DNA of 64,000 nt. Source: Streptomyces sp. NBC_01288 (GTDB lineage: Bacteria > Actinomycetota > Actinomycetes > Streptomycetales > Streptomycetaceae). Below the pieces are notes generated by a model. The model was not told the DNA's origin, did no database searches, and saw only the letters and a program-made list of their open reading frames with translations. The DNA lies in contig NZ_CP108427.1 in NCBI RefSeq assembly GCF_035982055.1, positions 8,617,001-8,681,000 of the forward strand, in the 5' to 3' direction. The stretch's first letter is position 1. Each line of letters begins with the position of its first letter. Of this stretch, positions 1 through 64,000 are shown piece by piece. Position numbers and translations under genes: made by a program.

Positions 1-134
1 AGGTCGAGCTCGACGAGGACGGCGCCCGCAAGATCTTCAAGCTGATCGACGCCCTGGAGGACAGCGACGACGTGCAGAACGTCTTCGCCAACTTCGACGT
101 CAGCGACGAGGTCATGGAGAAGGTCGACGCGTAG
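1..134 (+). CDS. yebC: YebC/PmpR-family protein, C-terminal end (partial)
   Basis: Only the last 43 codons are in the window; the reading frame is open from base 3 to TAG at 132-134. The visible peptide ends in the sequence [20 protein letters not shown], the characteristic C-terminal lobe of YebC/PmpR proteins (DNA-binding regulators or translation factors of about 250 residues). Its position directly before ruvC is the usual actinobacterial arrangement. A strong hairpin follows the stop codon, so the gene probably ends its own transcript. The identification rests on this short tail plus gene order; the function cannot be judged further here. Confidence 0.85.
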
Positions 135-161
135 CGCTGCCGCGAGCTGAGCGGGATTTCA

Positions 162-193
162 GCGGGCCGACGGGACACGTCCCGTCGGCCCGC
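162..193 (+). terminator. Hairpin terminator after yebC
   Basis: A perfect 13-bp stem (162-174 with 181-193) around the loop ACACGT, 27 bases after the yebC stop. There is no T-tract, as is common for streptomycete terminators. It separates yebC from the ruvCAB unit. Confidence 0.75.
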
Positions 194-335
194 CGCCGTT
201 GTCGGTGGCAGCGGATAGCCTGGCGGAAGTCAAAGATCACCGACCGCGGACCGCAATCATCAATTGAGGAACCCCGACGGTGCTCAGCCAGGTCCGCGAG
301 AGCGGCGGCGGTCTAGCCGCAAAGAGGGGGTTGGA

Positions 336-956
336 GTGCGGGTACTGGGTGTCGACCCCGGACTGACCCGATGTGGTGTCGGAGTGGTCGAAGGCGTCGC
401 GGGCCGGCCGCTCACCATGGTCGGCGTCGGTGTCGTACGGACCCCGTCGGACGCCGAGTTGGGGCTGCGCCTCGTCGCCATCGAGCAGGGCATCGAAGCG
501 TGGCTGGACGAACACCGGCCCGAATTCGTCGCCGTGGAGCGGGTGTTCAGCCAGCACAACGTGCGCACGGTGATGGGCACCGCCCAGGCCAGCGCCGTGG
601 CCATGCTCTGTGCCGCCCGGCGCGGCATCCCCGTCGCCCTGCACACGCCCAGCGAGGTCAAGGCCGCCGTCACCGGCAGTGGCCGCGCCGACAAGGCCCA
701 GGTCGGCGCGATGGTCACCCGGCTGCTCCGGCTCGACGCGCCCCCGAAGCCCGCCGACGCGGCCGACGCCCTCGCGCTCGCCATCTGCCACATCTGGCGG
801 GGCCCCGCGACCAACCGCCTCCAACAGGCCGTCGCCCAGCACCGGTTGCAACAGGCGGTCGCCCAACACGCGGCCGGCGTACGCAAAGCACCGCAGGCCA
901 CGCAAGCCCCTCAAGCACCGAAGACCCCGCACGCATCGAAAGGCCGTACCGCATGA
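336..956 (+). CDS. ruvC: Crossover junction endodeoxyribonuclease RuvC
   Basis: Resolves Holliday junctions by symmetrical nicking, acting with RuvAB. The GTG at 336 is chosen because GAGGGGG lies 5 bases upstream and the protein then begins directly with the first beta strand [14 protein letters not shown]. The acidic catalytic residues are visible: D in VDPG, E in VAVERVF and the Asp pair in the late DAADALA motif. The product is 206 aa; RuvC proteins are usually about 170-190, and the excess is an Ala/Gln/Pro-rich tail after residue 160 that contains an imperfect 9-residue duplication (LQQAVAQH twice). The stop overlaps the ruvA start by 4 bp (ATGA), implying translational coupling. Confidence 0.97.
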
Positions 957-1561
957 TCGCCTTTGTCAGTGGCACGGTCGCCGCACTCGCCCCCGATGCC
1001 GCGGTGGTCGAGATCGGCGGTGTCGGCATGGCCGTCCAGTGCACGCCGAACACCTTGTCCACGCTCCGCCTCGGCAAGCCCGCCAAGCTCGCCACCTCGC
1101 TCGTCGTCCGCGAGGACTCGCTCACCCTGTACGGCTTCGTGGACGACGACGAACGTCAGATCTTCGAGCTGCTCCAGACCGCGACCGGTGTCGGCCCCCG
1201 GCTCGCGCAGGCGATGCTCGCGGTGCACACCCCGGACGCGCTGCGTCGAGCGGTGGCCGCCGGGGACGAGAAGGCGCTCATGGCGGTCCCGGGCATCGGC
1301 AAGAAGGGCGCGCAGAAGCTGCTGCTGGAGTTCAAGGACCGGCTCGGCGCCCCGGTGGGGTCCGCTCCGGCGATCGGCGCCCCGGTCACCAGCGGCTGGC
1401 GCGATCAGCTGCACGCCGCGCTCATCGGCCTCGGGTACGCCACCCGCGAGGCCGACGAGGCCGTGGCCGCAGTAGCACCGCAGGCCGAGGCCGCCGAAGG
1501 GGCGCCGCAGGTGGGGCAGTTGCTGAAGGCGGCCCTCCAGACCCTGAACCGCGCCCGCTAG
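953..1561 (+). CDS. ruvA: Holliday junction branch migration protein RuvA
   Basis: Tetrameric junction-binding subunit of the RuvAB branch-migration motor. The 202-aa product starts [15 protein letters not shown] with the OB-fold domain (about residues 1-65). The helix-hairpin-helix region follows ([12 protein letters not shown] and [12 protein letters not shown]), and then the flexible linker and the RuvB-contacting C-terminal three-helix domain. The length is normal for the family. The ATG overlaps the ruvC stop by 4 bp, and ruvB begins 11 bases after the ruvA stop, giving a compact ruvCAB operon. Confidence 0.97.
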
Positions 1562-1572
1562 GAGAACCGTCA

Positions 1573-2643
1573 GTGAACTGGGACGACACGACCGACGAGA
1601 CCGCCGCCGAGCGGCTGGTGGGCTCGGTCGCCGACCGCGAGGACCAGGCCGTAGAGGCCGCCCTGCGCCCCAAGGACCTGGGCGAGTTCATCGGCCAGGA
1701 GAAGGTCCGCGAGCAGCTCGACCTGGTGCTGCGCGCCGCACGCGCGCGTGGCGCCACCGCCGACCACGTGCTGCTCTCCGGTGCCCCCGGCCTCGGCAAG
1801 ACCACCCTGTCGATGATCATCGCGGCCGAGATGGAAGCCCCGATCCGCATCACCAGCGGCCCCGCCATCCAGCACGCCGGAGACCTCGCCGCGATCCTCT
1901 CCTCCCTCCAGGAGGGCGAGGTCCTCTTCCTCGACGAGATCCACCGCATGTCCCGGCCCGCCGAAGAGATGCTCTACATGGCGATGGAGGACTTCCGCGT
2001 CGACGTCATCGTCGGCAAGGGCCCCGGCGCCACCGCGATCCCGCTCGAACTGCCGCCGTTCACCCTGGTCGGCGCCACCACGCGCGCGGGACTGCTGCCA
2101 CCCCCGCTGCGCGACCGCTTCGGCTTCACCGCGCACATGGAGTTCTACGAACCCACCGAGCTGGAGCGCGTCATCCACCGCTCGGCGAACCTCCTCGACG
2201 TGGAGATCGACCCCGCCGGCGCCGCCGAGATCGCCGGACGTTCGCGCGGCACCCCCCGCATCGCCAACCGGCTGCTGCGCCGCGTCCGGGACTACGCGCA
2301 GGTCAAGGCCGACGGGTTCATCACCCAAGACATCGCCGGGGCCGCGCTCAAGGTCTACGAGGTCGACGGACGCGGCCTCGACCGGCTCGACCGCGGTGTC
2401 CTCGAAGCCCTGCTCAAGCTGTTCGGCGGCGGACCGGTGGGCCTGTCCACGCTCGCCGTTGCCGTGGGGGAGGAGCGCGAGACCGTCGAAGAGGTCGCCG
2501 AACCCTTCCTCGTACGGGAGGGACTACTGGCCCGCACCCCGCGCGGACGCGTCGCCACCCCCGCCGCGTGGGCGCATCTGGGCCTCACCCCGCCCCGCTC
2601 GTCAACCGGGGGAAACGGACAAGGGGACCTGTTCGGGGCGTGA
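1573..2643 (+). CDS. ruvB: Holliday junction branch migration ATPase RuvB
   Basis: AAA+ motor that drives branch migration on RuvA-bound junctions. The GTG start at 1573 follows GGAGAA. The 356-aa protein carries Walker [11 protein letters not shown], Walker B FLDEIHR, a sensor-1 GATTRAG and the RuvB arginine-finger region LRDRFGF, followed by a C-terminal winged-helix domain ending in GDLFGA. All elements expected of a complete RuvB are present. It is the last gene of the ruv operon; yajC begins 165 bp downstream with its own ribosome-binding site. Confidence 0.97.
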
Positions 2644-2808
2644 CGACGGGGGCACTGGCCGGGTCAGGAACCCCGGTGCCATGCTGAGCGTTGTTCCATC
2701 AGCGTGGACTCGCTTAGACTCCGCCGATGCCGCCTTTGTGGGCGGCGCCGACCACCCCCATCCACCAGGCCGCTCACCGCCGCGGTCGTGCGAAGGAAAT
2801 TCCGTCCC

Positions 2809-3315
2809 GTGAATATCGTGACCATTCTCCCCTTCATCGTGCTCATCGGGGCCATGTTCCTGATGACCCGCTCTGCCAAGCGCAAGCAGCAGGCGGCCGC
2901 GTCGATGCGTAGTGACATGCAGCCCGGCACCGGCGTCCGCACGATCGGGGGCGTGTACGCGACGGTCAAGGAAGTCAACGAGGAGACGGTTCTCCTCGAC
3001 GCCGGCCCGGGCATCGAACTTCTCTTCGCGAAGAACGCGATCGGCGCCGTCCTCACCGACGACGAGTACAACCGCATCGTCCACGGCATCGAGCACGACC
3101 TGAAGGACGATGCCGACATCGTCCCGGACGACGCCTCCTCCCTCACCGACACCGACGAGCCCGCCGCCGACTCTTCCGACGACAAGCCCATCGACCTCGG
3201 CAAGAAGGACGCGGCCGACGAGCCGGCCGACGCCACCGAGGAGCCGGCGAAGCCCGCCGAGGCGAAGACGGAAGAAGAGCCGAAGAAGTCCGACGGCGAC
3301 ACCGACGCGAAGTAG
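2809..3315 (+). CDS. yajC: Preprotein translocase subunit YajC
   Basis: Small membrane partner of SecDF in the Sec export accessory complex. The GTG start at 2809 is preceded by GAAGGAA about 10 bases upstream. The 168-aa product has one N-terminal membrane segment (about residues 3-20, NIVTILPFIVLIGAMFLM). The YajC core follows with GTGVRTIGGVYATVKEVNE, and then a long acidic Asp/Glu/Lys/Ala-rich tail from about residue 105. E. coli YajC is about 110 aa; the extra length is this charged tail, a common actinobacterial feature. secD and secF follow directly. Confidence 0.95.
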   Translation: MNIVTILPFIVLIGAMFLMTRSAKRKQQAAASMRSDMQPGTGVRTIGGVYATVKEVNEETVLLDAGPGIELLFAKNAIGAVLTDDEYNRIVHGIEHDLKDDADIVPDDASSLTDTDEPAADSSDDKPIDLGKKDAADEPADATEEPAKPAEAKTEEEPKKSDGDTDAK

Positions 3316-3456
3316 TAACGTCCCGGGAGCGCGGCGCGACCCGCTCGCGCCCCGCGCACCCGGGTACGTGCGTCGCTCGCACGGGATCCCGACACCATGT
3401 CATGGCCGTAGCCGCGCTGACCCGGCGTGGAGCGGCCCGAGAGGGAGTACGAGAAG

Positions 3457-5235
3457 GTGGCAGCACCTAAGAGGGGCCGCAGCGCGAGCGCCCAGAGCAA
3501 GCCGTGGCGCTCGCTGGCCCTCATCCTGATCGCCATCGTGGCGCTCACCGGGGGCATGTTCGCATCCGGGCACACCACTCCGCGTCTCGGCATCGACCTG
3601 GCCGGCGGCACGAGCATCACCCTGCGGGCGGTGGCCCAGCCCGGCGAGGCATCGTCGATCAACAAGACCAACATGGACACCGCGGTCGACATCATGAACC
3701 GCCGTGTCAATGGTCTTGGTGTCTCGGAGGCCGAGGTCCAGACCCAGGGCTCCAGGAACATCATCGTCAACATCCCCAAGGGCACGAACTCGGAGGAGGC
3801 GCGGCAGCAGGTCGGTACGACCGCCAAGCTGTACTTCCGCCCGGTCCTGGCCACGGAGGCCTCCACGGGCGCCGCGACGGCGACCCCGTCACCGAGCGGG
3901 TCCGGCAGCGCCTCCAGCAGCCCGTCGAGCACGCCCAGCTCCAAGGCGAGCGCCTCCTCGTCGAAGACCGGCTCCGCGACCCCGACGGCCACCGCCACCT
4001 CTCAGGGCCGTGCCGCCAGCGACGCGCTGAAGGCCGACTCCACCTCGTCGGCGAGCCCCAGCGCCTCGGCCAGCGCCACCCCGTCGGCGGACAGCAGCGC
4101 GGCCGCCAGCGCGGCGGCCGCCAAGCTGGAGGCCCAGTACACCGCGCTCGACTGCTCCAAGAAGTCGGTCCAGAACACCGCGGGCAAGACCGCCAAGGCC
4201 GGCGACGCGACCGTGGCCTGCGGCCAGGTCTCGGGCGTCTGGTACAAGTACGTGCTCGGCCCCGCCGCCGTGGACGGCACCGACGTCAAGAAGGCCGCGG
4301 CCGTCCTGAACACGACGACCGCCGCCGGCTGGCAGGTCACCATGGACTTCACCGGCAAGGGCGGCGACAAGTTCGCCAAGGTCACCGGTGAACTGGCGAA
4401 GAACACCAGCCCGCAGAACGAGTTCGGCATCGTCCTCGACGGCCAGGTCGTCTCCAGCCCCTCCGTCAGCTCGTCGATCACCGGCGGCAGCGCGGAGATC
4501 TCCGGCAGCTTCACCCAGGAAGAGGCCCAGAGCCTCGCCAACATGCTGTCGTACGGCGCCCTGCCGCTGACCTTCAAGGAGGACAGCGTCACCACCGTGA
4601 CCGCGGCCCTCGGCGGTGAGCAGCTGCACGCCGGTCTGATCGCGGGCGCGATCGGCCTCGCGCTGGTCGTCCTCTACCTGCTGATCTTCTACCGCGGTCT
4701 GTCGGTCATCGCGATCCCCTCGCTGCTGGTCTCCGCGATCCTCACCTACGTGATCATGGCGTTGCTCGGCCCGGGCATCGGCTTCGCGCTGAACCTGCCG
4801 GCCGTCTGCGGTGCGATCGTCGCGATCGGTATCACCGCGGACTCGTTCATCGTGTTCTTCGAACGCATCCGGGACGAGATCCGCGAGGGCCGCTCGCTGC
4901 GCCCGTCCGTCGAGCGGGCCTGGCCCCGCGCCCGGCGCACCATCCTGGTCTCCGACTTCGTGTCGTTCCTCGCCGCCGCGGTGCTGTTCATCGTCACCGT
5001 CGGCAAGGTCCAGGGCTTCGCGTTCACCCTCGGTCTGACCACCGTGCTCGACGTGGTCGTCGTCTTCCTCTTCACCAAGCCGCTGATGACCATCCTCGCC
5101 CGCAGGAAGTTCTTCGCGGACGGCCACAAGTGGTCCGGCATCGACCCGAAGGCGCTGGGCGCCAAGCCGCCGCTGCGCCGCACCCGCCGCCCCGCCGGTT
5201 CTGCCGCGGGCCCTGTCGACCCGAAGGAGGCGTGA
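3457..5235 (+). CDS. secD: Protein translocase subunit SecD
   Basis: Proton-motive-force-dependent RND-family subunit that aids late steps of Sec export. The GTG at 3457 is preferred over the in-frame GTG at 3427 because GAGGGAG lies 9 bases before it. The 592-aa protein shows a first membrane helix (about 19-36), the GIDLAGGT motif, the P1 periplasmic domain, and the C-terminal block of five helices starting near LHAGLIAGAIGLALVVLY, with GITADSFIVFFERIRDE. An insertion of about 90 residues made almost only of Ala, Ser, Thr and Pro (residues 132-222) splits P1. secF starts 1 base after the stop. Confidence 0.97.
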   Translation: MAAPKRGRSASAQSKPWRSLALILIAIVALTGGMFASGHTTPRLGIDLAGGTSITLRAVAQPGEASSINKTNMDTAVDIMNRRVNGLGVSEAEVQTQGSRNIIVNIPKGTNSEEARQQVGTTAKLYFRPVLATEASTGAATATPSPSGSGSASSSPSSTPSSKASASSSKTGSATPTATATSQGRAASDALKADSTSSASPSASASATPSADSSAAASAAAAKLEAQYTALDCSKKSVQNTAGKTAKAGDATVACGQVSGVWYKYVLGPAAVDGTDVKKAAAVLNTTTAAGWQVTMDFTGKGGDKFAKVTGELAKNTSPQNEFGIVLDGQVVSSPSVSSSITGGSAEISGSFTQEEAQSLANMLSYGALPLTFKEDSVTTVTAALGGEQLHAGLIAGAIGLALVVLYLLIFYRGLSVIAIPSLLVSAILTYVIMALLGPGIGFALNLPAVCGAIVAIGITADSFIVFFERIRDEIREGRSLRPSVERAWPRARRTILVSDFVSFLAAAVLFIVTVGKVQGFAFTLGLTTVLDVVVVFLFTKPLMTILARRKFFADGHKWSGIDPKALGAKPPLRRTRRPAGSAAGPVDPKEA

Positions 5236-5236
5236 G

Positions 5237-6361
5237 ATGTCGAAGCTCGGCAACCTCGGCGCCCGACTGCACCGTGGCGAGGTCGGGTACGACTTCGTCG
5301 GCAATCGCAAGATCTGGTACGGCATCTCGATCCTGATCACCATCACGGCCATCCTCGGCCTGACGGTGCGCGGCCTGAACATGGGCATCGAGTTCCAGGG
5401 CGGCGCCGCCTTCACCACGCCCAAGGGCATGAGTGCCTCGGTGACCCAGGCCGAGAAGTACGCCGAGGACGCCTCGGGTCACGACGCGGTCGTCCAGAAG
5501 CTGGGCGACGGCAGCCTGCGCATCCAGATCGCGGGCATCGACACCGACAAGTCCGACAGCATCAAGACGAAGCTGGCGAAGGACCTTGACGTCAGCTCCG
5601 AGAGCATCGCCGCGGACCTGGTCGGTCCCAGCTGGGGTGACCAGGTCGCCAACAAGGCCTGGGAGGGCCTGGCGATCTTCATGGTGCTGGTCGTGATCTA
5701 TCTGGCGATCGCCTTCGAGTGGCGCATGGCCCTGGCCGCGCTCGTCGCCCTGATCCACGACATCACCATCACCATCGGCATCTACGCCCTCGTCGGCTTC
5801 GAGGTCACGCCCGGCACGGTGATCGGTCTGCTGACCATCCTCGGTTACTCGCTCTACGACACGGTCGTCGTCTTCGACAGCCTCAAGGAGCAGACCAAGG
5901 ACATCACCAAGCAGACCCGGTGGACCTACAGCGACATCGCCAACCGGTCGATCAACGGCACCCTGGTGCGTTCCATCAACACCACGGTCGTCGCGCTGCT
6001 GCCGGTCGGGGCCCTGCTGTTCATCGGCGGCGGCTTCCTTGGCGCGGGTGTGCTCAACGACATCTCGCTGTCGCTGTTCGTCGGCCTCGCGGCCGGTGCG
6101 TACTCCTCGATCTTCATCGCCACGCCGCTCGTCGCCGACCTCAAGGAGGCCGAGCCGCAGATCAAGGCGCTCAAGAAGCGCGTCCTCGCCAAGCGTGCCC
6201 AGGCCGCCGCGCAGGGCGAGCCCGCGGAGTCCCAGGTCACCGACCGTTCGGACGACGACTACGACGACGAGCCCGAGGACGCGGCAGCCGTCGTGGGCCC
6301 GCGCACCCAGCCGGCGTCCCGCAACCGCGGCCGTGGGCGTCCTTCGGGGAAGCGCCGATGA
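5237..6361 (+). CDS. secF: Protein translocase subunit SecF
   Basis: Membrane partner of SecD. The 374-aa protein has the N-terminal helix, the GIEFQGG motif (the SecF counterpart of the SecD GIDLAGG motif), and the conserved transmembrane block with YSLYDTVVVFDSLKEQT. It ends in a charged, Arg-rich cytoplasmic tail of about 60 residues. The ATG lies 1 base after secD, so the two are almost certainly co-translated. The TGA overlaps the apt start by 4 bp. Confidence 0.97.
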   Translation: MSKLGNLGARLHRGEVGYDFVGNRKIWYGISILITITAILGLTVRGLNMGIEFQGGAAFTTPKGMSASVTQAEKYAEDASGHDAVVQKLGDGSLRIQIAGIDTDKSDSIKTKLAKDLDVSSESIAADLVGPSWGDQVANKAWEGLAIFMVLVVIYLAIAFEWRMALAALVALIHDITITIGIYALVGFEVTPGTVIGLLTILGYSLYDTVVVFDSLKEQTKDITKQTRWTYSDIANRSINGTLVRSINTTVVALLPVGALLFIGGGFLGAGVLNDISLSLFVGLAAGAYSSIFIATPLVADLKEAEPQIKALKKRVLAKRAQAAAQGEPAESQVTDRSDDDYDDEPEDAAAVVGPRTQPASRNRGRGRPSGKRR

Positions 6362-6906
6362 CGGAACTCGTAGACATCACGGCGCTGCTGCTCAGCCGTA
6401 TCCGCGATGTGGCCGACTACCCGGAGCCCGGGGTGATGTTCAAGGACATCACCCCGCTCCTGGCGGACCCGGCCGCGTTCACGGCGCTCACGGACGCGCT
6501 CGCCGAGATCGTCGTCAGCACCGGTGCGACGAAGGTCGTGGGCCTGGAGGCCCGTGGCTTCATCCTCGGCGCCCCGGTGGCCGTCCGCGCGGGCGTCGGC
6601 TTCATCCCCGTGCGCAAGGCGGGCAAGCTCCCCGGAGCGACCCTCAGCCAGGCGTACGACCTGGAGTACGGCTCCGCCGAGATCGAGGTGCACGCCGAGG
6701 ACCTGAACGCCGGTGACCGCGTCCTGGTCGTCGACGACGTCCTGGCCACCGGCGGCACCGCCGAGGCGTCCCTCCAGCTGATCCGCAGGGCGGGCGCCGA
6801 GATCGCGGGCGTCGCCGTCCTCATGGAGCTGGGTTTCCTGGGCGGCCGGGCAAGGCTGGAGCCGACCCTCCAAGGCGCTCCCCTGGAGGCGCTGCTCAAG
6901 CTCTGA
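6358..6906 (+). CDS. apt: Adenine phosphoribosyltransferase
   Basis: Salvages adenine to AMP using PRPP. The 182-aa product has the type I PRTase fold with the PRPP-binding motif VLVVDDVLATGGTAEAS near residues 122-138, and PEPGVMFKDITPLL near the N-terminus. The length is normal. It is coupled to secF by an ATGA overlap and followed by a strong terminator at 6929-6965. The secDF-apt-relA order is a conserved streptomycete arrangement, linking purine salvage with (p)ppGpp synthesis by position, although a repeat-filled gap separates apt from relA here. Confidence 0.96.
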   Translation: MTELVDITALLLSRIRDVADYPEPGVMFKDITPLLADPAAFTALTDALAEIVVSTGATKVVGLEARGFILGAPVAVRAGVGFIPVRKAGKLPGATLSQAYDLEYGSAEIEVHAEDLNAGDRVLVVDDVLATGGTAEASLQLIRRAGAEIAGVAVLMELGFLGGRARLEPTLQGAPLEALLKL

Positions 6907-6928
6907 GCAGGTCAGCAGATGTTCACCA

Positions 6929-6965
6929 CGAACGGCCGTCCCGGTCTCACCGGGACGGCCGTTCG
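6929..6965 (+). terminator. Strong hairpin terminator after apt
   Basis: A perfect 17-bp stem (6929-6945 with 6949-6965) closing a 3-base loop CTC, 22 bases after the apt stop. It ends the secD-secF-apt transcript. Confidence 0.85.
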
Positions 6966-6988
6966 CGTAGGGGCGACACAGTGGGAAC

Positions 6989-7059
6989 GCTCGCGCGGCG
7001 ACCGCCCTACGCGCTCGCGCGGCGACCGCCCTACGCGCTCGCGCGGCGACCGCCCTACG
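6989..7059 (+). repeat. 24-bp tandem repeat, three copies
   Basis: Three head-to-tail copies begin at 6989, 7013 and 7037 (unit starts GCTCGCGCGGCGACCGCC). The copies are identical except for the last base of the third. The array begins 23 bases after the apt terminator. The length (8 codons) would keep a frame, but no start or ribosome-binding site frames it, so I regard it as non-coding. Confidence 0.9.
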
Positions 7060-7097
7060 GACCGCGATCGCATCCCAAGACCCGGGCAGGCCGCCAC

Positions 7098-7590
7098 AGC
7101 GCCTCGCGGACTGTGCGGCGTCGGCCCTTCCGATACAGCCCGTGCCGGCGCCTGGGCACCGGCATGGGAGTCCGGCCGGCGCTGTCGCTGCTGGTTCCTG
7201 CCTTGTCATCCGCGGCACATCTTCAGATCGCCGTGGTGGGATCGGTTGGGCTGTCGGCGCGTCGCGGACCTTGTGGTGCCGGTCCTCCGCGTGCGTCGGT
7301 ATCTGGAGCCCGTGCCGGCGTCTGGACACCGGCATGGGAGTCCGGTCGGCGCTGTCGCCGCTGGTTCCTGCCTCGTCATCCGCGGCACATCTTCAGATCG
7401 CCCTGGCGGGACCGGGCGGGCCGTCGGCGCATTGCGGGCCTTGTGGCGCCGGTCCTCCCGGTGCGCCGGTACCCGCAGCCCGCCCCGGCGGCCGGACACC
7501 GGCACGGGAGTCCGCCCGGCGCTGTTGCCGCCCGTCCCCGCCCCGTCACCCGCAGGACACCCTCTGATCGCCCCGGAGCCGCCCCGCGGA
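7098..7590 (+). repeat. Degenerate 170-bp tandem repeat, about three copies
   Basis: Anchors such as the GCCCGTGCCGGCG block recur at 7138, 7308 and (diverged) 7478, an exact 170-bp period. The first two copies also share GCGGCACATCTTCAGATCGC word for word (around 7210 and 7380). A trace of a further copy end is visible just upstream near 7068-7100. Copies 1 and 2 each contain a small hairpin TGCCGG-N10-CCGGCA. A period of 170 is not a multiple of 3, so reading frames shift in each copy and this is not a repeat protein. Together with the 24-bp array it fills most of the 820-bp apt-relA gap. Confidence 0.85.
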
Positions 7591-7726
7591 ATCCTGCGGC
7601 AGCCCCTCGCGTTCCACCCGTAGACGGCCCTCACATCGGCCTGAAGGCGAGCCCGGAGCCCGGGATCGCTACCATGGGCACTCCGGAGCCTGACCGGGGG
7701 ACCCGGATCGCGCACGAGGAGTCCTC

Positions 7727-10285
<2,559 letters not shown>

Positions 10286-10293
10286 GGCATATA

Positions 10294-10334
10294 CAGAAGG
10301 GGCTCCCGTACGGTGCGTACGGGAGCCCCTTCTG
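10294..10334. terminator. Bidirectional terminator between relA and DUF349 gene
   Basis: A perfect 18-bp stem (10294-10311 with 10317-10334) with loop GGTGC, placed between two convergent genes 8 bases after the relA stop and 17 bases from the DUF349 stop. One hairpin can serve both strands. Confidence 0.85.
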
Positions 10335-10351
10335 CATGCGTGCCCAACCGG

Positions 10352-11581
10352 TCAGCCGCCGAACTCCTGGAGGCCCTTCAGGGCCTGCTCCAGCAGGGCC
10401 TGGCGGCCCTCCAGCTCGCGCTGGAGCTTGTCGGCGCGGGAGGTGTTGCCCTGCGCGCGTGCCTGCTCGATCTGGCCCGTGAGTTTGTCCACGGCGGCCT
10501 GGAGCTGGCCGGTCAGACCCTCGGCACGCGCGCGTGCCTCCGGGTTCGTCCGGCGCCACTCGGTCTCCTCGGACTCCTGGAGGGCCCGCTCGATCGTGTG
10601 CATCCGGCCCTCGACCTTCGGGCGGGAGTCACGCGGCACATGGCCGATGGCCTCCCAGCGCTCGTTGATCGAGCGGAAGGCCGCACGGGCCGCCTTCAGG
10701 TCGGTGACCGGCAGGAGCTTCTCGGCCTCCTCGGCCAGCTCCTCCTTGAGCTTCAGGTTCTCCGTCTGCTCGGCGTCCCGCTCGGCGAAGACCGAGCTGC
10801 GGGCGGCGAAGAAGACGTCCTGGGCGCCGCGGAAGCGGTTCCACAGATCGTCCTCGTGCTCGCGCTGGGCGCGGCCCGCCGCCTTCCAGTCGGCCATCAG
10901 CTCGCGGTAGCGCGCGGCCGTGGGACCCCAGTCCGTCGAGGCCGACAGACCCTCGGCCTCGGCGACCAGCTTCTCCTTGATCTTGCGGGCGTCCTCGCGC
11001 TGCGCGTCCAGCGACGCGAAGTGCGCCTTGCGGCGCTTGGAGAAGGCCGACCGAGCGTGCGAGAAGCGGTGCCACAGCTCGTCGTCCGACTTGCGGTCCA
11101 GGCGCGGCAGACCCTTCCAGGTGTCCACCAGCGCGCGCAGCCGCTCACCGGCCGCCCGCCACTGGTCGGACTGAGCCAGCTCCTCCGCCTCGACGACCAG
11201 CGCCTCCTTGGAGTGCCGGGCCTCGTCGGACTGCTTGGCACGCTGCTGCTTGCGCTCCTCGCGGCGCGCCTCGACGGTCTCCACCAGCTTGTCCAGCCGG
11301 ACGCCCAGCGCCGCCAGGTCGCCCACCGCGTGGTGGGCGACGACCTGCTCACGGAGATGGTCGACGGCGGCCTGCGCGTCCTTCGCCGACAGGTCGGTGG
11401 TCTTCACGCGCTTTTCGAGGAGGCCGATCTCGACAACCAGGCCTTCGTACTTGCGCTCGAAGTAGGCCAGCGCCTCCTCGGGGGAGCCGGCCTGCCAGGA
11501 ACCGACGACCTGCTCGCCGTCGGCCGTACGCACGTACACGGTCCCCGTCTCGTCGACGCGTCCCCACGGGTCGCTGCTCAC
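10352..11581 (-). CDS. DUF349 domain protein
   Basis: The 409-aa product starts VSSDPWGRVDETGTVYVRTA, with GGAGG 5 bases upstream of the GTG at 11581. The start and first domain are the usual ones for streptomycete DUF349 proteins. The rest is repeated helical DUF349 units (for example RLRALVDTWKGLPRLDRKSD and RYRELMADWKAAGRAQREHE). These are charged and Glu/Lys/Arg rich and probably form long coiled or helical bundles, with no signal peptide or membrane segment. The family has no assigned biochemical role. It lies convergent to relA and in the same direction as the cyclophilin gene, 136 bp downstream of that gene. Confidence 0.85.
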   Translation of the reverse strand: MSSDPWGRVDETGTVYVRTADGEQVVGSWQAGSPEEALAYFERKYEGLVVEIGLLEKRVKTTDLSAKDAQAAVDHLREQVVAHHAVGDLAALGVRLDKLVETVEARREERKQQRAKQSDEARHSKEALVVEAEELAQSDQWRAAGERLRALVDTWKGLPRLDRKSDDELWHRFSHARSAFSKRRKAHFASLDAQREDARKIKEKLVAEAEGLSASTDWGPTAARYRELMADWKAAGRAQREHEDDLWNRFRGAQDVFFAARSSVFAERDAEQTENLKLKEELAEEAEKLLPVTDLKAARAAFRSINERWEAIGHVPRDSRPKVEGRMHTIERALQESEETEWRRTNPEARARAEGLTGQLQAAVDKLTGQIEQARAQGNTSRADKLQRELEGRQALLEQALKGLQEFGG

Positions 11582-11716
11582 AGCGCCTCCTCCACATGAT
11601 GCCTGCACAGGGCCTCTGTGCCCCCGGGCATCGTCCACAGTTTCGTCACGGCCAACATAGGCGACCGGCGGGTTGCCTGTCCGCATCCCGCGCGACCGAA
11701 ATTTCGCTGTTGACGG

Positions 11717-12544
11717 TCAGGATTTGGTGACGGTCGCCTTGTTGATCACGACCGTCGCGTTCGGTGCTCCGTCGCCCGCGCCCGTGCTCTCACCAGCGGC
11801 CGCGATCTTGTTCAGGACCTTCATCCCGGAGGCCGAGATGGTCCCGAACGGGGTGTAACTGGCCGGGAGCTGGCTGTCCTTGTAGACGAGGAAGAACTGG
11901 CTGCCGCCGGTGTGCTTCTGACCGGTGTTCGCCATCGCCACCGTGCCCGCCGGGTAGTTCCCGCCCTTGAGGCTGGTGTCCTTCAGGTTTTCGTCCGGGA
12001 TCGTGTAACCGGGGCCGCCGCTGCCCGCGCCCGTCGGGTCGCCGCACTGCAGCACGTAGATGCCGCTGGTGGTGAGCCGGTGGCACTTCGTGTGGTCGAA
12101 GAAGCCCTTGCCGGCAAGGAAGTCGAACGAGTTCACGGTGTGCGGCGCGGCCGACGTCTTGAGCGCGATGTCGATGTCACCGCAGGTCGTCGCGAGCTTC
12201 ATCGTGTACTTCGCCGACTTGTCGATCGTGATCGCCGGCTCCTTCTTCCAGGTCTCCGTCTTGATCTTGCCGGCCGCCGGCTTCGCGCACGGGTCCGGCG
12301 CCTTCTTCGTCGCCGAGGCGCTGGGCGTGGGCGTCACGGCCGCGCTCGCGTTGGACTTGTCGTCGTCGTTCTTCAGGACGCCGGTCGTGTAGAGCGCGAC
12401 ACTTCCGATCACGATCACGCCGAGCACCGACGCGATCACCGAGTTGCGCATGCGCGCCTTGCGTCGAGCGGACGTACGCCGCTGCTGCTGCCGCAAGAAC
12501 TTCTCCCGCGCGAGCTGCCGCTTCCGCTGTTCCTGGGTGACCAC
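11717..12544 (-). CDS. Membrane-anchored cyclophilin-type peptidyl-prolyl isomerase
   Basis: The 275-aa protein starts with a highly basic cytoplasmic stretch (residues 1-32). One membrane segment follows (about 33-53, NSVIASVLGVIVIGSVALY), then a Ser/Ala/Pro linker and an extracytoplasmic cyclophilin domain (from about 100). The domain shows TTCGDIDIAL, the catalytic-Arg region FFDHTKCHRLTT, LQCGDPTGAGSGGPGY and GSQFFLVYKD. It should assist folding of exported proteins. The GTG start at 12544 has GAGGAG about 8 bases upstream. In streptomycetes this gene stands next to the MBL hydrolase and hisS, here divergent from them. Confidence 0.92.
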   Translation of the reverse strand: MVTQEQRKRQLAREKFLRQQQRRTSARRKARMRNSVIASVLGVIVIGSVALYTTGVLKNDDDKSNASAAVTPTPSASATKKAPDPCAKPAAGKIKTETWKKEPAITIDKSAKYTMKLATTCGDIDIALKTSAAPHTVNSFDFLAGKGFFDHTKCHRLTTSGIYVLQCGDPTGAGSGGPGYTIPDENLKDTSLKGGNYPAGTVAMANTGQKHTGGSQFFLVYKDSQLPASYTPFGTISASGMKVLNKIAAAGESTGAGDGAPNATVVINKATVTKS

Positions 12545-12723
12545 CGGATTCTCTCCTCATGCGTCTCGTACGTCGACTGGGACGCGTGCGTCTTGTGAGC
12601 CGACCGCCTGCGTGTGCCCCGTACCGTATATGGGTTCGCTGAGGATTCGGCAGCGCCGGTAGGCTCTGACCACTGACGCAGGGATCCTTATCCCCACCCG
12701 TATCGACACAACGAAGGACGATC

Positions 12724-13434
12724 GTGCTCATTGCCGGGTTCCCCGCCGGGGCCTGGGGGACGAACTGTTATCTCGTCGCCCCCGCCGCCGGTGAGGAGTG
12801 CGTGATCATCGACCCGGGCCATCAGGCCGCCCAGGGAGTCGAGGAAGCGCTCAGGAAGCATCGGCTCAAGCCCGTCGCGGTCGTCCTCACCCATGGCCAC
12901 ATCGACCATGTGGCCTCGGTCGTCCCGGTGTGCGGCGCGCACGACGTGCCGGCCTGGATCCACCCCGAGGACCGGTACATGATGAGCGACCCCGAGAAGG
13001 CGCTCGGCCGCTCGATCGGGATGCCGCTGATGGGCGAGCTGACCGTGGGGGAGCCGGACGACGTCAAGGAGCTGACCGACGGCGCACGGCTCGCGCTCGC
13101 GGGACTGGAGTTCTCGGTCGCGCACGCGCCGGGCCATACGAAGGGGTCGGTGACCTTCCAGATGCCCGAGACCACGGACATCCCGTCCGTGTTCTTCTCC
13201 GGGGATCTGCTCTTCGCCGGCTCCATCGGACGCACCGACCTGCCCGGCGGCTCCCACGCCGAGATCCTCGACTCGCTGGCCCGTGTGTGCCTGCCGCTCG
13301 ACGACTCGACCGTGGTGCTGTCCGGCCACGGCCCCCAGACGACCATCGGCCAGGAGCGCGCCACCAACCCGTACCTGCGGGAGGTGGCCTCCGGCGGCCA
13401 GGGAGCCCAGGACGCTCCCCGACGAGGAATGTGA
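12724..13434 (+). CDS. Metallo-beta-lactamase-fold hydrolase (glyoxalase II-like)
   Basis: The 236-aa product has the THGHIDH metal-binding motif (about residues 56-62), a later His in AHAPGHTKGS, an Asp in FFSGDLLF and a final His in VVLSGHGPQT. This is the complete dinuclear metal set of the glyoxalase II/RNase-like MBL group. The GTG at 12724 has GAAGGA about 6 bases before it. It lies 12 bp upstream of hisS, so the two are probably co-transcribed. The substrate is unknown; hydroxyacylglutathione is unlikely to be native because actinomycetes use mycothiol. Confidence 0.9.
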   Translation: MLIAGFPAGAWGTNCYLVAPAAGEECVIIDPGHQAAQGVEEALRKHRLKPVAVVLTHGHIDHVASVVPVCGAHDVPAWIHPEDRYMMSDPEKALGRSIGMPLMGELTVGEPDDVKELTDGARLALAGLEFSVAHAPGHTKGSVTFQMPETTDIPSVFFSGDLLFAGSIGRTDLPGGSHAEILDSLARVCLPLDDSTVVLSGHGPQTTIGQERATNPYLREVASGGQGAQDAPRRGM

Positions 13435-13446
13435 CGAGAGATTTTC

Positions 13447-14709
13447 GTGAGCACCTTTCAGGCCCCCAAGGGCACGTACGACCTGATTCCGCCGGAGTCG
13501 GCCAAGTACCTCGCCGTGCGCGAGGCGATCGCCGCTCCGCTGCGCAACTCCGGCTACGGCTACATCGAGACGCCCGGCTTCGAGAACGTCGAGCTGTTCG
13601 CGCGCGGGGTCGGTGAGTCCACCGACATCGTGACCAAGGAGATGTACGCCTTCGAGACCAAGGGCGGCGACCAGCTCGCCCTGCGCCCCGAGGGCACGGC
13701 CTCCGTACTGCGCGCGGCACTTGAGGCCAACCTGCACAAGCTCGGCAACCTGCCGGTGAAGCTCTGGTACTCGGGCTCCTACTACCGCTACGAGCGCCCC
13801 CAGAAGGGCCGTTACCGCCACTTCTCCCAGGTCGGCGCCGAGGCGATCGGTGCCGAGGACCCGGCGCTGGACGCCGAGTTGATCATCCTGGCGGACCAGG
13901 CGTACCGCTCCCTGGGCCTGCGCACCTTCCGCATCCTCCTCAACAGCCTGGGCGACAAGGAATGCCGTCCGGTGTACCGGGAGGCGCTCCAGAACTTCCT
14001 CCGCGGCCTGGACCTCGACGAGGAGACCCTGCGCCGCGCGGACATCAACCCGCTCCGCGTCCTCGACGACAAACGCCCCGACGTCCAGAAGCAGTTGACG
14101 GACGCCCCGCTGCTCCGCGACTACCTGTGCGACGCGTGCAAGGCGTACCACGAGGAGGTCCGCGAACTGATCACGGCTGCGGGCGTCGCCTTCGAGGACG
14201 ACCCGAAGCTGGTCCGCGGCCTGGACTACTACACTCGTACGACCTTCGAGTTCGTCCACGACGGTCTGGGTTCCCAGTCCGCGGTGGGCGGCGGCGGCCG
14301 TTACGACGGCCTGTCCGAGATGATCGGCGGTCCCGCACTGCCCTCCGTGGGCTGGGCGTTGGGCGTCGACCGTACGGTCCTCGCCCTGGAGGCGGAGGGC
14401 GTCGAACTCGAACTCCCCGCGTCCACCAGCGTGTTCGCGGTCCCGCTCGGCGACGAGGCCCGCCGCGTCCTCTTCACCAAGGTCACCGAACTCCGCAAGC
14501 TCGGTATCGCGGCGGACTTCTCCTACGGCTCCAAGGGCCTCAAGGGTGCGATGAAGAGCGCCAACCGCAGTGGGGCCCGGTACACGATCGTCGCCGGCGA
14601 GCGTGATCTCGCCGAGGGTGTCGTGCAGCTCAAGGACATGGAGTCCGGGGACCAGCGGGCGGTCGGGGTGAACGAGATCGTGGCGGAACTGGAGTCGAAG
14701 CTGGGCTGA
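13447..14709 (+). CDS. hisS: Histidine--tRNA ligase
   Basis: Class II synthetase charging tRNA-His. The 420-aa protein has motif 2 ([19 protein letters not shown]), the histidine-specific [15 protein letters not shown], motif 3 region GGGGRYDGL through GWALGVDR, and the C-terminal anticodon-binding domain. The length matches bacterial HisRS. The GTG at 13447 follows the hydrolase gene by 12 bp. A large inverted repeat sits after the stop, separating it from the convergent response-regulator gene. Confidence 0.97.
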
Positions 14710-14721
14710 GGCCTGGCTTCT

Positions 14722-14926
14722 TCGCCCCCGCCGCCCCTACCCGTCCCGTCCCTGGGGGCTGCCGCCCCCAGACCCCCGCTTCGGCCTGAACGGCCTCGTC
14801 CTCAAACGCCGGACGGGCTAAAAGATCAAGCTCCGGCCGGCGATAGTTCAGCCCCTCCGGCGTTTGAGGAGCGGGGTCTGGGACGGAGCCCCAGAAGGAT
14901 GGGACGGGTAGGGGCGGAGGGGGCGA
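14722..14926. repeat. Long imperfect inverted repeat (dispersed Streptomyces extragenic element)
   Basis: The outer arms 14722-14749 and 14899-14926 pair almost perfectly (TCGCCCCCGCCGCCCCTACC against its complement, two mismatches). A middle layer pairs GGGGCTGCCGCCCCCAGACC-type sequence with GGGGTCTGGGACGGAGCCCC. An inner layer pairs TCCTCAAACGCCGGACGGGC with its near-complement around 14850-14872. It fills the space between convergent hisS and the response-regulator gene and could act as a terminator for both. The inner TCAAACGCCGG words are familiar from streptomycete intergenic regions (recollection, not a search). Confidence 0.8.
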
Positions 14927-14932
14927 GAATCC

Positions 14933-15556
14933 TCAGTCCAGCAACCCGTACCGCATCGCACTCGTCACAGCCGCAGTCCGGTCATCGACCCCCAACTTCC
15001 CGAAGACCCGCAGCAGATGGGTCTTCACCGTCGACTCCCCGATGTACAACCGCCGCCCGATCTCCGCGTTGGTGCACCCCTCCGCCACCAACCGCAACAC
15101 CGCGATCTCCCGCTCGGACAACCGAGGCCGCTCCGGCCTGGTCCGCAACTGGTCCACCAACCGCGCTGCCACAGACGGCGCCAACACGGTCTCGCCCCGC
15201 GCAGCGGCCCGTACCGCGTCCGCGAGCTCACCCCGCGGCAGATCCTTCAGCAAGTAGCCCGCAGCCCCCGCCTCCACGGCCCGCAGAATGTCCCGGTCGG
15301 TCTCGTACGTGGTGAGGACGATCACCCGGCACGACAACCCGGCCGCACTCATCCGCACGATGGAGTCGACTCCTCCGCCACCCGGCATCCGCAGGTCCAT
15401 CAGCACGATGTCCGGCCTCAACTCGGCGGCCAGCGCCTCCGCTTGCGGCCCGCTCGACGCGTCGGCGACGACATCGAGGTCCGGTTCGGCGCTGAGCATG
15501 GCGCGCAGACCCTCGCGTACGACGGGATGGTCGTCGGCCAGGATGATCCGGATCAT
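14933..15556 (-). CDS. NarL-type response regulator
   Basis: The 207-aa protein has an N-terminal receiver domain with the acidic pair in ILADDH, phosphoacceptor D54 in VLMDLRMPG and the conserved Lys in GYLLKD. The C-terminal LuxR/NarL helix-turn-helix follows (LSEREIAVLRLVAEGCTNAEIGRRL, quoted here as LSEREIAVLRL and NAEIGRRL). The start codon overlaps the stop of the upstream kinase gene by 4 bp. It is the last gene of the minus-strand ABC-exporter/two-component operon and probably controls that operon or a divergent target. The kinase and regulator are clearly a cognate pair by coupling. Confidence 0.94.
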   Translation of the reverse strand: MIRIILADDHPVVREGLRAMLSAEPDLDVVADASSGPQAEALAAELRPDIVLMDLRMPGGGGVDSIVRMSAAGLSCRVIVLTTYETDRDILRAVEAGAAGYLLKDLPRGELADAVRAAARGETVLAPSVAARLVDQLRTRPERPRLSEREIAVLRLVAEGCTNAEIGRRLYIGESTVKTHLLRVFGKLGVDDRTAAVTSAMRYGLLD

Positions 15557-16797
15557 CGAGAACTCCTCAGGGGCGATACGGGTGATGCAGGCGGCACAGG
15601 GGATTCAGGCAATGCGGGCGATACCGGCAGTCGTACCGTCACCGTCGTCCCCTCGCCCACCGCGCTCCGCACCACCGCCGTCCCACCCACCTCCGCCGCC
15701 CGCGTCCGCAACCCCGCCAGACCGTAACCGCCGGACACCGCCCCGGGGTCGAAGCCGCATCCGTCGTCCCGTACCGCCACGGTGAGTTGCTCGTCGGTGT
15801 ACACCAGCGCGAGGCTCACCTTCGCCGAACTCCCCGCATGCTTACGGGCGTTGGCGAGCGCCTCCTGACAGGAACGCAGGGCCACCACCTCAGGACCGGC
15901 AGGCAACGCGCGTACCGGACCGGTGACTTGGAGGGTCGCGTCATGGCGGGCGGCGAGCCGGCGCAGGGCGTCCGAGAGGGACGCGCCCTCCAGGTCGGCC
16001 GGTGTGCCGCCGGCGACCAGGGCGCGGGCCTCGGCGAGGTTCTGCCGGGCCGTCTCGTCCATCAGGGCCAAGTGCCGCCTGGCCTGCGGGAGATCGTCGT
16101 CCAGCTCCGCCTCCACCGCCTGGGCCAGCATCAGCAGGCTGGTGAAGCCCTGGGCGAGGGTGTCGTGGATCTCGCGGGCCATGCGCTCCCGTTCGGCCAA
16201 CGCGCCGTGGGCCGACGACAGTCGGGAGACCTCGTGGCGGCTGGCATCCAGCTCGGCTATCAACTCCGCGCGCTCCTGGCTCTGTTCGATGACGCGGATG
16301 ATCCAGGTGCCGAGGGCCATCGAGAAGACCAGAGTCACCACCGCGAAGACGGAATTGAAGAACACGTCCTGCGCGCCCGGCCACCACAGCAGCGCCCAGC
16401 CGATCACCGGCGCGATGTTGATCACGGTCACCGCGATCAGCGCCCAGCGCAGCCGCAGCACCATGAAGCAGGGCGGGACGAGGGCGAAGGCCAGCAGCCG
16501 GGTCTCGCCGACCAGGACCGCGGAGGGCAGGAACAGCGCCATCTCCGCGATGAGGTAGCCGACGGCCCGGCGTTCGTCCGGGGGGTCGCCCTGAAGGACC
16601 GGGCGCCCGACCCGGACGTAGAGCGGGATCAGCGGGACGAGCAGCGCGGCCGCCGTGACGCGTACCGGCCACCCCGGTTGGCTCGTGCCGAGCACGAACA
16701 CCAGGGTGGCCAGCCAGATCAGGGCGAAGTACGTGTCCCAGAGGCGGAACGAGCGGTCCCAGGTGTACGAACCCGTCGCCCCGTGCGGAGCGGTCAT
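15553..16797 (-). CDS. Membrane sensor histidine kinase (HisKA_3 type)
   Basis: The 414-aa protein has about five or six membrane segments in residues 20-170 and a short coiled linker. A HisKA_3 dimerisation helix follows with the phospho-acceptor His211 in MAREIHDTLAQGF, and then an HATPase_c domain with DDGCGFDPGA and GGYGLAGLRTRA. The ATG at 16797 overlaps the permease stop by 4 bp. Little extracytoplasmic sequence exists, so the stimulus is probably membrane-borne, as in sensors that detect cell-envelope stress or the state of the partner transporter. This last point is inference. Confidence 0.93.
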   Translation of the reverse strand: MTAPHGATGSYTWDRSFRLWDTYFALIWLATLVFVLGTSQPGWPVRVTAAALLVPLIPLYVRVGRPVLQGDPPDERRAVGYLIAEMALFLPSAVLVGETRLLAFALVPPCFMVLRLRWALIAVTVINIAPVIGWALLWWPGAQDVFFNSVFAVVTLVFSMALGTWIIRVIEQSQERAELIAELDASRHEVSRLSSAHGALAERERMAREIHDTLAQGFTSLLMLAQAVEAELDDDLPQARRHLALMDETARQNLAEARALVAGGTPADLEGASLSDALRRLAARHDATLQVTGPVRALPAGPEVVALRSCQEALANARKHAGSSAKVSLALVYTDEQLTVAVRDDGCGFDPGAVSGGYGLAGLRTRAAEVGGTAVVRSAVGEGTTVTVRLPVSPALPESPVPPASPVSPLRSSR

Positions 16798-17645
16798 CCG
16801 TCGCGCCGGTTCTTCCACCGGAAGGTCAGCAGGCACAGCAGCAATCCTCCGACGCACCACGCCCCGAGCACCAGCGCGATCTTCCCGAACTCCCAGCTTC
16901 CGGCCTGCTCCAGCACCTGGGCCGACGAGGGCAGGAACACCCCGCGCAGCCCCTGGCACATCCACTTCAGCGGGAACAGGGCGCCGATGTTGAGCATCCA
17001 GTCCGGGATGGTGTCGATGGAGATGTACACCCCGGAGATGAACTGGAGGACCAGGAAGGGGAGTACGACCACGGAGGTCGCGCTCTTGCCGGACTTGGGG
17101 ACCGAGCTGACCGCGATGCCGAGCAGTGCGCACGCCGTCAGACCGAGCACGAAGATCCACCCGAAGTCCAGCCACTTCACGGCGGACGAGGGCAGGTCCA
17201 CGTCGTAGAGCGTGGTGCCGACGAGGAGCAGGATCGCGGTCTCCATGAGGCCCGTGACCAGAACCAGCCAGATCTTGCCGAGGAAGTACGCGGCCGGTGG
17301 CATCGGCGTGCCGCGCAGCCGGCGCAGCACCTTCTCGTCGCGTTCGATCGCGATCGAGATGCCGAGGGACTGGAAACTCGTCGACATGATGCCGGCGGCC
17401 ATCATCGCCGGGACGTAGAGCTGGGAGGCGTTGATGCCCGCGCCCCGGACGTCGTCCTTGAAGATCGACGCGAAGAGGAAGAGGAAGACGACCGGGAAGG
17501 CGAAGGTGAACACCACCTGGTCGCGCTGCCGGAAGAACTGCTTGAGTTCCAGCACACCTCGTTGCAGGCCGAGTCCCCAGGCACTGGGAAGCCGTTCTCC
17601 GGAGGTCTTCGTCCGGGCCTGCGCCACCGTCGTGGTCGCGGTCAT
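16794..17645 (-). CDS. ABC-2 type transporter permease
   Basis: The 283-aa membrane protein has about six predicted helices (first at about 37-57, last near the C-terminus at [19 protein letters not shown]). The topology and the conserved loop [22 protein letters not shown] place it in the DrrB-like ABC-2 export permease family. The ATG at 17645 overlaps the ATPase stop by 4 bp, and its own stop overlaps the kinase start. Together with the ATPase it should form an exporter; the substrate cannot be told from sequence. Confidence 0.93.
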
Positions 17646-18508
17646 CGCGCGTCCTCCTGTCCGGTCAGCCGGAGGTAGACGTCCTCCAGGGTGGGGCGGC
17701 TGACCAGCAGCCCGGGGATCTCGCCGTCGAAGCGGTGCATGAGTTCGGCTACGACCTTGGTCGGAGTGTCCGTGTGCTCCGCGCGCGGGGTGCCGTCCGG
17801 TTCCGTCCACTCGACGGTTGCTCCGGTGCCGTGGCGTTCGCGCAGGGTGGCTGGTTCGCCCTCGGCGACCACACGGCCCTTGGCGACGATGGCCAGGCGG
17901 TCGGCGAGGTTCTCCGCCTCCTCCAGGTAGTGGGTGGTGAGGAGGATGGTCGTGCCCTCGTCGGCGAGCTTGCGGATCAGGTCCCAGAACTGGCGCCGGG
18001 CCGCCGGGTCGAAACCGGTCGTCGGCTCGTCCAGGAGGAGGAGATCGGGGCCACCTATCACCCCGAGGGCCACATCGAGACGCCTGCGCTGGCCGCCCGA
18101 CAGGGCCTTGATCCGGCTGTCCACCTTGGCCTCCAGACCGACCAGGCCGATGACCTCCTCGGGGTCACGCGGGCGGGGGTAGTAGGGCGCGAAATGCCGT
18201 ACGGTCTCGCCGACCGTCAACTCCGCGGGTGCCGATTCGTCCTGCCAGACGATTCCGACCCGCGAACGCCACGCGCGTGTGCCCGTCGCCGGGTCCGAGC
18301 CGAGCACCGAGACCTCGCCCGCGTCCCGGCCGCGGTTGCCCTGGAGGATCTCGACCGTGGTGCTCTTGCCCGCCCCGTTGGGTCCGAGCAGGCCGAACAC
18401 CTCTCCCGTGCGGATCTCCAGGTCGATTCCGTCCACGGCGGTCACGTCCCCGTACTGCTTGCGCAGCCCCCGCACATCCACTGCGAGTTCGTTCGCCTGT
18501 GTTGTCAT
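17642..18508 (-). CDS. ABC transporter ATP-binding protein
   Basis: The 288-aa DrrA-like nucleotide-binding subunit shows Walker [11 protein letters not shown] (about residues 42-51), signature [10 protein letters not shown], Walker [11 protein letters not shown] and the H-loop [11 protein letters not shown], plus a C-terminal DrrA-type extension. The ATG at 18508 lacks an obvious Shine-Dalgarno, so initiation may be close to the transcription start. It is the first gene of a four-gene overlapping operon (ATPase, permease, kinase, regulator) and is divergent from the VKOR gene over 142 bp. Confidence 0.93.
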
Positions 18509-18563
18509 GCGACGAGCATCGTCCGGAATCGAGCGCTCAGGGACGACCGTGCGTACTTCCTTA

Positions 18564-18583
18564 TGTCCATCGAACGGTGGACA
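18564..18583. promoter_or_regulatory. Inverted-repeat operator candidate between divergent operons
   Basis: TGTCCA-N8-TGGACA, extending to 7 of 8 matches per arm, sits 56 bases upstream of the ATPase start and 68-88 bases upstream of the VKOR start. The right half doubles as a plausible -35 (TGGACA) for the VKOR promoter. It is a natural binding site candidate for the operon's own response regulator; that assignment is inference. Confidence 0.5.
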
Positions 18584-18604
18584 GAGGTGCGCGTGCGGCA
18601 CAAT
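18578..18604 (+). promoter_or_regulatory. Putative promoter for VKOR gene
   Basis: TGGACA at 18578-18583 and CACAAT at 18599-18604 with a 15-bp spacer. The spacer is short for an optimal housekeeping promoter, so confidence is modest. Confidence 0.35.
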
Positions 18605-18650
18605 GGCCCTGCCCGAAGAAGGTCCAACTCTCAAGTGACGGATCGGCGTG

Positions 18651-19307
18651 ATGAGCAAGACGACAGTGAAGGACGTCGACACCGACTCCGAGCCGGAGCA
18701 CACGGCCGCGGAGCCGCGCACGGTCGGCGCCAGCCGGGCCTTCGCCGTGCTGCTGGTGATCACCGGAGCGGCCGGACTGCTCGCCGCCTGGGTCATCACG
18801 ATCGACAAGTTCAAGATCCTCGAAGGCAAGCTCGCGGGCAAGACGTTCACCCCGAGTTGCAGCATCAACCCGATCGTCTCCTGCGGCAGCGTCATGGAGA
18901 GCAAGCAGGCCGCGGCCTTCGGCTTCCCGAACCCGATGCTCGGCCTGGTCGCCTACGGCATCGTGATCTGCGTCGGCGTCAGCCTGCTGACCCGGGTCCA
19001 GTTCCCGCGCTGGTACTGGCTGACCTTCAACTTCGGCACGCTCTTCGGGGTGGCCTTCTGCACCTGGCTGCAGTTCCAGTCGCTGTACCGGATCAACGCG
19101 CTGTGCCTGTGGTGCTCGCTGGCCTGGGTCGCCACGATCACCATGTTCTGGTACGTCACGTCGTTCAACATCCGCAACGACTTCCTGAAGGCCCCGCGTC
19201 CGGTCAAGAACTTCCTGGGCGAGTTCACCTGGGTCCTCCCGGTCACCCACGTCGGCATCATCGCGATGTTGATCCTGACCCGCTGGGGCACCCAGCTCTG
19301 GGCCTGA
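18651..19307 (+). CDS. Vitamin K epoxide reductase (VKOR) family protein
   Basis: A 218-aa membrane oxidoreductase that would re-oxidise an extracytoplasmic disulfide-forming partner, passing electrons to quinone. Four membrane helices are visible. The two redox pairs of the family are present: C70/C78 in the loop [13 protein letters not shown] and the active-site CXXC at 152-155 ([10 protein letters not shown]). The ATG at 18651 is chosen; a GTG sits immediately before it at 18648 and cannot be excluded. No fused thioredoxin domain is present. It is followed 47 bp later by rarA. Confidence 0.9.
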
Positions 19308-19354
19308 CACCGACCCCGACGGGATTGTCAGTGGCGTCACATAGGGTTTTGGAC

Positions 19355-20710
19355 GTGGAGCCCGACCTATTCACCGCCGCAGCCGAAGAACGCCAGGAGA
19401 AGGACCCGTCCAGCAGTCCCCTGGCGGTACGGATGCGCCCGCGCACCCTCGACGAGGTCGTGGGCCAGCAGCACCTGCTGAAGCCGGGCTCACCCCTGCG
19501 CAGACTGGTCGGCGAGGGGGCGGGCGGCCCGGCCGGACCCTCCTCGGTGATCCTCTGGGGCCCGCCCGGCACCGGAAAGACGACCCTGGCCTACGTCGTC
19601 TCCAAGGCGACCGACAAGCGCTTCGTGGAGCTTTCCGCGATCACCGCAGGGGTCAAGGAGGTCCGCGCGGTCATCGACGGCGCCCGCCGCGCCACCGGGG
19701 GCTTCGGCAAGGAGACCGTCCTCTTCCTCGACGAGATCCACCGCTTCAGCAAGGCCCAGCAGGACTCCCTGCTCCCGGCCGTCGAGAACCGCTGGATCAC
19801 CCTGATCGCGGCGACCACGGAGAACCCGTACTTCTCGGTGATCTCCCCGCTCCTGTCCCGCTCCCTCCTCCTCACCCTCGAACCCCTCACGGACGACGAC
19901 CTGCGCGCCCTGATCCGCCGCGCGCTGTCCGACGAGCGTGGTCTCAAGGACGCGGTCGCCCTCCCCGAGGACAGCGAGAACCACCTGCTGCGCATCGCCG
20001 GCGGCGACGCCCGCCGCGCGCTCACCGCCCTGGAGGCCGCCGCCGGGGCCGCCCTCGACAAGGGCGAGCCGGACATCACCCTCCAGACCCTGGAGGAGAC
20101 CGTCGACCGCGCGGCGGTGAAGTACGACCGCGACGGCGACCAGCACTACGACGTGGCCAGCGCCCTCATCAAGTCCATCCGGGGTTCGGACGTCGACGCG
20201 GCGCTGCACTACCTGGCCCGCATGATCGAGGCCGGCGAGGACCCCCGCTTCATCGCCCGCCGCCTGATGATCTCGGCGAGCGAGGACATCGGCCTCGCCG
20301 ATCCCAACGCCCTGCCGATCGCGGTCGCCGCAGCCCAGGCCGTGGCGATGATCGGCTTCCCGGAGGCCGCGCTCACCCTCAGCCACGCCACCATCGCCCT
20401 CGCCCTCGCGCCCAAGTCGAACGCGGCGACCACGGCGATCGGCGCCGCCATGGAGGACGTACGCAAGGGGCACGCCGGCCCGGTGCCGATGCATCTGCGG
20501 GACGGGCACTACAAGGGCGCGGCCAAGCTCGGGCACGCCCAGGGGTACGTCTACCCGCACGACCTGCCCGAGGGCATCGCCGAGCAGCAGTACGCCCCGG
20601 AGGAGCTGAAGGACCGTACGTACTACGAACCGACCCGGCACGGCGCCGAGGCCCGGTACGCGGACGCGGTCGAGTGGACCAGGAAACGCCTCGGTCGAAA
20701 GCGGTCCTGA
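19355..20710 (+). CDS. rarA: Replication-associated recombination protein A (AAA ATPase)
   Basis: MgsA/RarA/WRNIP1-family clamp-loader-like ATPase acting at stalled forks. The 451-aa product has Walker [11 protein letters not shown], Walker [16 protein letters not shown] and the arginine-finger region [15 protein letters not shown]. The C-terminal tetramerisation domain includes [16 protein letters not shown] and [12 protein letters not shown]. The GTG at 19355 gives the usual start for streptomycete homologues ([12 protein letters not shown]); an in-frame GTG at 19331 is the alternative. It is transcribed toward rpsD, whose leader begins within 10-20 bp of the rarA stop. Confidence 0.94.
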
Positions 20711-20718
20711 GCACCCTG

Positions 20719-20724
20719 TAGAAT
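20719..20724 (+). promoter_or_regulatory. Putative -10 element for rpsD
   Basis: TAGAAT, a good match to the streptomycete -10 consensus, lies 9 bases after the rarA stop. The -35 is poor. If used, it would create an rpsD 5' leader of about 280 nt. Confidence 0.4.
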
Positions 20725-21010
20725 CCTGCCCAGTGCTGCGTCCCGTGTCCGACTCCGGTCGGCGCCTCAGGCGGGACAACCAGCCGGATCTTCTGATCCA
20801 GGAGCGTCGCGCACCGTCGTAGGTGTCGCGGGCAGCCCACCACCACCCGGGGTTCCGGGACCGGTCGGTGGGCCGTTCGTGTGCTGCACATGTGCCCAGA
20901 CCAGGGGAACGGCAGCCTGGCAAGTCCCTCGTGGACCTGTCGGGATTCCCCCGGCTGCGGATGCGACCTCCCCTAACCCTGAGGCAGCCGAAAAGGAAAA
21001 GGAATAAGCA
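20725..21010 (+). promoter_or_regulatory. Long structured 5' leader of rpsD
   Basis: The 300-base gap before rpsD contains no gene. It has several short inverted repeats (for example CCGACTCCGGTCGG near 20750 and CCGGGGTTCCGG near 20851). It ends in an A/G-rich ribosome-binding stretch with AAGGAAAAGGAA just before the GTG. Ribosomal protein S4 is an autogenous translational repressor in other bacteria, so a regulatory role is plausible but not shown. Confidence 0.4.
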
Positions 21011-21625
21011 GTGGCGAATCAGCCCCGCCCCAAGGTCAAGAAGTCGCGTGCCCTCGGCATCGCGCTGACCCCGAAGGCCGTCAAGTACTTCGAGGCCCGT
21101 CCCTACCCGCCGGGTGAGCACGGTCGTGGCCGCAAGCAGAACTCGGACTACAAGGTCCGTCTGCTGGAGAAGCAGCGTCTGCGCGCGCAGTACGACGTGT
21201 CCGAGCGCCAGCTCGTCCGCGCCTACGAGCGTGCCGCCAAGACGCAGGGCAAGACCGGTGAGGCCCTGGTCATCGAGCTGGAGCGTCGTCTCGACGCCCT
21301 GGTTCTGCGTTCGGGCATCGCCCGCACGATCTACCAGGCCCGCCAGATGGTCGTCCACGGCCACATCGAGGTCAACGGCCAGAAGGTCGACAAGCCGTCC
21401 TTCCGCGTCAAGCCCGACGACGTCGTCATGGTCCGCGAGCGCAGCCGCAGCAAGACGCTGTTCGAGGTCTCCCGCGCCGGTGGCTTCGCCCCCGACGGTG
21501 AGACCCCGCGCTACCTCCAGGTGAACCTCGGCGCCCTGGCGTTCCGCCTGGACCGCGAGCCGAACCGCAAGGAGATCCCGGTGATCTGCGACGAGCAGCT
21601 CGTCGTCGAGTACTACGCCCGCTGA
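21011..21625 (+). CDS. rpsD: 30S ribosomal protein S4
   Basis: Primary 16S rRNA-binding protein of the small subunit. The 204-aa product has the N-terminal S4 region and the S4 RNA-binding domain ([20 protein letters not shown] and [11 protein letters not shown]). The N-terminal region has no cysteines, so this is the zinc-independent form. It stands alone rather than in the alpha operon with rpoA, the usual arrangement in Streptomyces. The GTG start has strong AAGGAA spacing. A hairpin at 21660-21702 follows. Confidence 0.97.
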
Positions 21626-21656
21626 TCACCTCACGGACGTAGCACCACCTTTCGCG

Positions 21657-23828
21657 TCAGCCCGCCGTCTCCCCGCCCTTCCGGGTGGGCGAGGCGGCGG
21701 GCTTTCGCATGTCCACGCTCACCGTCGCGGGCCGCACAGGCCCGCGCGGCACCGGCACCGCGTCGAGCGACCGCTCCTGCCCCAACGCCCGCGCCACGGC
21801 CGCCTCCCGGCCCAGTAGCGCCCCTTCCCGTGCGCACTCCGCGTACCGCTCGTCGCCGAGGCGCTCGCGGGCCATCGCCTCGCACAGCTCGTGCGGCGCG
21901 TTGTAGTACGCCGAACCGAACAGCGGCAGCCCCACCGACGGCCACATCCCGCCCGCCGCGCCCTGCAACAGTGCGGCCTCGGCGGCATCGCCCTCCGCCA
22001 CCGTGACGAGAGCCAGCAATTCGACCGCGAGGACCGAGCCGAGCAGATCGCGGAAGCCGTGGGCGCTGCCCAGGCAGTCCGCCAACAGGTCGCGCGCAAG
22101 CGGGAGTTGGCCGTCGCTCCAGGCGACGTAGGCCAGGACGTACAGCGCGTACGCCCGGGTCCAGCGCTCACCGTGGTCCTCGCACACGCGGCGGACGTCC
22201 TCGCACAGCTTCACCGCGTCCGCCAGGTCGCCCTGGAACGCGCGGGTCATCGCCAGTTCGACCTGGCCCATCAGTACGTTGCTGTTGAGCTCGCCGATCT
22301 GCTGATAGCGGTCGAGCGCCGAGCGCAGCAGGGTCTCCGCGCGCGGCATGTCGTCCGTGACCAACGCCAGGCAGCCGGTGCGGTGTTCGGCGTACGCGAC
22401 CGCCGTGGGGTTCGCGGCCTCGTCCGCCTCCTCGCGGCACTCCTGGAGCGCGGCCAGCGCGGGCACGGTGTCGCCCTGGAGGATCGCGACGTAGCCGAGC
22501 ACCCAGAGGGCCTTCAGGCGGGACTGGTCGTTCGCCGTGTCCTCGGCGTCCAGTTGCACGGCCTGCTCCAGCCAGTGCCGGCCTTCCGCGAGGCGCCCGC
22601 AGCCCGCCCAGTAGAACCACAGGGAGCCCGCGAGGTACTGGCCCAGGTGCGTCTCGTCCGGCTCGGTCAGGCAGTACTCCAGGGCGCCGCGCAGATTCGG
22701 CAACTCCGCCTCGACCCGCGCGGCGACCTCACCCTGGCGCGGCGAGAACCAGTCCAGCTCGCACCAGGTGGCCAGGCCCAGGTACCAGTCGCGGTGTCTG
22801 CGCCGCAGCCGGGCCGCGTCACCCGTCGCCTCCAGCCAGTCGGCGCCGTAGGCCCGGATCGTGTCGAGCATCCGGTAGCGCACGCCCGTCGCCGTCTCCT
22901 CACGAACCACCACGGACTGCGCGAGCAGCTCCGACAGCACGTCGAGGACGTCGTCCGAATGCAGTCCGTCGCCGCCGCACACGTACTCGGCTGCCTCCAG
23001 ATCAAAGCGCCCGGCGAACACCGACAGCCGCGCCCACAGCAACCGCTCCTCGGGCGTGCACAGTTCATGGCTCCAGCCGATCGCCGTCCGCAGCGTCTGG
23101 TGCCGAGGTAACGCGTCCCTGCGCCCGCCGGCCAGCAGCCGGAACCGGTCGTCGAACCGCGCCAGCAACTCCCCGGGCGACAACGCCCGCAACCGCCCCG
23201 CCGCCAGCTCGACGGCGAGGGGGATCCCGTCGAGCCGTCGGCACAACTCCCGTACGTCCGGATCGTCTTCGCCGAGGGCGACCCCTTGCTGCGCGGCCCG
23301 GTCGGCGAACAGCTCCACCGCCTCGTCCTCGCCCAACGGCGCGACCGCGACCACCCGTTCACCCGCCAGCTCCAACGGCCGCCGCCCCACCGCGAGCACC
23401 CGCAGCCCCGGCACCCGCCCCAGCAACTCGGCCACCAGCTCGGCACACACCTCCACCAGATGCTCGAACCCGTCCAGCATCAACAGAAGTTGACGATCCG
23501 TCAGATGTGAGAACAGCGCCTCACGCGGCAACCGCGCGGTGTGATCCGTCAGCCCCAGCGCCTCTACGACCGCGAAGTCCACGAGTTCCGGGTCGCGCAC
23601 CGCAGCCAGCTCCACCCGCCACACCCCGTCCGAGGGCGCGGAGAGGGCCGCCGCGTGGGCCGCGAGCCGGGACTTGCCGACCCCGCCGGGACCGGTCACC
23701 GTGACCAGGCGCGAGGCGTCGAGTGCCCGGGCCAGCTCGGTGAGTTCGGCCGAGCGGCCCACGAACCGGTCGGGTTCGAGGGGCAGATTGCCGTCCGCGG
23801 TGGCGTCGCCGCCATGGGAAGCTCGCAT
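21657..23828 (-). CDS. AfsR-like NTPase/TPR regulator without recognisable DNA-binding domain; TTA codon
   Basis: The 723-aa protein has an NTPase domain with Walker A GPGGVGKS at residues 46-53, LLLMLDGFEHL as the Walker B region and a GIPLAVELAAGRLR (GLPL-like) motif. Helical winged regions and about ten TPR-like helices follow to the end. This is the STAND architecture of AfsR/LAL-type regulators. I see neither an N-terminal SARP nor a C-terminal LuxR helix-turn-helix; the C-terminus is a short basic tail. Codon 240 (bases 23109-23111) is TTA, the rare leucine codon read by the developmentally controlled bldA tRNA. No clear Shine-Dalgarno precedes the ATG at 23828, and a palindrome lies 15 bases upstream. 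Confidence 0.85.
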   Translation of the reverse strand: MRASHGGDATADGNLPLEPDRFVGRSAELTELARALDASRLVTVTGPGGVGKSRLAAHAAALSAPSDGVWRVELAAVRDPELVDFAVVEALGLTDHTARLPREALFSHLTDRQLLLMLDGFEHLVEVCAELVAELLGRVPGLRVLAVGRRPLELAGERVVAVAPLGEDEAVELFADRAAQQGVALGEDDPDVRELCRRLDGIPLAVELAAGRLRALSPGELLARFDDRFRLLAGGRRDALPRHQTLRTAIGWSHELCTPEERLLWARLSVFAGRFDLEAAEYVCGGDGLHSDDVLDVLSELLAQSVVVREETATGVRYRMLDTIRAYGADWLEATGDAARLRRRHRDWYLGLATWCELDWFSPRQGEVAARVEAELPNLRGALEYCLTEPDETHLGQYLAGSLWFYWAGCGRLAEGRHWLEQAVQLDAEDTANDQSRLKALWVLGYVAILQGDTVPALAALQECREEADEAANPTAVAYAEHRTGCLALVTDDMPRAETLLRSALDRYQQIGELNSNVLMGQVELAMTRAFQGDLADAVKLCEDVRRVCEDHGERWTRAYALYVLAYVAWSDGQLPLARDLLADCLGSAHGFRDLLGSVLAVELLALVTVAEGDAAEAALLQGAAGGMWPSVGLPLFGSAYYNAPHELCEAMARERLGDERYAECAREGALLGREAAVARALGQERSLDAVPVPRGPVRPATVSVDMRKPAASPTRKGGETAG
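21660..21702. terminator. Hairpin terminator between rpsD and the convergent regulator gene
   Basis: Arms 21660-21677 and 21684-21702 (GCCCGCCGTCTCCCCGCC with GGTGGGCGAGGCGGCGGGC) form a long GC stem with one or two wobble or unpaired bases. It overlaps the last codons of the minus-strand gene. Confidence 0.6.
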
Positions 23829-23842
23829 GGAACACGGAGCGT

Positions 23843-23859
23843 ACTGAACCGTATTCAGT
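23843..23859. promoter_or_regulatory. Palindrome upstream of AfsR-like gene
   Basis: ACTGAA-N5-TTCAGT, 15 bases upstream of the minus-strand ATG at 23828. Flanking GTAC words at both ends lengthen the partial symmetry. Its position suggests an operator over the promoter or start of the regulator gene. Confidence 0.45.
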
Positions 23860-23921
23860 CCGTACAATCGCTTCGCGCAACTCCACCGTGCGCGGGGCGG
23901 AAATGCGGTACGGAGCGCCAC

Positions 23922-24020
23922 ACCCGGCGCGATAGGCTCAGCGGCGGTTATCCACAGGTGTTCACGGGGCGCCGCCTCCGGCGCGATAGGCTCGGACGAG
24001 TCATCAACAGGTGTTTACGA
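23922..24020 (+). repeat. Duplicated promoter segment with -10-like TAGGCT and DnaA-box-like word
   Basis: Two copies, 54 bp apart, share CCGGCGCGATAGGCTC (23924-23939 and 23978-23993) and then ATC(C/A)ACAGGTGTT(C/T)ACG (23950-23966 and 24003-24019). TAGGCT is a plausible -10 in each, so they could be tandem promoters for the gene at 24034. Copy 1 contains TTATCCACA at 23948-23956, identical to the E. coli DnaA box. Confidence 0.6.
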
Positions 24021-24033
24021 GAGCGGGTGTCAG

Positions 24034-24480
24034 GTGTCCGGTGGAGAGGTGGCCGGGATCCTCGTGGCCGTCTTCTGGGCGATCCTGGTCTCGTTCCTCG
24101 CCGTCGCACTGGTGAGGCTGGCCCAGACGCTCAAGGCGACCACCAAGCTGGTCGCGGACGTGACCGACCAGGCCGTGCCGCTGCTGGCCGACGCCTCCGC
24201 GGCGGTGCGCTCCGCGCAGACCCAGATCGACCGGGTCGACGCGATCGCCTCCGACGTCCAGGAAGTCACCTCGAACGCCTCCGCACTGTCCACCACCGTC
24301 GCCTCCACCTTCGGCGGGCCCCTCGTGAAGGTCGCGGCCTTCGGCTACGGCGTCCGCCGGGCCCTGGGCGGCCGCCGCGAGGACGTGCCCGCGCCGTCCG
24401 GGGCGTCCCGTCGTACGGTGATCGTGGGCCGTACCGTCCCGGCCGGACGGCGGGGCAAGCGCACCCGGAAGAAGGACTGA
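24034..24480 (+). CDS. DUF948 membrane protein
   Basis: The 148-aa product has one N-terminal membrane helix (about 6-28, EVAGILVAVFWAILVSFLAVALV). A helical, probably coiled-coil stretch follows (about 29-90, with a heptad-like pattern of Val, Leu and Ala), and then a basic tail ending RRGKRTRKKD. This is the DUF948 pattern, whose function is unknown. The GTG at 24034 follows a duplicated promoter-like segment. The next small gene starts 7 bp after its stop and alaS follows that, a conserved trio in streptomycetes. Confidence 0.8.
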   Translation: MSGGEVAGILVAVFWAILVSFLAVALVRLAQTLKATTKLVADVTDQAVPLLADASAAVRSAQTQIDRVDAIASDVQEVTSNASALSTTVASTFGGPLVKVAAFGYGVRRALGGRREDVPAPSGASRRTVIVGRTVPAGRRGKRTRKKD

Positions 24481-24487
24481 CCGAGCG

Positions 24488-24847
24488 ATGTTCCGCCGTA
24501 CGTTCTGGTTCGGCACGGGCGTGGCCGCCGGTGTCTGGGCGACCACCAAGGTCAATCGCAAGCTGAAGCAGCTGACCCCCGAGCACCTCGCCGTCGCCGC
24601 GGCCAACAAGGCGCTCGAAGCGGGCCACAAGCTCAAGGACAGCGCGGTGCACTTCGCGCTCGACGTCCGCGCGGGCATGGCCCAGCGCGAGGCCGAACTC
24701 GGCGACGCGCTGGGGATCAACGCCCCGGTCGACCCCGAACTCCCGGCGCCCCGGCAGCACATCGCCATCGAGAACCGCAACACCCCCATGTCCGTCGAAA
24801 GAAACGACAGGACGACGTACTCGTACAACCGGAATGAGGACCACTGA
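24488..24847 (+). CDS. Small conserved protein upstream of alaS
   Basis: A 119-aa protein starting [20 protein letters not shown], with a short hydrophobic N-terminal stretch that may be a membrane or signal segment. A helical middle part follows ([20 protein letters not shown]) and a polar tail ends in NRNEDH. It resembles the uncharacterised actinobacterial proteins always found between DUF948 and alaS. Its TGA overlaps the alaS ATG by one base, suggesting co-translation. The function is unknown; I see no catalytic motif. Confidence 0.75.
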
Positions 24848-27519
24848 TGGAGTCGGCTGAAATCCGCCGCCGCTGGCTGAGCTTCTACGAGGAGCGCGGC
24901 CACACCGTCGTCCCCTCGGCGTCGCTCATCGCGGACGACCCGACTCTGCTCCTGGTCCCCGCCGGCATGGTCCCCTTCAAGCCGTACTTCCTCGGCGAGG
25001 TCAAGCCGCCGTGGCCGCGCGCCACCAGCGTGCAGAAGTGCGTGCGCACGCCCGACATCGAAGAGGTCGGCAAGACCACCAGGCACGGCACCTTCTTCCA
25101 GATGTGCGGCAACTTCTCCTTCGGCGACTACTTCAAGGAAGGCGCCATCACCTACGCCTGGGAGCTGCTCACCTCGCCCCAGGACAAGGGTGGTTACGGC
25201 CTCGACCCCGAGCGCCTGTGGATCACGGTCTATCTTGACGACGACGAGGCCGAGACCATCTGGCGCGAGAAGATCGGCGTCCCGGCCGAGCGCATCCAGC
25301 GCCTGGGCAAGAAGGACAACTACTGGTCGATGGGTGTCCCCGGACCCTGCGGCCCGTGCTCCGAGATCAACTACGACCGCGGCCCCGAGTTCGGCGTCGA
25401 GGGCGGCCCGGCCGTCAACGACGAGCGGTACGTGGAGATCTGGAACCTCGTCTTCATGCAGTACGAGCGCGGCGAGGGCATCGGCAAGGAGGACTTCGAG
25501 ATCCTCGGCGAGCTGCCCAGCAAGAACATCGACACGGGCCTCGGCCTGGAGCGCCTCGCGATGATCCTGCAGGGCGTGCAGAACATGTACGAGATCGACA
25601 CCTCCATGGCCGTCATCAAGAAGGCCACCGAGCTGACCGGCGTCGAGTACGGCGACTCGCACGAGTCCGACGTCTCCCTGCGCGTGGTCACCGACCACAT
25701 GCGCACCTCCGTGATGCTCATCGGCGACGGCGTGAGTCCCGGCAACGAGGGCCGCGGTTACGTCCTGCGCCGCATCATGCGCCGCGCCATCCGCAACATG
25801 CGGCTGCTCGGTGCCACGGGTCTGGTCGTCAAGGACCTCATCGACACGGTCATCGCGATGATGGGCCGGCAGTACCCCGAGCTCGTCACCGACCGCCAGC
25901 GCATCGAGACCGTGGCCCTCGCCGAGGAGGCCGCCTTCGTCAAGACGCTGAAGGCCGGCACCAACATCCTCGACACGGCCATCGCCGACACCAAGCAGTC
26001 GGGCGGCAAGGTCCTCGCCGGCGACAAGGCGTTCCTGCTCCACGACACCTGGGGCTTCCCGATCGACCTCACCCTCGAAATGGCCGCCGAACAGGGCCTT
26101 TCCGTGGACGAGGACGGCTTCCGGCGCCTGATGAAGCAGCAGCGCGACCAGGCCAAGGCCGACGCGCAGGCCAAGAAGACCGGCCACGCGGGCGTCGGTG
26201 CCTACCGCGAGATCGCCGACAAGGCCGGCGAGACCGACTTCATCGGCTACTCGGACACCCAGGGCGAGTCCACCATCGTCGGCATCCTCGTCGACGGCGT
26301 CTCCTCCCCGGCCGCGACCGAGGGCGACGAGGTCGAGATCGTCCTCGACCGCACCCCCTTCTACGCCGAGGGCGGCGGCCAGATCGGCGACACCGGCCGC
26401 ATCAAGGTCGAGTCCGGTGCCGTGATCGAGATCCGCGACTGCCAGAAGCCGGTGCCCGGGGTCTACGTCCACAAGGGCGTCGTCCAGTACGGCGAGGTCA
26501 CCGTCGGCGCCAAGGCCGAGGCCGCGATCGACATCCGCCGCCGTACCGCCATCGCCCGCGCCCACTCGGCCACCCACCTCACCCACCAGGCGCTGCGTGA
26601 CGCGCTGGGTCCGACGGCCGCGCAGGCCGGTTCCGAGAACCAGCCGGGCCGTTTCCGCTTCGACTTCGGATCGCCGTCCGCGGTTCCCACGGCCGTGATG
26701 ACCGACGTCGAGCAGAAGATCAACGAGGTGCTCGCCCGCGACCTGGACGTGCACGCCGAGATCCTCAGCCTCGACGAGGCCAAGAAGCAGGGCGCCATCG
26801 CCGAGTTCGGCGAGAAGTACGGCGAGCGGGTCCGCGTCGTGACCATCGGCGACTTCTCCAAGGAGCTGTGTGGCGGCACCCACGTCCACAACACCTCGCA
26901 GCTCGGCCTGGTGAAGCTGCTCGGCGAGTCGTCGATCGGCTCCGGGGTCCGCCGTATCGAAGCGCTCGTCGGTGTCGACGCCTACAACTTCCTCGCCCGT
27001 GAGCACACGGTCGTCGCCCAGCTCCAGGAGCTGATCAAGGGGCGCCCGGAGGAGCTTCCGGAGAAGGTCTCCGCCATGCTCGGCAAGCTGAAGGACGCCG
27101 AGAAGGAGATCGAGAAGTTCCGCGCCGAGAAGGTGCTGCAAGCCGCGGGCGGTCTCGTCGAGTCCGCCAAGGACGTGCACGGTGTCGCGCTGGTCACCGG
27201 CCAGGTGCCGGACGGCACGAGCGCCGACGACCTGCGCAAGCTGGTCCTCGACGTGCGCGGCCGCATCCAGGGTGGACGCGCTGCCGTAGTAGCCCTCTTC
27301 ACGGTCAACAACGGCAAGCCGCTGACGGTCATCGCCACCAACGAAGCCGCCCGCGAGCGCGGTCTCAAGGCCGGCGACCTGGTCCGCGCGGCCGCCAAGA
27401 CCCTCGGCGGCGGCGGTGGCGGCAAGCCGGACGTGGCCCAGGGCGGCGGCCAGAACCCGGCCGCCGTCGGCGAGGCCGTGGACGCCGTCGAACGCCTCGT
27501 CGCCGACACGGCCAAGTAA
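24847..27519 (+). CDS. alaS: Alanine--tRNA ligase
   Basis: Class II synthetase charging tRNA-Ala, with editing of mischarged Ser/Gly. The 890-aa product has the catalytic core with [20 protein letters not shown] and [20 protein letters not shown]. The editing domain carries the zinc-type [11 protein letters not shown] and CGGTHVHNT motifs, and a C-terminal oligomerisation/C-Ala domain includes the Gly-rich [16 protein letters not shown]. All expected parts are intact and of normal length. The ribosome-binding site GAGGA is inside the preceding small gene. ruvX follows after 15 bp. Confidence 0.97.
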
Positions 27520-27534
27520 GAAACGGCCGCGAAC

Positions 27535-27999
27535 ATGCGAAGAGGACGTCGACTCGCGATCGACGTCGGGGACGCCCGGATCGGGGTCGCCTCGTGCGAC
27601 CCCGACGGGATCCTCGCCACTCCCGTCGAGACGGTCCCCGGCCGCGACATCCCGGCGGCGCACCGCCGGCTGAAGCAACTCGCCGAGGAGTACGAACCGA
27701 TCGAAGTCGTCGTCGGTCTCCCGCGCTCCCTCAAGGGCGGCGAGGGACCGGCCGCGGTGAAGGTCCGGGCCTTCGCCCAGGAACTCGCGAAGGGCATCGC
27801 TCCGGTACCGGTCAGACTGTTGGACGAACGGATGACCACGGTGACGGCCAGTCAGGGACTGCGCGCCTCAGGGGTGAAGTCCAAGAAGGGCCGGTCGGTC
27901 ATCGACCAGGCGGCCGCGGTCATCATCCTCCAGCAGGCGCTGGAATCCGAACGGGTGTCAGGTAAACCACCCGGCGAGGGCGTCGAAGTGGTCATCTGA
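27535..27999 (+). CDS. ruvX: Holliday junction resolvase-like protein RuvX/YqgF
   Basis: A 154-aa RNase H-fold protein of the YqgF family, now linked to 16S rRNA 5' maturation and possibly recombination. Visible motifs are LAIDVGDARIGVAS (first Asp), VVVGLPRSLKG, and DERMTTVTA followed by the late Asp in SVIDQAAAVIILQ. The length is normal. It lies between alaS and mltG, the standard bacterial context (alaS-yqgF-mltG). Confidence 0.95.
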   Translation: MRRGRRLAIDVGDARIGVASCDPDGILATPVETVPGRDIPAAHRRLKQLAEEYEPIEVVVGLPRSLKGGEGPAAVKVRAFAQELAKGIAPVPVRLLDERMTTVTASQGLRASGVKSKKGRSVIDQAAAVIILQQALESERVSGKPPGEGVEVVI

Positions 28000-28121
28000 T
28001 CGCGATACGGTAACGTTCCGCGCGATGCGATGGTGTTCGAACAGCCATGGCACAGCAAGAGGCGGGACGGGAGCCGGAGCCGCAAGCGCCGCGACCGCCG
28101 CCTCGCGGCTCTAGGGGATCG

Positions 28122-29852
28122 ATGACTGAGTATGGCCGGGGCCCAGGCTCCGAACCGTGGCATCCGGAGGACCCGTTGTTCGGGGACGTCGGATGGGAAG
28201 GACAGCAGGCCCAGTCGGGGCAGCAGTCCTCCTACGGCGGCCAGCCGCAGCACTATCCGGAACAGCCGCAGCAGCCGCAGCAGTACGGCGACTGGGGCCA
28301 TGGCCAGCAGGCCGATTACGGTCAGGCGCAGCAGCAGTACCCGGTCTACGACGAACAGGGCAACCCGTACTACCCCGACCAGCAGCAGTACGCCGATCAG
28401 GGCCAACAGCAGTACGTCGGTCAGCAGCAGCAATATCAGCAGGGCGGCTGGGACGGCACCGGTGCGCCCGGGCATGTCCCGTACGCCGCGGACCCCGTCG
28501 ACCCGTACGGGCAACAGGCCGCCGCCTATGGCGAACAGCAGCCCGATTTCTACGGCACGCCCGACGCGTTCCCGCCGCCGGAGCCGCCGAGCAGGCGACG
28601 CACCGAGCCGGAACCGGAGCAGACCGACTGGGACCCGGGCCCCGATCAGGGCGAACACGCGTTCTTCGCGGGCGGCGGCGGTGACGATGACGACGAGGCC
28701 GACGACGAGCCGGACGGGCGCCGGCGGGGCAAGGGCGGCAAAGGCAAAGGCAAGGACAAAGGCGGCAAGGAGAGAAAGCGCCGCAACGGCTGCGCCTGCC
28801 TCGCGGTCGTCATGGTGTTCGGCGGCGGCCTGGCCACGGTCAGCTACTTCGGCTACCAGTTCTACCAGGATCGTTTCGGCACGGCGCCCGACTACGCGGG
28901 CGACGGCACCGGATCGGTGAGCGTCACCATCCCCAAGGGGGCGGGTGGCTACACCATCGGCCAGGAGCTGAAGAAACAGGGCGTCGTGAAGAGCGTCGAC
29001 GCGTTCGTCGCCGCCCAGTCGCAGAATCCCGACGGGAAGAAGATCCAGGCCGGCGTCTTTCTGCTGAAGAAGGAAATGTCCGCCGCGAGCGCTGTCAAGC
29101 TGATGCTCGACCCCAAGAGCCAGGACAACCTGATCGTCGCCCCGGGTGTGCGAAACGCCAAGGTCTACGCGGCGATCGACAAGAAACTCGGGCTTTCCGA
29201 AGGCACCACCAAGGCCGTCGCCAAGAAGGATTACAAGTCGCTCGGACTCCCCAGCTGGGCGAACAACAACAAGGACATCAAGGACCCGCTGGAGGGCTTC
29301 CTCTACCCCGGCACGTACGGCGCCGCAAAGGGTATGAAACCCGAAGCGGTCCTCAAGCAGATGGTCGCCCAGGCCAGCGACAAATACGGCGCGATCGACC
29401 TCGAAGGGAAGGCGAAAGCGCTCAATCTGGACGACCCGTTGCAGGTCATCACGGTCGCGAGCCTCGTCCAGGCCGAGGGCAAGACGCACGAGGACTTCCG
29501 CAAGATGGCCGAAGTCGTCTACAACCGTCTCAAGACCACGAACACCGAGACGAACCGTTACCTGCAATTCGACTCGACCTTCAATTACCTGAAGGGTCAG
29601 AGTAACATCCGCATCAGCGAGTCCGAGATCAACAGCAACAAGGACCCGTACAACACCTACACCCAAAAGGGCCTGCCGCCCGGTCCGATCGACAACCCCG
29701 GTGACGAGGCACTCGCCGCCGCGCTGAATCCGACCCACGACGGCTGGATCTACTTCGTGGCGACCGACGGCGAGAACAAGACCGAATTCGCCAAGACGTA
29801 CGCCGAATTCCAGGCACTCAAGGAAAAGTTCAATGCCAGTTCGGGCAACTGA
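28122..29852 (+). CDS. mltG: Endolytic transglycosylase MltG
   Basis: A membrane-anchored lytic transglycosylase thought to release nascent peptidoglycan strands. The ATG at 28122 (MTEYGRGPGSEPWHPEDPL) has AGGGGA just upstream and is the usual streptomycete start; an in-frame ATG at 28047 would add 25 residues. The 576-aa product has a long Gln/Gly/Tyr/Pro-rich cytoplasmic region (about 1-200) and a basic Lys/Gly stretch. One membrane helix follows (CACLAVVMVFGGGLATVSYF), then a LysM-like region and the YceG domain with ASLVQAEGKTHEDF, whose Glu is the expected catalytic residue. The final codons overlap aroE by 20 bp. Confidence 0.93.
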   Translation: MTEYGRGPGSEPWHPEDPLFGDVGWEGQQAQSGQQSSYGGQPQHYPEQPQQPQQYGDWGHGQQADYGQAQQQYPVYDEQGNPYYPDQQQYADQGQQQYVGQQQQYQQGGWDGTGAPGHVPYAADPVDPYGQQAAAYGEQQPDFYGTPDAFPPPEPPSRRRTEPEPEQTDWDPGPDQGEHAFFAGGGGDDDDEADDEPDGRRRGKGGKGKGKDKGGKERKRRNGCACLAVVMVFGGGLATVSYFGYQFYQDRFGTAPDYAGDGTGSVSVTIPKGAGGYTIGQELKKQGVVKSVDAFVAAQSQNPDGKKIQAGVFLLKKEMSAASAVKLMLDPKSQDNLIVAPGVRNAKVYAAIDKKLGLSEGTTKAVAKKDYKSLGLPSWANNNKDIKDPLEGFLYPGTYGAAKGMKPEAVLKQMVAQASDKYGAIDLEGKAKALNLDDPLQVITVASLVQAEGKTHEDFRKMAEVVYNRLKTTNTETNRYLQFDSTFNYLKGQSNIRISESEINSNKDPYNTYTQKGLPPGPIDNPGDEALAAALNPTHDGWIYFVATDGENKTEFAKTYAEFQALKEKFNASSGN

Positions 29853-30672
29853 CGCCCGCCGCGCCGCCGTGCTCGGTTCTCCCATCGCCCACTCCCTCTC
29901 CCCGGTGCTGCATCGCGCGGCATACGGGGAGCTGGGGCTGGACGGCTGGTCCTACGACCGCTTCGACGTGGACGAGGCGGCCCTGCCGGGGTTCTTCAAG
30001 GAGCTCGGCCCGGAGTGGGCGGGCCTGTCGCTGACCATGCCGCTCAAGCGGGCGGTGATACCGCTGCTCGACGAGATCAGCGAGACGGCGGCGTCGGTGG
30101 ACGCGGTGAACACGGTCGTCGTCACGGAGGACGGCCGACGCCTGGGCGACAACACCGACATCCCAGGCATGGTCGCCGCCCTGCGCGAACACGGCATCGA
30201 ACAGGTCGACTCCGCCGCGATCCTCGGCGCCGGCGCCACCGCCTCCTCCGCCCTCGCCGCCCTCGCCCGCGTCTGCACGGGCGAGGTCGTCGCATACGTC
30301 CGCAGCGAGGCGCGCGCGGCGGAGATGCGGCAGTGGGGGAAGCGGCTGGACGTAGAGGTACGCACAGCCGACTGGTCCGACGCGGCGGAAGGCCTGCGCG
30401 CCCCCCTGGTCTTCGCCACCACCCCGGCCGGCACGACAGACGCGCTCTCCTCCGCGGTGCCGGAACGCCCCGCCACCCTCTTCGACGTCCTCTACGACCC
30501 CTGGCCCACGGACCTCGCGGCCCGCTGGTCCGGCTACGGCGGCGCGGTTGTGAGCGGGCTCGATCTGCTGGTGCACCAGGCGGTACTTCAGGTGGAACAG
30601 ATGACGGGGTGCCGGCCGGCGCCGGTGGACGCGATGCGGAGGGCGGGGGAGAGGGCGTTGGCGGGGCGGTGA
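29833..30672 (+). CDS. aroE: Shikimate dehydrogenase
   Basis: Reduces 3-dehydroshikimate with NADPH in the shikimate pathway. The 279-aa product has the substrate site LGSPIAHSLSPVLH, the catalytic Lys in SLTMPLKRA, the Asp in GDNTDIPGM, and the nucleotide loop ILGAGATASSA. AAGGAAAAG precedes the ATG at 29833, which lies inside the mltG 3' end. aroC, aroK and aroB follow only after a 1-kb repeat region, so aroE is probably transcribed with mltG rather than with them. Confidence 0.95.
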   Translation: MPVRATDARRAAVLGSPIAHSLSPVLHRAAYGELGLDGWSYDRFDVDEAALPGFFKELGPEWAGLSLTMPLKRAVIPLLDEISETAASVDAVNTVVVTEDGRRLGDNTDIPGMVAALREHGIEQVDSAAILGAGATASSALAALARVCTGEVVAYVRSEARAAEMRQWGKRLDVEVRTADWSDAAEGLRAPLVFATTPAGTTDALSSAVPERPATLFDVLYDPWPTDLAARWSGYGGAVVSGLDLLVHQAVLQVEQMTGCRPAPVDAMRRAGERALAGR

Positions 30673-30699
30673 GGTGGGTTTGGGTGGGGGCGGGGTGAG

Positions 30700-31540
30700 T
30701 GGTGCGGCCGGCTGCTTGCTGACCCTGGGGCGACGCGGGCAGGGCGGGCTGGACGGGGTTGGCCGGGTGCTTACGCGGAGAGCGTTGGGCGGCTACTGGC
30801 CCTGACCTGGCAGTGCGGGGGAGTAGGTGTCGGTGGGCTGTTGTCGCGGGCCTGGTGGGTGGGCGACAGGGGGCTGACCGGCCGTCGGCCCTGAGTCCGC
30901 GACGAGGGTGAGAGTCCGCCGTTCGCCTGTTGGACCCGTCCTGGTAGGGCGGTGAGGTGTGCGCTGGCCAGCTCTTGGCCTTGGCCTGGCGGGGCTGCTG
31001 AGAACGCGCTGGTTGACCGTGGCCCCGGAGTCAGTTGGTCGGATGCAGACACTTCGGCCGACTCATGGCCTCGCCCGGCAGGGTTGTGGAGAAAACGCCG
31101 ACAGACCGCCGACCCGGGCCCGGCAGGGCAGGCGAGTGAGTGTCAGCCGTCTCTGGATCTCGACCCGGTAGGGCTGCCGAGCAGGTGCAGGCGGACAGCC
31201 GACCCCGACCCGGGTAGGGCGCGCAGGCGAGCGGCGGCCGCCTCCTGCCCCCGCCCTGGCATGGCCCCTCAAGGAGCCGCTGCACGTCCGCTCATCCTGG
31301 CCCGGCAGGGCAGGCGAGTGAGTGTCAGCCGTCTCTGGACCTCGACCCGGTAGGGCTGTCGAACAGGCTCAGGCGGACAGCCGACCCCGACCCGGGTAGG
31401 GCGCGCAGGCGAGCGGCGGCCGCCTCCTGCCCCCGCCCTGGCAAGGCTCCCCAAGAAGCCGCCGCTCGACCGCTCGCCCGGCCCCCGCAAGGCGGCCGAG
31501 CGCCGCGGCGGCCGACTCCTGACCCTGGCCTGGAACAGCG
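30700..31540 (+). repeat. Degenerate ~45-bp tandem repeat array with a 182-bp higher-order duplication
   Basis: Between aroE (stop 30672) and aroC (start 31732) no credible gene is present. A motif of the type CCYGGYAGGGC recurs about every 45 bases, with anchors near 30806, 30851, 30940, 30985, 31075, 31119, 31164, 31209, 31255, 31301, 31346, 31391, 31437 and 31483. Four units form a block that is duplicated at 182-bp distance: 31119-31266 and 31301-31448 differ by only about six bases by eye. Neither 45-46 nor 182 keeps a stable reading frame, which argues against a repeat protein. The last 190 bases (31541-31731) hold the aroC promoter region, in which I see no clear motif. Confidence 0.85.
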
Positions 31541-31731
31541 GGGTGAGGGCACACCTGGCCCGCCGCCCCCACCACCACCCCCGTCCGCCCCCTGGACCGT
31601 CGGCCAGGTCTGTGCCCCGGACGTGGGAGGATCGGGGGCGGCGGGCCAGGGCCGCGCACCCGGTCGCGCCGTTGGCGTATGCGAGGACGCGCGTACGCAG
31701 CAGTACCAGGGCGCGAGCATGAGGAGCACCG

Positions 31732-34519
<2,788 letters not shown>

Positions 34520-34576
34520 GTCCGGCGACGCCCGTTCCCTCCCATTTGCCTTACGGGGATGGGCACTTCGGCCGCT

Positions 34577-34606
34577 CCCCGGCCGTTCACCAAATGGCGG
34601 CCGGGG
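34577..34606 (+). terminator. Possible terminator after aroB
   Basis: A 9-bp perfect stem CCCCGGCCG/CGGCCGGGG with a 12-base loop, 57 bases after the aroB stop. Confidence 0.4.
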
Positions 34607-34684
34607 AAGGTACCGTTCGGTACGGAGCGGGGTTCGGGCCCGCTGCCAGCGCCAATTGCCTTGTACGAGACGGAGTGGCACCGG

Positions 34685-35521
34685 ATGCAGCATGCAGTGG
34701 GGTCACCGCTGCCGCCGCCCCACCAGCCGGGGCAGGGACCGACCACCGGTTGGTCCCCGGCCGGACAACACTCGGGACCGCCCCAACCGGGCCCGGCCCC
34801 CGTGCCACCCCCGCCACCGGCCCCGGGTTTCGCGCCCACCCCGCCGGTGCCGCACACGATGCCGAGCCGCACCCCGGACACCACCGGCCACATCCAGCTC
34901 CCGCCGGGCGGCCCCGTGCCCATGCCCAGCGCTCCACCGGCCACGGCAGCACCCGACCCGACCTCCACCACCCTCGCGGTGCTGCTCATCGGCCCCGCAG
35001 GCGCGGGCAAGACGAGCGTCGCCAAGTACTGGGCGGACCACCGCCGGGTCCCCACCGCCCACATCAGCCTCGACGACGTCCGTGAGTGGGTCCGCTCGGG
35101 CTTCGCCGATCCGCAGTCGGGCTGGAACGACCACTCCGAGGCCCAGTACCGCCTGGCCCGCCGCACCTGCGGCTTCTCCGCCCGCAACTTCCTCGCCAAC
35201 GGCATCTCCTGCATCCTCGACGACGCGGTCTTCCCCGACCGCCCGGTCGTAGGCCTCGGCGGCTGGAAACGCCACGTGGGCCCCGGCCTCCTCCCGGTGG
35301 TCCTGTTGCCGGGCCTGGAAATCGTCCTGGAACGCAACGCCAAACGCGCCGGCAACCGCCGCCTCACCGACGAAGAGGTCGCCCGCATCCACGGCCGCAT
35401 GGCGGGTTGGTACGGCTCGGGCCTCCCGATCATCGACAACTCCCAGATGGACGTCCAACAGACGGCCCAGGTCCTGAACGACGTCCTGTCCCGCTCGATA
35501 GCAAGCCCCCCGAGCTGGTAG
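34685..35521 (+). CDS. P-loop NTPase/kinase-like protein with Pro-rich N-terminus
   Basis: The 278-aa product from ATG 34685 (MQHAVGSPLPPPHQPGQG) has a low-complexity Pro/Gly region (about 1-95) and then a compact P-loop domain. Visible there are Walker A GPAGAGKTS, an Asp-rich HISLDDVREWV, SCILDDAVFPD and a basic LERNAKRAGNRRLTDEEVARIH. This pattern resembles small-molecule or nucleotide kinases of the zeta-toxin/chloramphenicol-phosphotransferase-like group rather than a classical AAA+. An upstream in-frame ATG at 34559 is possible but less likely. The function is unknown; the position after aroB is conserved in streptomycetes as I recall it. Confidence 0.8.
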   Translation: MQHAVGSPLPPPHQPGQGPTTGWSPAGQHSGPPQPGPAPVPPPPPAPGFAPTPPVPHTMPSRTPDTTGHIQLPPGGPVPMPSAPPATAAPDPTSTTLAVLLIGPAGAGKTSVAKYWADHRRVPTAHISLDDVREWVRSGFADPQSGWNDHSEAQYRLARRTCGFSARNFLANGISCILDDAVFPDRPVVGLGGWKRHVGPGLLPVVLLPGLEIVLERNAKRAGNRRLTDEEVARIHGRMAGWYGSGLPIIDNSQMDVQQTAQVLNDVLSRSIASPPSW

Positions 35522-35542
35522 CCAAGGGGAGGGTCATTCCCC

Positions 35543-35595
35543 AAGGGGCGCGGGGAACTGCGCGCCCAGCCCCCACCGGCGCGCAGCCGAAACGC
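35543..35595 (+). repeat. Dispersed Streptomyces extragenic element (GGGGCGCGGGGAACTGCGCG type)
   Basis: The sequence from AAGGGGCGCGGGGAACTGCG to CGCAGCCGAAACGC is a word I recognise as recurrent after many streptomycete genes. It lies 22 bases after the P-loop gene stop. Its GCGCG/CGCGC words and GGGG/CCCC tracts (GGGGCGCGGGG against CCAGCCCCCACC) allow a stem. A role as a 3' stabiliser or terminator is inference. Confidence 0.6.
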
Positions 35596-35662
35596 AAGCT
35601 CCGTCCCCCGAACGGCACTCTCCCAACCAGCACAATCCAGCCACCCCTCCTACGCTCATCTC

Positions 35663-36769
35663 ATGTCAGAGGTCTACGCAGCCCGCCGAGCAAGGCTCAG
35701 GGACCGAGCCCAAGCCGGCGGCAGCCAATCCGCGCTGGTCACCAATCCAGCCAACGTGCGCTACTTGGCCGGTCCAGCCCCGCAGGGCACCGTTCTGCTC
35801 CTGGGCAAGCGCGAGGACCTGCTGGTCTGCACGGTCCCGCTGGACGAGCGCCCCGCGGAGGGCCGTCCCGACGAAACCCTGCGCGTCCATACACTCCCCG
35901 GCCCCGACGGCGACCCCGCCGTGTCCGCCGCGGACCTCGCGGCAGCGCACGGTGCCGAATCCATGGCCGTGGAGGAGCATCACCTCACCGTGACTCGCCA
36001 CCGAGCCCTCCGCTCGATCGCCCCCACACTCCGCCTCACCGACATCGGCGGCGCGGTCGAGCAACTCCGGGTCGTCAAGGACGAGGAGGAGATCTCCTGT
36101 CTGAGAATCGCCGCCGAGATCGCCGACCAGGCCCTCGGAGAGCTGCTGGAGTCGATCCTCGTCGGCCGTACCGAACGCCACCTCGCCCTCGAACTGGAGC
36201 GACGGCTCGTCGACCACGGCGCGGAGGGCCCGGCCTTCGCCACCTCCGTCGCCACCGGTCCGCACTCCGGCAGACCCGGCCACCGGCCGACCGATCGCCG
36301 GGTCGAGGAAGGAGATTTCCTTTCCGTCTGCCTCGGCGCCACGTATCGCGGATACCGCTGTGAGATCGGCCGTACGTTCGTCATCGGGACCTCTCCCGCC
36401 GACTGGCAGATCGAGCTGTACGACCTCGTCTTCGCCGCCCAGCGCGCTGCACGGGAGTCCCTGACCCCCGGCGCCGCCTACCGTGATGTGGACCGCGCGG
36501 CCCGCCAGGTACTGGACTCCGCGGGGTACTCGGAAGGCCTCGCGGCCCTCACCGGTCACGGTGTCGGACTCGAAATCGACGAGGAGCCGCAGCTGGCCCC
36601 CGCGGCCATGGGTAAACTGGACGCTTGCGTGCCGGTCACCGTCGAACCGGGGGTTCACCTCCCGGGCCGGGGCGGTGTCCGGATCGATGACACGCTCGTC
36701 GTACGCCCTCAGGCGGACGGCGGACCCGAGCTACTCACCATCACGACCAAGGAGCTGCTCGCGCTCTAG
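35663..36769 (+). CDS. M24 (Xaa-Pro aminopeptidase-like) protein with altered metal ligands
   Basis: The 368-aa protein has the creatinase-like N-terminal domain (about 1-135) and a pita-bread M24 domain. Compared with active Xaa-Pro peptidases, the first metal Asp is Cys ([10 protein letters not shown]223) and the second is Glu (CEIGRTF, E234). The His is kept ([11 protein letters not shown]299), one Glu is kept (VTVEPGVH, E328) and the last Glu is Asp ([10 protein letters not shown]342). The fold is clear but dinuclear metal binding may be weakened or lost. It lies just upstream of efp (61 bp), a common neighbour of pepQ-like genes across bacteria. Confidence 0.88.
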
Positions 36770-36830
36770 CTTTTCCGAGCTGTGCGCGGGTCCCGTGGTC
36801 GTCCACGTCAGTCCAGGAGATTCCGCAACC

Positions 36831-37397
36831 GTGGCTTCCACGAACGACCTCAAGAACGGCCTGGTGCTCAAGCTCGACGGGGGCCAGCTCTGGTCCGTCG
36901 TCGAGTTCCAGCACGTCAAGCCCGGCAAGGGCCCTGCCTTCGTGCGCACCAAGCTCAAGAACGTGCTCTCCGGCAAGGTCGTCGACAAGACGTTCAACGC
37001 CGGCGTCAAGGTCGAGACGGCCACTGTCGACAAGCGCGACATGCAGTTCTCGTACATGGACGGCGAGTACTTCGTCTTCATGGACATGGAGACCTACGAC
37101 CAGCTCATGGTCGACCGCAAGGCCGTCGGCGACGCCGCCAACTTCCTGATCGAGGGCTTCACCGCCTCGGTCGCCCAGCACGAGGGCGAGGTGCTCTTCG
37201 TCGAGCTGCCGGCCGCCGTCGAGCTGGTCATCCAGGAGACCGAGCCCGGCGTCCAGGGCGACCGCTCCACCGGCGGCACCAAGCCCGCCACCCTGGAGAC
37301 CGGCCACCAGATCAACGTGCCTCTCTTCATCACCACCGGTGAGAAGATTAAGGTCGACACCCGCACGAGCGACTACCTCGGCCGGGTGAACAGCTAA
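36831..37397 (+). CDS. efp: Elongation factor P
   Basis: Relieves ribosome stalling at polyproline. The 188-aa product has three OB-like domains. The tip loop of domain I is [10 protein letters not shown] with Lys33, in the symmetrical PGKGP context typical of actinobacterial EF-P. No epmA/epmB or earP lies in this window; actinobacterial EF-P with this loop is reported to work unmodified. The GTG start is preceded by AGGAGA 10 bases upstream. nusB follows after 2 bp. Confidence 0.97.
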
Positions 37398-37399
37398 CC

Positions 37400-37834
37400 G
37401 TGGCTGCCCGCAATACGGCCCGCAAGCGCGCCTTCCAGATCCTCTTCGAGGGCGACCAGCGCGGTGTCGGCGTCCAGACCGTCCTCGCGGACTGGATCCG
37501 GCTCTCCCGGGACGACACCCGGCAGCCCCCGGTCAGCGAGTACACGATGGAGCTGGTCGAGGGGTACGCGCAGCACGCGCGCCGCATCGACGAGCTGATC
37601 GCGCAGTACTCGGTCGGCTGGACGCTCGACCGCATGCCCGTGGTGGACCGCAACATCCTGCGCCTCGGCGCCTACGAGCTGATCTGGGCCGACGAGACCC
37701 CGGACGCCGTCGTCCTCGACGAGATGGTGCAGCTGGCGAAGGAGTTCTCCACGGACGAGTCGCCCTCGTTCGTGAACGGCCTGCTGGGCCGTTTCAAGGA
37801 CCTGAAGCCCTCGCTGCGCCGCGACGAGGCGTAA
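37400..37834 (+). CDS. nusB: Transcription antitermination factor NusB
   Basis: An RNA-binding helical protein that works with NusE(S10) on rRNA antitermination. The 144-aa product begins VAARNTARKRAFQILFEGDQ and contains DRMPVVDRNILRLGAYEL and DEMVQLAKEFSTDESPSFVN, the conserved signature. The GTG lies 2 bases after efp, so the two are co-transcribed. A 20-bp perfect stem terminates the unit. Confidence 0.96.
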   Translation: MAARNTARKRAFQILFEGDQRGVGVQTVLADWIRLSRDDTRQPPVSEYTMELVEGYAQHARRIDELIAQYSVGWTLDRMPVVDRNILRLGAYELIWADETPDAVVLDEMVQLAKEFSTDESPSFVNGLLGRFKDLKPSLRRDEA

Positions 37835-37849
37835 GCAGTACGCGAGCGA

Positions 37850-37895
37850 AACGCCGGAGGGCCCGCAGCACGACCGCTGCGGGCCCTCCGGCGTT
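37850..37895 (+). terminator. Very strong terminator after nusB
   Basis: A perfect 20-bp stem (37850-37869 with 37876-37895) with loop ACGACC, 15 bases after the nusB stop. Confidence 0.88.
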
Positions 37896-37950
37896 CCCGT
37901 GGGCATGGGGGCGTTCCCGTACGCGTGAGGCTCCTGAGGCCCGCAGAAAG

Positions 37951-37994
37951 CCGCCGGGGTGACCGGAACGGTGAAGTTCCGGCCACCCCGGCGG
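37951..37994 (-). terminator. Terminator after bldD
   Basis: A 19-bp stem with one mismatch (37951-37969 with 37976-37994), loop GGTGAA, 42 bases beyond the bldD stop on its strand. Two separate hairpins thus insulate the convergent nusB and bldD units. Confidence 0.75.
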
Positions 37995-38035
37995 CACGTT
38001 TCTGCTGAGACGGGAAGCGGCTCGGCGGGAGCGGC

Positions 38036-38536
38036 TCAGTTCTCCTCGTGGGAGACCGCGCGACGCGCGTCCGCGTCCAGTACGCCCCAGCTGATGAGCT
38101 GCTCGGTGAGGACCGAGGGCGACTGGTCGTAGATGACGGCGAGTGTGCGCAGGTCGTCCTGGCGGATCGAGAGCACCTTGCCGTTGTAGTCGCCGCGCTG
38201 GGACTGGATCGTCGCCGCGTAGCGCTGCAGCGGGCCGGCCTTCTCGGCGGGCACGTGGGCCAGCCGCTCCAGGTCCAGCACGAGCTTCGGCGGCGGCTCG
38301 GCGGCCCCGCCCGGCGTGGTGCCCGGCAGCAGCTCCTGCACCGGAACCCCGTAGAAGTCAGCCAACTCGGCGAGACGCTGCACGGTCACGGCACGGTCGC
38401 CGCGCTCGTACGACCCGACCACGACCGCCTTCCAGCGTCCCTGTGACTTCTCCTCGACACCGTGGAGGGAAAGGCCCTGCTGGGTGCGGATGGCCCGGAG
38501 CTTGGCCCCGAGCTGTTTGGCGTATTCGCTGGACAT
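38036..38536 (-). CDS. bldD: Developmental master regulator BldD
   Basis: A c-di-GMP-responsive repressor of sporulation genes during vegetative growth. The 166-aa product from ATG 38536 has an N-terminal HTH_3 domain (MSSEYAKQLGAKLRAIRTQQ onward, recognition part VGSYERGDRAVTVQRL). After a Pro-rich linker comes the C-terminal domain with the c-di-GMP signature RGD (114-116) and RQDD (125-128), the exact residues known to bind the second messenger. GGGAG precedes the start. A BldD-type operator at 38608-38622 is consistent with the known autorepression. It is flanked by nusB and pyrR, as in other streptomycetes. Confidence 0.97.
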   Translation of the reverse strand: MSSEYAKQLGAKLRAIRTQQGLSLHGVEEKSQGRWKAVVVGSYERGDRAVTVQRLAELADFYGVPVQELLPGTTPGGAAEPPPKLVLDLERLAHVPAEKAGPLQRYAATIQSQRGDYNGKVLSIRQDDLRTLAVIYDQSPSVLTEQLISWGVLDADARRAVSHEEN

Positions 38537-38607
38537 ATAGCTCCCGGACACTGTGTCGACGCGGCTGCAGTGTTTCCGCGCCGCGCGGCTGGTAACTCAC
38601 TGTGAGG

Positions 38608-38622
38608 TTACGCAGCGTTACG
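38608..38622 (-). promoter_or_regulatory. BldD box in the bldD promoter region
   Basis: TTACGCAGCGTTACG is a near-perfect pseudo-palindrome of the BldD type (tnACnCwGnGTnAn). It lies 72-86 bases upstream of the bldD ATG. A second symmetrical word, CTCACTGTGAG, lies just downstream of it at 38596-38606 and may be a weaker site. Autorepression by BldD is established for this gene. Confidence 0.7.
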
Positions 38623-38739
38623 CTGCTGCGTCAAGCCGAATGGTCCGCACCGGCTCTTCCGTGGTACCGGTGTCCGATTACTCCATAGGGGTGATCAGGG
38701 GTGTCGCCCCGGCCTGCTACCGTGGATGGCGCAAATCCG

Positions 38740-38779
38740 ACGTCCTTTAAGGTCCGTCCCGTGAGGCGGAGAAGGAGGT
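38740..38779 (+). promoter_or_regulatory. PyrR-binding leader overlapping the pyrR ribosome-binding site
   Basis: TCCCGTGAGG at 38757-38766 matches the PyrR RNA-loop consensus (UCCNGNGAGG) and is closed by CCG/CGG. The Shine-Dalgarno AAGGAGGT (38772-38779) can pair with ACGTCCTT at 38740-38747 (7 of 8), enclosing the PyrR loop in one hairpin. UMP-bound PyrR would thus hide the ribosome-binding site. Translational control of this kind is known in mycobacteria; no terminator is needed. Confidence 0.7.
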
Positions 38780-38788
38780 CCGTTTCTT

Positions 38789-39352
38789 ATGGACACCCAG
38801 CAGTACGAGTCCGATGCCCGGCCGGTTCTCGAAGCCCCCGACATCGCGCGGGTCCTGACCCGCATCGCCCACGAGATCGTCGAGCGCGCCAAGGGCGCCG
38901 ACGACGTGGTGCTCCTCGGCATCCCGACCCGGGGCGTCTTCCTCGCCCAGCGGCTCGCCGTCAAGCTCGAAGAGATCACCGACCGCAAGATCCCGGTCGG
39001 CTCCCTCGACATCACCATGTACCGCGACGACCTGCGCATGCACCCGCCCCGCGCGCTGGCCCGCACCGACATCCCCGGTGACGGCATCGACGGCCGCCTG
39101 GTCGTCCTCGTCGACGACGTGCTCTTCTCCGGCCGCACCATCCGCGCCGCCCTCGACGCCCTGAACGACATCGGGCGCCCGCGCGCGGTGCAGCTCGCGG
39201 TCCTGGTCGACAGAGGCCACCGCGAACTGCCCATCCGCGCCGACTACGTCGGCAAGAACCTCCCCACGTCGCTGCGGGAGACGGTCAAGGTCCAGCTCGC
39301 CGAGGAGGACGGTCGCGACACCGTGCTGCTCGGCGTCAAGCAGACCCCTTAG
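38789..39352 (+). CDS. pyrR: Pyrimidine operon regulator PyrR
   Basis: A UMP/UTP-sensing mRNA-binding protein that also has uracil phosphoribosyltransferase fold and possibly activity. The 187-aa product has the PRPP motif [20 protein letters not shown] (about residues 107-126), the basic RNA-contact region near [13 protein letters not shown], and normal length. A very strong AAGGAGGT lies 9 bases before the ATG, within the PyrR-binding leader. It is the first gene of the pyr operon. Confidence 0.96.
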
Positions 39353-39408
39353 CGGCCGGACGCCGTGCCCCTGTGGCACGCCGCGCCCCCGCATGCCCGG
39401 CCGCGCCT

Positions 39409-39428
39409 TCTGGGGGACCTCCCCCAGA
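39409..39428 (+). terminator. Short hairpin in pyrR-pyrB gap
   Basis: TCTGGGGGA-CC-TCCCCCAGA, a 9-bp perfect stem in the 116-bp gap between pyrR and pyrB. No T-tract follows; it could attenuate, process or stabilise the mRNA. Confidence 0.4.
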
Positions 39429-39468
39429 CCCCGGATCCCGACCTGAACTGCCTTACGGAGCCTGACAG

Positions 39469-40446
39469 ATGCAGCGTCATCTCATCTCGGCCGCCGACCT
39501 CACCCGCGACGACGCCGTCCTGATCCTCGACACCGCCGAGGAGATGGCCAGGGTCGCCGACCGGCCGATCAAGAAACTGCCGACCCTGCGCGGCCGTACC
39601 GTCGTCAACCTCTTCTTCGAGGACTCCACGCGCACGCGTATCTCCTTCGAAGCCGCCGAGAAGCGCCTCTCCGCCGACGTCATCAACTTCACCGCCAAGG
39701 GGTCGAGCGTCTCCAAGGGCGAGTCCCTGAAGGACACCGCGCAGACCCTGGAGGCCATGGGCGTCGACGCGGTCGTCATCCGGCACGGCGCCTCCGGAGC
39801 GCCGTATCGGCTCGCCACCTCCGGGTGGATCGACGCGGCCGTCATCAACGCCGGTGACGGCACCCACCAGCACCCGACGCAGGCCCTGCTGGACGCGTTC
39901 ACCATGCGGCGCCGGCTCGTCGGCCGGGACGCCGGGCTCGGGCAGGACCTGGACGGCAAGCGGATCACGCTCGTCGGCGACATCCTGCACAGCCGGGTGG
40001 CCCGCTCGAACGTCGATCTGCTGCACACCCTCGGCGCCGAGGTCACCCTCGTCGCCCCGCCCACCCTGGTGCCGGTCGGCGTCGAGGCCTGGCCCTGCGA
40101 GGTCTCGTACGACCTCGACAGCACGCTCTCCAAGTCCGACGCGGTGATGCTGCTGCGCGTCCAGCGCGAGCGGATGAACGCGGCCTTCTTCCCGACCGAG
40201 CGCGAGTACTCGCGGCGCTACGGTCTCGACGGCCACCGCATGGCGAAGATGCCCGAGCACGCCATCGTGATGCACCCGGGGCCGATGGTCCGGGGCATGG
40301 AGATCACCGCCGAGGTCGCCGACTCGGACCGCTGCACCGTCGTCGAGCAGGTCGCAAACGGAGTGTCCATCCGGATGGCCGTGCTCTATCTGCTTCTGGG
40401 CGGCAACGAACCCGCCGTCAGCCACGCCCGTATCGAGGAGAAGTAA
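39469..40446 (+). CDS. pyrB: Aspartate carbamoyltransferase catalytic subunit
   Basis: Condenses carbamoyl phosphate with aspartate in pyrimidine synthesis. The 325-aa product has the carbamoyl-phosphate motif [24 protein letters not shown] and LLRVQRERM. It is complete. No pyrI regulatory-subunit gene is present; pyrC follows after 5 bp. Confidence 0.96.
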
Positions 40447-40451
40447 GTCAC

Positions 40452-41738
40452 ATGAGCAAGATCCTGATCCGCGGTGCGAAGGTCCTCGGCGGCGAGCCGC
40501 AGGACGTGCTGATCGACGGGGACACCATCGCCGAGGTCGGCAGCGGACTGTCCGCCGAAGGTGCCGAGGTCGTCGAGGCCGACGGCAAGGTGCTGCTGCC
40601 CGGCCTCGTCGACCTGCACACCCACCTCCGCGAGCCCGGCCGCGAGGACTCCGAGACCGTCCTGACCGGCACCCGCGCGGCCGCCAGCGGGGGCTACACG
40701 GCCGTGTTCGCCATGGCCAACACCTTCCCGGTCGCCGACACCGCCGGTGTCGTCGAGCAGGTCTACCGGCTCGGCCAGGAGCACGGGTACTGCGATGTGC
40801 AGCCCATCGGCGCCGTCACCGTCGGCCTGGAGGGCAAGAAGCTCGCCGAGCTGGGCGCGATGCACGAGTCGGCCGCCGGGGTCACCGTCTTCTCCGACGA
40901 CGGCAAGTGCGTCGACGACGCGGTGATCATGCGCCGGGCGCTGGAGTACGTGAAGGCCTTCGGGGGAGTCGTCGCCCAGCACGCGCAGGAGCCGCGCCTC
41001 ACCGAGGGCGCCCAGATGAACGAGGGTGTCGTCTCCGCCGAACTCGGGCTCGGGGGCTGGCCCGCGGTGGCCGAGGAATCGATCATCGCCCGGGATGTCC
41101 TGCTCGCCGAGCACGTCGGTTCCCGCGTCCACATCTGCCACCTGTCGACCGCCGGGTCCGTCGAGATCGTCCGCTGGGCCAAGTCCCGGGGCATCGACGT
41201 CACCGCCGAGGTCACCCCGCACCACCTCCTCCTCACGGATGAGCTGGTGCGCTCCTACAACCCCGTCTTCAAGGTCAACCCGCCGCTGCGCACCGAGCGC
41301 GATGTGCTGGCCCTGCGCGAGGCGCTCGCCGACGGCACGATCGACATCGTCGCCACCGACCACGCCCCGCACCCGCACGAGGACAAGGACTGCGAGTGGG
41401 CCGCCGCCGCCATGGGGATGGTCGGCCTGGAGACCGCGTTGTCAGTGGTGCAGGAGACCATGGTGGACACGGGGCTCCTCACCTGGACCGGGGTCGCCGA
41501 GCGCATGTCCGTCAAGCCCGCCGAGATCGGGCGGGCGGTGGGGCACGGCCGTCCCGTCTCGGCTGGTGAGCCCGCCAACCTCACGCTCGTCGACACGGAA
41601 TACCGTGGGTCGGTGGACCCCGCGGGCTTCGCTTCGCGCAGTCGCAACACCCCGTACGAGGGGCGTGAGCTGCCGGGCCGTGTGACGCACACCTGGCTCC
41701 GGGGCAAGGCCACGCTCGTCGACGGGAAGCTCACGTGA
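40452..41738 (+). CDS. pyrC: Dihydroorotase
   Basis: Cyclises carbamoyl aspartate to dihydroorotate. The 428-aa amidohydrolase (class I type) has metal-site motifs DLHTHLREPG, HICHLSTAGS, VTPHHLLL and the catalytic Asp in ATDHAPHP. The GTG of the following membrane-protein gene overlaps its stop by 4 bp, and the pyrB stop lies 5 bp upstream, showing an operon. Confidence 0.96.
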   Translation: MSKILIRGAKVLGGEPQDVLIDGDTIAEVGSGLSAEGAEVVEADGKVLLPGLVDLHTHLREPGREDSETVLTGTRAAASGGYTAVFAMANTFPVADTAGVVEQVYRLGQEHGYCDVQPIGAVTVGLEGKKLAELGAMHESAAGVTVFSDDGKCVDDAVIMRRALEYVKAFGGVVAQHAQEPRLTEGAQMNEGVVSAELGLGGWPAVAEESIIARDVLLAEHVGSRVHICHLSTAGSVEIVRWAKSRGIDVTAEVTPHHLLLTDELVRSYNPVFKVNPPLRTERDVLALREALADGTIDIVATDHAPHPHEDKDCEWAAAAMGMVGLETALSVVQETMVDTGLLTWTGVAERMSVKPAEIGRAVGHGRPVSAGEPANLTLVDTEYRGSVDPAGFASRSRNTPYEGRELPGRVTHTWLRGKATLVDGKLT

Positions 41739-42328
41739 CACCTCTGGAACTGACCCACCTCGCGGCCGGGGAGAAGTCCGCCCCGGTGACCGACTGGGCC
41801 GCCCGTATCGGCTGGCTCGTCGGCCTCGCCCTCTTCATCGCGCTCGTCTACTGGCTGATGCGCGAGGGCTGGAAGTGGCGCGGCACGCTCCAGGGTGACG
41901 TCCCGGAGCTGCCCACCGCGCCGGAAGAGGTGGGCGAGGCGAAACTGGCTGTGTTGTCGATGAGTGGCCGCTACCACGGCTCCACCACCGCAGGCCAGTG
42001 GCTCGACCGCATCGTGGCGCACGGCCTGGGCACCCGCAGCCGGGTCGAGCTGACGCTGACTGAGGCCGGCCTGGATGTCGTACGACCGGGAGCCACCGAC
42101 TTCTTCATCCCGGCCGGCGCGCTGCGCGAGGCACTGCTCGGCAAGGGCATCGCCGGGAAGGTCCTCAGCGAGGGCGGGCTGCTGGTCGTGACGTGGGCGC
42201 ACGGGGACCGGCTGATCGACTCCGGGTTCCGCTCCGACCACGCGGCCGAGCACACGGAGTGGGTCGACACCCTGAACAGCATGATCAACAAGAGTCTCGA
42301 AACGACCGACACGGAAGGCGCACGATGA
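41735..42328 (+). CDS. Single-pass membrane protein between pyrC and carA
   Basis: The 197-aa product has one N-terminal membrane helix (about 23-43, [18 protein letters not shown]). A cytoplasmic or exposed globular part follows with [23 protein letters not shown] and a long polar C-terminus. It is coupled by 4-bp overlaps to both pyrC and carA. A comparable gene occupies the same place in mycobacteria, so it is a conserved actinobacterial member of the operon without known function. No pyrimidine-related catalytic motif is visible. Confidence 0.85.
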
Positions 42329-43459
42329 CGACCTCCACCAGGGGAGCCGCCAAGGTTCCCGCCGTACTCGTCCTGGAGGACGGCCGGATCTTCCGCGGCC
42401 GCGCCTACGGGTCCGTGGGGGTGACCTTCGGCGAGGCCGTGTTCTCCACCGGCATGACCGGCTACCAGGAGACCCTGACCGACCCGTCGTACCACCGCCA
42501 GGTCGTCGTGATGACCGCCCCGCACATCGGCAACACCGGGGTGAACGACGAGGACTCCGAGTCGGCCCGCATCTGGGTCGCCGGTTACGTGGTGCGCGAC
42601 CCCGCGCGCGTGCCGTCCAACTGGCGCTCCCGCCGCTCCCTGGACGAGGAACTGCGCAACCAGGGCGTCGTCGGGATCTCCGGCATCGACACGCGCGCGT
42701 TGACCCGCCATCTGCGCGAGCGCGGCGCCATGCGCGTCGGCATCTTCTCCGGGCCCACGTTGCCCGACGACGACACCATGCTCGCCGAGGTGCGCCAGGC
42801 CCCCGAGATGACGGGCGCGAACCTCTCCGCCGAGGTCGCCACCAAGGAGACGTACGTCGTCCCCGCGATCGGTGAGAAGAAGTTCACCGTCGCCGCCGTC
42901 GACCTCGGCATCAAGGGCATGACCCCGCACCGCATGGCCGAGCGCGGCATCGAGGTGCACGTGCTCCCGGCCACCGCGACCGTCGAGGACGTCTACGCCG
43001 TACAGCCCGACGGGGTCTTCTTCTCCAACGGACCCGGCGACCCCGCCACCGCCGACCACCCGGTCGCCGTCATGCGGGCGGTCCTGGAGCGCGGCACCCC
43101 GCTCTTCGGCATCTGCTTCGGCAACCAGATCCTCGGCCGCGCGCTCGGCTTCGGCACGTACAAGCTGAAGTACGGCCACCGGGGCATCAACCAGCCCGTG
43201 CAGGACCGTACGACCGGCAAGGTCGAGGTCACCGCGCACAACCACGGCTTCGCCGTCGACGCGCCCCTCGACAAGGTCTCCGACACGCCGTACGGCCGCG
43301 CCGAGGTCTCACACGTCTGCCTGAACGACCAGGTCGTCGAGGGGCTGCGACTGCTCGACCGGCCGGCGTTCAGCGTCCAGTACCACCCCGAGGCGGCAGC
43401 CGGCCCGCACGACGCCGCCTACCTGTTCGACCGCTTCACGTCTTTGATGGAGGGCCAGC

Positions 43460-43467
<8 letters not shown>
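42325..43467 (+). CDS. carA: Carbamoyl-phosphate synthase small (glutaminase) subunit
   Basis: Releases ammonia from glutamine for CarB. The 380-aa product has the N-terminal CPSase_sm domain ([20 protein letters not shown]) and a class I glutamine amidotransferase domain. Its nucleophile is Cys in [12 protein letters not shown] (about residue 263) with the catalytic His and Glu in QYHPEAAAG. The stop overlaps the carB GTG by 8 bp. Confidence 0.96.
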
Positions 43468-46768
<3,301 letters not shown>

Positions 46769-46775
46769 CAGCCCT

Positions 46776-46805
46776 GAGGGGGACACCGGAAACGGTGTCC
46801 CCCTC
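46776..46805 (+). terminator. Hairpin after carB
   Basis: A perfect 13-bp stem (46776-46788 with 46793-46805) capped by a GAAA tetraloop, 8 bases after carB. It may reduce read-through into pyrD-pyrF or stabilise the mRNA end. Confidence 0.7.
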
Positions 46806-46843
46806 TTCATGAGGCTCACGAGGTTTCGAAGGACACCTGAGAC

Positions 46844-47950
46844 ATGTACAAGCTTTTCTTCCGTCTGGTCTTCAAACGGATGGACCCGGAGCAGGCCCAT
46901 CACCTCGCCTTCCGCTGGATCCGGCTCGCCGCCCGCATCCCCGTGCTGCGGACGTTCGTCGCGGCCGCCCTCGCGCCCCGGTACGAGGAGCTGCGCACGG
47001 AGGCGTTCGGGCTGCGCATGCACGGCCCCTTCGGGCTCGCGGCGGGCTTCGACAAGAACGCGGTCGCGATCGACGGCATGTCGATGCTCGGCTTCGACCA
47101 CGTCGAGATCGGCACGGTCACGGGGGAGCCGCAGCCCGGCAACCCCAAGAAGCGGCTGTTCCGCCTCGTGCCGGACCGGGCGCTCATCAACCGCATGGGC
47201 TTCAACAACGAGGGCTCCGCGGCCGTGGCGGCCCGTCTGGAGGCGCGTGCGGCGGTCTTCCGGACCGTCGTGGGCGTCAACATCGGCAAGACCAAGGTCG
47301 TACCCGAGGAGGAGGCCGTCGGCGACTACGTGAAGTCGACCGAGCGGCTCGCCCGGCACGCCGACTATCTCGTCGTCAACGTGTCGTCACCCAACACGCC
47401 CGGGCTGCGCAACCTCCAGGCGACCGAGGCGCTGCGCCCGCTGCTGAGCGCCGTCCGCGAGGCCGCCGACCGCGCCGTGACCGACCGACACGTCCCGCTC
47501 CTGGTGAAGATCGCCCCGGACCTCGCCGACGAGGACGTGGACGCCGTCGCCGACCTTGCCCTGGAACTCGGCCTGGACGGCATCATCGCCACGAACACCA
47601 CCATCGCGCGCGAGGGCCTCGGTCTGACATCCGAACCCGAACTCGTCAAGGAGACCGGCGGACTGTCCGGAGCCCCGCTGAAGGCTCGTTCCCTGGAGGT
47701 ACTGCGCCGCCTCTACGCACGCGTGGGTGACCGCATCACCCTCGTGGGCGTCGGCGGCATCGAGAACGCCGAGGACGCCTGGCAGCGCATCCTCGCCGGC
47801 GCCACGCTCGTGCAGGGCTACAGCGCCTTCATCTACGAAGGGCCCTTCTGGGGCCGCACCATCCACAAGGGCCTCGCCGCACGCCTGCGCACGAGCCCGT
47901 ACGCCACTCTCGCCGACGCGGTCGGCGCCGACGCAAGGAAGCCGGTATGA
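46844..47950 (+). CDS. pyrD: Dihydroorotate dehydrogenase (quinone), class 2
   Basis: Membrane-associated FMN enzyme oxidising dihydroorotate with quinone as acceptor. The 368-aa product has the class 2 N-terminal membrane-contacting helices ([20 protein letters not shown]), [10 protein letters not shown], the catalytic Ser region [11 protein letters not shown], and FMN motifs [19 protein letters not shown] precedes the ATG, and the stop overlaps pyrF by 4 bp. Confidence 0.96.
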
Positions 47951-48792
47951 GCCCTCTCGAACCCTTCGGCGCACGTCTCCGCCGGGCCATGGACGAACGC
48001 GGCCCGCTCTGCGTCGGCATCGACCCGCACGCCTCGCTGCTCACCGAGTGGGGCCTGAACGACGACGTGGCCGGCCTGGAACGGTTCAGCCGCACGGTCG
48101 TCGAGGCTCTCGCCGACCGGGTCGCCGTCCTCAAGCCGCAGAGCGCGTTCTTCGAGCGCTTCGGCTCACGCGGGATCGCCGTCCTGGAGAAGTCCGTCGA
48201 GGAGGCACGGGCGGCCGGCGCGCTCGTCGTGATGGACGCCAAGCGCGGCGACATCGGCTCGACCATGGCCGCGTACGCCGAGTCCTTCCTCCGGAAGGAC
48301 TCCCCGCTGTTCTCCGACGCGCTGACCGTCTCGCCGTATCTCGGCTACGGCTCGCTCGCCCCGGCGATCGCCCTGGCCCGCGAGAGCGGCGCCGGGCTCT
48401 TCGTGCTCGCGCTGACCTCCAACCCGGAGGGCGGCGAGGTGCAGCACGCGGTCCGCGCGGACGGCCGGAACGTCGGAGCGACCATGCTGGCCCACCTCGC
48501 CGCAGAGAACACGGGGGAGAAGCCCCTGGGCTCCTTCGGGGCGGTCATCGGCGCCACGCTGGGGGACCTGTCGTCGTACGACCTCGACATCAACGGTCCG
48601 CTCCTCGCGCCCGGAGTCGGGGCTCAGGGGGCCACTCCGGCCGATCTCCCCGGGGTCTTCGGGAAGGCGCTGCGCAACGTCGTCCCGAACGTGAGCCGGA
48701 GTGTTCTACGTCACGGTCCCGACGTGGGAGCCCTGCGGACGGCCTCGGACGGCTTCGCGGAGGAGATCCGCGTCGCCTTTGCGACCGTCTGA
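47947..48792 (+). CDS. pyrF: Orotidine 5'-phosphate decarboxylase (type 2)
   Basis: Decarboxylates OMP to UMP, the final step of UMP synthesis. The 281-aa product has the catalytic motif VMDAKRGDIGSTMAAYA and a C-terminal LAPGVGAQGATPAD phosphate-binding loop, in the longer type 2 form usual in actinobacteria. The ATG overlaps pyrD by 4 bp. No pyrE is present in the window. Confidence 0.95.
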   Translation: MSPLEPFGARLRRAMDERGPLCVGIDPHASLLTEWGLNDDVAGLERFSRTVVEALADRVAVLKPQSAFFERFGSRGIAVLEKSVEEARAAGALVVMDAKRGDIGSTMAAYAESFLRKDSPLFSDALTVSPYLGYGSLAPAIALARESGAGLFVLALTSNPEGGEVQHAVRADGRNVGATMLAHLAAENTGEKPLGSFGAVIGATLGDLSSYDLDINGPLLAPGVGAQGATPADLPGVFGKALRNVVPNVSRSVLRHGPDVGALRTASDGFAEEIRVAFATV

Positions 48793-48903
48793 GGTGTTCG
48801 AACGGGTCGATCGAGTCCTCCGATGAGTGGCTCGACGAGCGACTCCGGAGCGACTTGAGTCTGAATACATCCTCAAATCAGGGGCGTTATGCCGGAAATG
48901 TCC

Positions 48904-48931
48904 GTCCTGGCGCAGGCTGACCAGGACTTTT
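48904..48931 (+). terminator. Intrinsic-type terminator after pyrF
   Basis: GTCCTGG/CCAGGAC 7-bp stem with a 10-base loop followed immediately by TTTT, a rare classical rho-independent shape in this GC-rich window. Confidence 0.55.
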
Positions 48932-48943
48932 CCTCTGTTCTCG

Positions 48944-48972
48944 CTGACTCTGGCGTCCCTGGCCGCTAGTCT
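48944..48972 (+). promoter_or_regulatory. Putative promoter for sIHF gene
   Basis: CTGACT (48944-48949), a 17-bp spacer, and TAGTCT (48967-48972). It would give a leader of about 100 nt before the GTG at 49082. Confidence 0.4.
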
Positions 48973-49081
48973 CCGAGCAGAGTTAACGGGCAAGCGTGTT
49001 GCTCGTAGCTCCCCAGGTGTGGGGCGACTAGGTTCCTCACCGGTCCGTATCCGACAGTTCGACATCCGAGGTGACGTAGGC

Positions 49082-49405
49082 GTGGCTCTTCCGCCCCTTA
49101 CCCCTGAACAGCGCGCAGCCGCGCTCGAAAAGGCCGCCGCGGCTCGCCGGGAGCGGGCCGAGGTCAAGAATCGACTCAAGCACTCCGGCGCCTCCCTGCA
49201 TGACGTCATCAAGCAGGGCCAGGAGAACGACGTCATCGGCAAGATGAAGGTCTCCGCCCTGCTTGAGTCCCTGCCCGGCGTGGGCAAAGTCCGCGCCAAG
49301 CAGATCATGGAGCGACTCGGTATCTCCGAGAGCCGCCGTGTCCGTGGCCTTGGTTCCAACCAGATCGCCTCCCTGGAGCGTGAGTTCGGCAGCACTGGTT
49401 CCTGA
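49082..49405 (+). CDS. sihF: Streptomyces integration host factor sIHF (nucleoid protein)
   Basis: The 107-aa small basic protein starts [20 protein letters not shown] and has a long N-terminal helix followed by a helix-two-turns-helix DNA-binding motif ([20 protein letters not shown]). This is the mihF/sIHF family, a nucleoid-associated protein affecting supercoiling, sporulation and secondary metabolism in streptomycetes. GTG 49082 has GAGGTG 8 bases upstream. It stands just before gmk, as in mycobacteria and other actinobacteria. It is unrelated in sequence to E. coli IHF. Confidence 0.94.
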
Positions 49406-49464
49406 GTCCGGTCACTCCGGACCAGGAGTCCCGGGCACACCGGGATTGCTGGAATAATCGCTGC

Positions 49465-50058
49465 ATGGCTGCAACATTCCGGGGGACGACCCCCGAGCCC
49501 CCGGACGTACGTCCGCGGCTGACCGTGCTCTCCGGCCCCTCTGGGGTCGGCAAGAGCACGGTCGTCGCCCATATGCGCAAGCAACACCCCGAGGTGTGGC
49601 TCTCGGTGTCGGCGACGACCCGCAGGCCCCGCCCCGGCGAGAAGCACGGCGTCCACTACTTCTTCGTCTCCGACGAGGAGATGGACAAGCTGATCGCCAA
49701 CGGCGAGCTGCTGGAGTGGGCCGAATTCGCCGGCAACCGCTACGGCACGCCGCGTACGGCTGTGCTCGAACACCTGGAGTCCGGTGTGCCGGTCCTCCTG
49801 GAGATCGATCTCCAGGGTGCCCGGCAGGTCCGCGAGTCCATGTCCGAGGCGCACTCGGTGTTCCTGGCCCCTCCCTCCTGGGAGGAGCTGGTGCGCCGGC
49901 TCACCGGACGGGGCACCGAGCCGCCCGAGGTGATCGAGCGCCGCCTGGACGCGGCCAAGATCGAGCTCGCGGCGGAGCCCGAGTTCGACGCGACCCTGGT
50001 CAACACCTCCGTCGAGGACGTAGCGCGCGAGCTGCTAGCCTTGATGGAAGTTGTGTGA
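49465..50058 (+). CDS. gmk: Guanylate kinase
   Basis: Phosphorylates GMP to GDP. The 197-aa product has Walker [11 protein letters not shown] near residue 24, GMP-binding [12 protein letters not shown] and HGVHYFFVS, and [12 protein letters not shown]. It supplies GDP/GTP and so sits functionally close to RelA. rpoZ follows with a 40-bp gap; sIHF lies 59 bp upstream. Confidence 0.96.
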
Positions 50059-50098
50059 TCGTTTTTCCGATCTCATCCCATCTTTCGGAAGGCAGAGC

Positions 50099-50371
50099 GT
50101 GTCCTCTTCCATCACCGCTCCCGAGGGCATCATCAACCCTCCGATCGACGAGCTTCTTGAGGCCACCGATTCGAAGTACAGCCTCGTGATCTACGCCGCC
50201 AAGCGTGCCCGTCAGATCAACGCGTACTACTCGCAGCTCGGCGAGGGCCTCCTGGAGTACGTCGGTCCGCTCGTCGACACCCACGTCCACGAGAAGCCGC
50301 TCTCCATCGCCCTGCGCGAGATCAACGCGGGTCTGCTGACCTCCGAGGCCGTCGAGGGCCCCGCGACCTGA
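50099..50371 (+). CDS. rpoZ: DNA-directed RNA polymerase subunit omega
   Basis: Small subunit supporting RNA polymerase assembly and, in Streptomyces, secondary metabolism and morphology. The 90-aa product from GTG 50099 begins [20 protein letters not shown] and contains [17 protein letters not shown], the omega signature. GGAAGG lies 6 bases upstream; an in-frame upstream ATG at 50051 would overlap gmk and is less likely. A terminator hairpin follows. Confidence 0.95.
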
Positions 50372-50387
50372 GACGCAGCAGCTTTAT

Positions 50388-50420
50388 CCACAGGCCCGGC
50401 AGCGACTGTCGGGCCTGTGG
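50388..50420 (+). terminator. Hairpin after rpoZ
   Basis: An 11-bp perfect stem (50388-50398 with 50410-50420) with an 11-base loop, 16 bases after rpoZ. The left arm includes part of TTATCCACA (50384-50392). Confidence 0.65.
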
Positions 50421-50429
50421 TGTGTCATG

Positions 50430-50465
50430 GAGTCGTACAGGTCGCACGAGTCGTACGAGTCGCAC
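50430..50465 (+). repeat. Four 9-bp tandem units upstream of coaBC
   Basis: GAGTCGTAC, AGGTCGCAC, GAGTCGTAC and GAGTCGCAC follow one another just before the coaBC ribosome-binding site. It is in the untranslated leader if coaBC starts at 50493. Confidence 0.6.
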
Positions 50466-50492
50466 GCACGTTTCCGAATTCGGGGAGAGACG

Positions 50493-51695
50493 GTGGACAA
50501 GCCCAAGGTCGTTCTGGGGGTCAGCGGTGGCATCGCCGCGTACAAGGCGTGCGAGCTGCTGCGCAGACTGACGGAGTCGGGGCACGACGTCCGTGTCGTA
50601 CCCACCGCGTCCGCCCTGCACTTCGTCGGCGCGGCCACCTGGTCCGCGCTCTCCGGGCACCCCGTCTCGACCGAGGTGTGGGACGACGTGCACGAGGTCC
50701 CGCACGTGCGTATCGGACAGAGCGCCGACCTGGTGATCGTGGCACCGGCGACGACCGACATGCTGGCGAAGGCGGCCCACGGCCTGGCCGACGACCTCCT
50801 CACCAACACCCTTCTCACCGCCCGCTGTCCGGTCGTCTTCGCGCCCGCCATGCACACGGAGATGTGGGAACACCCGGCCACCCAGGAGAACGTGGCGACA
50901 CTGCGCCGCCGCGGCGCCGTCGTGATCGAACCGGCCGTCGGCCGGCTGACCGGCGTCGACACCGGCAAGGGCCGACTGCCCGACCCCACCGAGATCTTCG
51001 AGGTCTGCCGCCGGGTGCTCGCGCGGGGTGTCACCGAGCCCGACCTCACGGGCCGGCACGTCGTCGTCAGCGCCGGCGGCACCCGCGAGCCCCTCGACCC
51101 GGTCCGCTTCCTCGGCAACCGCTCTTCCGGCAAGCAGGGTTACGCCCTCGCGCGCACCGCCGCCGCCCGGGGGGCCCGGGTCACGCTGATCGCCGCGAAC
51201 ACGGGACTGCCGGACCCGGCGGGCGTGGACGTCGTCCCGGTCGGGACCGCCGTACAGCTGCGGGAAGCGGTGCTGAAGGCCGCCGCGGACGCGGACGCGG
51301 TCGTCATGGCCGCGGCGGTCGCGGACTTCCGGCCGGCGGAGTACGCGACCGGGAAGATCAAGAAGAAGGACGACAAGGAACCCGACCCGATCGTCCTGGT
51401 GCGGAATCCGGACATCCTCGCGGAGATCTCCGCCGACCGGGCCCGCCCCGGCCAGGTGGTCGTCGGGTTCGCCGCCGAGACGGACGACGTCCTCGCCAAC
51501 GGCCGTACCAAACTGGCCCGCAAAGGGTGCGATCTGCTGGTGGTGAACGAGGTGGGGGAGCGCAAGACGTTCGGCTCCGAGGAGAACGAGGCGGTTGTAC
51601 TGGGCGTCGACGGAAGCGAGACCGCCATTCCGTACGGTCCCAAGGAAGCCCTGGCCGAGACCGTGTGGGACCTGGTCGCACACCGTCTCGCCTGA
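50493..51695 (+). CDS. coaBC: Bifunctional phosphopantothenoylcysteine decarboxylase/phosphopantothenate synthase
   Basis: Two steps of coenzyme A synthesis. The 400-aa product from GTG 50493 (GGGGAGAG upstream) has the N-terminal CoaC flavodoxin-like domain (GVSGGIAAYKACELLRR). In it the usual PXMNXXMW motif reads PAMHTEMW, with His in place of Asn, a form I recall from actinobacterial homologues. The C-terminal CoaB domain has SAGGTREPLDPVRFLGNRSS and the Lys-rich KIKKKDDKE. Both domains are complete. Confidence 0.95.
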   Translation: MDKPKVVLGVSGGIAAYKACELLRRLTESGHDVRVVPTASALHFVGAATWSALSGHPVSTEVWDDVHEVPHVRIGQSADLVIVAPATTDMLAKAAHGLADDLLTNTLLTARCPVVFAPAMHTEMWEHPATQENVATLRRRGAVVIEPAVGRLTGVDTGKGRLPDPTEIFEVCRRVLARGVTEPDLTGRHVVVSAGGTREPLDPVRFLGNRSSGKQGYALARTAAARGARVTLIAANTGLPDPAGVDVVPVGTAVQLREAVLKAAADADAVVMAAAVADFRPAEYATGKIKKKDDKEPDPIVLVRNPDILAEISADRARPGQVVVGFAAETDDVLANGRTKLARKGCDLLVVNEVGERKTFGSEENEAVVLGVDGSETAIPYGPKEALAETVWDLVAHRLA

Positions 51696-51944
51696 ATTGT
51701 TTCAGCCATCTGTCAGTCGTCTGTCAGTTCGCCGAAACCTGACATTGGTGCGTGGCGGGTCTGGCCAACGGCACTCGGCATTCGGCAAAATGCGCGTGCC
51801 GCAGGTCACAGCGTTTCCCGAGAGGCGAGACAGGTGGACCGTCTGTCGACCGCGACCGATAAACTGTTCTCGGACGATGTCGGGCGCAGCTCCCGTCCGT
51901 CCGCCAATGATCAGCCAGCAGCCGCTGCAACCTCAGGGAGCGTT

Positions 51945-53153
51945 GTGTCCCGTCGCCTTTTCACCTCGGAGTCCGTGACCGAAGGTCACCCCGACAAGAT
52001 CGCTGACCAGATCAGCGACACCATTCTCGACGCGCTTCTGGCGGAGGACCCGACCTCCCGGGTCGCCGTCGAGACGCTGATCACGACCGGCCTGGTGCAC
52101 GTGGCCGGTGAGGTCACCACCAAGACCTACGCGCCCATCGCGCAGCTCGTCCGCGACAAGATCCTGGAGATCGGCTACGACTCCTCCAAGAAGGGCTTCG
52201 ACGGCGCCTCCTGCGGCGTGTCGGTGTCCATCGGCGCGCAGTCCCCGGACATCGCGCAGGGTGTCGACACGGCGTACGAGAACCGTGTCGAGGGCGACGA
52301 CGACGAGCTCGACAAGCAGGGCGCGGGCGACCAGGGCCTGATGTTCGGCTACGCGACGGACGAGACGCCGACGCTGATGCCCCTCCCGATCTTCCTGGCG
52401 CACCGCCTCGCCAAGCGCCTCTCGGAGGTCCGCAAGAACGGGACGATCCCGTACCTGCGCCCCGACGGCAAGACCCAGGTCACCATCGAGTACGACGGCG
52501 ACAAGGCCGTCCGCCTCGACACCGTGGTCGTCTCCTCGCAGCACGCGTCGGACATCGACCTGGAGTCCCTCCTCGCCCCCGACATCCGCGAGTTCGTGGT
52601 CGAGGCCGAGCTGAAGGCGCTCGTGGAAGAGGGCATCAAGCTCGACACCGACGGCTACCGCCTGCTCGTCAACCCGACCGGCCGCTTCGAGATCGGCGGC
52701 CCGATGGGCGACGCCGGTCTGACCGGCCGGAAGATCATCATCGACACGTACGGCGGCATGGCCCGTCACGGTGGCGGCGCGTTCTCGGGCAAGGACCCGT
52801 CCAAGGTGGACCGTTCGGCGGCGTACGCGATGCGCTGGGTCGCCAAGAACGTCGTCGCCGCGGGCCTCGCCTCGCGCTGCGAGGTCCAGGTGGCGTACGC
52901 GATCGGCAAGGCCGAGCCGGTGGGTCTGTTCGTCGAGACGTTCGGCACGGCCAAGGTCGACACGGACCGGATCGAGAAGGCGATCGACGAGGTCTTCGAC
53001 CTGCGTCCGGCCGCCATCATCCGCGACCTGGACCTGCTGCGCCCGATCTACGCCCAGACCGCGGCCTACGGCCACTTCGGCCGCGAGATCCCCGACTTCA
53101 CGTGGGAGCGCACCGACCGCGTGGACGCGCTGCGCAAGGCCGCTGGACTGTAG
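51945..53153 (+). CDS. metK: S-adenosylmethionine synthetase
   Basis: Makes SAM from methionine and ATP. The 402-aa product from GTG 51945 has the family motifs [28 protein letters not shown] and [24 protein letters not shown] lies 7 bases upstream. An open frame extends back to 51834 but homologues start at SRRLFTSES. The 249-bp upstream gap shows a possible -10 TAAACT at 51860 but no recognisable SAM riboswitch. A hairpin follows the stop. Confidence 0.97.
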
Positions 53154-53178
53154 GTTCCGCGTCGTTCGTCAGGCTCTG

Positions 53179-53220
53179 CGAGGCCCGGTTTCCCTTGGGG
53201 GGAGCCGGGCCTCGGTGTTT
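53179..53220 (+). terminator. Hairpin terminator after metK
   Basis: CGAGGCCCGG/CCGGGCCTCG 10-bp stem (53179-53188 with 53205-53214) followed by GTGTTTC, between metK and the convergent permease gene. Confidence 0.65.
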
Positions 53221-53230
53221 CTCACCGGCG

Positions 53231-53992
53231 TCAGCGGCGGATGCCGCGGGCCGAGATGAGGAGTGCCGCCGCTGTGACGGCCGCGATGACCGCCGTCGAG
53301 TGTGCGTAGGCCTGGGTGTCGCCGGTGACGGCTGACTGGAAGCCGTGGAGGGCCCAGTAGCCCAGGGTCGCGGGGGCCACCGTGGAGACCCAGTGGGGGA
53401 GGACGGTGAGGGGGGTGAGGGGGACCAGGCAGCCGCTGAGGCAGGCGATCGTGAGGGCGCCGATGTCGGAGGCGGCGGCCAACTGGCCCTGGGTGCGGGC
53501 GTGGACGCCGAGTGCCAGGCCGCAGGAGGTGACGCAGGCCGCCCAGAGGAGGGCCAGCAGGGGGACGCGCCAGGTGCCGGCGGCGAGAGGGAAGCCGAAG
53601 GCCGCGGTCGCGAAGAGGAAGAGGACGGCCTGCTGGATCAGGAAGAGTGCGATCAAGGGGGCCGCTTTGCCGGCCAGGATGGTCGTGGGGGACGCCGGGC
53701 CGGAGCGCAGGCGGTCCCAGGTGTGCCAAGTGCGTTCGGAGAGCAGGAGTTGGCCGGCCACGTCCAGGGCCAGCAGTGTGAACATCACCGCGATGCCCGG
53801 AGCGGCCTGCACGATGCCCGGTGTGCCGGGGGTGGCCAGGCGGTCGTACACCGGGTGGAGCACGCTCAGCAGCACCAGGGACATGACGGTGTAGGCGACG
53901 GGGGTTCCCGGGTCCCGGACGAGCAGGACGAGGGTGTGGCGGGTCATGGCCCAGGTGCGGCGGGACGTGGTCCATGTGAGGTCAGGCCGCAT
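53231..53992 (-). CDS. ABC-2 type transporter permease
   Basis: The 253-aa membrane protein has about six helices (for example VAYTVMSLVLLSVLHPVY and LIALFLIQQAVLFLFATAAF) and an internal charged loop LLSERTWHTWDRLRSGPAS typical of ABC-2 export permeases. The ATG lies inside the 3' end of the ATPase gene (11-bp overlap). The pair probably exports a drug-like compound and is likely controlled by the divergent TetR gene; the substrate is unknown. Confidence 0.88.
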   Translation of the reverse strand: MRPDLTWTTSRRTWAMTRHTLVLLVRDPGTPVAYTVMSLVLLSVLHPVYDRLATPGTPGIVQAAPGIAVMFTLLALDVAGQLLLSERTWHTWDRLRSGPASPTTILAGKAAPLIALFLIQQAVLFLFATAAFGFPLAAGTWRVPLLALLWAACVTSCGLALGVHARTQGQLAAASDIGALTIACLSGCLVPLTPLTVLPHWVSTVAPATLGYWALHGFQSAVTGDTQAYAHSTAVIAAVTAAALLISARGIRR

Positions 53993-54896
53993 CGCTGGTC
54001 TCCGTGGGGAGTTGGCCGGTGGCCAGGCCGCGGTAGAGGTCGTCCAGTGATGGTTCGCGGATCGCGGCCGAGCGGACTCGGGTGGTGTCGGGGCCCAAGT
54101 CCCGGAGGATCCGGGTCAGTTCCTGTGCCGGGTCCGTGGTGCTGAAGCGCAGTTCGCCGGGGGCGGTCGAGGCTTGTGTCAGGTGCCCGGGTACGGGGCC
54201 GTTGAACGTCATGGTGACCTCGCCGGGCAGGCCGTCGAGGAGGTCGGCGCGGTTGCCGCGGGCGATCACGCGGCCGGACGCGGCGACCGCGAGCGTGGCG
54301 TCCAGGTGCTCCAACTCCGGTAGGTAGTGCGTGGTGTAGCAGATCGCGGCGCCTTCGTCGGCGCGGGTCCTGACGAGTCGTAGCAGCGCTTCGCGGGTGG
54401 TGGGGTCGGCGCCGACGGTGGGTTCGTCGAGCAGCAGGACGCGGGGGCGGGGGAGGAGGACCGTGGCCGCCTGGGCGCGGCGCTGCTGGCCGCCGGAGAG
54501 AGTCGCGACGGGGCGGTCGAGTACGTCGGTGAGGAGCAACTCCTCGGCTACGGCGGTCAGTTCGGCGCGGAGTTCGGTGCGGCGCAGGCCGGCGAGGCCG
54601 CCGTAGAGGCGCAGGTTCTGGAGGAGGGTGGCGGTGGGGTAGAGGGCCAGTTCCTGGGGGGCCAGGCCGATCAGGGTGTGGGCGGAGCGTGGGGCCGTGG
54701 CGAGGTCCACTCCGGCTGCGTGGACTGTGCCCGCGTCGGGGTGCTCCAGGCCGGCGACCGTGCGGGCGAAGGTGGTTTTGCCGGCGCCGTTGTGGCCGAT
54801 CAGGCCGCAGATCTCGCCGGGTTCGATGTGGAGGTCGAAGCCGTCGAGGGCCTGGACGGGGCCCCAGCGTTTGCGCAGGCCGGTGACGGTCAGCAT
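53982..54896 (-). CDS. ABC transporter ATP-binding protein
   Basis: The 304-aa DrrA-type subunit has Walker A GHNGAGKTTF, signature LSGGQQRRAQ, Walker B VLLLDEPTVG and H-loop CYTTHYLPELE, with a C-terminal extension. ATG 54896 is preceded by GGGAG. A palindromic operator lies 32-56 bases upstream, between it and the divergent TetR regulator. Confidence 0.92.
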   Translation of the reverse strand: MLTVTGLRKRWGPVQALDGFDLHIEPGEICGLIGHNGAGKTTFARTVAGLEHPDAGTVHAAGVDLATAPRSAHTLIGLAPQELALYPTATLLQNLRLYGGLAGLRRTELRAELTAVAEELLLTDVLDRPVATLSGGQQRRAQAATVLLPRPRVLLLDEPTVGADPTTREALLRLVRTRADEGAAICYTTHYLPELEHLDATLAVAASGRVIARGNRADLLDGLPGEVTMTFNGPVPGHLTQASTAPGELRFSTTDPAQELTRILRDLGPDTTRVRSAAIREPSLDDLYRGLATGQLPTETSDAA

Positions 54897-54927
54897 GGGC
54901 ACTCCCTCGATTCCGTCGGTATATACA

Positions 54928-54952
54928 ACGTATACGTATACTGTGTATACGT
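54928..54952. promoter_or_regulatory. Operator of the TetR/ABC divergent pair
   Basis: ACGTATAC-N9-GTATACGT forms a perfect 8-bp inverted repeat. A second perfect palindrome, GTATACGTATAC, overlaps it at 54930-54941. The AT-rich block stands out in GC-rich surroundings and sits between the ATPase start (54896) and the TetR start (54974), the classical place for a TetR-family operator. Confidence 0.7.
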
Positions 54953-54973
54953 AGCTCCGAGGGAGGATGTCAA

Positions 54974-55504
54974 GTGACGCCACGGCGGATCAGTCGTGAT
55001 CAAGTGCTGGACGTGACATGGGAGTTGGCGACCCGGAAGGGGCTGGCGGCCGTCACGATGCGGGCCGTCGCGCAGGAGCTCGACGTGAACCCGATGACGC
55101 TCTACCGGCATGTCGGCGACAAGCAGGGACTCCTCGACGGCCTCGTGGAGCGGCTGCTGCTGGAGATCGAGGTGCCCGGTCCCGGGCTCGACTGGCGTGA
55201 GCAACTGCGCCTGCTCGCCCGCAGCATGCGGGCCACGGCCCGGCGCCACCCCGACCTGTTCCTGCTGCTCTTCCAGCGGCCGGCGGTCACACCGGGGGCC
55301 GTCGGGCCTCGGAACGCGGTCTACGGTGCCCTACGCGCCGCCGGTCTCCAGGAGGAGCGGATTCCGCGGGCCGAGCGGCTGCTGTCCACGTTCATGCTCG
55401 GGTTCGCCGCCTCGGAGGCCGGGGGGCGGTTCCGGGAGAGCGACCCGGACGCGGACATGGCTTTCGCCGAAGACCTCATCGTCCGGCTCCTCGCCGAGGG
55501 CTAG
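54974..55504 (+). CDS. TetR family transcriptional regulator
   Basis: The 176-aa product has an N-terminal helix-turn-helix (ISRDQVLDVTWELATRKGLA and VAQELDVNPMTLYRHVGDKQ) and a helical ligand domain. The GTG at 54974 has GGGAGGA 6 bases upstream. It is divergent from the ABC exporter genes over 77 bp containing a strong palindrome, so it most likely represses them and itself until a ligand binds. Confidence 0.93.
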   Translation: MTPRRISRDQVLDVTWELATRKGLAAVTMRAVAQELDVNPMTLYRHVGDKQGLLDGLVERLLLEIEVPGPGLDWREQLRLLARSMRATARRHPDLFLLLFQRPAVTPGAVGPRNAVYGALRAAGLQEERIPRAERLLSTFMLGFAASEAGGRFRESDPDADMAFAEDLIVRLLAEG

Positions 55505-55565
55505 CGGGGCGTGTGCGTACGGCGGGCTGCGGTCGTTGTCAGTCGGGTTTGGTAAGAATGCAAGG

Positions 55566-57716
55566 GTGAGCAGCGCTGATGGGGAACGGGACGGTGGGGC
55601 GGAGGGTGCGCCGCCTGAGCAGCTTGCGCTGATTCGGGAGAGTGTGCGGCAGGCGAAGGGGCCGAAGGCCAAGCCGCGGACGTGGCGGGGGGCCGCGTTG
55701 GCCAAGGAGTTGCCCGTCGCGCGGGTGCTTGTCGACAAGGGGGTGCTGCATCTTGATCGGTACTTCGACTATGCGGTGCCGGAGGAGCTGGACGCCGACG
55801 CGCAGCCCGGGGTGCGGGTTCGGGTGCGGTTCGGGGCCGGGCGGCATCGGGTGCGGGACGGGCGGCGCGAGGGCGGGGGGCTGATCGACGGGTTTCTTGT
55901 CGAGCGGCTGGCCGAGTCCGACTACTCCGGGCCGCTTGCCGCGCTGGCGCAGGTCGTGTCGCCCGAGCCGGTGCTGAGTGAAGAGCTGTTGGGGCTCGCT
56001 CGGGCCGTTGCCGATCGGTATGCCGGGAGCCTTGCCGATGTGCTGCAACTCGCCGTGCCGCCGCGTAGTGCTCGCGCCGAGCAGAAGGCGTCGCCGGCGC
56101 CGTTGCCGCCGCCCGAGGTGCCCGAGGTGGGGTCCTGGGCGCGGTACGAGCGGGGGGCCGGGTTTCTGGAGGCGCTTGCCTCGGGGGGTGCGCCGCGGGC
56201 TGTGTGGAACACGCTGCCGGGGCCCGAGTGGAGCGAGGAGATCGCTCGGGCCGTCGCCGCGACGCTAGCCTCCGGGCGCGGGGCGCTCGTCGTCGTACCG
56301 GACGGGCGGGCCGCCGGGCGGGTCGACGCCGCGTTGACCGCACTGTTGGGGGAGGGGCGGCATGCGCTGCTCACCGCCGATGCCGGGCCCGAGAAGCGGT
56401 ATCGGCAGTGGCTGGCCGTGCGGCGGGGGTCCGTGCGCGCGGTCGTCGGGACGCGGGCCGCGATGTTCGCGCCGGTGCAGGATCTGGGGCTTGTCGCGAT
56501 CTGGGACGACGGGGACGGGAGTCACAGCGAGCCGCACGCGCCGCAGCCGCATGCGCGGGATGTGCTGCTGTTGCGGGCCGCGTTGGACAAGTGCGGTTTC
56601 TTGTTGGGGAGTTGGAGTTGCACGGTGGAGGCCGCGCAGCTCGTGGAGAGCGGGTGGGCGCGGCCGTTGGTCGCGTCGCGGGAGCAGGTGCGGGGGGCCG
56701 CGCCGCTCGTACGGACCGTGGGGGACGGGGACTTGGCGCGGGACGAGGCGGCTCGGGCCGCGCGGTTGCCTACGTTGGCTTGGCAGGCGGTGAGAGAAGG
56801 GCTGAAGCATGGGCCCGTGCTGGTGCAGGTGCCTCGGCGGGGGTATGTGCCGCGGATGGCGTGTGCTCAGTGTCGGGCCGCCGCGCGGTGCCGGCACTGT
56901 GCGGGGCCGTTGGAGGGGCAGGACGGGGGCGTGCTGCGGTGTGGGTGGTGCGGGGTCGAGGAGAGCTCCTGGCACTGTCCCGAGTGCGGGGGGTTCCGGT
57001 TGCGGGCTCAGGTGGTGGGCGCGCGGCGGACCGCGGAGGAGTTGGGTCGGGCGTTTCCTGCGGTGCCGGTGCGGACGTCCGGGCGGGAGCAGGTGCTTGA
57101 CACGGTGCCGGGGACGCCTGCGTTGGTCGTGAGTACGCCGGGGGCCGAGCCGGTTGCCGACGGGGGGTATGCGGCGGCGTTGTTGCTGGACGGGTGGGCG
57201 ATGCTGGGGCGGCCTGATCTGCGGGCCGGGGAGGACGCTTTGCGGCGGTGGATCGCGGCGAGTTCGTTGGTGCGGCCGCAGGGGGGTGGGGGGACTGTGG
57301 TTGTGGTGGCGGAACCTACCTTGCGGCCTGTGCAGGCGTTGGTGCGGTGGGATCCCGTTGGGCATGCGGTGCGGGAGCTTGCGGAGCGGGGGGAGTTGGG
57401 GTTTCCGCCGGTTTCTCGGATGGCCGCGGTGGCGGGGGTCGCGGGGGCTGTCGCGGAGTTTCTTGCCGCTGCTGAACTGCCTTCTGATGCCGAGGTGTTG
57501 GGGCCTGTGGCGGTGCCGGTTGTTTTGGGTGGGGGGGCAGCTCGGCGGGTGGGGGGGCCGGCTGTGGGGGAGGAGTGGGTGCGGGCGTTGATTCGGGTGC
57601 GGCCGGGGAGCGGGGGGGCGTTGGCTGCGGCGTTGAAGGCTGCGCAGGCTGCTCGGATGGCTCGGGGTGGGGGGGATGTGGTGCGGGTGCGGGTTGATCC
57701 GCCGGATATTGGGTGA
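55566..57716 (+). CDS. priA: Primosomal protein N' (PriA), helicase motifs degenerate
   Basis: A replication-restart protein that recognises branched DNA. The 716-aa product has the N-terminal DNA-binding domain (ARVLVDKGVLHLDRYFDYAV) and a complete eight-Cys zinc region (CAQC, CRHC, CGWC, CPEC; about residues 432-474). Where active PriA has a Walker A, this sequence reads ALASGGAPRAVWNTLPG, without GKT/S. The DEEH box is replaced by IWDDGDGSHSEP. This is the known actinobacterial form, probably unable to hydrolyse ATP. A GTG 55566 start close behind TAAGAAT suggests a leaderless mRNA. The 3' third is very rich in G-runs. Confidence 0.93.
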   Translation: MSSADGERDGGAEGAPPEQLALIRESVRQAKGPKAKPRTWRGAALAKELPVARVLVDKGVLHLDRYFDYAVPEELDADAQPGVRVRVRFGAGRHRVRDGRREGGGLIDGFLVERLAESDYSGPLAALAQVVSPEPVLSEELLGLARAVADRYAGSLADVLQLAVPPRSARAEQKASPAPLPPPEVPEVGSWARYERGAGFLEALASGGAPRAVWNTLPGPEWSEEIARAVAATLASGRGALVVVPDGRAAGRVDAALTALLGEGRHALLTADAGPEKRYRQWLAVRRGSVRAVVGTRAAMFAPVQDLGLVAIWDDGDGSHSEPHAPQPHARDVLLLRAALDKCGFLLGSWSCTVEAAQLVESGWARPLVASREQVRGAAPLVRTVGDGDLARDEAARAARLPTLAWQAVREGLKHGPVLVQVPRRGYVPRMACAQCRAAARCRHCAGPLEGQDGGVLRCGWCGVEESSWHCPECGGFRLRAQVVGARRTAEELGRAFPAVPVRTSGREQVLDTVPGTPALVVSTPGAEPVADGGYAAALLLDGWAMLGRPDLRAGEDALRRWIAASSLVRPQGGGGTVVVVAEPTLRPVQALVRWDPVGHAVRELAERGELGFPPVSRMAAVAGVAGAVAEFLAAAELPSDAEVLGPVAVPVVLGGGAARRVGGPAVGEEWVRALIRVRPGSGGALAAALKAAQAARMARGGGDVVRVRVDPPDIG

Positions 57717-57818
57717 GGTTCCCTCGGCCTTCGGCCTCGGTTTGTCTCCCACCCGCGCACCGCCCGTTCACCGTTCGTTGAGAGGTGGACGTTTCCTGTG
57801 GGGGTTCTCGCCGTTGGC

Positions 57819-57867
57819 GGGCAGCGGGCAGCGGGCAGCGGGCAGCGGGCAGCGGGCAGCGGGCAGC
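57819..57867 (+). repeat. 7-bp microsatellite, seven exact copies
   Basis: GGGCAGC repeated seven times without interruption in the priA-HTH gap. It is a typical slippage product and a likely strain-variable site. Confidence 0.95.
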
Positions 57868-58077
57868 GGTTGTCGCGGGGGCGCTCGCCGGTCGCCGTCT
57901 TTTGAGGGTAGGGCTTTGGCGTCGCGGGGTTCGCCGCTGGCGGCTGTTCGGTGTGAGTGCGTCCGCGTTCCCGGCGTTTACGGCTGGCTGAGACATCGAC
58001 CTTTGCCGTGGGTTCTCGCCGTCGGCGGTCCGCCGTTCGTGGGTGCTGCATGCAGGCGAGCGGGGTTTGGTATGCCG

Positions 58078-58106
58078 CTGCCTCCCGGGTTTTCGCCGGG
58101 AGGCAG
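58078..58106 (-). terminator. Hairpin terminator after HTH gene
   Basis: CTGCCTCCCGG/CCGGGAGGCAG, an 11-bp perfect stem with a 7-base loop, 19 bases beyond the minus-strand stop at 58125. Confidence 0.65.
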
Positions 58107-58124
58107 GCAAGGTTCGGGTGGGGG

Positions 58125-58784
<660 letters not shown>

Positions 58785-58871
58785 TCACGCGAAGGGGGCG
58801 TAGGGGCATATGCGTACGCCCCCGCTGAATCGGTGTGCGCTGCGGGCGCCGGGGAGTTGGGGGGAGTTCTC

Positions 58872-58904
58872 GGTGAGTTGACGGTGAGTTGTCAGTGAGT
58901 TGAC
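58872..58904 (+). repeat. 11-bp direct repeat, three copies
   Basis: GGTGAGTTGAC, GGTGAGTTGTC and AGTGAGTTGAC in tandem within the 308-bp HTH-fmt gap. They lie about 40-70 bases upstream of the fmt -10-like TAGACT and could be activator or repressor half-sites. The rest of the gap contains the dyad at 58745-58763 and nothing else recognisable. Confidence 0.75.
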
Positions 58905-58942
58905 GGGTGTGAGCCGCCGGGCGCGCTTGCCGGGACGCGCCA

Positions 58943-58948
58943 TAGACT
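58943..58948 (+). promoter_or_regulatory. Putative -10 for fmt
   Basis: TAGACT, 45 bases before the fmt ATG; no convincing -35 is seen. Confidence 0.35.
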
Positions 58949-58993
58949 GGTGCGCTGCCCGCCCACCTCCGCCCGAGAGGCCCGAACCCTCCC

Positions 58994-59938
58994 ATGAAGC
59001 TCGTCTTCGCCGGTACCCCCGAGGTCGCCGTTCCCGCCCTGGACGCCCTGATCGCCTCCGGGCGGCACGAGGTGGCCGCCGTCGTCACGCGGCCCGACGC
59101 GCCGGCCGGTCGTGGGCGCAGGCTGGTGGCGAGTCCCGTCGCCGAGCGGGCCGAGGAGGCGGGCATCGAGGTGCTGAAGCCCGGCAAGCCCCGCGACCCG
59201 GAGTTCCTGGAGCGCTTGCGGGAGATCGCCCCCGACTGCTGTCCCGTCGTCGCCTACGGCGCACTGCTGCCCCGCGTCGCCCTCGACATCCCCGCCCACG
59301 GCTGGGTCAACCTGCACTTCTCGCTGCTCCCCGCCTGGCGCGGCGCGGCCCCCGTGCAGCACTCCGTCATGTCCGGCGACGAGATCACCGGCGCCTCCAC
59401 CTTCCTCATCGAGGAGGGCCTCGACTCCGGGCCCGTCTACGGCACCGTCACCGAGGAGATCCGCCCCACCGACACCAGCGGCGACCTGCTCACCCGGCTC
59501 GCGTTCGCCGGCTCGGGGCTGCTCGCCGCGACCATGGACGGCATCGAGGACGGCACCCTGAAGGCCGTACCGCAGCCGAACGAGGGCATCACCCTCGCCC
59601 CGAAGATCAACGTCGAGGACGCGCAGGTGGATTGGGCGGCTCCCGCGCTGAGGGTGGACCGGGTGGTGCGCGGGTGCACGCCCGCGCCCGGTGCCTGGAC
59701 CGTGTTCCGCGGCGAGCGGCTCAAGCTCATCCAGGCGGTACCCGTGCCGGAGCGGACCGACCTCGCGCCCGGTGCGTTGGCCGTCGGCAAGAACAATGTG
59801 TATGTGGGCAGCGGTTCGTACGCCGTCGAGCTGCTGTGGGTACAGGCCCAGGGCAAGAAGCCGATGCGGGCGGCGGACTGGGCGCGCGGGGCGCGGATCC
59901 GGGCGGGGGAGAGCGTCGGGGCGCTCGAGGCTTCCTAG
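58994..59938 (+). CDS. fmt: Methionyl-tRNA formyltransferase
   Basis: Formylates initiator Met-tRNA. The 314-aa product has the GART-like fold with [20 protein letters not shown], the catalytic block [17 protein letters not shown], and the C-terminal tRNA-binding domain ([19 protein letters not shown]). It is complete. Normally fmt and rsmB are close together; here 850 bp of microsatellite sequence separates them. Confidence 0.96.
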
Positions 59939-60344
59939 GCCTTGGGCGCTCTTGGACCCCGCGTGCTTCGGCGCTTCGGGACCCCGGTACTTCGGGACCC
60001 TTGGCACCCCGGGGTCTTGGGCGCTCCGGGCACCGCAGGATCCTCGGCACTCTGGCATCTTGGGCGCTCCGGGGCCTCTGGCGCCCCGGGCACCGCAGAA
60101 CCCTCTACACCCTGGTATCTCGGGCACTCCGGGAGCCCAGGTACTCCTGACGCGCTGAGCCCTCCGGGGCCCCTGGCACCGGAGGGCCTTCCGCACCCCG
60201 GGACCCCTGGCACCCCTGGGCACTACAGGGTCTTCGGCACCCCGGCACCCCGGCACCCCGGAACCCCGGCACCCAGGGCGCCGCAGGGCCTTCGGTACCC
60301 CATCACCCGGGGTACCCCCAGCAGCCCGGGATCGCTGGTACCCC
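59939..60344 (+). repeat. Degenerate 9-bp-periodic sequence after fmt
   Basis: Words like GGCACCCCG, GGGCGCTCC and GGAACCCCG recur with a 9-bp rhythm for about 400 bases, becoming more regular toward the exact arrays at 60345. No start codon with ribosome-binding site and homologous product is visible on either strand. Confidence 0.75.
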
Positions 60345-60443
60345 GGAACCCCTGGAACCCCTGGAACCCCTGGAACCCCTGGAACCCCTGGAACCCCTGG
60401 AACCCCTGGAACCCCTGGAACCCCTGGAACCCCTGGAACCCCT
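60345..60443 (+). repeat. 9-bp microsatellite, 11 exact copies
   Basis: GGAACCCCT repeated 11 times without a change. Confidence 0.95.
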
Positions 60444-60547
60444 GGGCCCCTGGGCCCCTGGGCCCCTGGGCCCCTGGGCCCCTGGGCCCCTGGGCCCCTG
60501 GACCCCTGGAACCCCGGAACCCCGGAACCCCGGAACCCCGGAACCCC
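60444..60547 (+). repeat. 8-bp microsatellites (7 x GGGCCCCT, 1 variant, 5 x GGAACCCC)
   Basis: Seven exact copies of GGGCCCCT (60444-60499), one GGACCCCT, then five GGAACCCC (60508-60547). The unit length changes from 9 to 8 at 60444, so the array is a mosaic of separate expansions. The following 230 bases to rsmB stay C-rich and degenerate. Confidence 0.95.
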
Positions 60548-60788
60548 GGGAGTCCTGGCACCCCGGCACTTCGGGCACCCCGGAACCCAGGGACCCCCTA
60601 GCACCCCTGGCCCCCCGGAACCCGCCGCCTCCCCGGGACTTCCAGGCCCCCGGGACCCGCCCCATCCCCAGGACCTCCGGGCCCCCCGCCCCCCAGCACC
60701 CCCACGCGCCCGACGTCCCGCGCACAGGCACCCCGGTGCGACGTACCCTGGGCACACATCTCAGCCAGAAATCCGGAGCACCTTTTTC

Positions 60789-62207
60789 GTGAGTGAGCAG
60801 TCCCCGCGACCCCGTAAGCCCGGCAAGCCCTACCGTCGGCCGCAGAAGGACCCCGTCCGTTTCCTCGCGTTCGAGGCGTTGAGGGCCGTGGACGAGCGGG
60901 ACGCGTACGCCAACCTCGTGCTGCCGCCGCTGCTGCGGAAGGCGCGCGAGAAGGGCGACTTCGATGCCCGGGACGCGGCGCTGGCGACCGAGCTGGTATA
61001 CGGGACGCTGCGCAAGCAGGGGACCTACGACGCGATCATCGCCTCGTGTGTCGACCGGCCGTTGCGCGAGGTCGACCCGCCGGTGCTGGACGTGCTGAGC
61101 CTTGGGGTGCACCAGTTGCTCGGGACGCGGATCCCGACGCATGCCGCCGTGTCGGCCTCGGTCGAACTCGCCCGGGTCGTCCTCGGCGACGGGCGGGCCA
61201 AGTTCGTCAACGCCGTGCTGCGGAAGGTCGCGCAGGACGACCTCGACACCTGGATCGAGCGGGTCGCGCCGCCCTACGACGACGACCCCGAGGACAACCT
61301 CGCGATCGTGCACTCGCACCCGCGCTGGATCGTCTCCGCGCTGTGGGACTCGCTCGGCGGCGGACGCGCCGGTATCGAGGACCTGCTGGAGGCCGACAAC
61401 GAACGGCCCGAGGTGACCCTGGTCGCCCGGCCCGGCCGGTCCACCACCGAGGAACTGCTCCGCGAGGAGGCCGCGGTGCCCGGGCGCTGGTCACCGTACG
61501 CCGTGCGGCTCAGTGAGGGTGGCGAGCCCGGGGCCGTGGCAGCGGTGAAGGAGGGCCGGGCGGGGGTGCAGGACGAGGGCAGTCAGTTGGTCGCTCTTGC
61601 GCTGGCCAACGCGCCCCTCGACGGGCCCGACGAGAAGTGGCTCGACGGGTGCGCCGGGCCCGGTGGCAAGGCCGCGCTGCTCGCCGCCGTGGCCGCCGAG
61701 CGCGGGGCGATGCTGCTCGCCTCCGAGAAGGCGCCGCACCGGGCCGGACTCGTGGCGAAGTCCCTTGCCGGGAACCCGGGGCCGTACCAGGTCATCACCG
61801 CCGACGGGACCCGGCCGCCGTGGCGTCCCGGCAGTTTCGACCGCGTGCTGATGGACGTGCCGTGCACCGGGCTCGGCGCACTGCGCCGCCGCCCCGAGTC
61901 CCGTTGGCGCCGCCGTCCGGAGGACCTCGAAGGATTCGCGCCCCTGCAACGCGATCTGCTGGGCACCGCGCTCGAATCCGTGCGCGTCGGCGGTGTCGTC
62001 GGCTACGCGACCTGCTCACCGCACCTCGCCGAGACCCGGGCCGTCGTCGACGACATCCTCAAGCAGTACCCGCACACCGAACTGATCGACGCCCGCCCGC
62101 TCCTGCCGGACGTCCCGGCACTCGGCGCGGGTCCCGACGTACAGCTGTGGCCGCATCTGCACGGCACCGACGCGATGTACCTGGCGCTCATCCGCCGCAC
62201 CGGGTGA
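60789..62207 (+). CDS. rsmB: 16S rRNA (cytosine-5) methyltransferase RsmB
   Basis: Methylates C967-equivalent of 16S rRNA. The 472-aa product has an N-terminal NusB-like RNA-binding domain (RFLAFEALRAVDERDAYANL). The SAM-dependent domain follows with GCAGPGGKAALLA, the Cys pair of the m5C mechanism (DVPCTGLGALRRRPE and YATCSPHLAE), and a normal C-terminus. The GTG at 60789 has a GGAG some 11 bases upstream. Confidence 0.95.
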   Translation: MSEQSPRPRKPGKPYRRPQKDPVRFLAFEALRAVDERDAYANLVLPPLLRKAREKGDFDARDAALATELVYGTLRKQGTYDAIIASCVDRPLREVDPPVLDVLSLGVHQLLGTRIPTHAAVSASVELARVVLGDGRAKFVNAVLRKVAQDDLDTWIERVAPPYDDDPEDNLAIVHSHPRWIVSALWDSLGGGRAGIEDLLEADNERPEVTLVARPGRSTTEELLREEAAVPGRWSPYAVRLSEGGEPGAVAAVKEGRAGVQDEGSQLVALALANAPLDGPDEKWLDGCAGPGGKAALLAAVAAERGAMLLASEKAPHRAGLVAKSLAGNPGPYQVITADGTRPPWRPGSFDRVLMDVPCTGLGALRRRPESRWRRRPEDLEGFAPLQRDLLGTALESVRVGGVVGYATCSPHLAETRAVVDDILKQYPHTELIDARPLLPDVPALGAGPDVQLWPHLHGTDAMYLALIRRTG

Positions 62208-62279
62208 CCTGGTGATCTGTCGGCCGCGTGCAGGGTCTCGCGGCTGATCGCCGTGAGACCGGTGCGTGGGTGCCGCTGC

Positions 62280-62846
62280 TCAGCGCCTCGTCTCGTACCT
62301 GGTCAGGATCACGCCGTCGGAAAGCGTCCGCGTCTCCACCAGGTTCAGGTTCACCCAGCTGTCCAGTGCGGCGAAGAACGGCGTGCCGCCGCCCAGCAGG
62401 ACCGGATGGGTGGCGATCGCGTACTCGTCGATCAGCCCGGCGCGCATGGCCGCCCCGCCGAGCATCGCGCCGCCGATGCTCATCGGGCCGCCGTCCTCGG
62501 CCCTGAGCCGGGTGATCTCGGCGATCGCGTCGCCGGTGACCAGGCGGGTGTTCCAGTCGACCTTGTCGATCGTCGAGGAGAACACCACCTTCGGCGTGTC
62601 CCGCCAGTTCCGCGCGAACTCGATCTCCGCCGGGGTGGCGCCCGGCTGCTGGTCGCCGGTCGGCCAGTAGGAGCTCATCGTCTCCCACAGCTTGCGCCCG
62701 TACAGCGACAGCTCACTGGCCTGCTCGTGGTCGAGCCACCACTGGAACAGCTCGTCGCTCGGCGGTCCGCTCCAGCCGATGTCGTCGCCGGCCGCGGCGA
62801 TGTAGCCGTCCAGGGTCAGGTTCATGCCGTAGATCAGTTTCCGCAT
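62280..62846 (-). CDS. Dihydrofolate reductase-family protein (RibD C-terminal-like)
   Basis: The 188-aa product starts MRKLIYGMNLTLDGYIAAAG and contains SLYGRKLWETMSSYWPTG, PKVVFSST and DEYAIATHPVLLGGGTPFF. These are the hallmarks of the YyaP/YwjB-like RibD C-terminal/DHFR superfamily. Such proteins are NADPH-dependent reductases of unknown substrate. The ATG at 62846 has GAAAG upstream. It is not part of the conserved fmt-rsmB unit and may be a lineage-specific gene. Confidence 0.88.
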   Translation of the reverse strand: MRKLIYGMNLTLDGYIAAAGDDIGWSGPPSDELFQWWLDHEQASELSLYGRKLWETMSSYWPTGDQQPGATPAEIEFARNWRDTPKVVFSSTIDKVDWNTRLVTGDAIAEITRLRAEDGGPMSIGGAMLGGAAMRAGLIDEYAIATHPVLLGGGTPFFAALDSWVNLNLVETRTLSDGVILTRYETRR

Positions 62847-62971
62847 GGCGCCAGCTTTCCGTGAGTCGGACTCCGGTGTAATAGACCGGCGCTGTGCGGG
62901 AAACTCATCGATGCGCGATCCGGGCTCGCCGGTAGCCCTCGTGCTCGGGGCTCTGCGTCTGGCGCGAGCCG

Positions 62972-64000
62972 TCACGCCACGCGCTGAAGCGCTTCCCGCG
63001 TGAGGTCGGCGAGTGTCGGATAACCGTCCACGGCCATGATCAGGTCGGCCTCCGCGAGGAGTGAGCGGAGGACGTGGACGATGCCGTCCGTGCCACCGAG
63101 GGCGAGGCCGTAGGCGTACGGGCGGCCGATGCCTACGGCGGCGGCGCCCAGGGCGATGGCCTTGACGATGTCGGCTCCGCTGCGGACGCCGGAGTCGAAC
63201 AGGACCGGGAGGCCGTCCGCCGCCTCGACCACGGCGGGCAGCGCGTCCAGCGCCGGAAGGCCGCCGTTGGCCTGGCGGCCGCCGTGGTTGGAGCAGTAGA
63301 TGCCGTCCACGCCGCCGTCCTTCGCGCGGCGTACGTCCTCGGGGTGGCAGATGCCCTTCACGATCAGGGGGAGGTCGGTGAGGGACCGTAGCCAGGGGAG
63401 GTCGTCCCAGGTGAGGGGGTTGCCGAAGAGCTGGGTCCAGAGGAGGACCGCGGACTGGGGGTCCTCCTCCGGGGTGCGGGCGAGAAGGGCGCGGAAGGCC
63501 GGGTCGCTCGTGTAGTTGGCGAGGCAATGGCCGCGCAGCTGGGGGAAGTTGGCGGTGGACAGGTCGCGGGGGCGCCAGCCGGTGACCCAGGTGTCCAGGG
63601 TGACGACGATGCCCTTGTAACCGGCCTGTTCGGCGCGGTGGACGAGGCTTGCGGCGAGGTCCTTGTCGGTGGGGGTGTAGAGCTGGAAGAGGCCCGGGGT
63701 GTCACCGAACTCGCCTGCCACCTCCTCCAACGGGTCGACCGTCAGCGTGGAGGCGACCATCGGAACTCCCGTGCGCGCGGCGGCCCTTGCGGTCGCCAGG
63801 TCGCCGTGGCCGTCCTGGGCGCACAGGCCGATGACGCCGATCGGTGCCATGAAGACGGGGGAGGGCAGCCGCATGCCGAACAGGTCTACGGACAGGTCGC
63901 GTTCGGCCGCGCCGACGAACATGCGGGGGACCAGGCCCCAGTGGTCGAAGGCGGTGGTGTTGGCCCGCTGGGTGCGTTCGTCGCCGGCGCCGCCCGCGAC
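62972..64000 (-). CDS. FMN-dependent alpha-hydroxy-acid oxidase (lactate 2-monooxygenase-like), 5' end missing
   Basis: The C-terminal 342 residues are present; the frame stays open to the window edge at 64000, so the start lies outside. Visible are the GDERTQRAN segment of the lactate monooxygenase-like subgroup, the FMN site [26 protein letters not shown], and the phosphate-binding/catalytic block [12 protein letters not shown] with [14 protein letters not shown]. The catalytic His and Arg are present. The substrate is probably lactate or a related 2-hydroxy acid. Confidence 0.9.

Follow-up and report, generated by a model that had tools for sequence, protein, structure and literature searches.

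The question raised by this locus was whether a single TTA codon places a Streptomyces gene under the control of bldA, the gene for tRNA-Leu(UAA). The locus lies in a 64,000-nucleotide stretch of the Streptomyces sp. NBC_01288 chromosome (hereafter the window), which spans 8.617-8.681 Mb in a genome assembled as one contig of 10.56 Mb. An earlier note on this DNA had picked out the codon by eye as the only in-frame TTA of the window and had proposed its host gene, read as encoding an AfsR-like STAND/TPR regulator, as a candidate bldA target. Numbering from the start codon (ATG, 23826-23828, minus strand) makes the codon Leu240, in the context GAC GCG TTA CCT CGG; it is one of 107 leucine codons in the gene (60 CTG, 27 CTC, 16 TTG, 2 CTT, 1 CTA and 1 TTA). 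The coordinates of the features discussed below are collected in Table 1.

Table 1. Features of the TTA-bearing locus, in window positions
Feature	Coordinates	Strand	Basis
TTA codon (Leu240), in the linker (residues ~233-252) that joins the predicted NTPase core to the following helical domain	23109..23111	-	Codon read from sequence; linker from AlphaFold
723-aa STAND-type NTPase with TPR repeats at its C-terminus	21657..23828	-	Pfam, AlphaFold model, Foldseek
Promoter-like block (TTGTAC-18 nt-TACGCT) that stops 9 nt short of the ATG	23838..23867	-	Orthologue upstream conservation
rpsD (presumed), 30S ribosomal protein S4; tail-to-tail neighbor and orthology marker	21011..21625	+	Translation
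Gene for a DUF948 protein; divergent neighbor	24034..24480	+	PF06103, E 9.8e-12

We counted the TTA codons in the coding sequences of the window computationally, using a custom codon-usage script as the gene caller (84% coverage), and found that only one of the 55 called genes, the STAND/TPR gene, contained a TTA. Because the script overlooks priA and genes of low GC content, the background TTA rate that it gives is a lower estimate. Five uncalled gaps longer than 350 nt were also searched, and there was no TTA in any of their five coding-like frames, the missed priA frame included. The observation that Leu240 is the sole in-frame TTA of the window was thereby borne out. A list of all TTA-containing frames of at least 60 codons brought up one further coding-like frame, 12670-13434 on the plus strand, with a TTA at 12688; this TTA lies upstream of the first ATG, GTG or TTG (a GTG at 12724) and is thus non-coding. 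The priA-like gene that the codon-usage caller missed (55098-57716, plus strand) had a Pfam match limited to the PriA 3' DNA-binding domain.

To judge how much weight a lone TTA deserves, we compared the window with samples of the same chromosome. In 30 stretches of 20 kb, 9 of the 544 called genes contained a TTA, and the expectation for the window was about 0.9 TTA genes with a probability of 0.60 of at least one. At the rate found in this genome's called genes, those of the window among them (10 TTA per 18,777 leucine codons), a gene with 107 leucine codons has a 5.5% chance of carrying one or more. One TTA is what a stretch of 64 kb should hold by chance, and this one therefore received no special weight. 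On this chromosome chance gives one TTA gene per ~60-70 kb; a lone TTA is therefore hardly informative when its host is a plausible regulator, and it is conservation among orthologues that quickly parts incidental codons from selected ones.

The description of the protein as an AfsR-like STAND/TPR regulator held for the STAND/TPR part of its architecture. In the window protein nSTAND1 and TPR_12 scored above the Pfam cut-offs and NB-ARC below, and the P-loop residues G46, G49, G51 and K52 were invariant in 25 sequences. Both a P-loop STAND core and C-terminal helical repeats, by which a STAND NTPase with a TPR sensor is recognized, are therefore present. An AlphaFold model of moderate quality (mean pLDDT 70.5, pTM 0.48) had as its best solved-structure fold match PDB 6mfv, a STAND protein with a TPR sensor, over the NTPase and the helical repeats (Foldseek E 8.4e-9), although the identity was 13% and the TM-score 0.32-0.35. 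Apaf-1 and plant NLR NB-ARC structures were also among the STAND folds to which the model was likened. A search by sequence found no solved-structure relative at E 0.01. In the model, Leu240 lies within the motif DALPRHQTLRTAIGW of the low-confidence linker, and pLDDT is below 50 at residues 227-257 around it. AfsR/SARP regulators consist of an N-terminal winged helix and BTAD, followed by NB-ARC and TPR. The STAND protein shares with them an NB-ARC-like NTPase followed by TPR repeats but has no recognized DNA-binding or BTAD domain; no DNA-binding, BTAD or LuxR domain was detected by Pfam and NCBIfam in the window protein or among the Pfam matches listed for 24-25 orthologues. Because no DNA-binding domain was recognized, the name AfsR-like regulator is unproven and goes beyond the evidence. 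No PADLOC match pointed to a role in anti-phage defense. For the literature look-up we used SCO1504, SCO1506 and SCO1434 as the presumed locus numbers. No mention was found under SCO1504, nor of a Streptomyces STAND/TPR gene with rpsD/alaS, and the main text of a bldA-deletion study (PMC2000904) does not contain SCO1504, SCO1506, SCO1434 or the word 'ATPase'.

We then analyzed codon 240 and the occurrence of TTA in two sets of orthologues. The first comprised 210 loci (130 taken first of 224 matching genomes, plus the best 80 of 404 relatives) and yielded 184 distinct coding sequences after removal of identical or already-seen ones; the second comprised 58 further loci and yielded 41 after the same removal. 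Orthology was supported by the neighboring gene, which we take from its translation to be rpsD in the window and which adjoins the STAND/TPR gene in 127 of the 130 loci. Codon 240 was TTA in just one of the 225 distinct sequences, that of the window's own genome. The first set had CTG in 98 sequences, CTC in 35, CCG in 25, TTG in 8, TTA in 1 and other codons in fewer, with a proline codon of one kind or another in 28 of the 184, and none of the 41 additional sequences had TTA. The earlier note had named orthologues lacking the TTA as an observation that would refute its proposal, and this is what we found even in the closest relatives. Codon 240 was CTG in Streptomyces sp. NRRL F-525 (97% identity), S. 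prunicolor NBRC 13075 (96%) and another relative (94%), and TTG in MBT65, S. hokutonensis and MBT53 (93-94%); a search for further close relatives among 150 relatives found none beyond those already in the set. As the closest relatives have no TTA there, TTA240 looks like a chance substitution rather than an evolved developmental switch.

The uniqueness of the TTA base among 225 sequences is also what a single-base sequencing or assembly error would produce. We regard such an error as extremely improbable, since the genome is a single contig with 99.97% completeness, the change is synonymous, and the third base of the next codon differs too (TTA CCT here, CTG CCC or TTG CCC in the six nearest relatives), a difference that real divergence explains better than error. 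There was likewise no sign of the frame error that had been considered for this site, as the reading frame is intact and aligned across the orthologues.

TTA codons elsewhere in the gene were counted, for each sequence, in its best tblastn segment; these segments ran from 570 codons to full length (median 714). At least one was present in 12 of the 184 sequences of the first set and 5 of the 41 of the second, 17 of 225 in total and mostly at unrelated codons, and the aligned part of the remaining 208 had none. The share of TTA among leucine codons in the 184 orthologues, 12 of 19,739 (0.061%), did not differ from the genome background of 10 of 18,777 (0.053%; Fisher P 0.83), and the number of TTA-bearing orthologues, 12 of 184, matched the background prediction (P 0.32). 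Across the 225 sequences, GC3 was lower in the 17 with a TTA than in the others (0.919 vs 0.936, P 0.006). Four of the 12 TTAs of the first set fell in codons 228-248, a span that holds 3.6% of the leucine codons and was picked afterwards (Fisher P 0.0006), as if TTA were favored in the linker that follows the NTPase core, for example as a translational pause that aids folding. Among the 41 independent orthologues, however, none of six TTAs fell in this span (146 leucine codons there, hence little power), and TTG was hardly raised in it (2.97% vs 2.42%), and a local hotspot of this kind appears highly improbable to us. Upstream TTAs were considered and rejected: the stop-to-stop frame held in-frame TTAs in 29 of the 130 loci, but only 8 were inside the aligned coding part, and in eight upstream sequences that were inspected the TTAs lay ~25-40 codons up, before the conserved ATG and in the promoter region.

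As a control we used adpA, which is established in Streptomyces as a conserved bldA target; the gene that we take to be the adpA of this genome was picked by its DJ-1/PfpI domain, its length and its inter-domain TTA. Of 61 genomes, 60 gave a match, and in the best 30 loci of the genus TTA was found at the same codon in 25 and somewhere in the gene in 28. This recovery at a shared codon indicated that the same method detects a conserved TTA where one exists. In the other five adpA sequences CTG replaces the conserved TTA; two of these have a TTA at codon 137 instead and one at codon 245, and the aligned part of the remaining two is free of TTA. Like the STAND gene, adpA is a Streptomyces gene with a TTA codon that needs tRNA-Leu(UAA) for decoding, but its TTA is kept in most loci whereas TTA240 is private to one genome. 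The passages of PMC4255298 that deal with adpA give a TTA in that gene for all streptomycetes analyzed there. According to an excerpt of PMC10327506, a Streptomyces genome has 51-505 TTA-bearing ORFs (average 177), and most of the TTA codons are poorly conserved. The STAND gene resembles the sporadic TTA ORFs of that excerpt in having a single TTA at a position unconserved between species, and no difference of substance was seen.

The closest clade gave a somewhat different picture. Three of its seven sequences contain a TTA (codons 240, 289 and 100, on separate branches of the small tree), which exceeds the prediction from the family rate (P 0.012, for a clade picked after the data were seen). 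This could mean that the gene came under bldA control on three or more separate occasions within the group formed by S. prunicolor, S. hokutonensis and this strain, with selection acting on a TTA anywhere in the gene rather than on its position. If these gains were adaptive, position-independent gain of TTA would be a route for recruiting genes to bldA control. TTG, however, makes up 11% of the leucine codons in these seven sequences as compared to 2% in the other 218, and since a single transition turns TTG into TTA, we infer that codon bias accounts for much of the excess. The argument is drawn from the clade comparison because the TTG share in the whole set of 225 did not differ significantly between TTA-bearing and other sequences (3.8% vs 2.1%, P 0.27). 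Repeated recruitment to bldA control in this clade seems very unlikely.

The feature that is kept across the STAND family is a promoter-like block upstream, and not the TTA. Of 224 upstream regions from the orthologues (one of the 225 sequences was left out, its flank being too short), 208 had the pattern TTGTACG plus TAC[G/T]CT with an 18-nt spacer, and in 204 of these 208 the next ATG was exactly 9 nt past the block. This genome has one exact copy of the block; with one mismatch allowed there was one other match, as against one for a reversed control pattern, so there was no sign of a regulon. A scan with a strict sigma-70 consensus called no promoter at the block. For S. coelicolor, passages of PMC4895711 report a TANNNT -10 motif at 80.4% of the 3,570 start sites, and leaderless mRNAs from 21.0% of the primary ones; the second hexamer of the block fits this -10 motif, and the first differs from the -35 motif given there. 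We infer that the STAND gene is transcribed from a housekeeping-type promoter, most probably as a leaderless mRNA. An inverted repeat, ACTGAA-N5-TTCAGT, was considered as an operator and rejected, as no more than 33 of 184 upstream regions matched its relaxed pattern; conservation lies in the two outer blocks, which have promoter-like spacing.

A tRNA-Leu(UAA) gene (bldA) was located at about 6.134 Mb of the genome by ARAGORN, applied to 40 loci of 69 tRNA matches. Dependence on bldA is therefore mechanically possible, and the UUA of the STAND/TPR mRNA should use that tRNA. A tRNA-Leu(UAG) was not found among the ten longest Rfam tRNA matches nor by one short pattern, probably through a search miss; CTA is nonetheless in use, at 128 of the 18,777 leucine codons in called genes.

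With the tRNA gene in place, the codon could make the gene a genuine bldA target, the TTA delaying a STAND signaling protein until the bldA tRNA builds up late and having been selected in this lineage. STAND/TPR proteins are plausible signaling proteins, TTA appeared at three different codons in the closest clade, and the excerpt of PMC10327506 reports signal transduction as enriched among TTA-bearing ORFs in 126 of 213 species. Set against these points are the private occurrence of TTA240, the absence of TTA from the aligned part of most orthologues, a TTA rate equal to background, heavy TTG use alongside the clade excess, and the fact that what the orthologues conserve is the promoter-like block. 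We consider a selected delay of this kind unlikely. Taken from these sequence comparisons, TTA240 is very probably a recent, neutral and lineage-specific synonymous change, with at most an incidental dependence on bldA. TTG to TTA would be its simplest origin, in a widespread Streptomyces STAND/TPR gene beside rpsD, although in three of the six nearest relatives codon 240 is CTG, which is two changes away from TTA. Whenever the bldA tRNA is on hand, ribosomes would use it for this codon, and STAND gene expression may therefore show a slight sensitivity to bldA in this strain; despite the lack of conservation, a recent gain of TTA might yet render the protein bldA-dependent here. Nothing found indicates that TTA240 was selected or that it typifies the gene family. 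The proposal of a candidate bldA target was thus sound in that the TTA is real and single and its tRNA gene is present, and it failed in that the codon is unconserved and TTA in the orthologues is no more frequent than background.

Elsewhere in the window, long tandem repeat arrays were observed in three gaps that separate called genes, at 7136-7573 (170-bp unit, 2.6 copies), 31117-31475 (182-bp unit, 2.0 copies) and 60335-60623 (9-bp unit, 34 copies).
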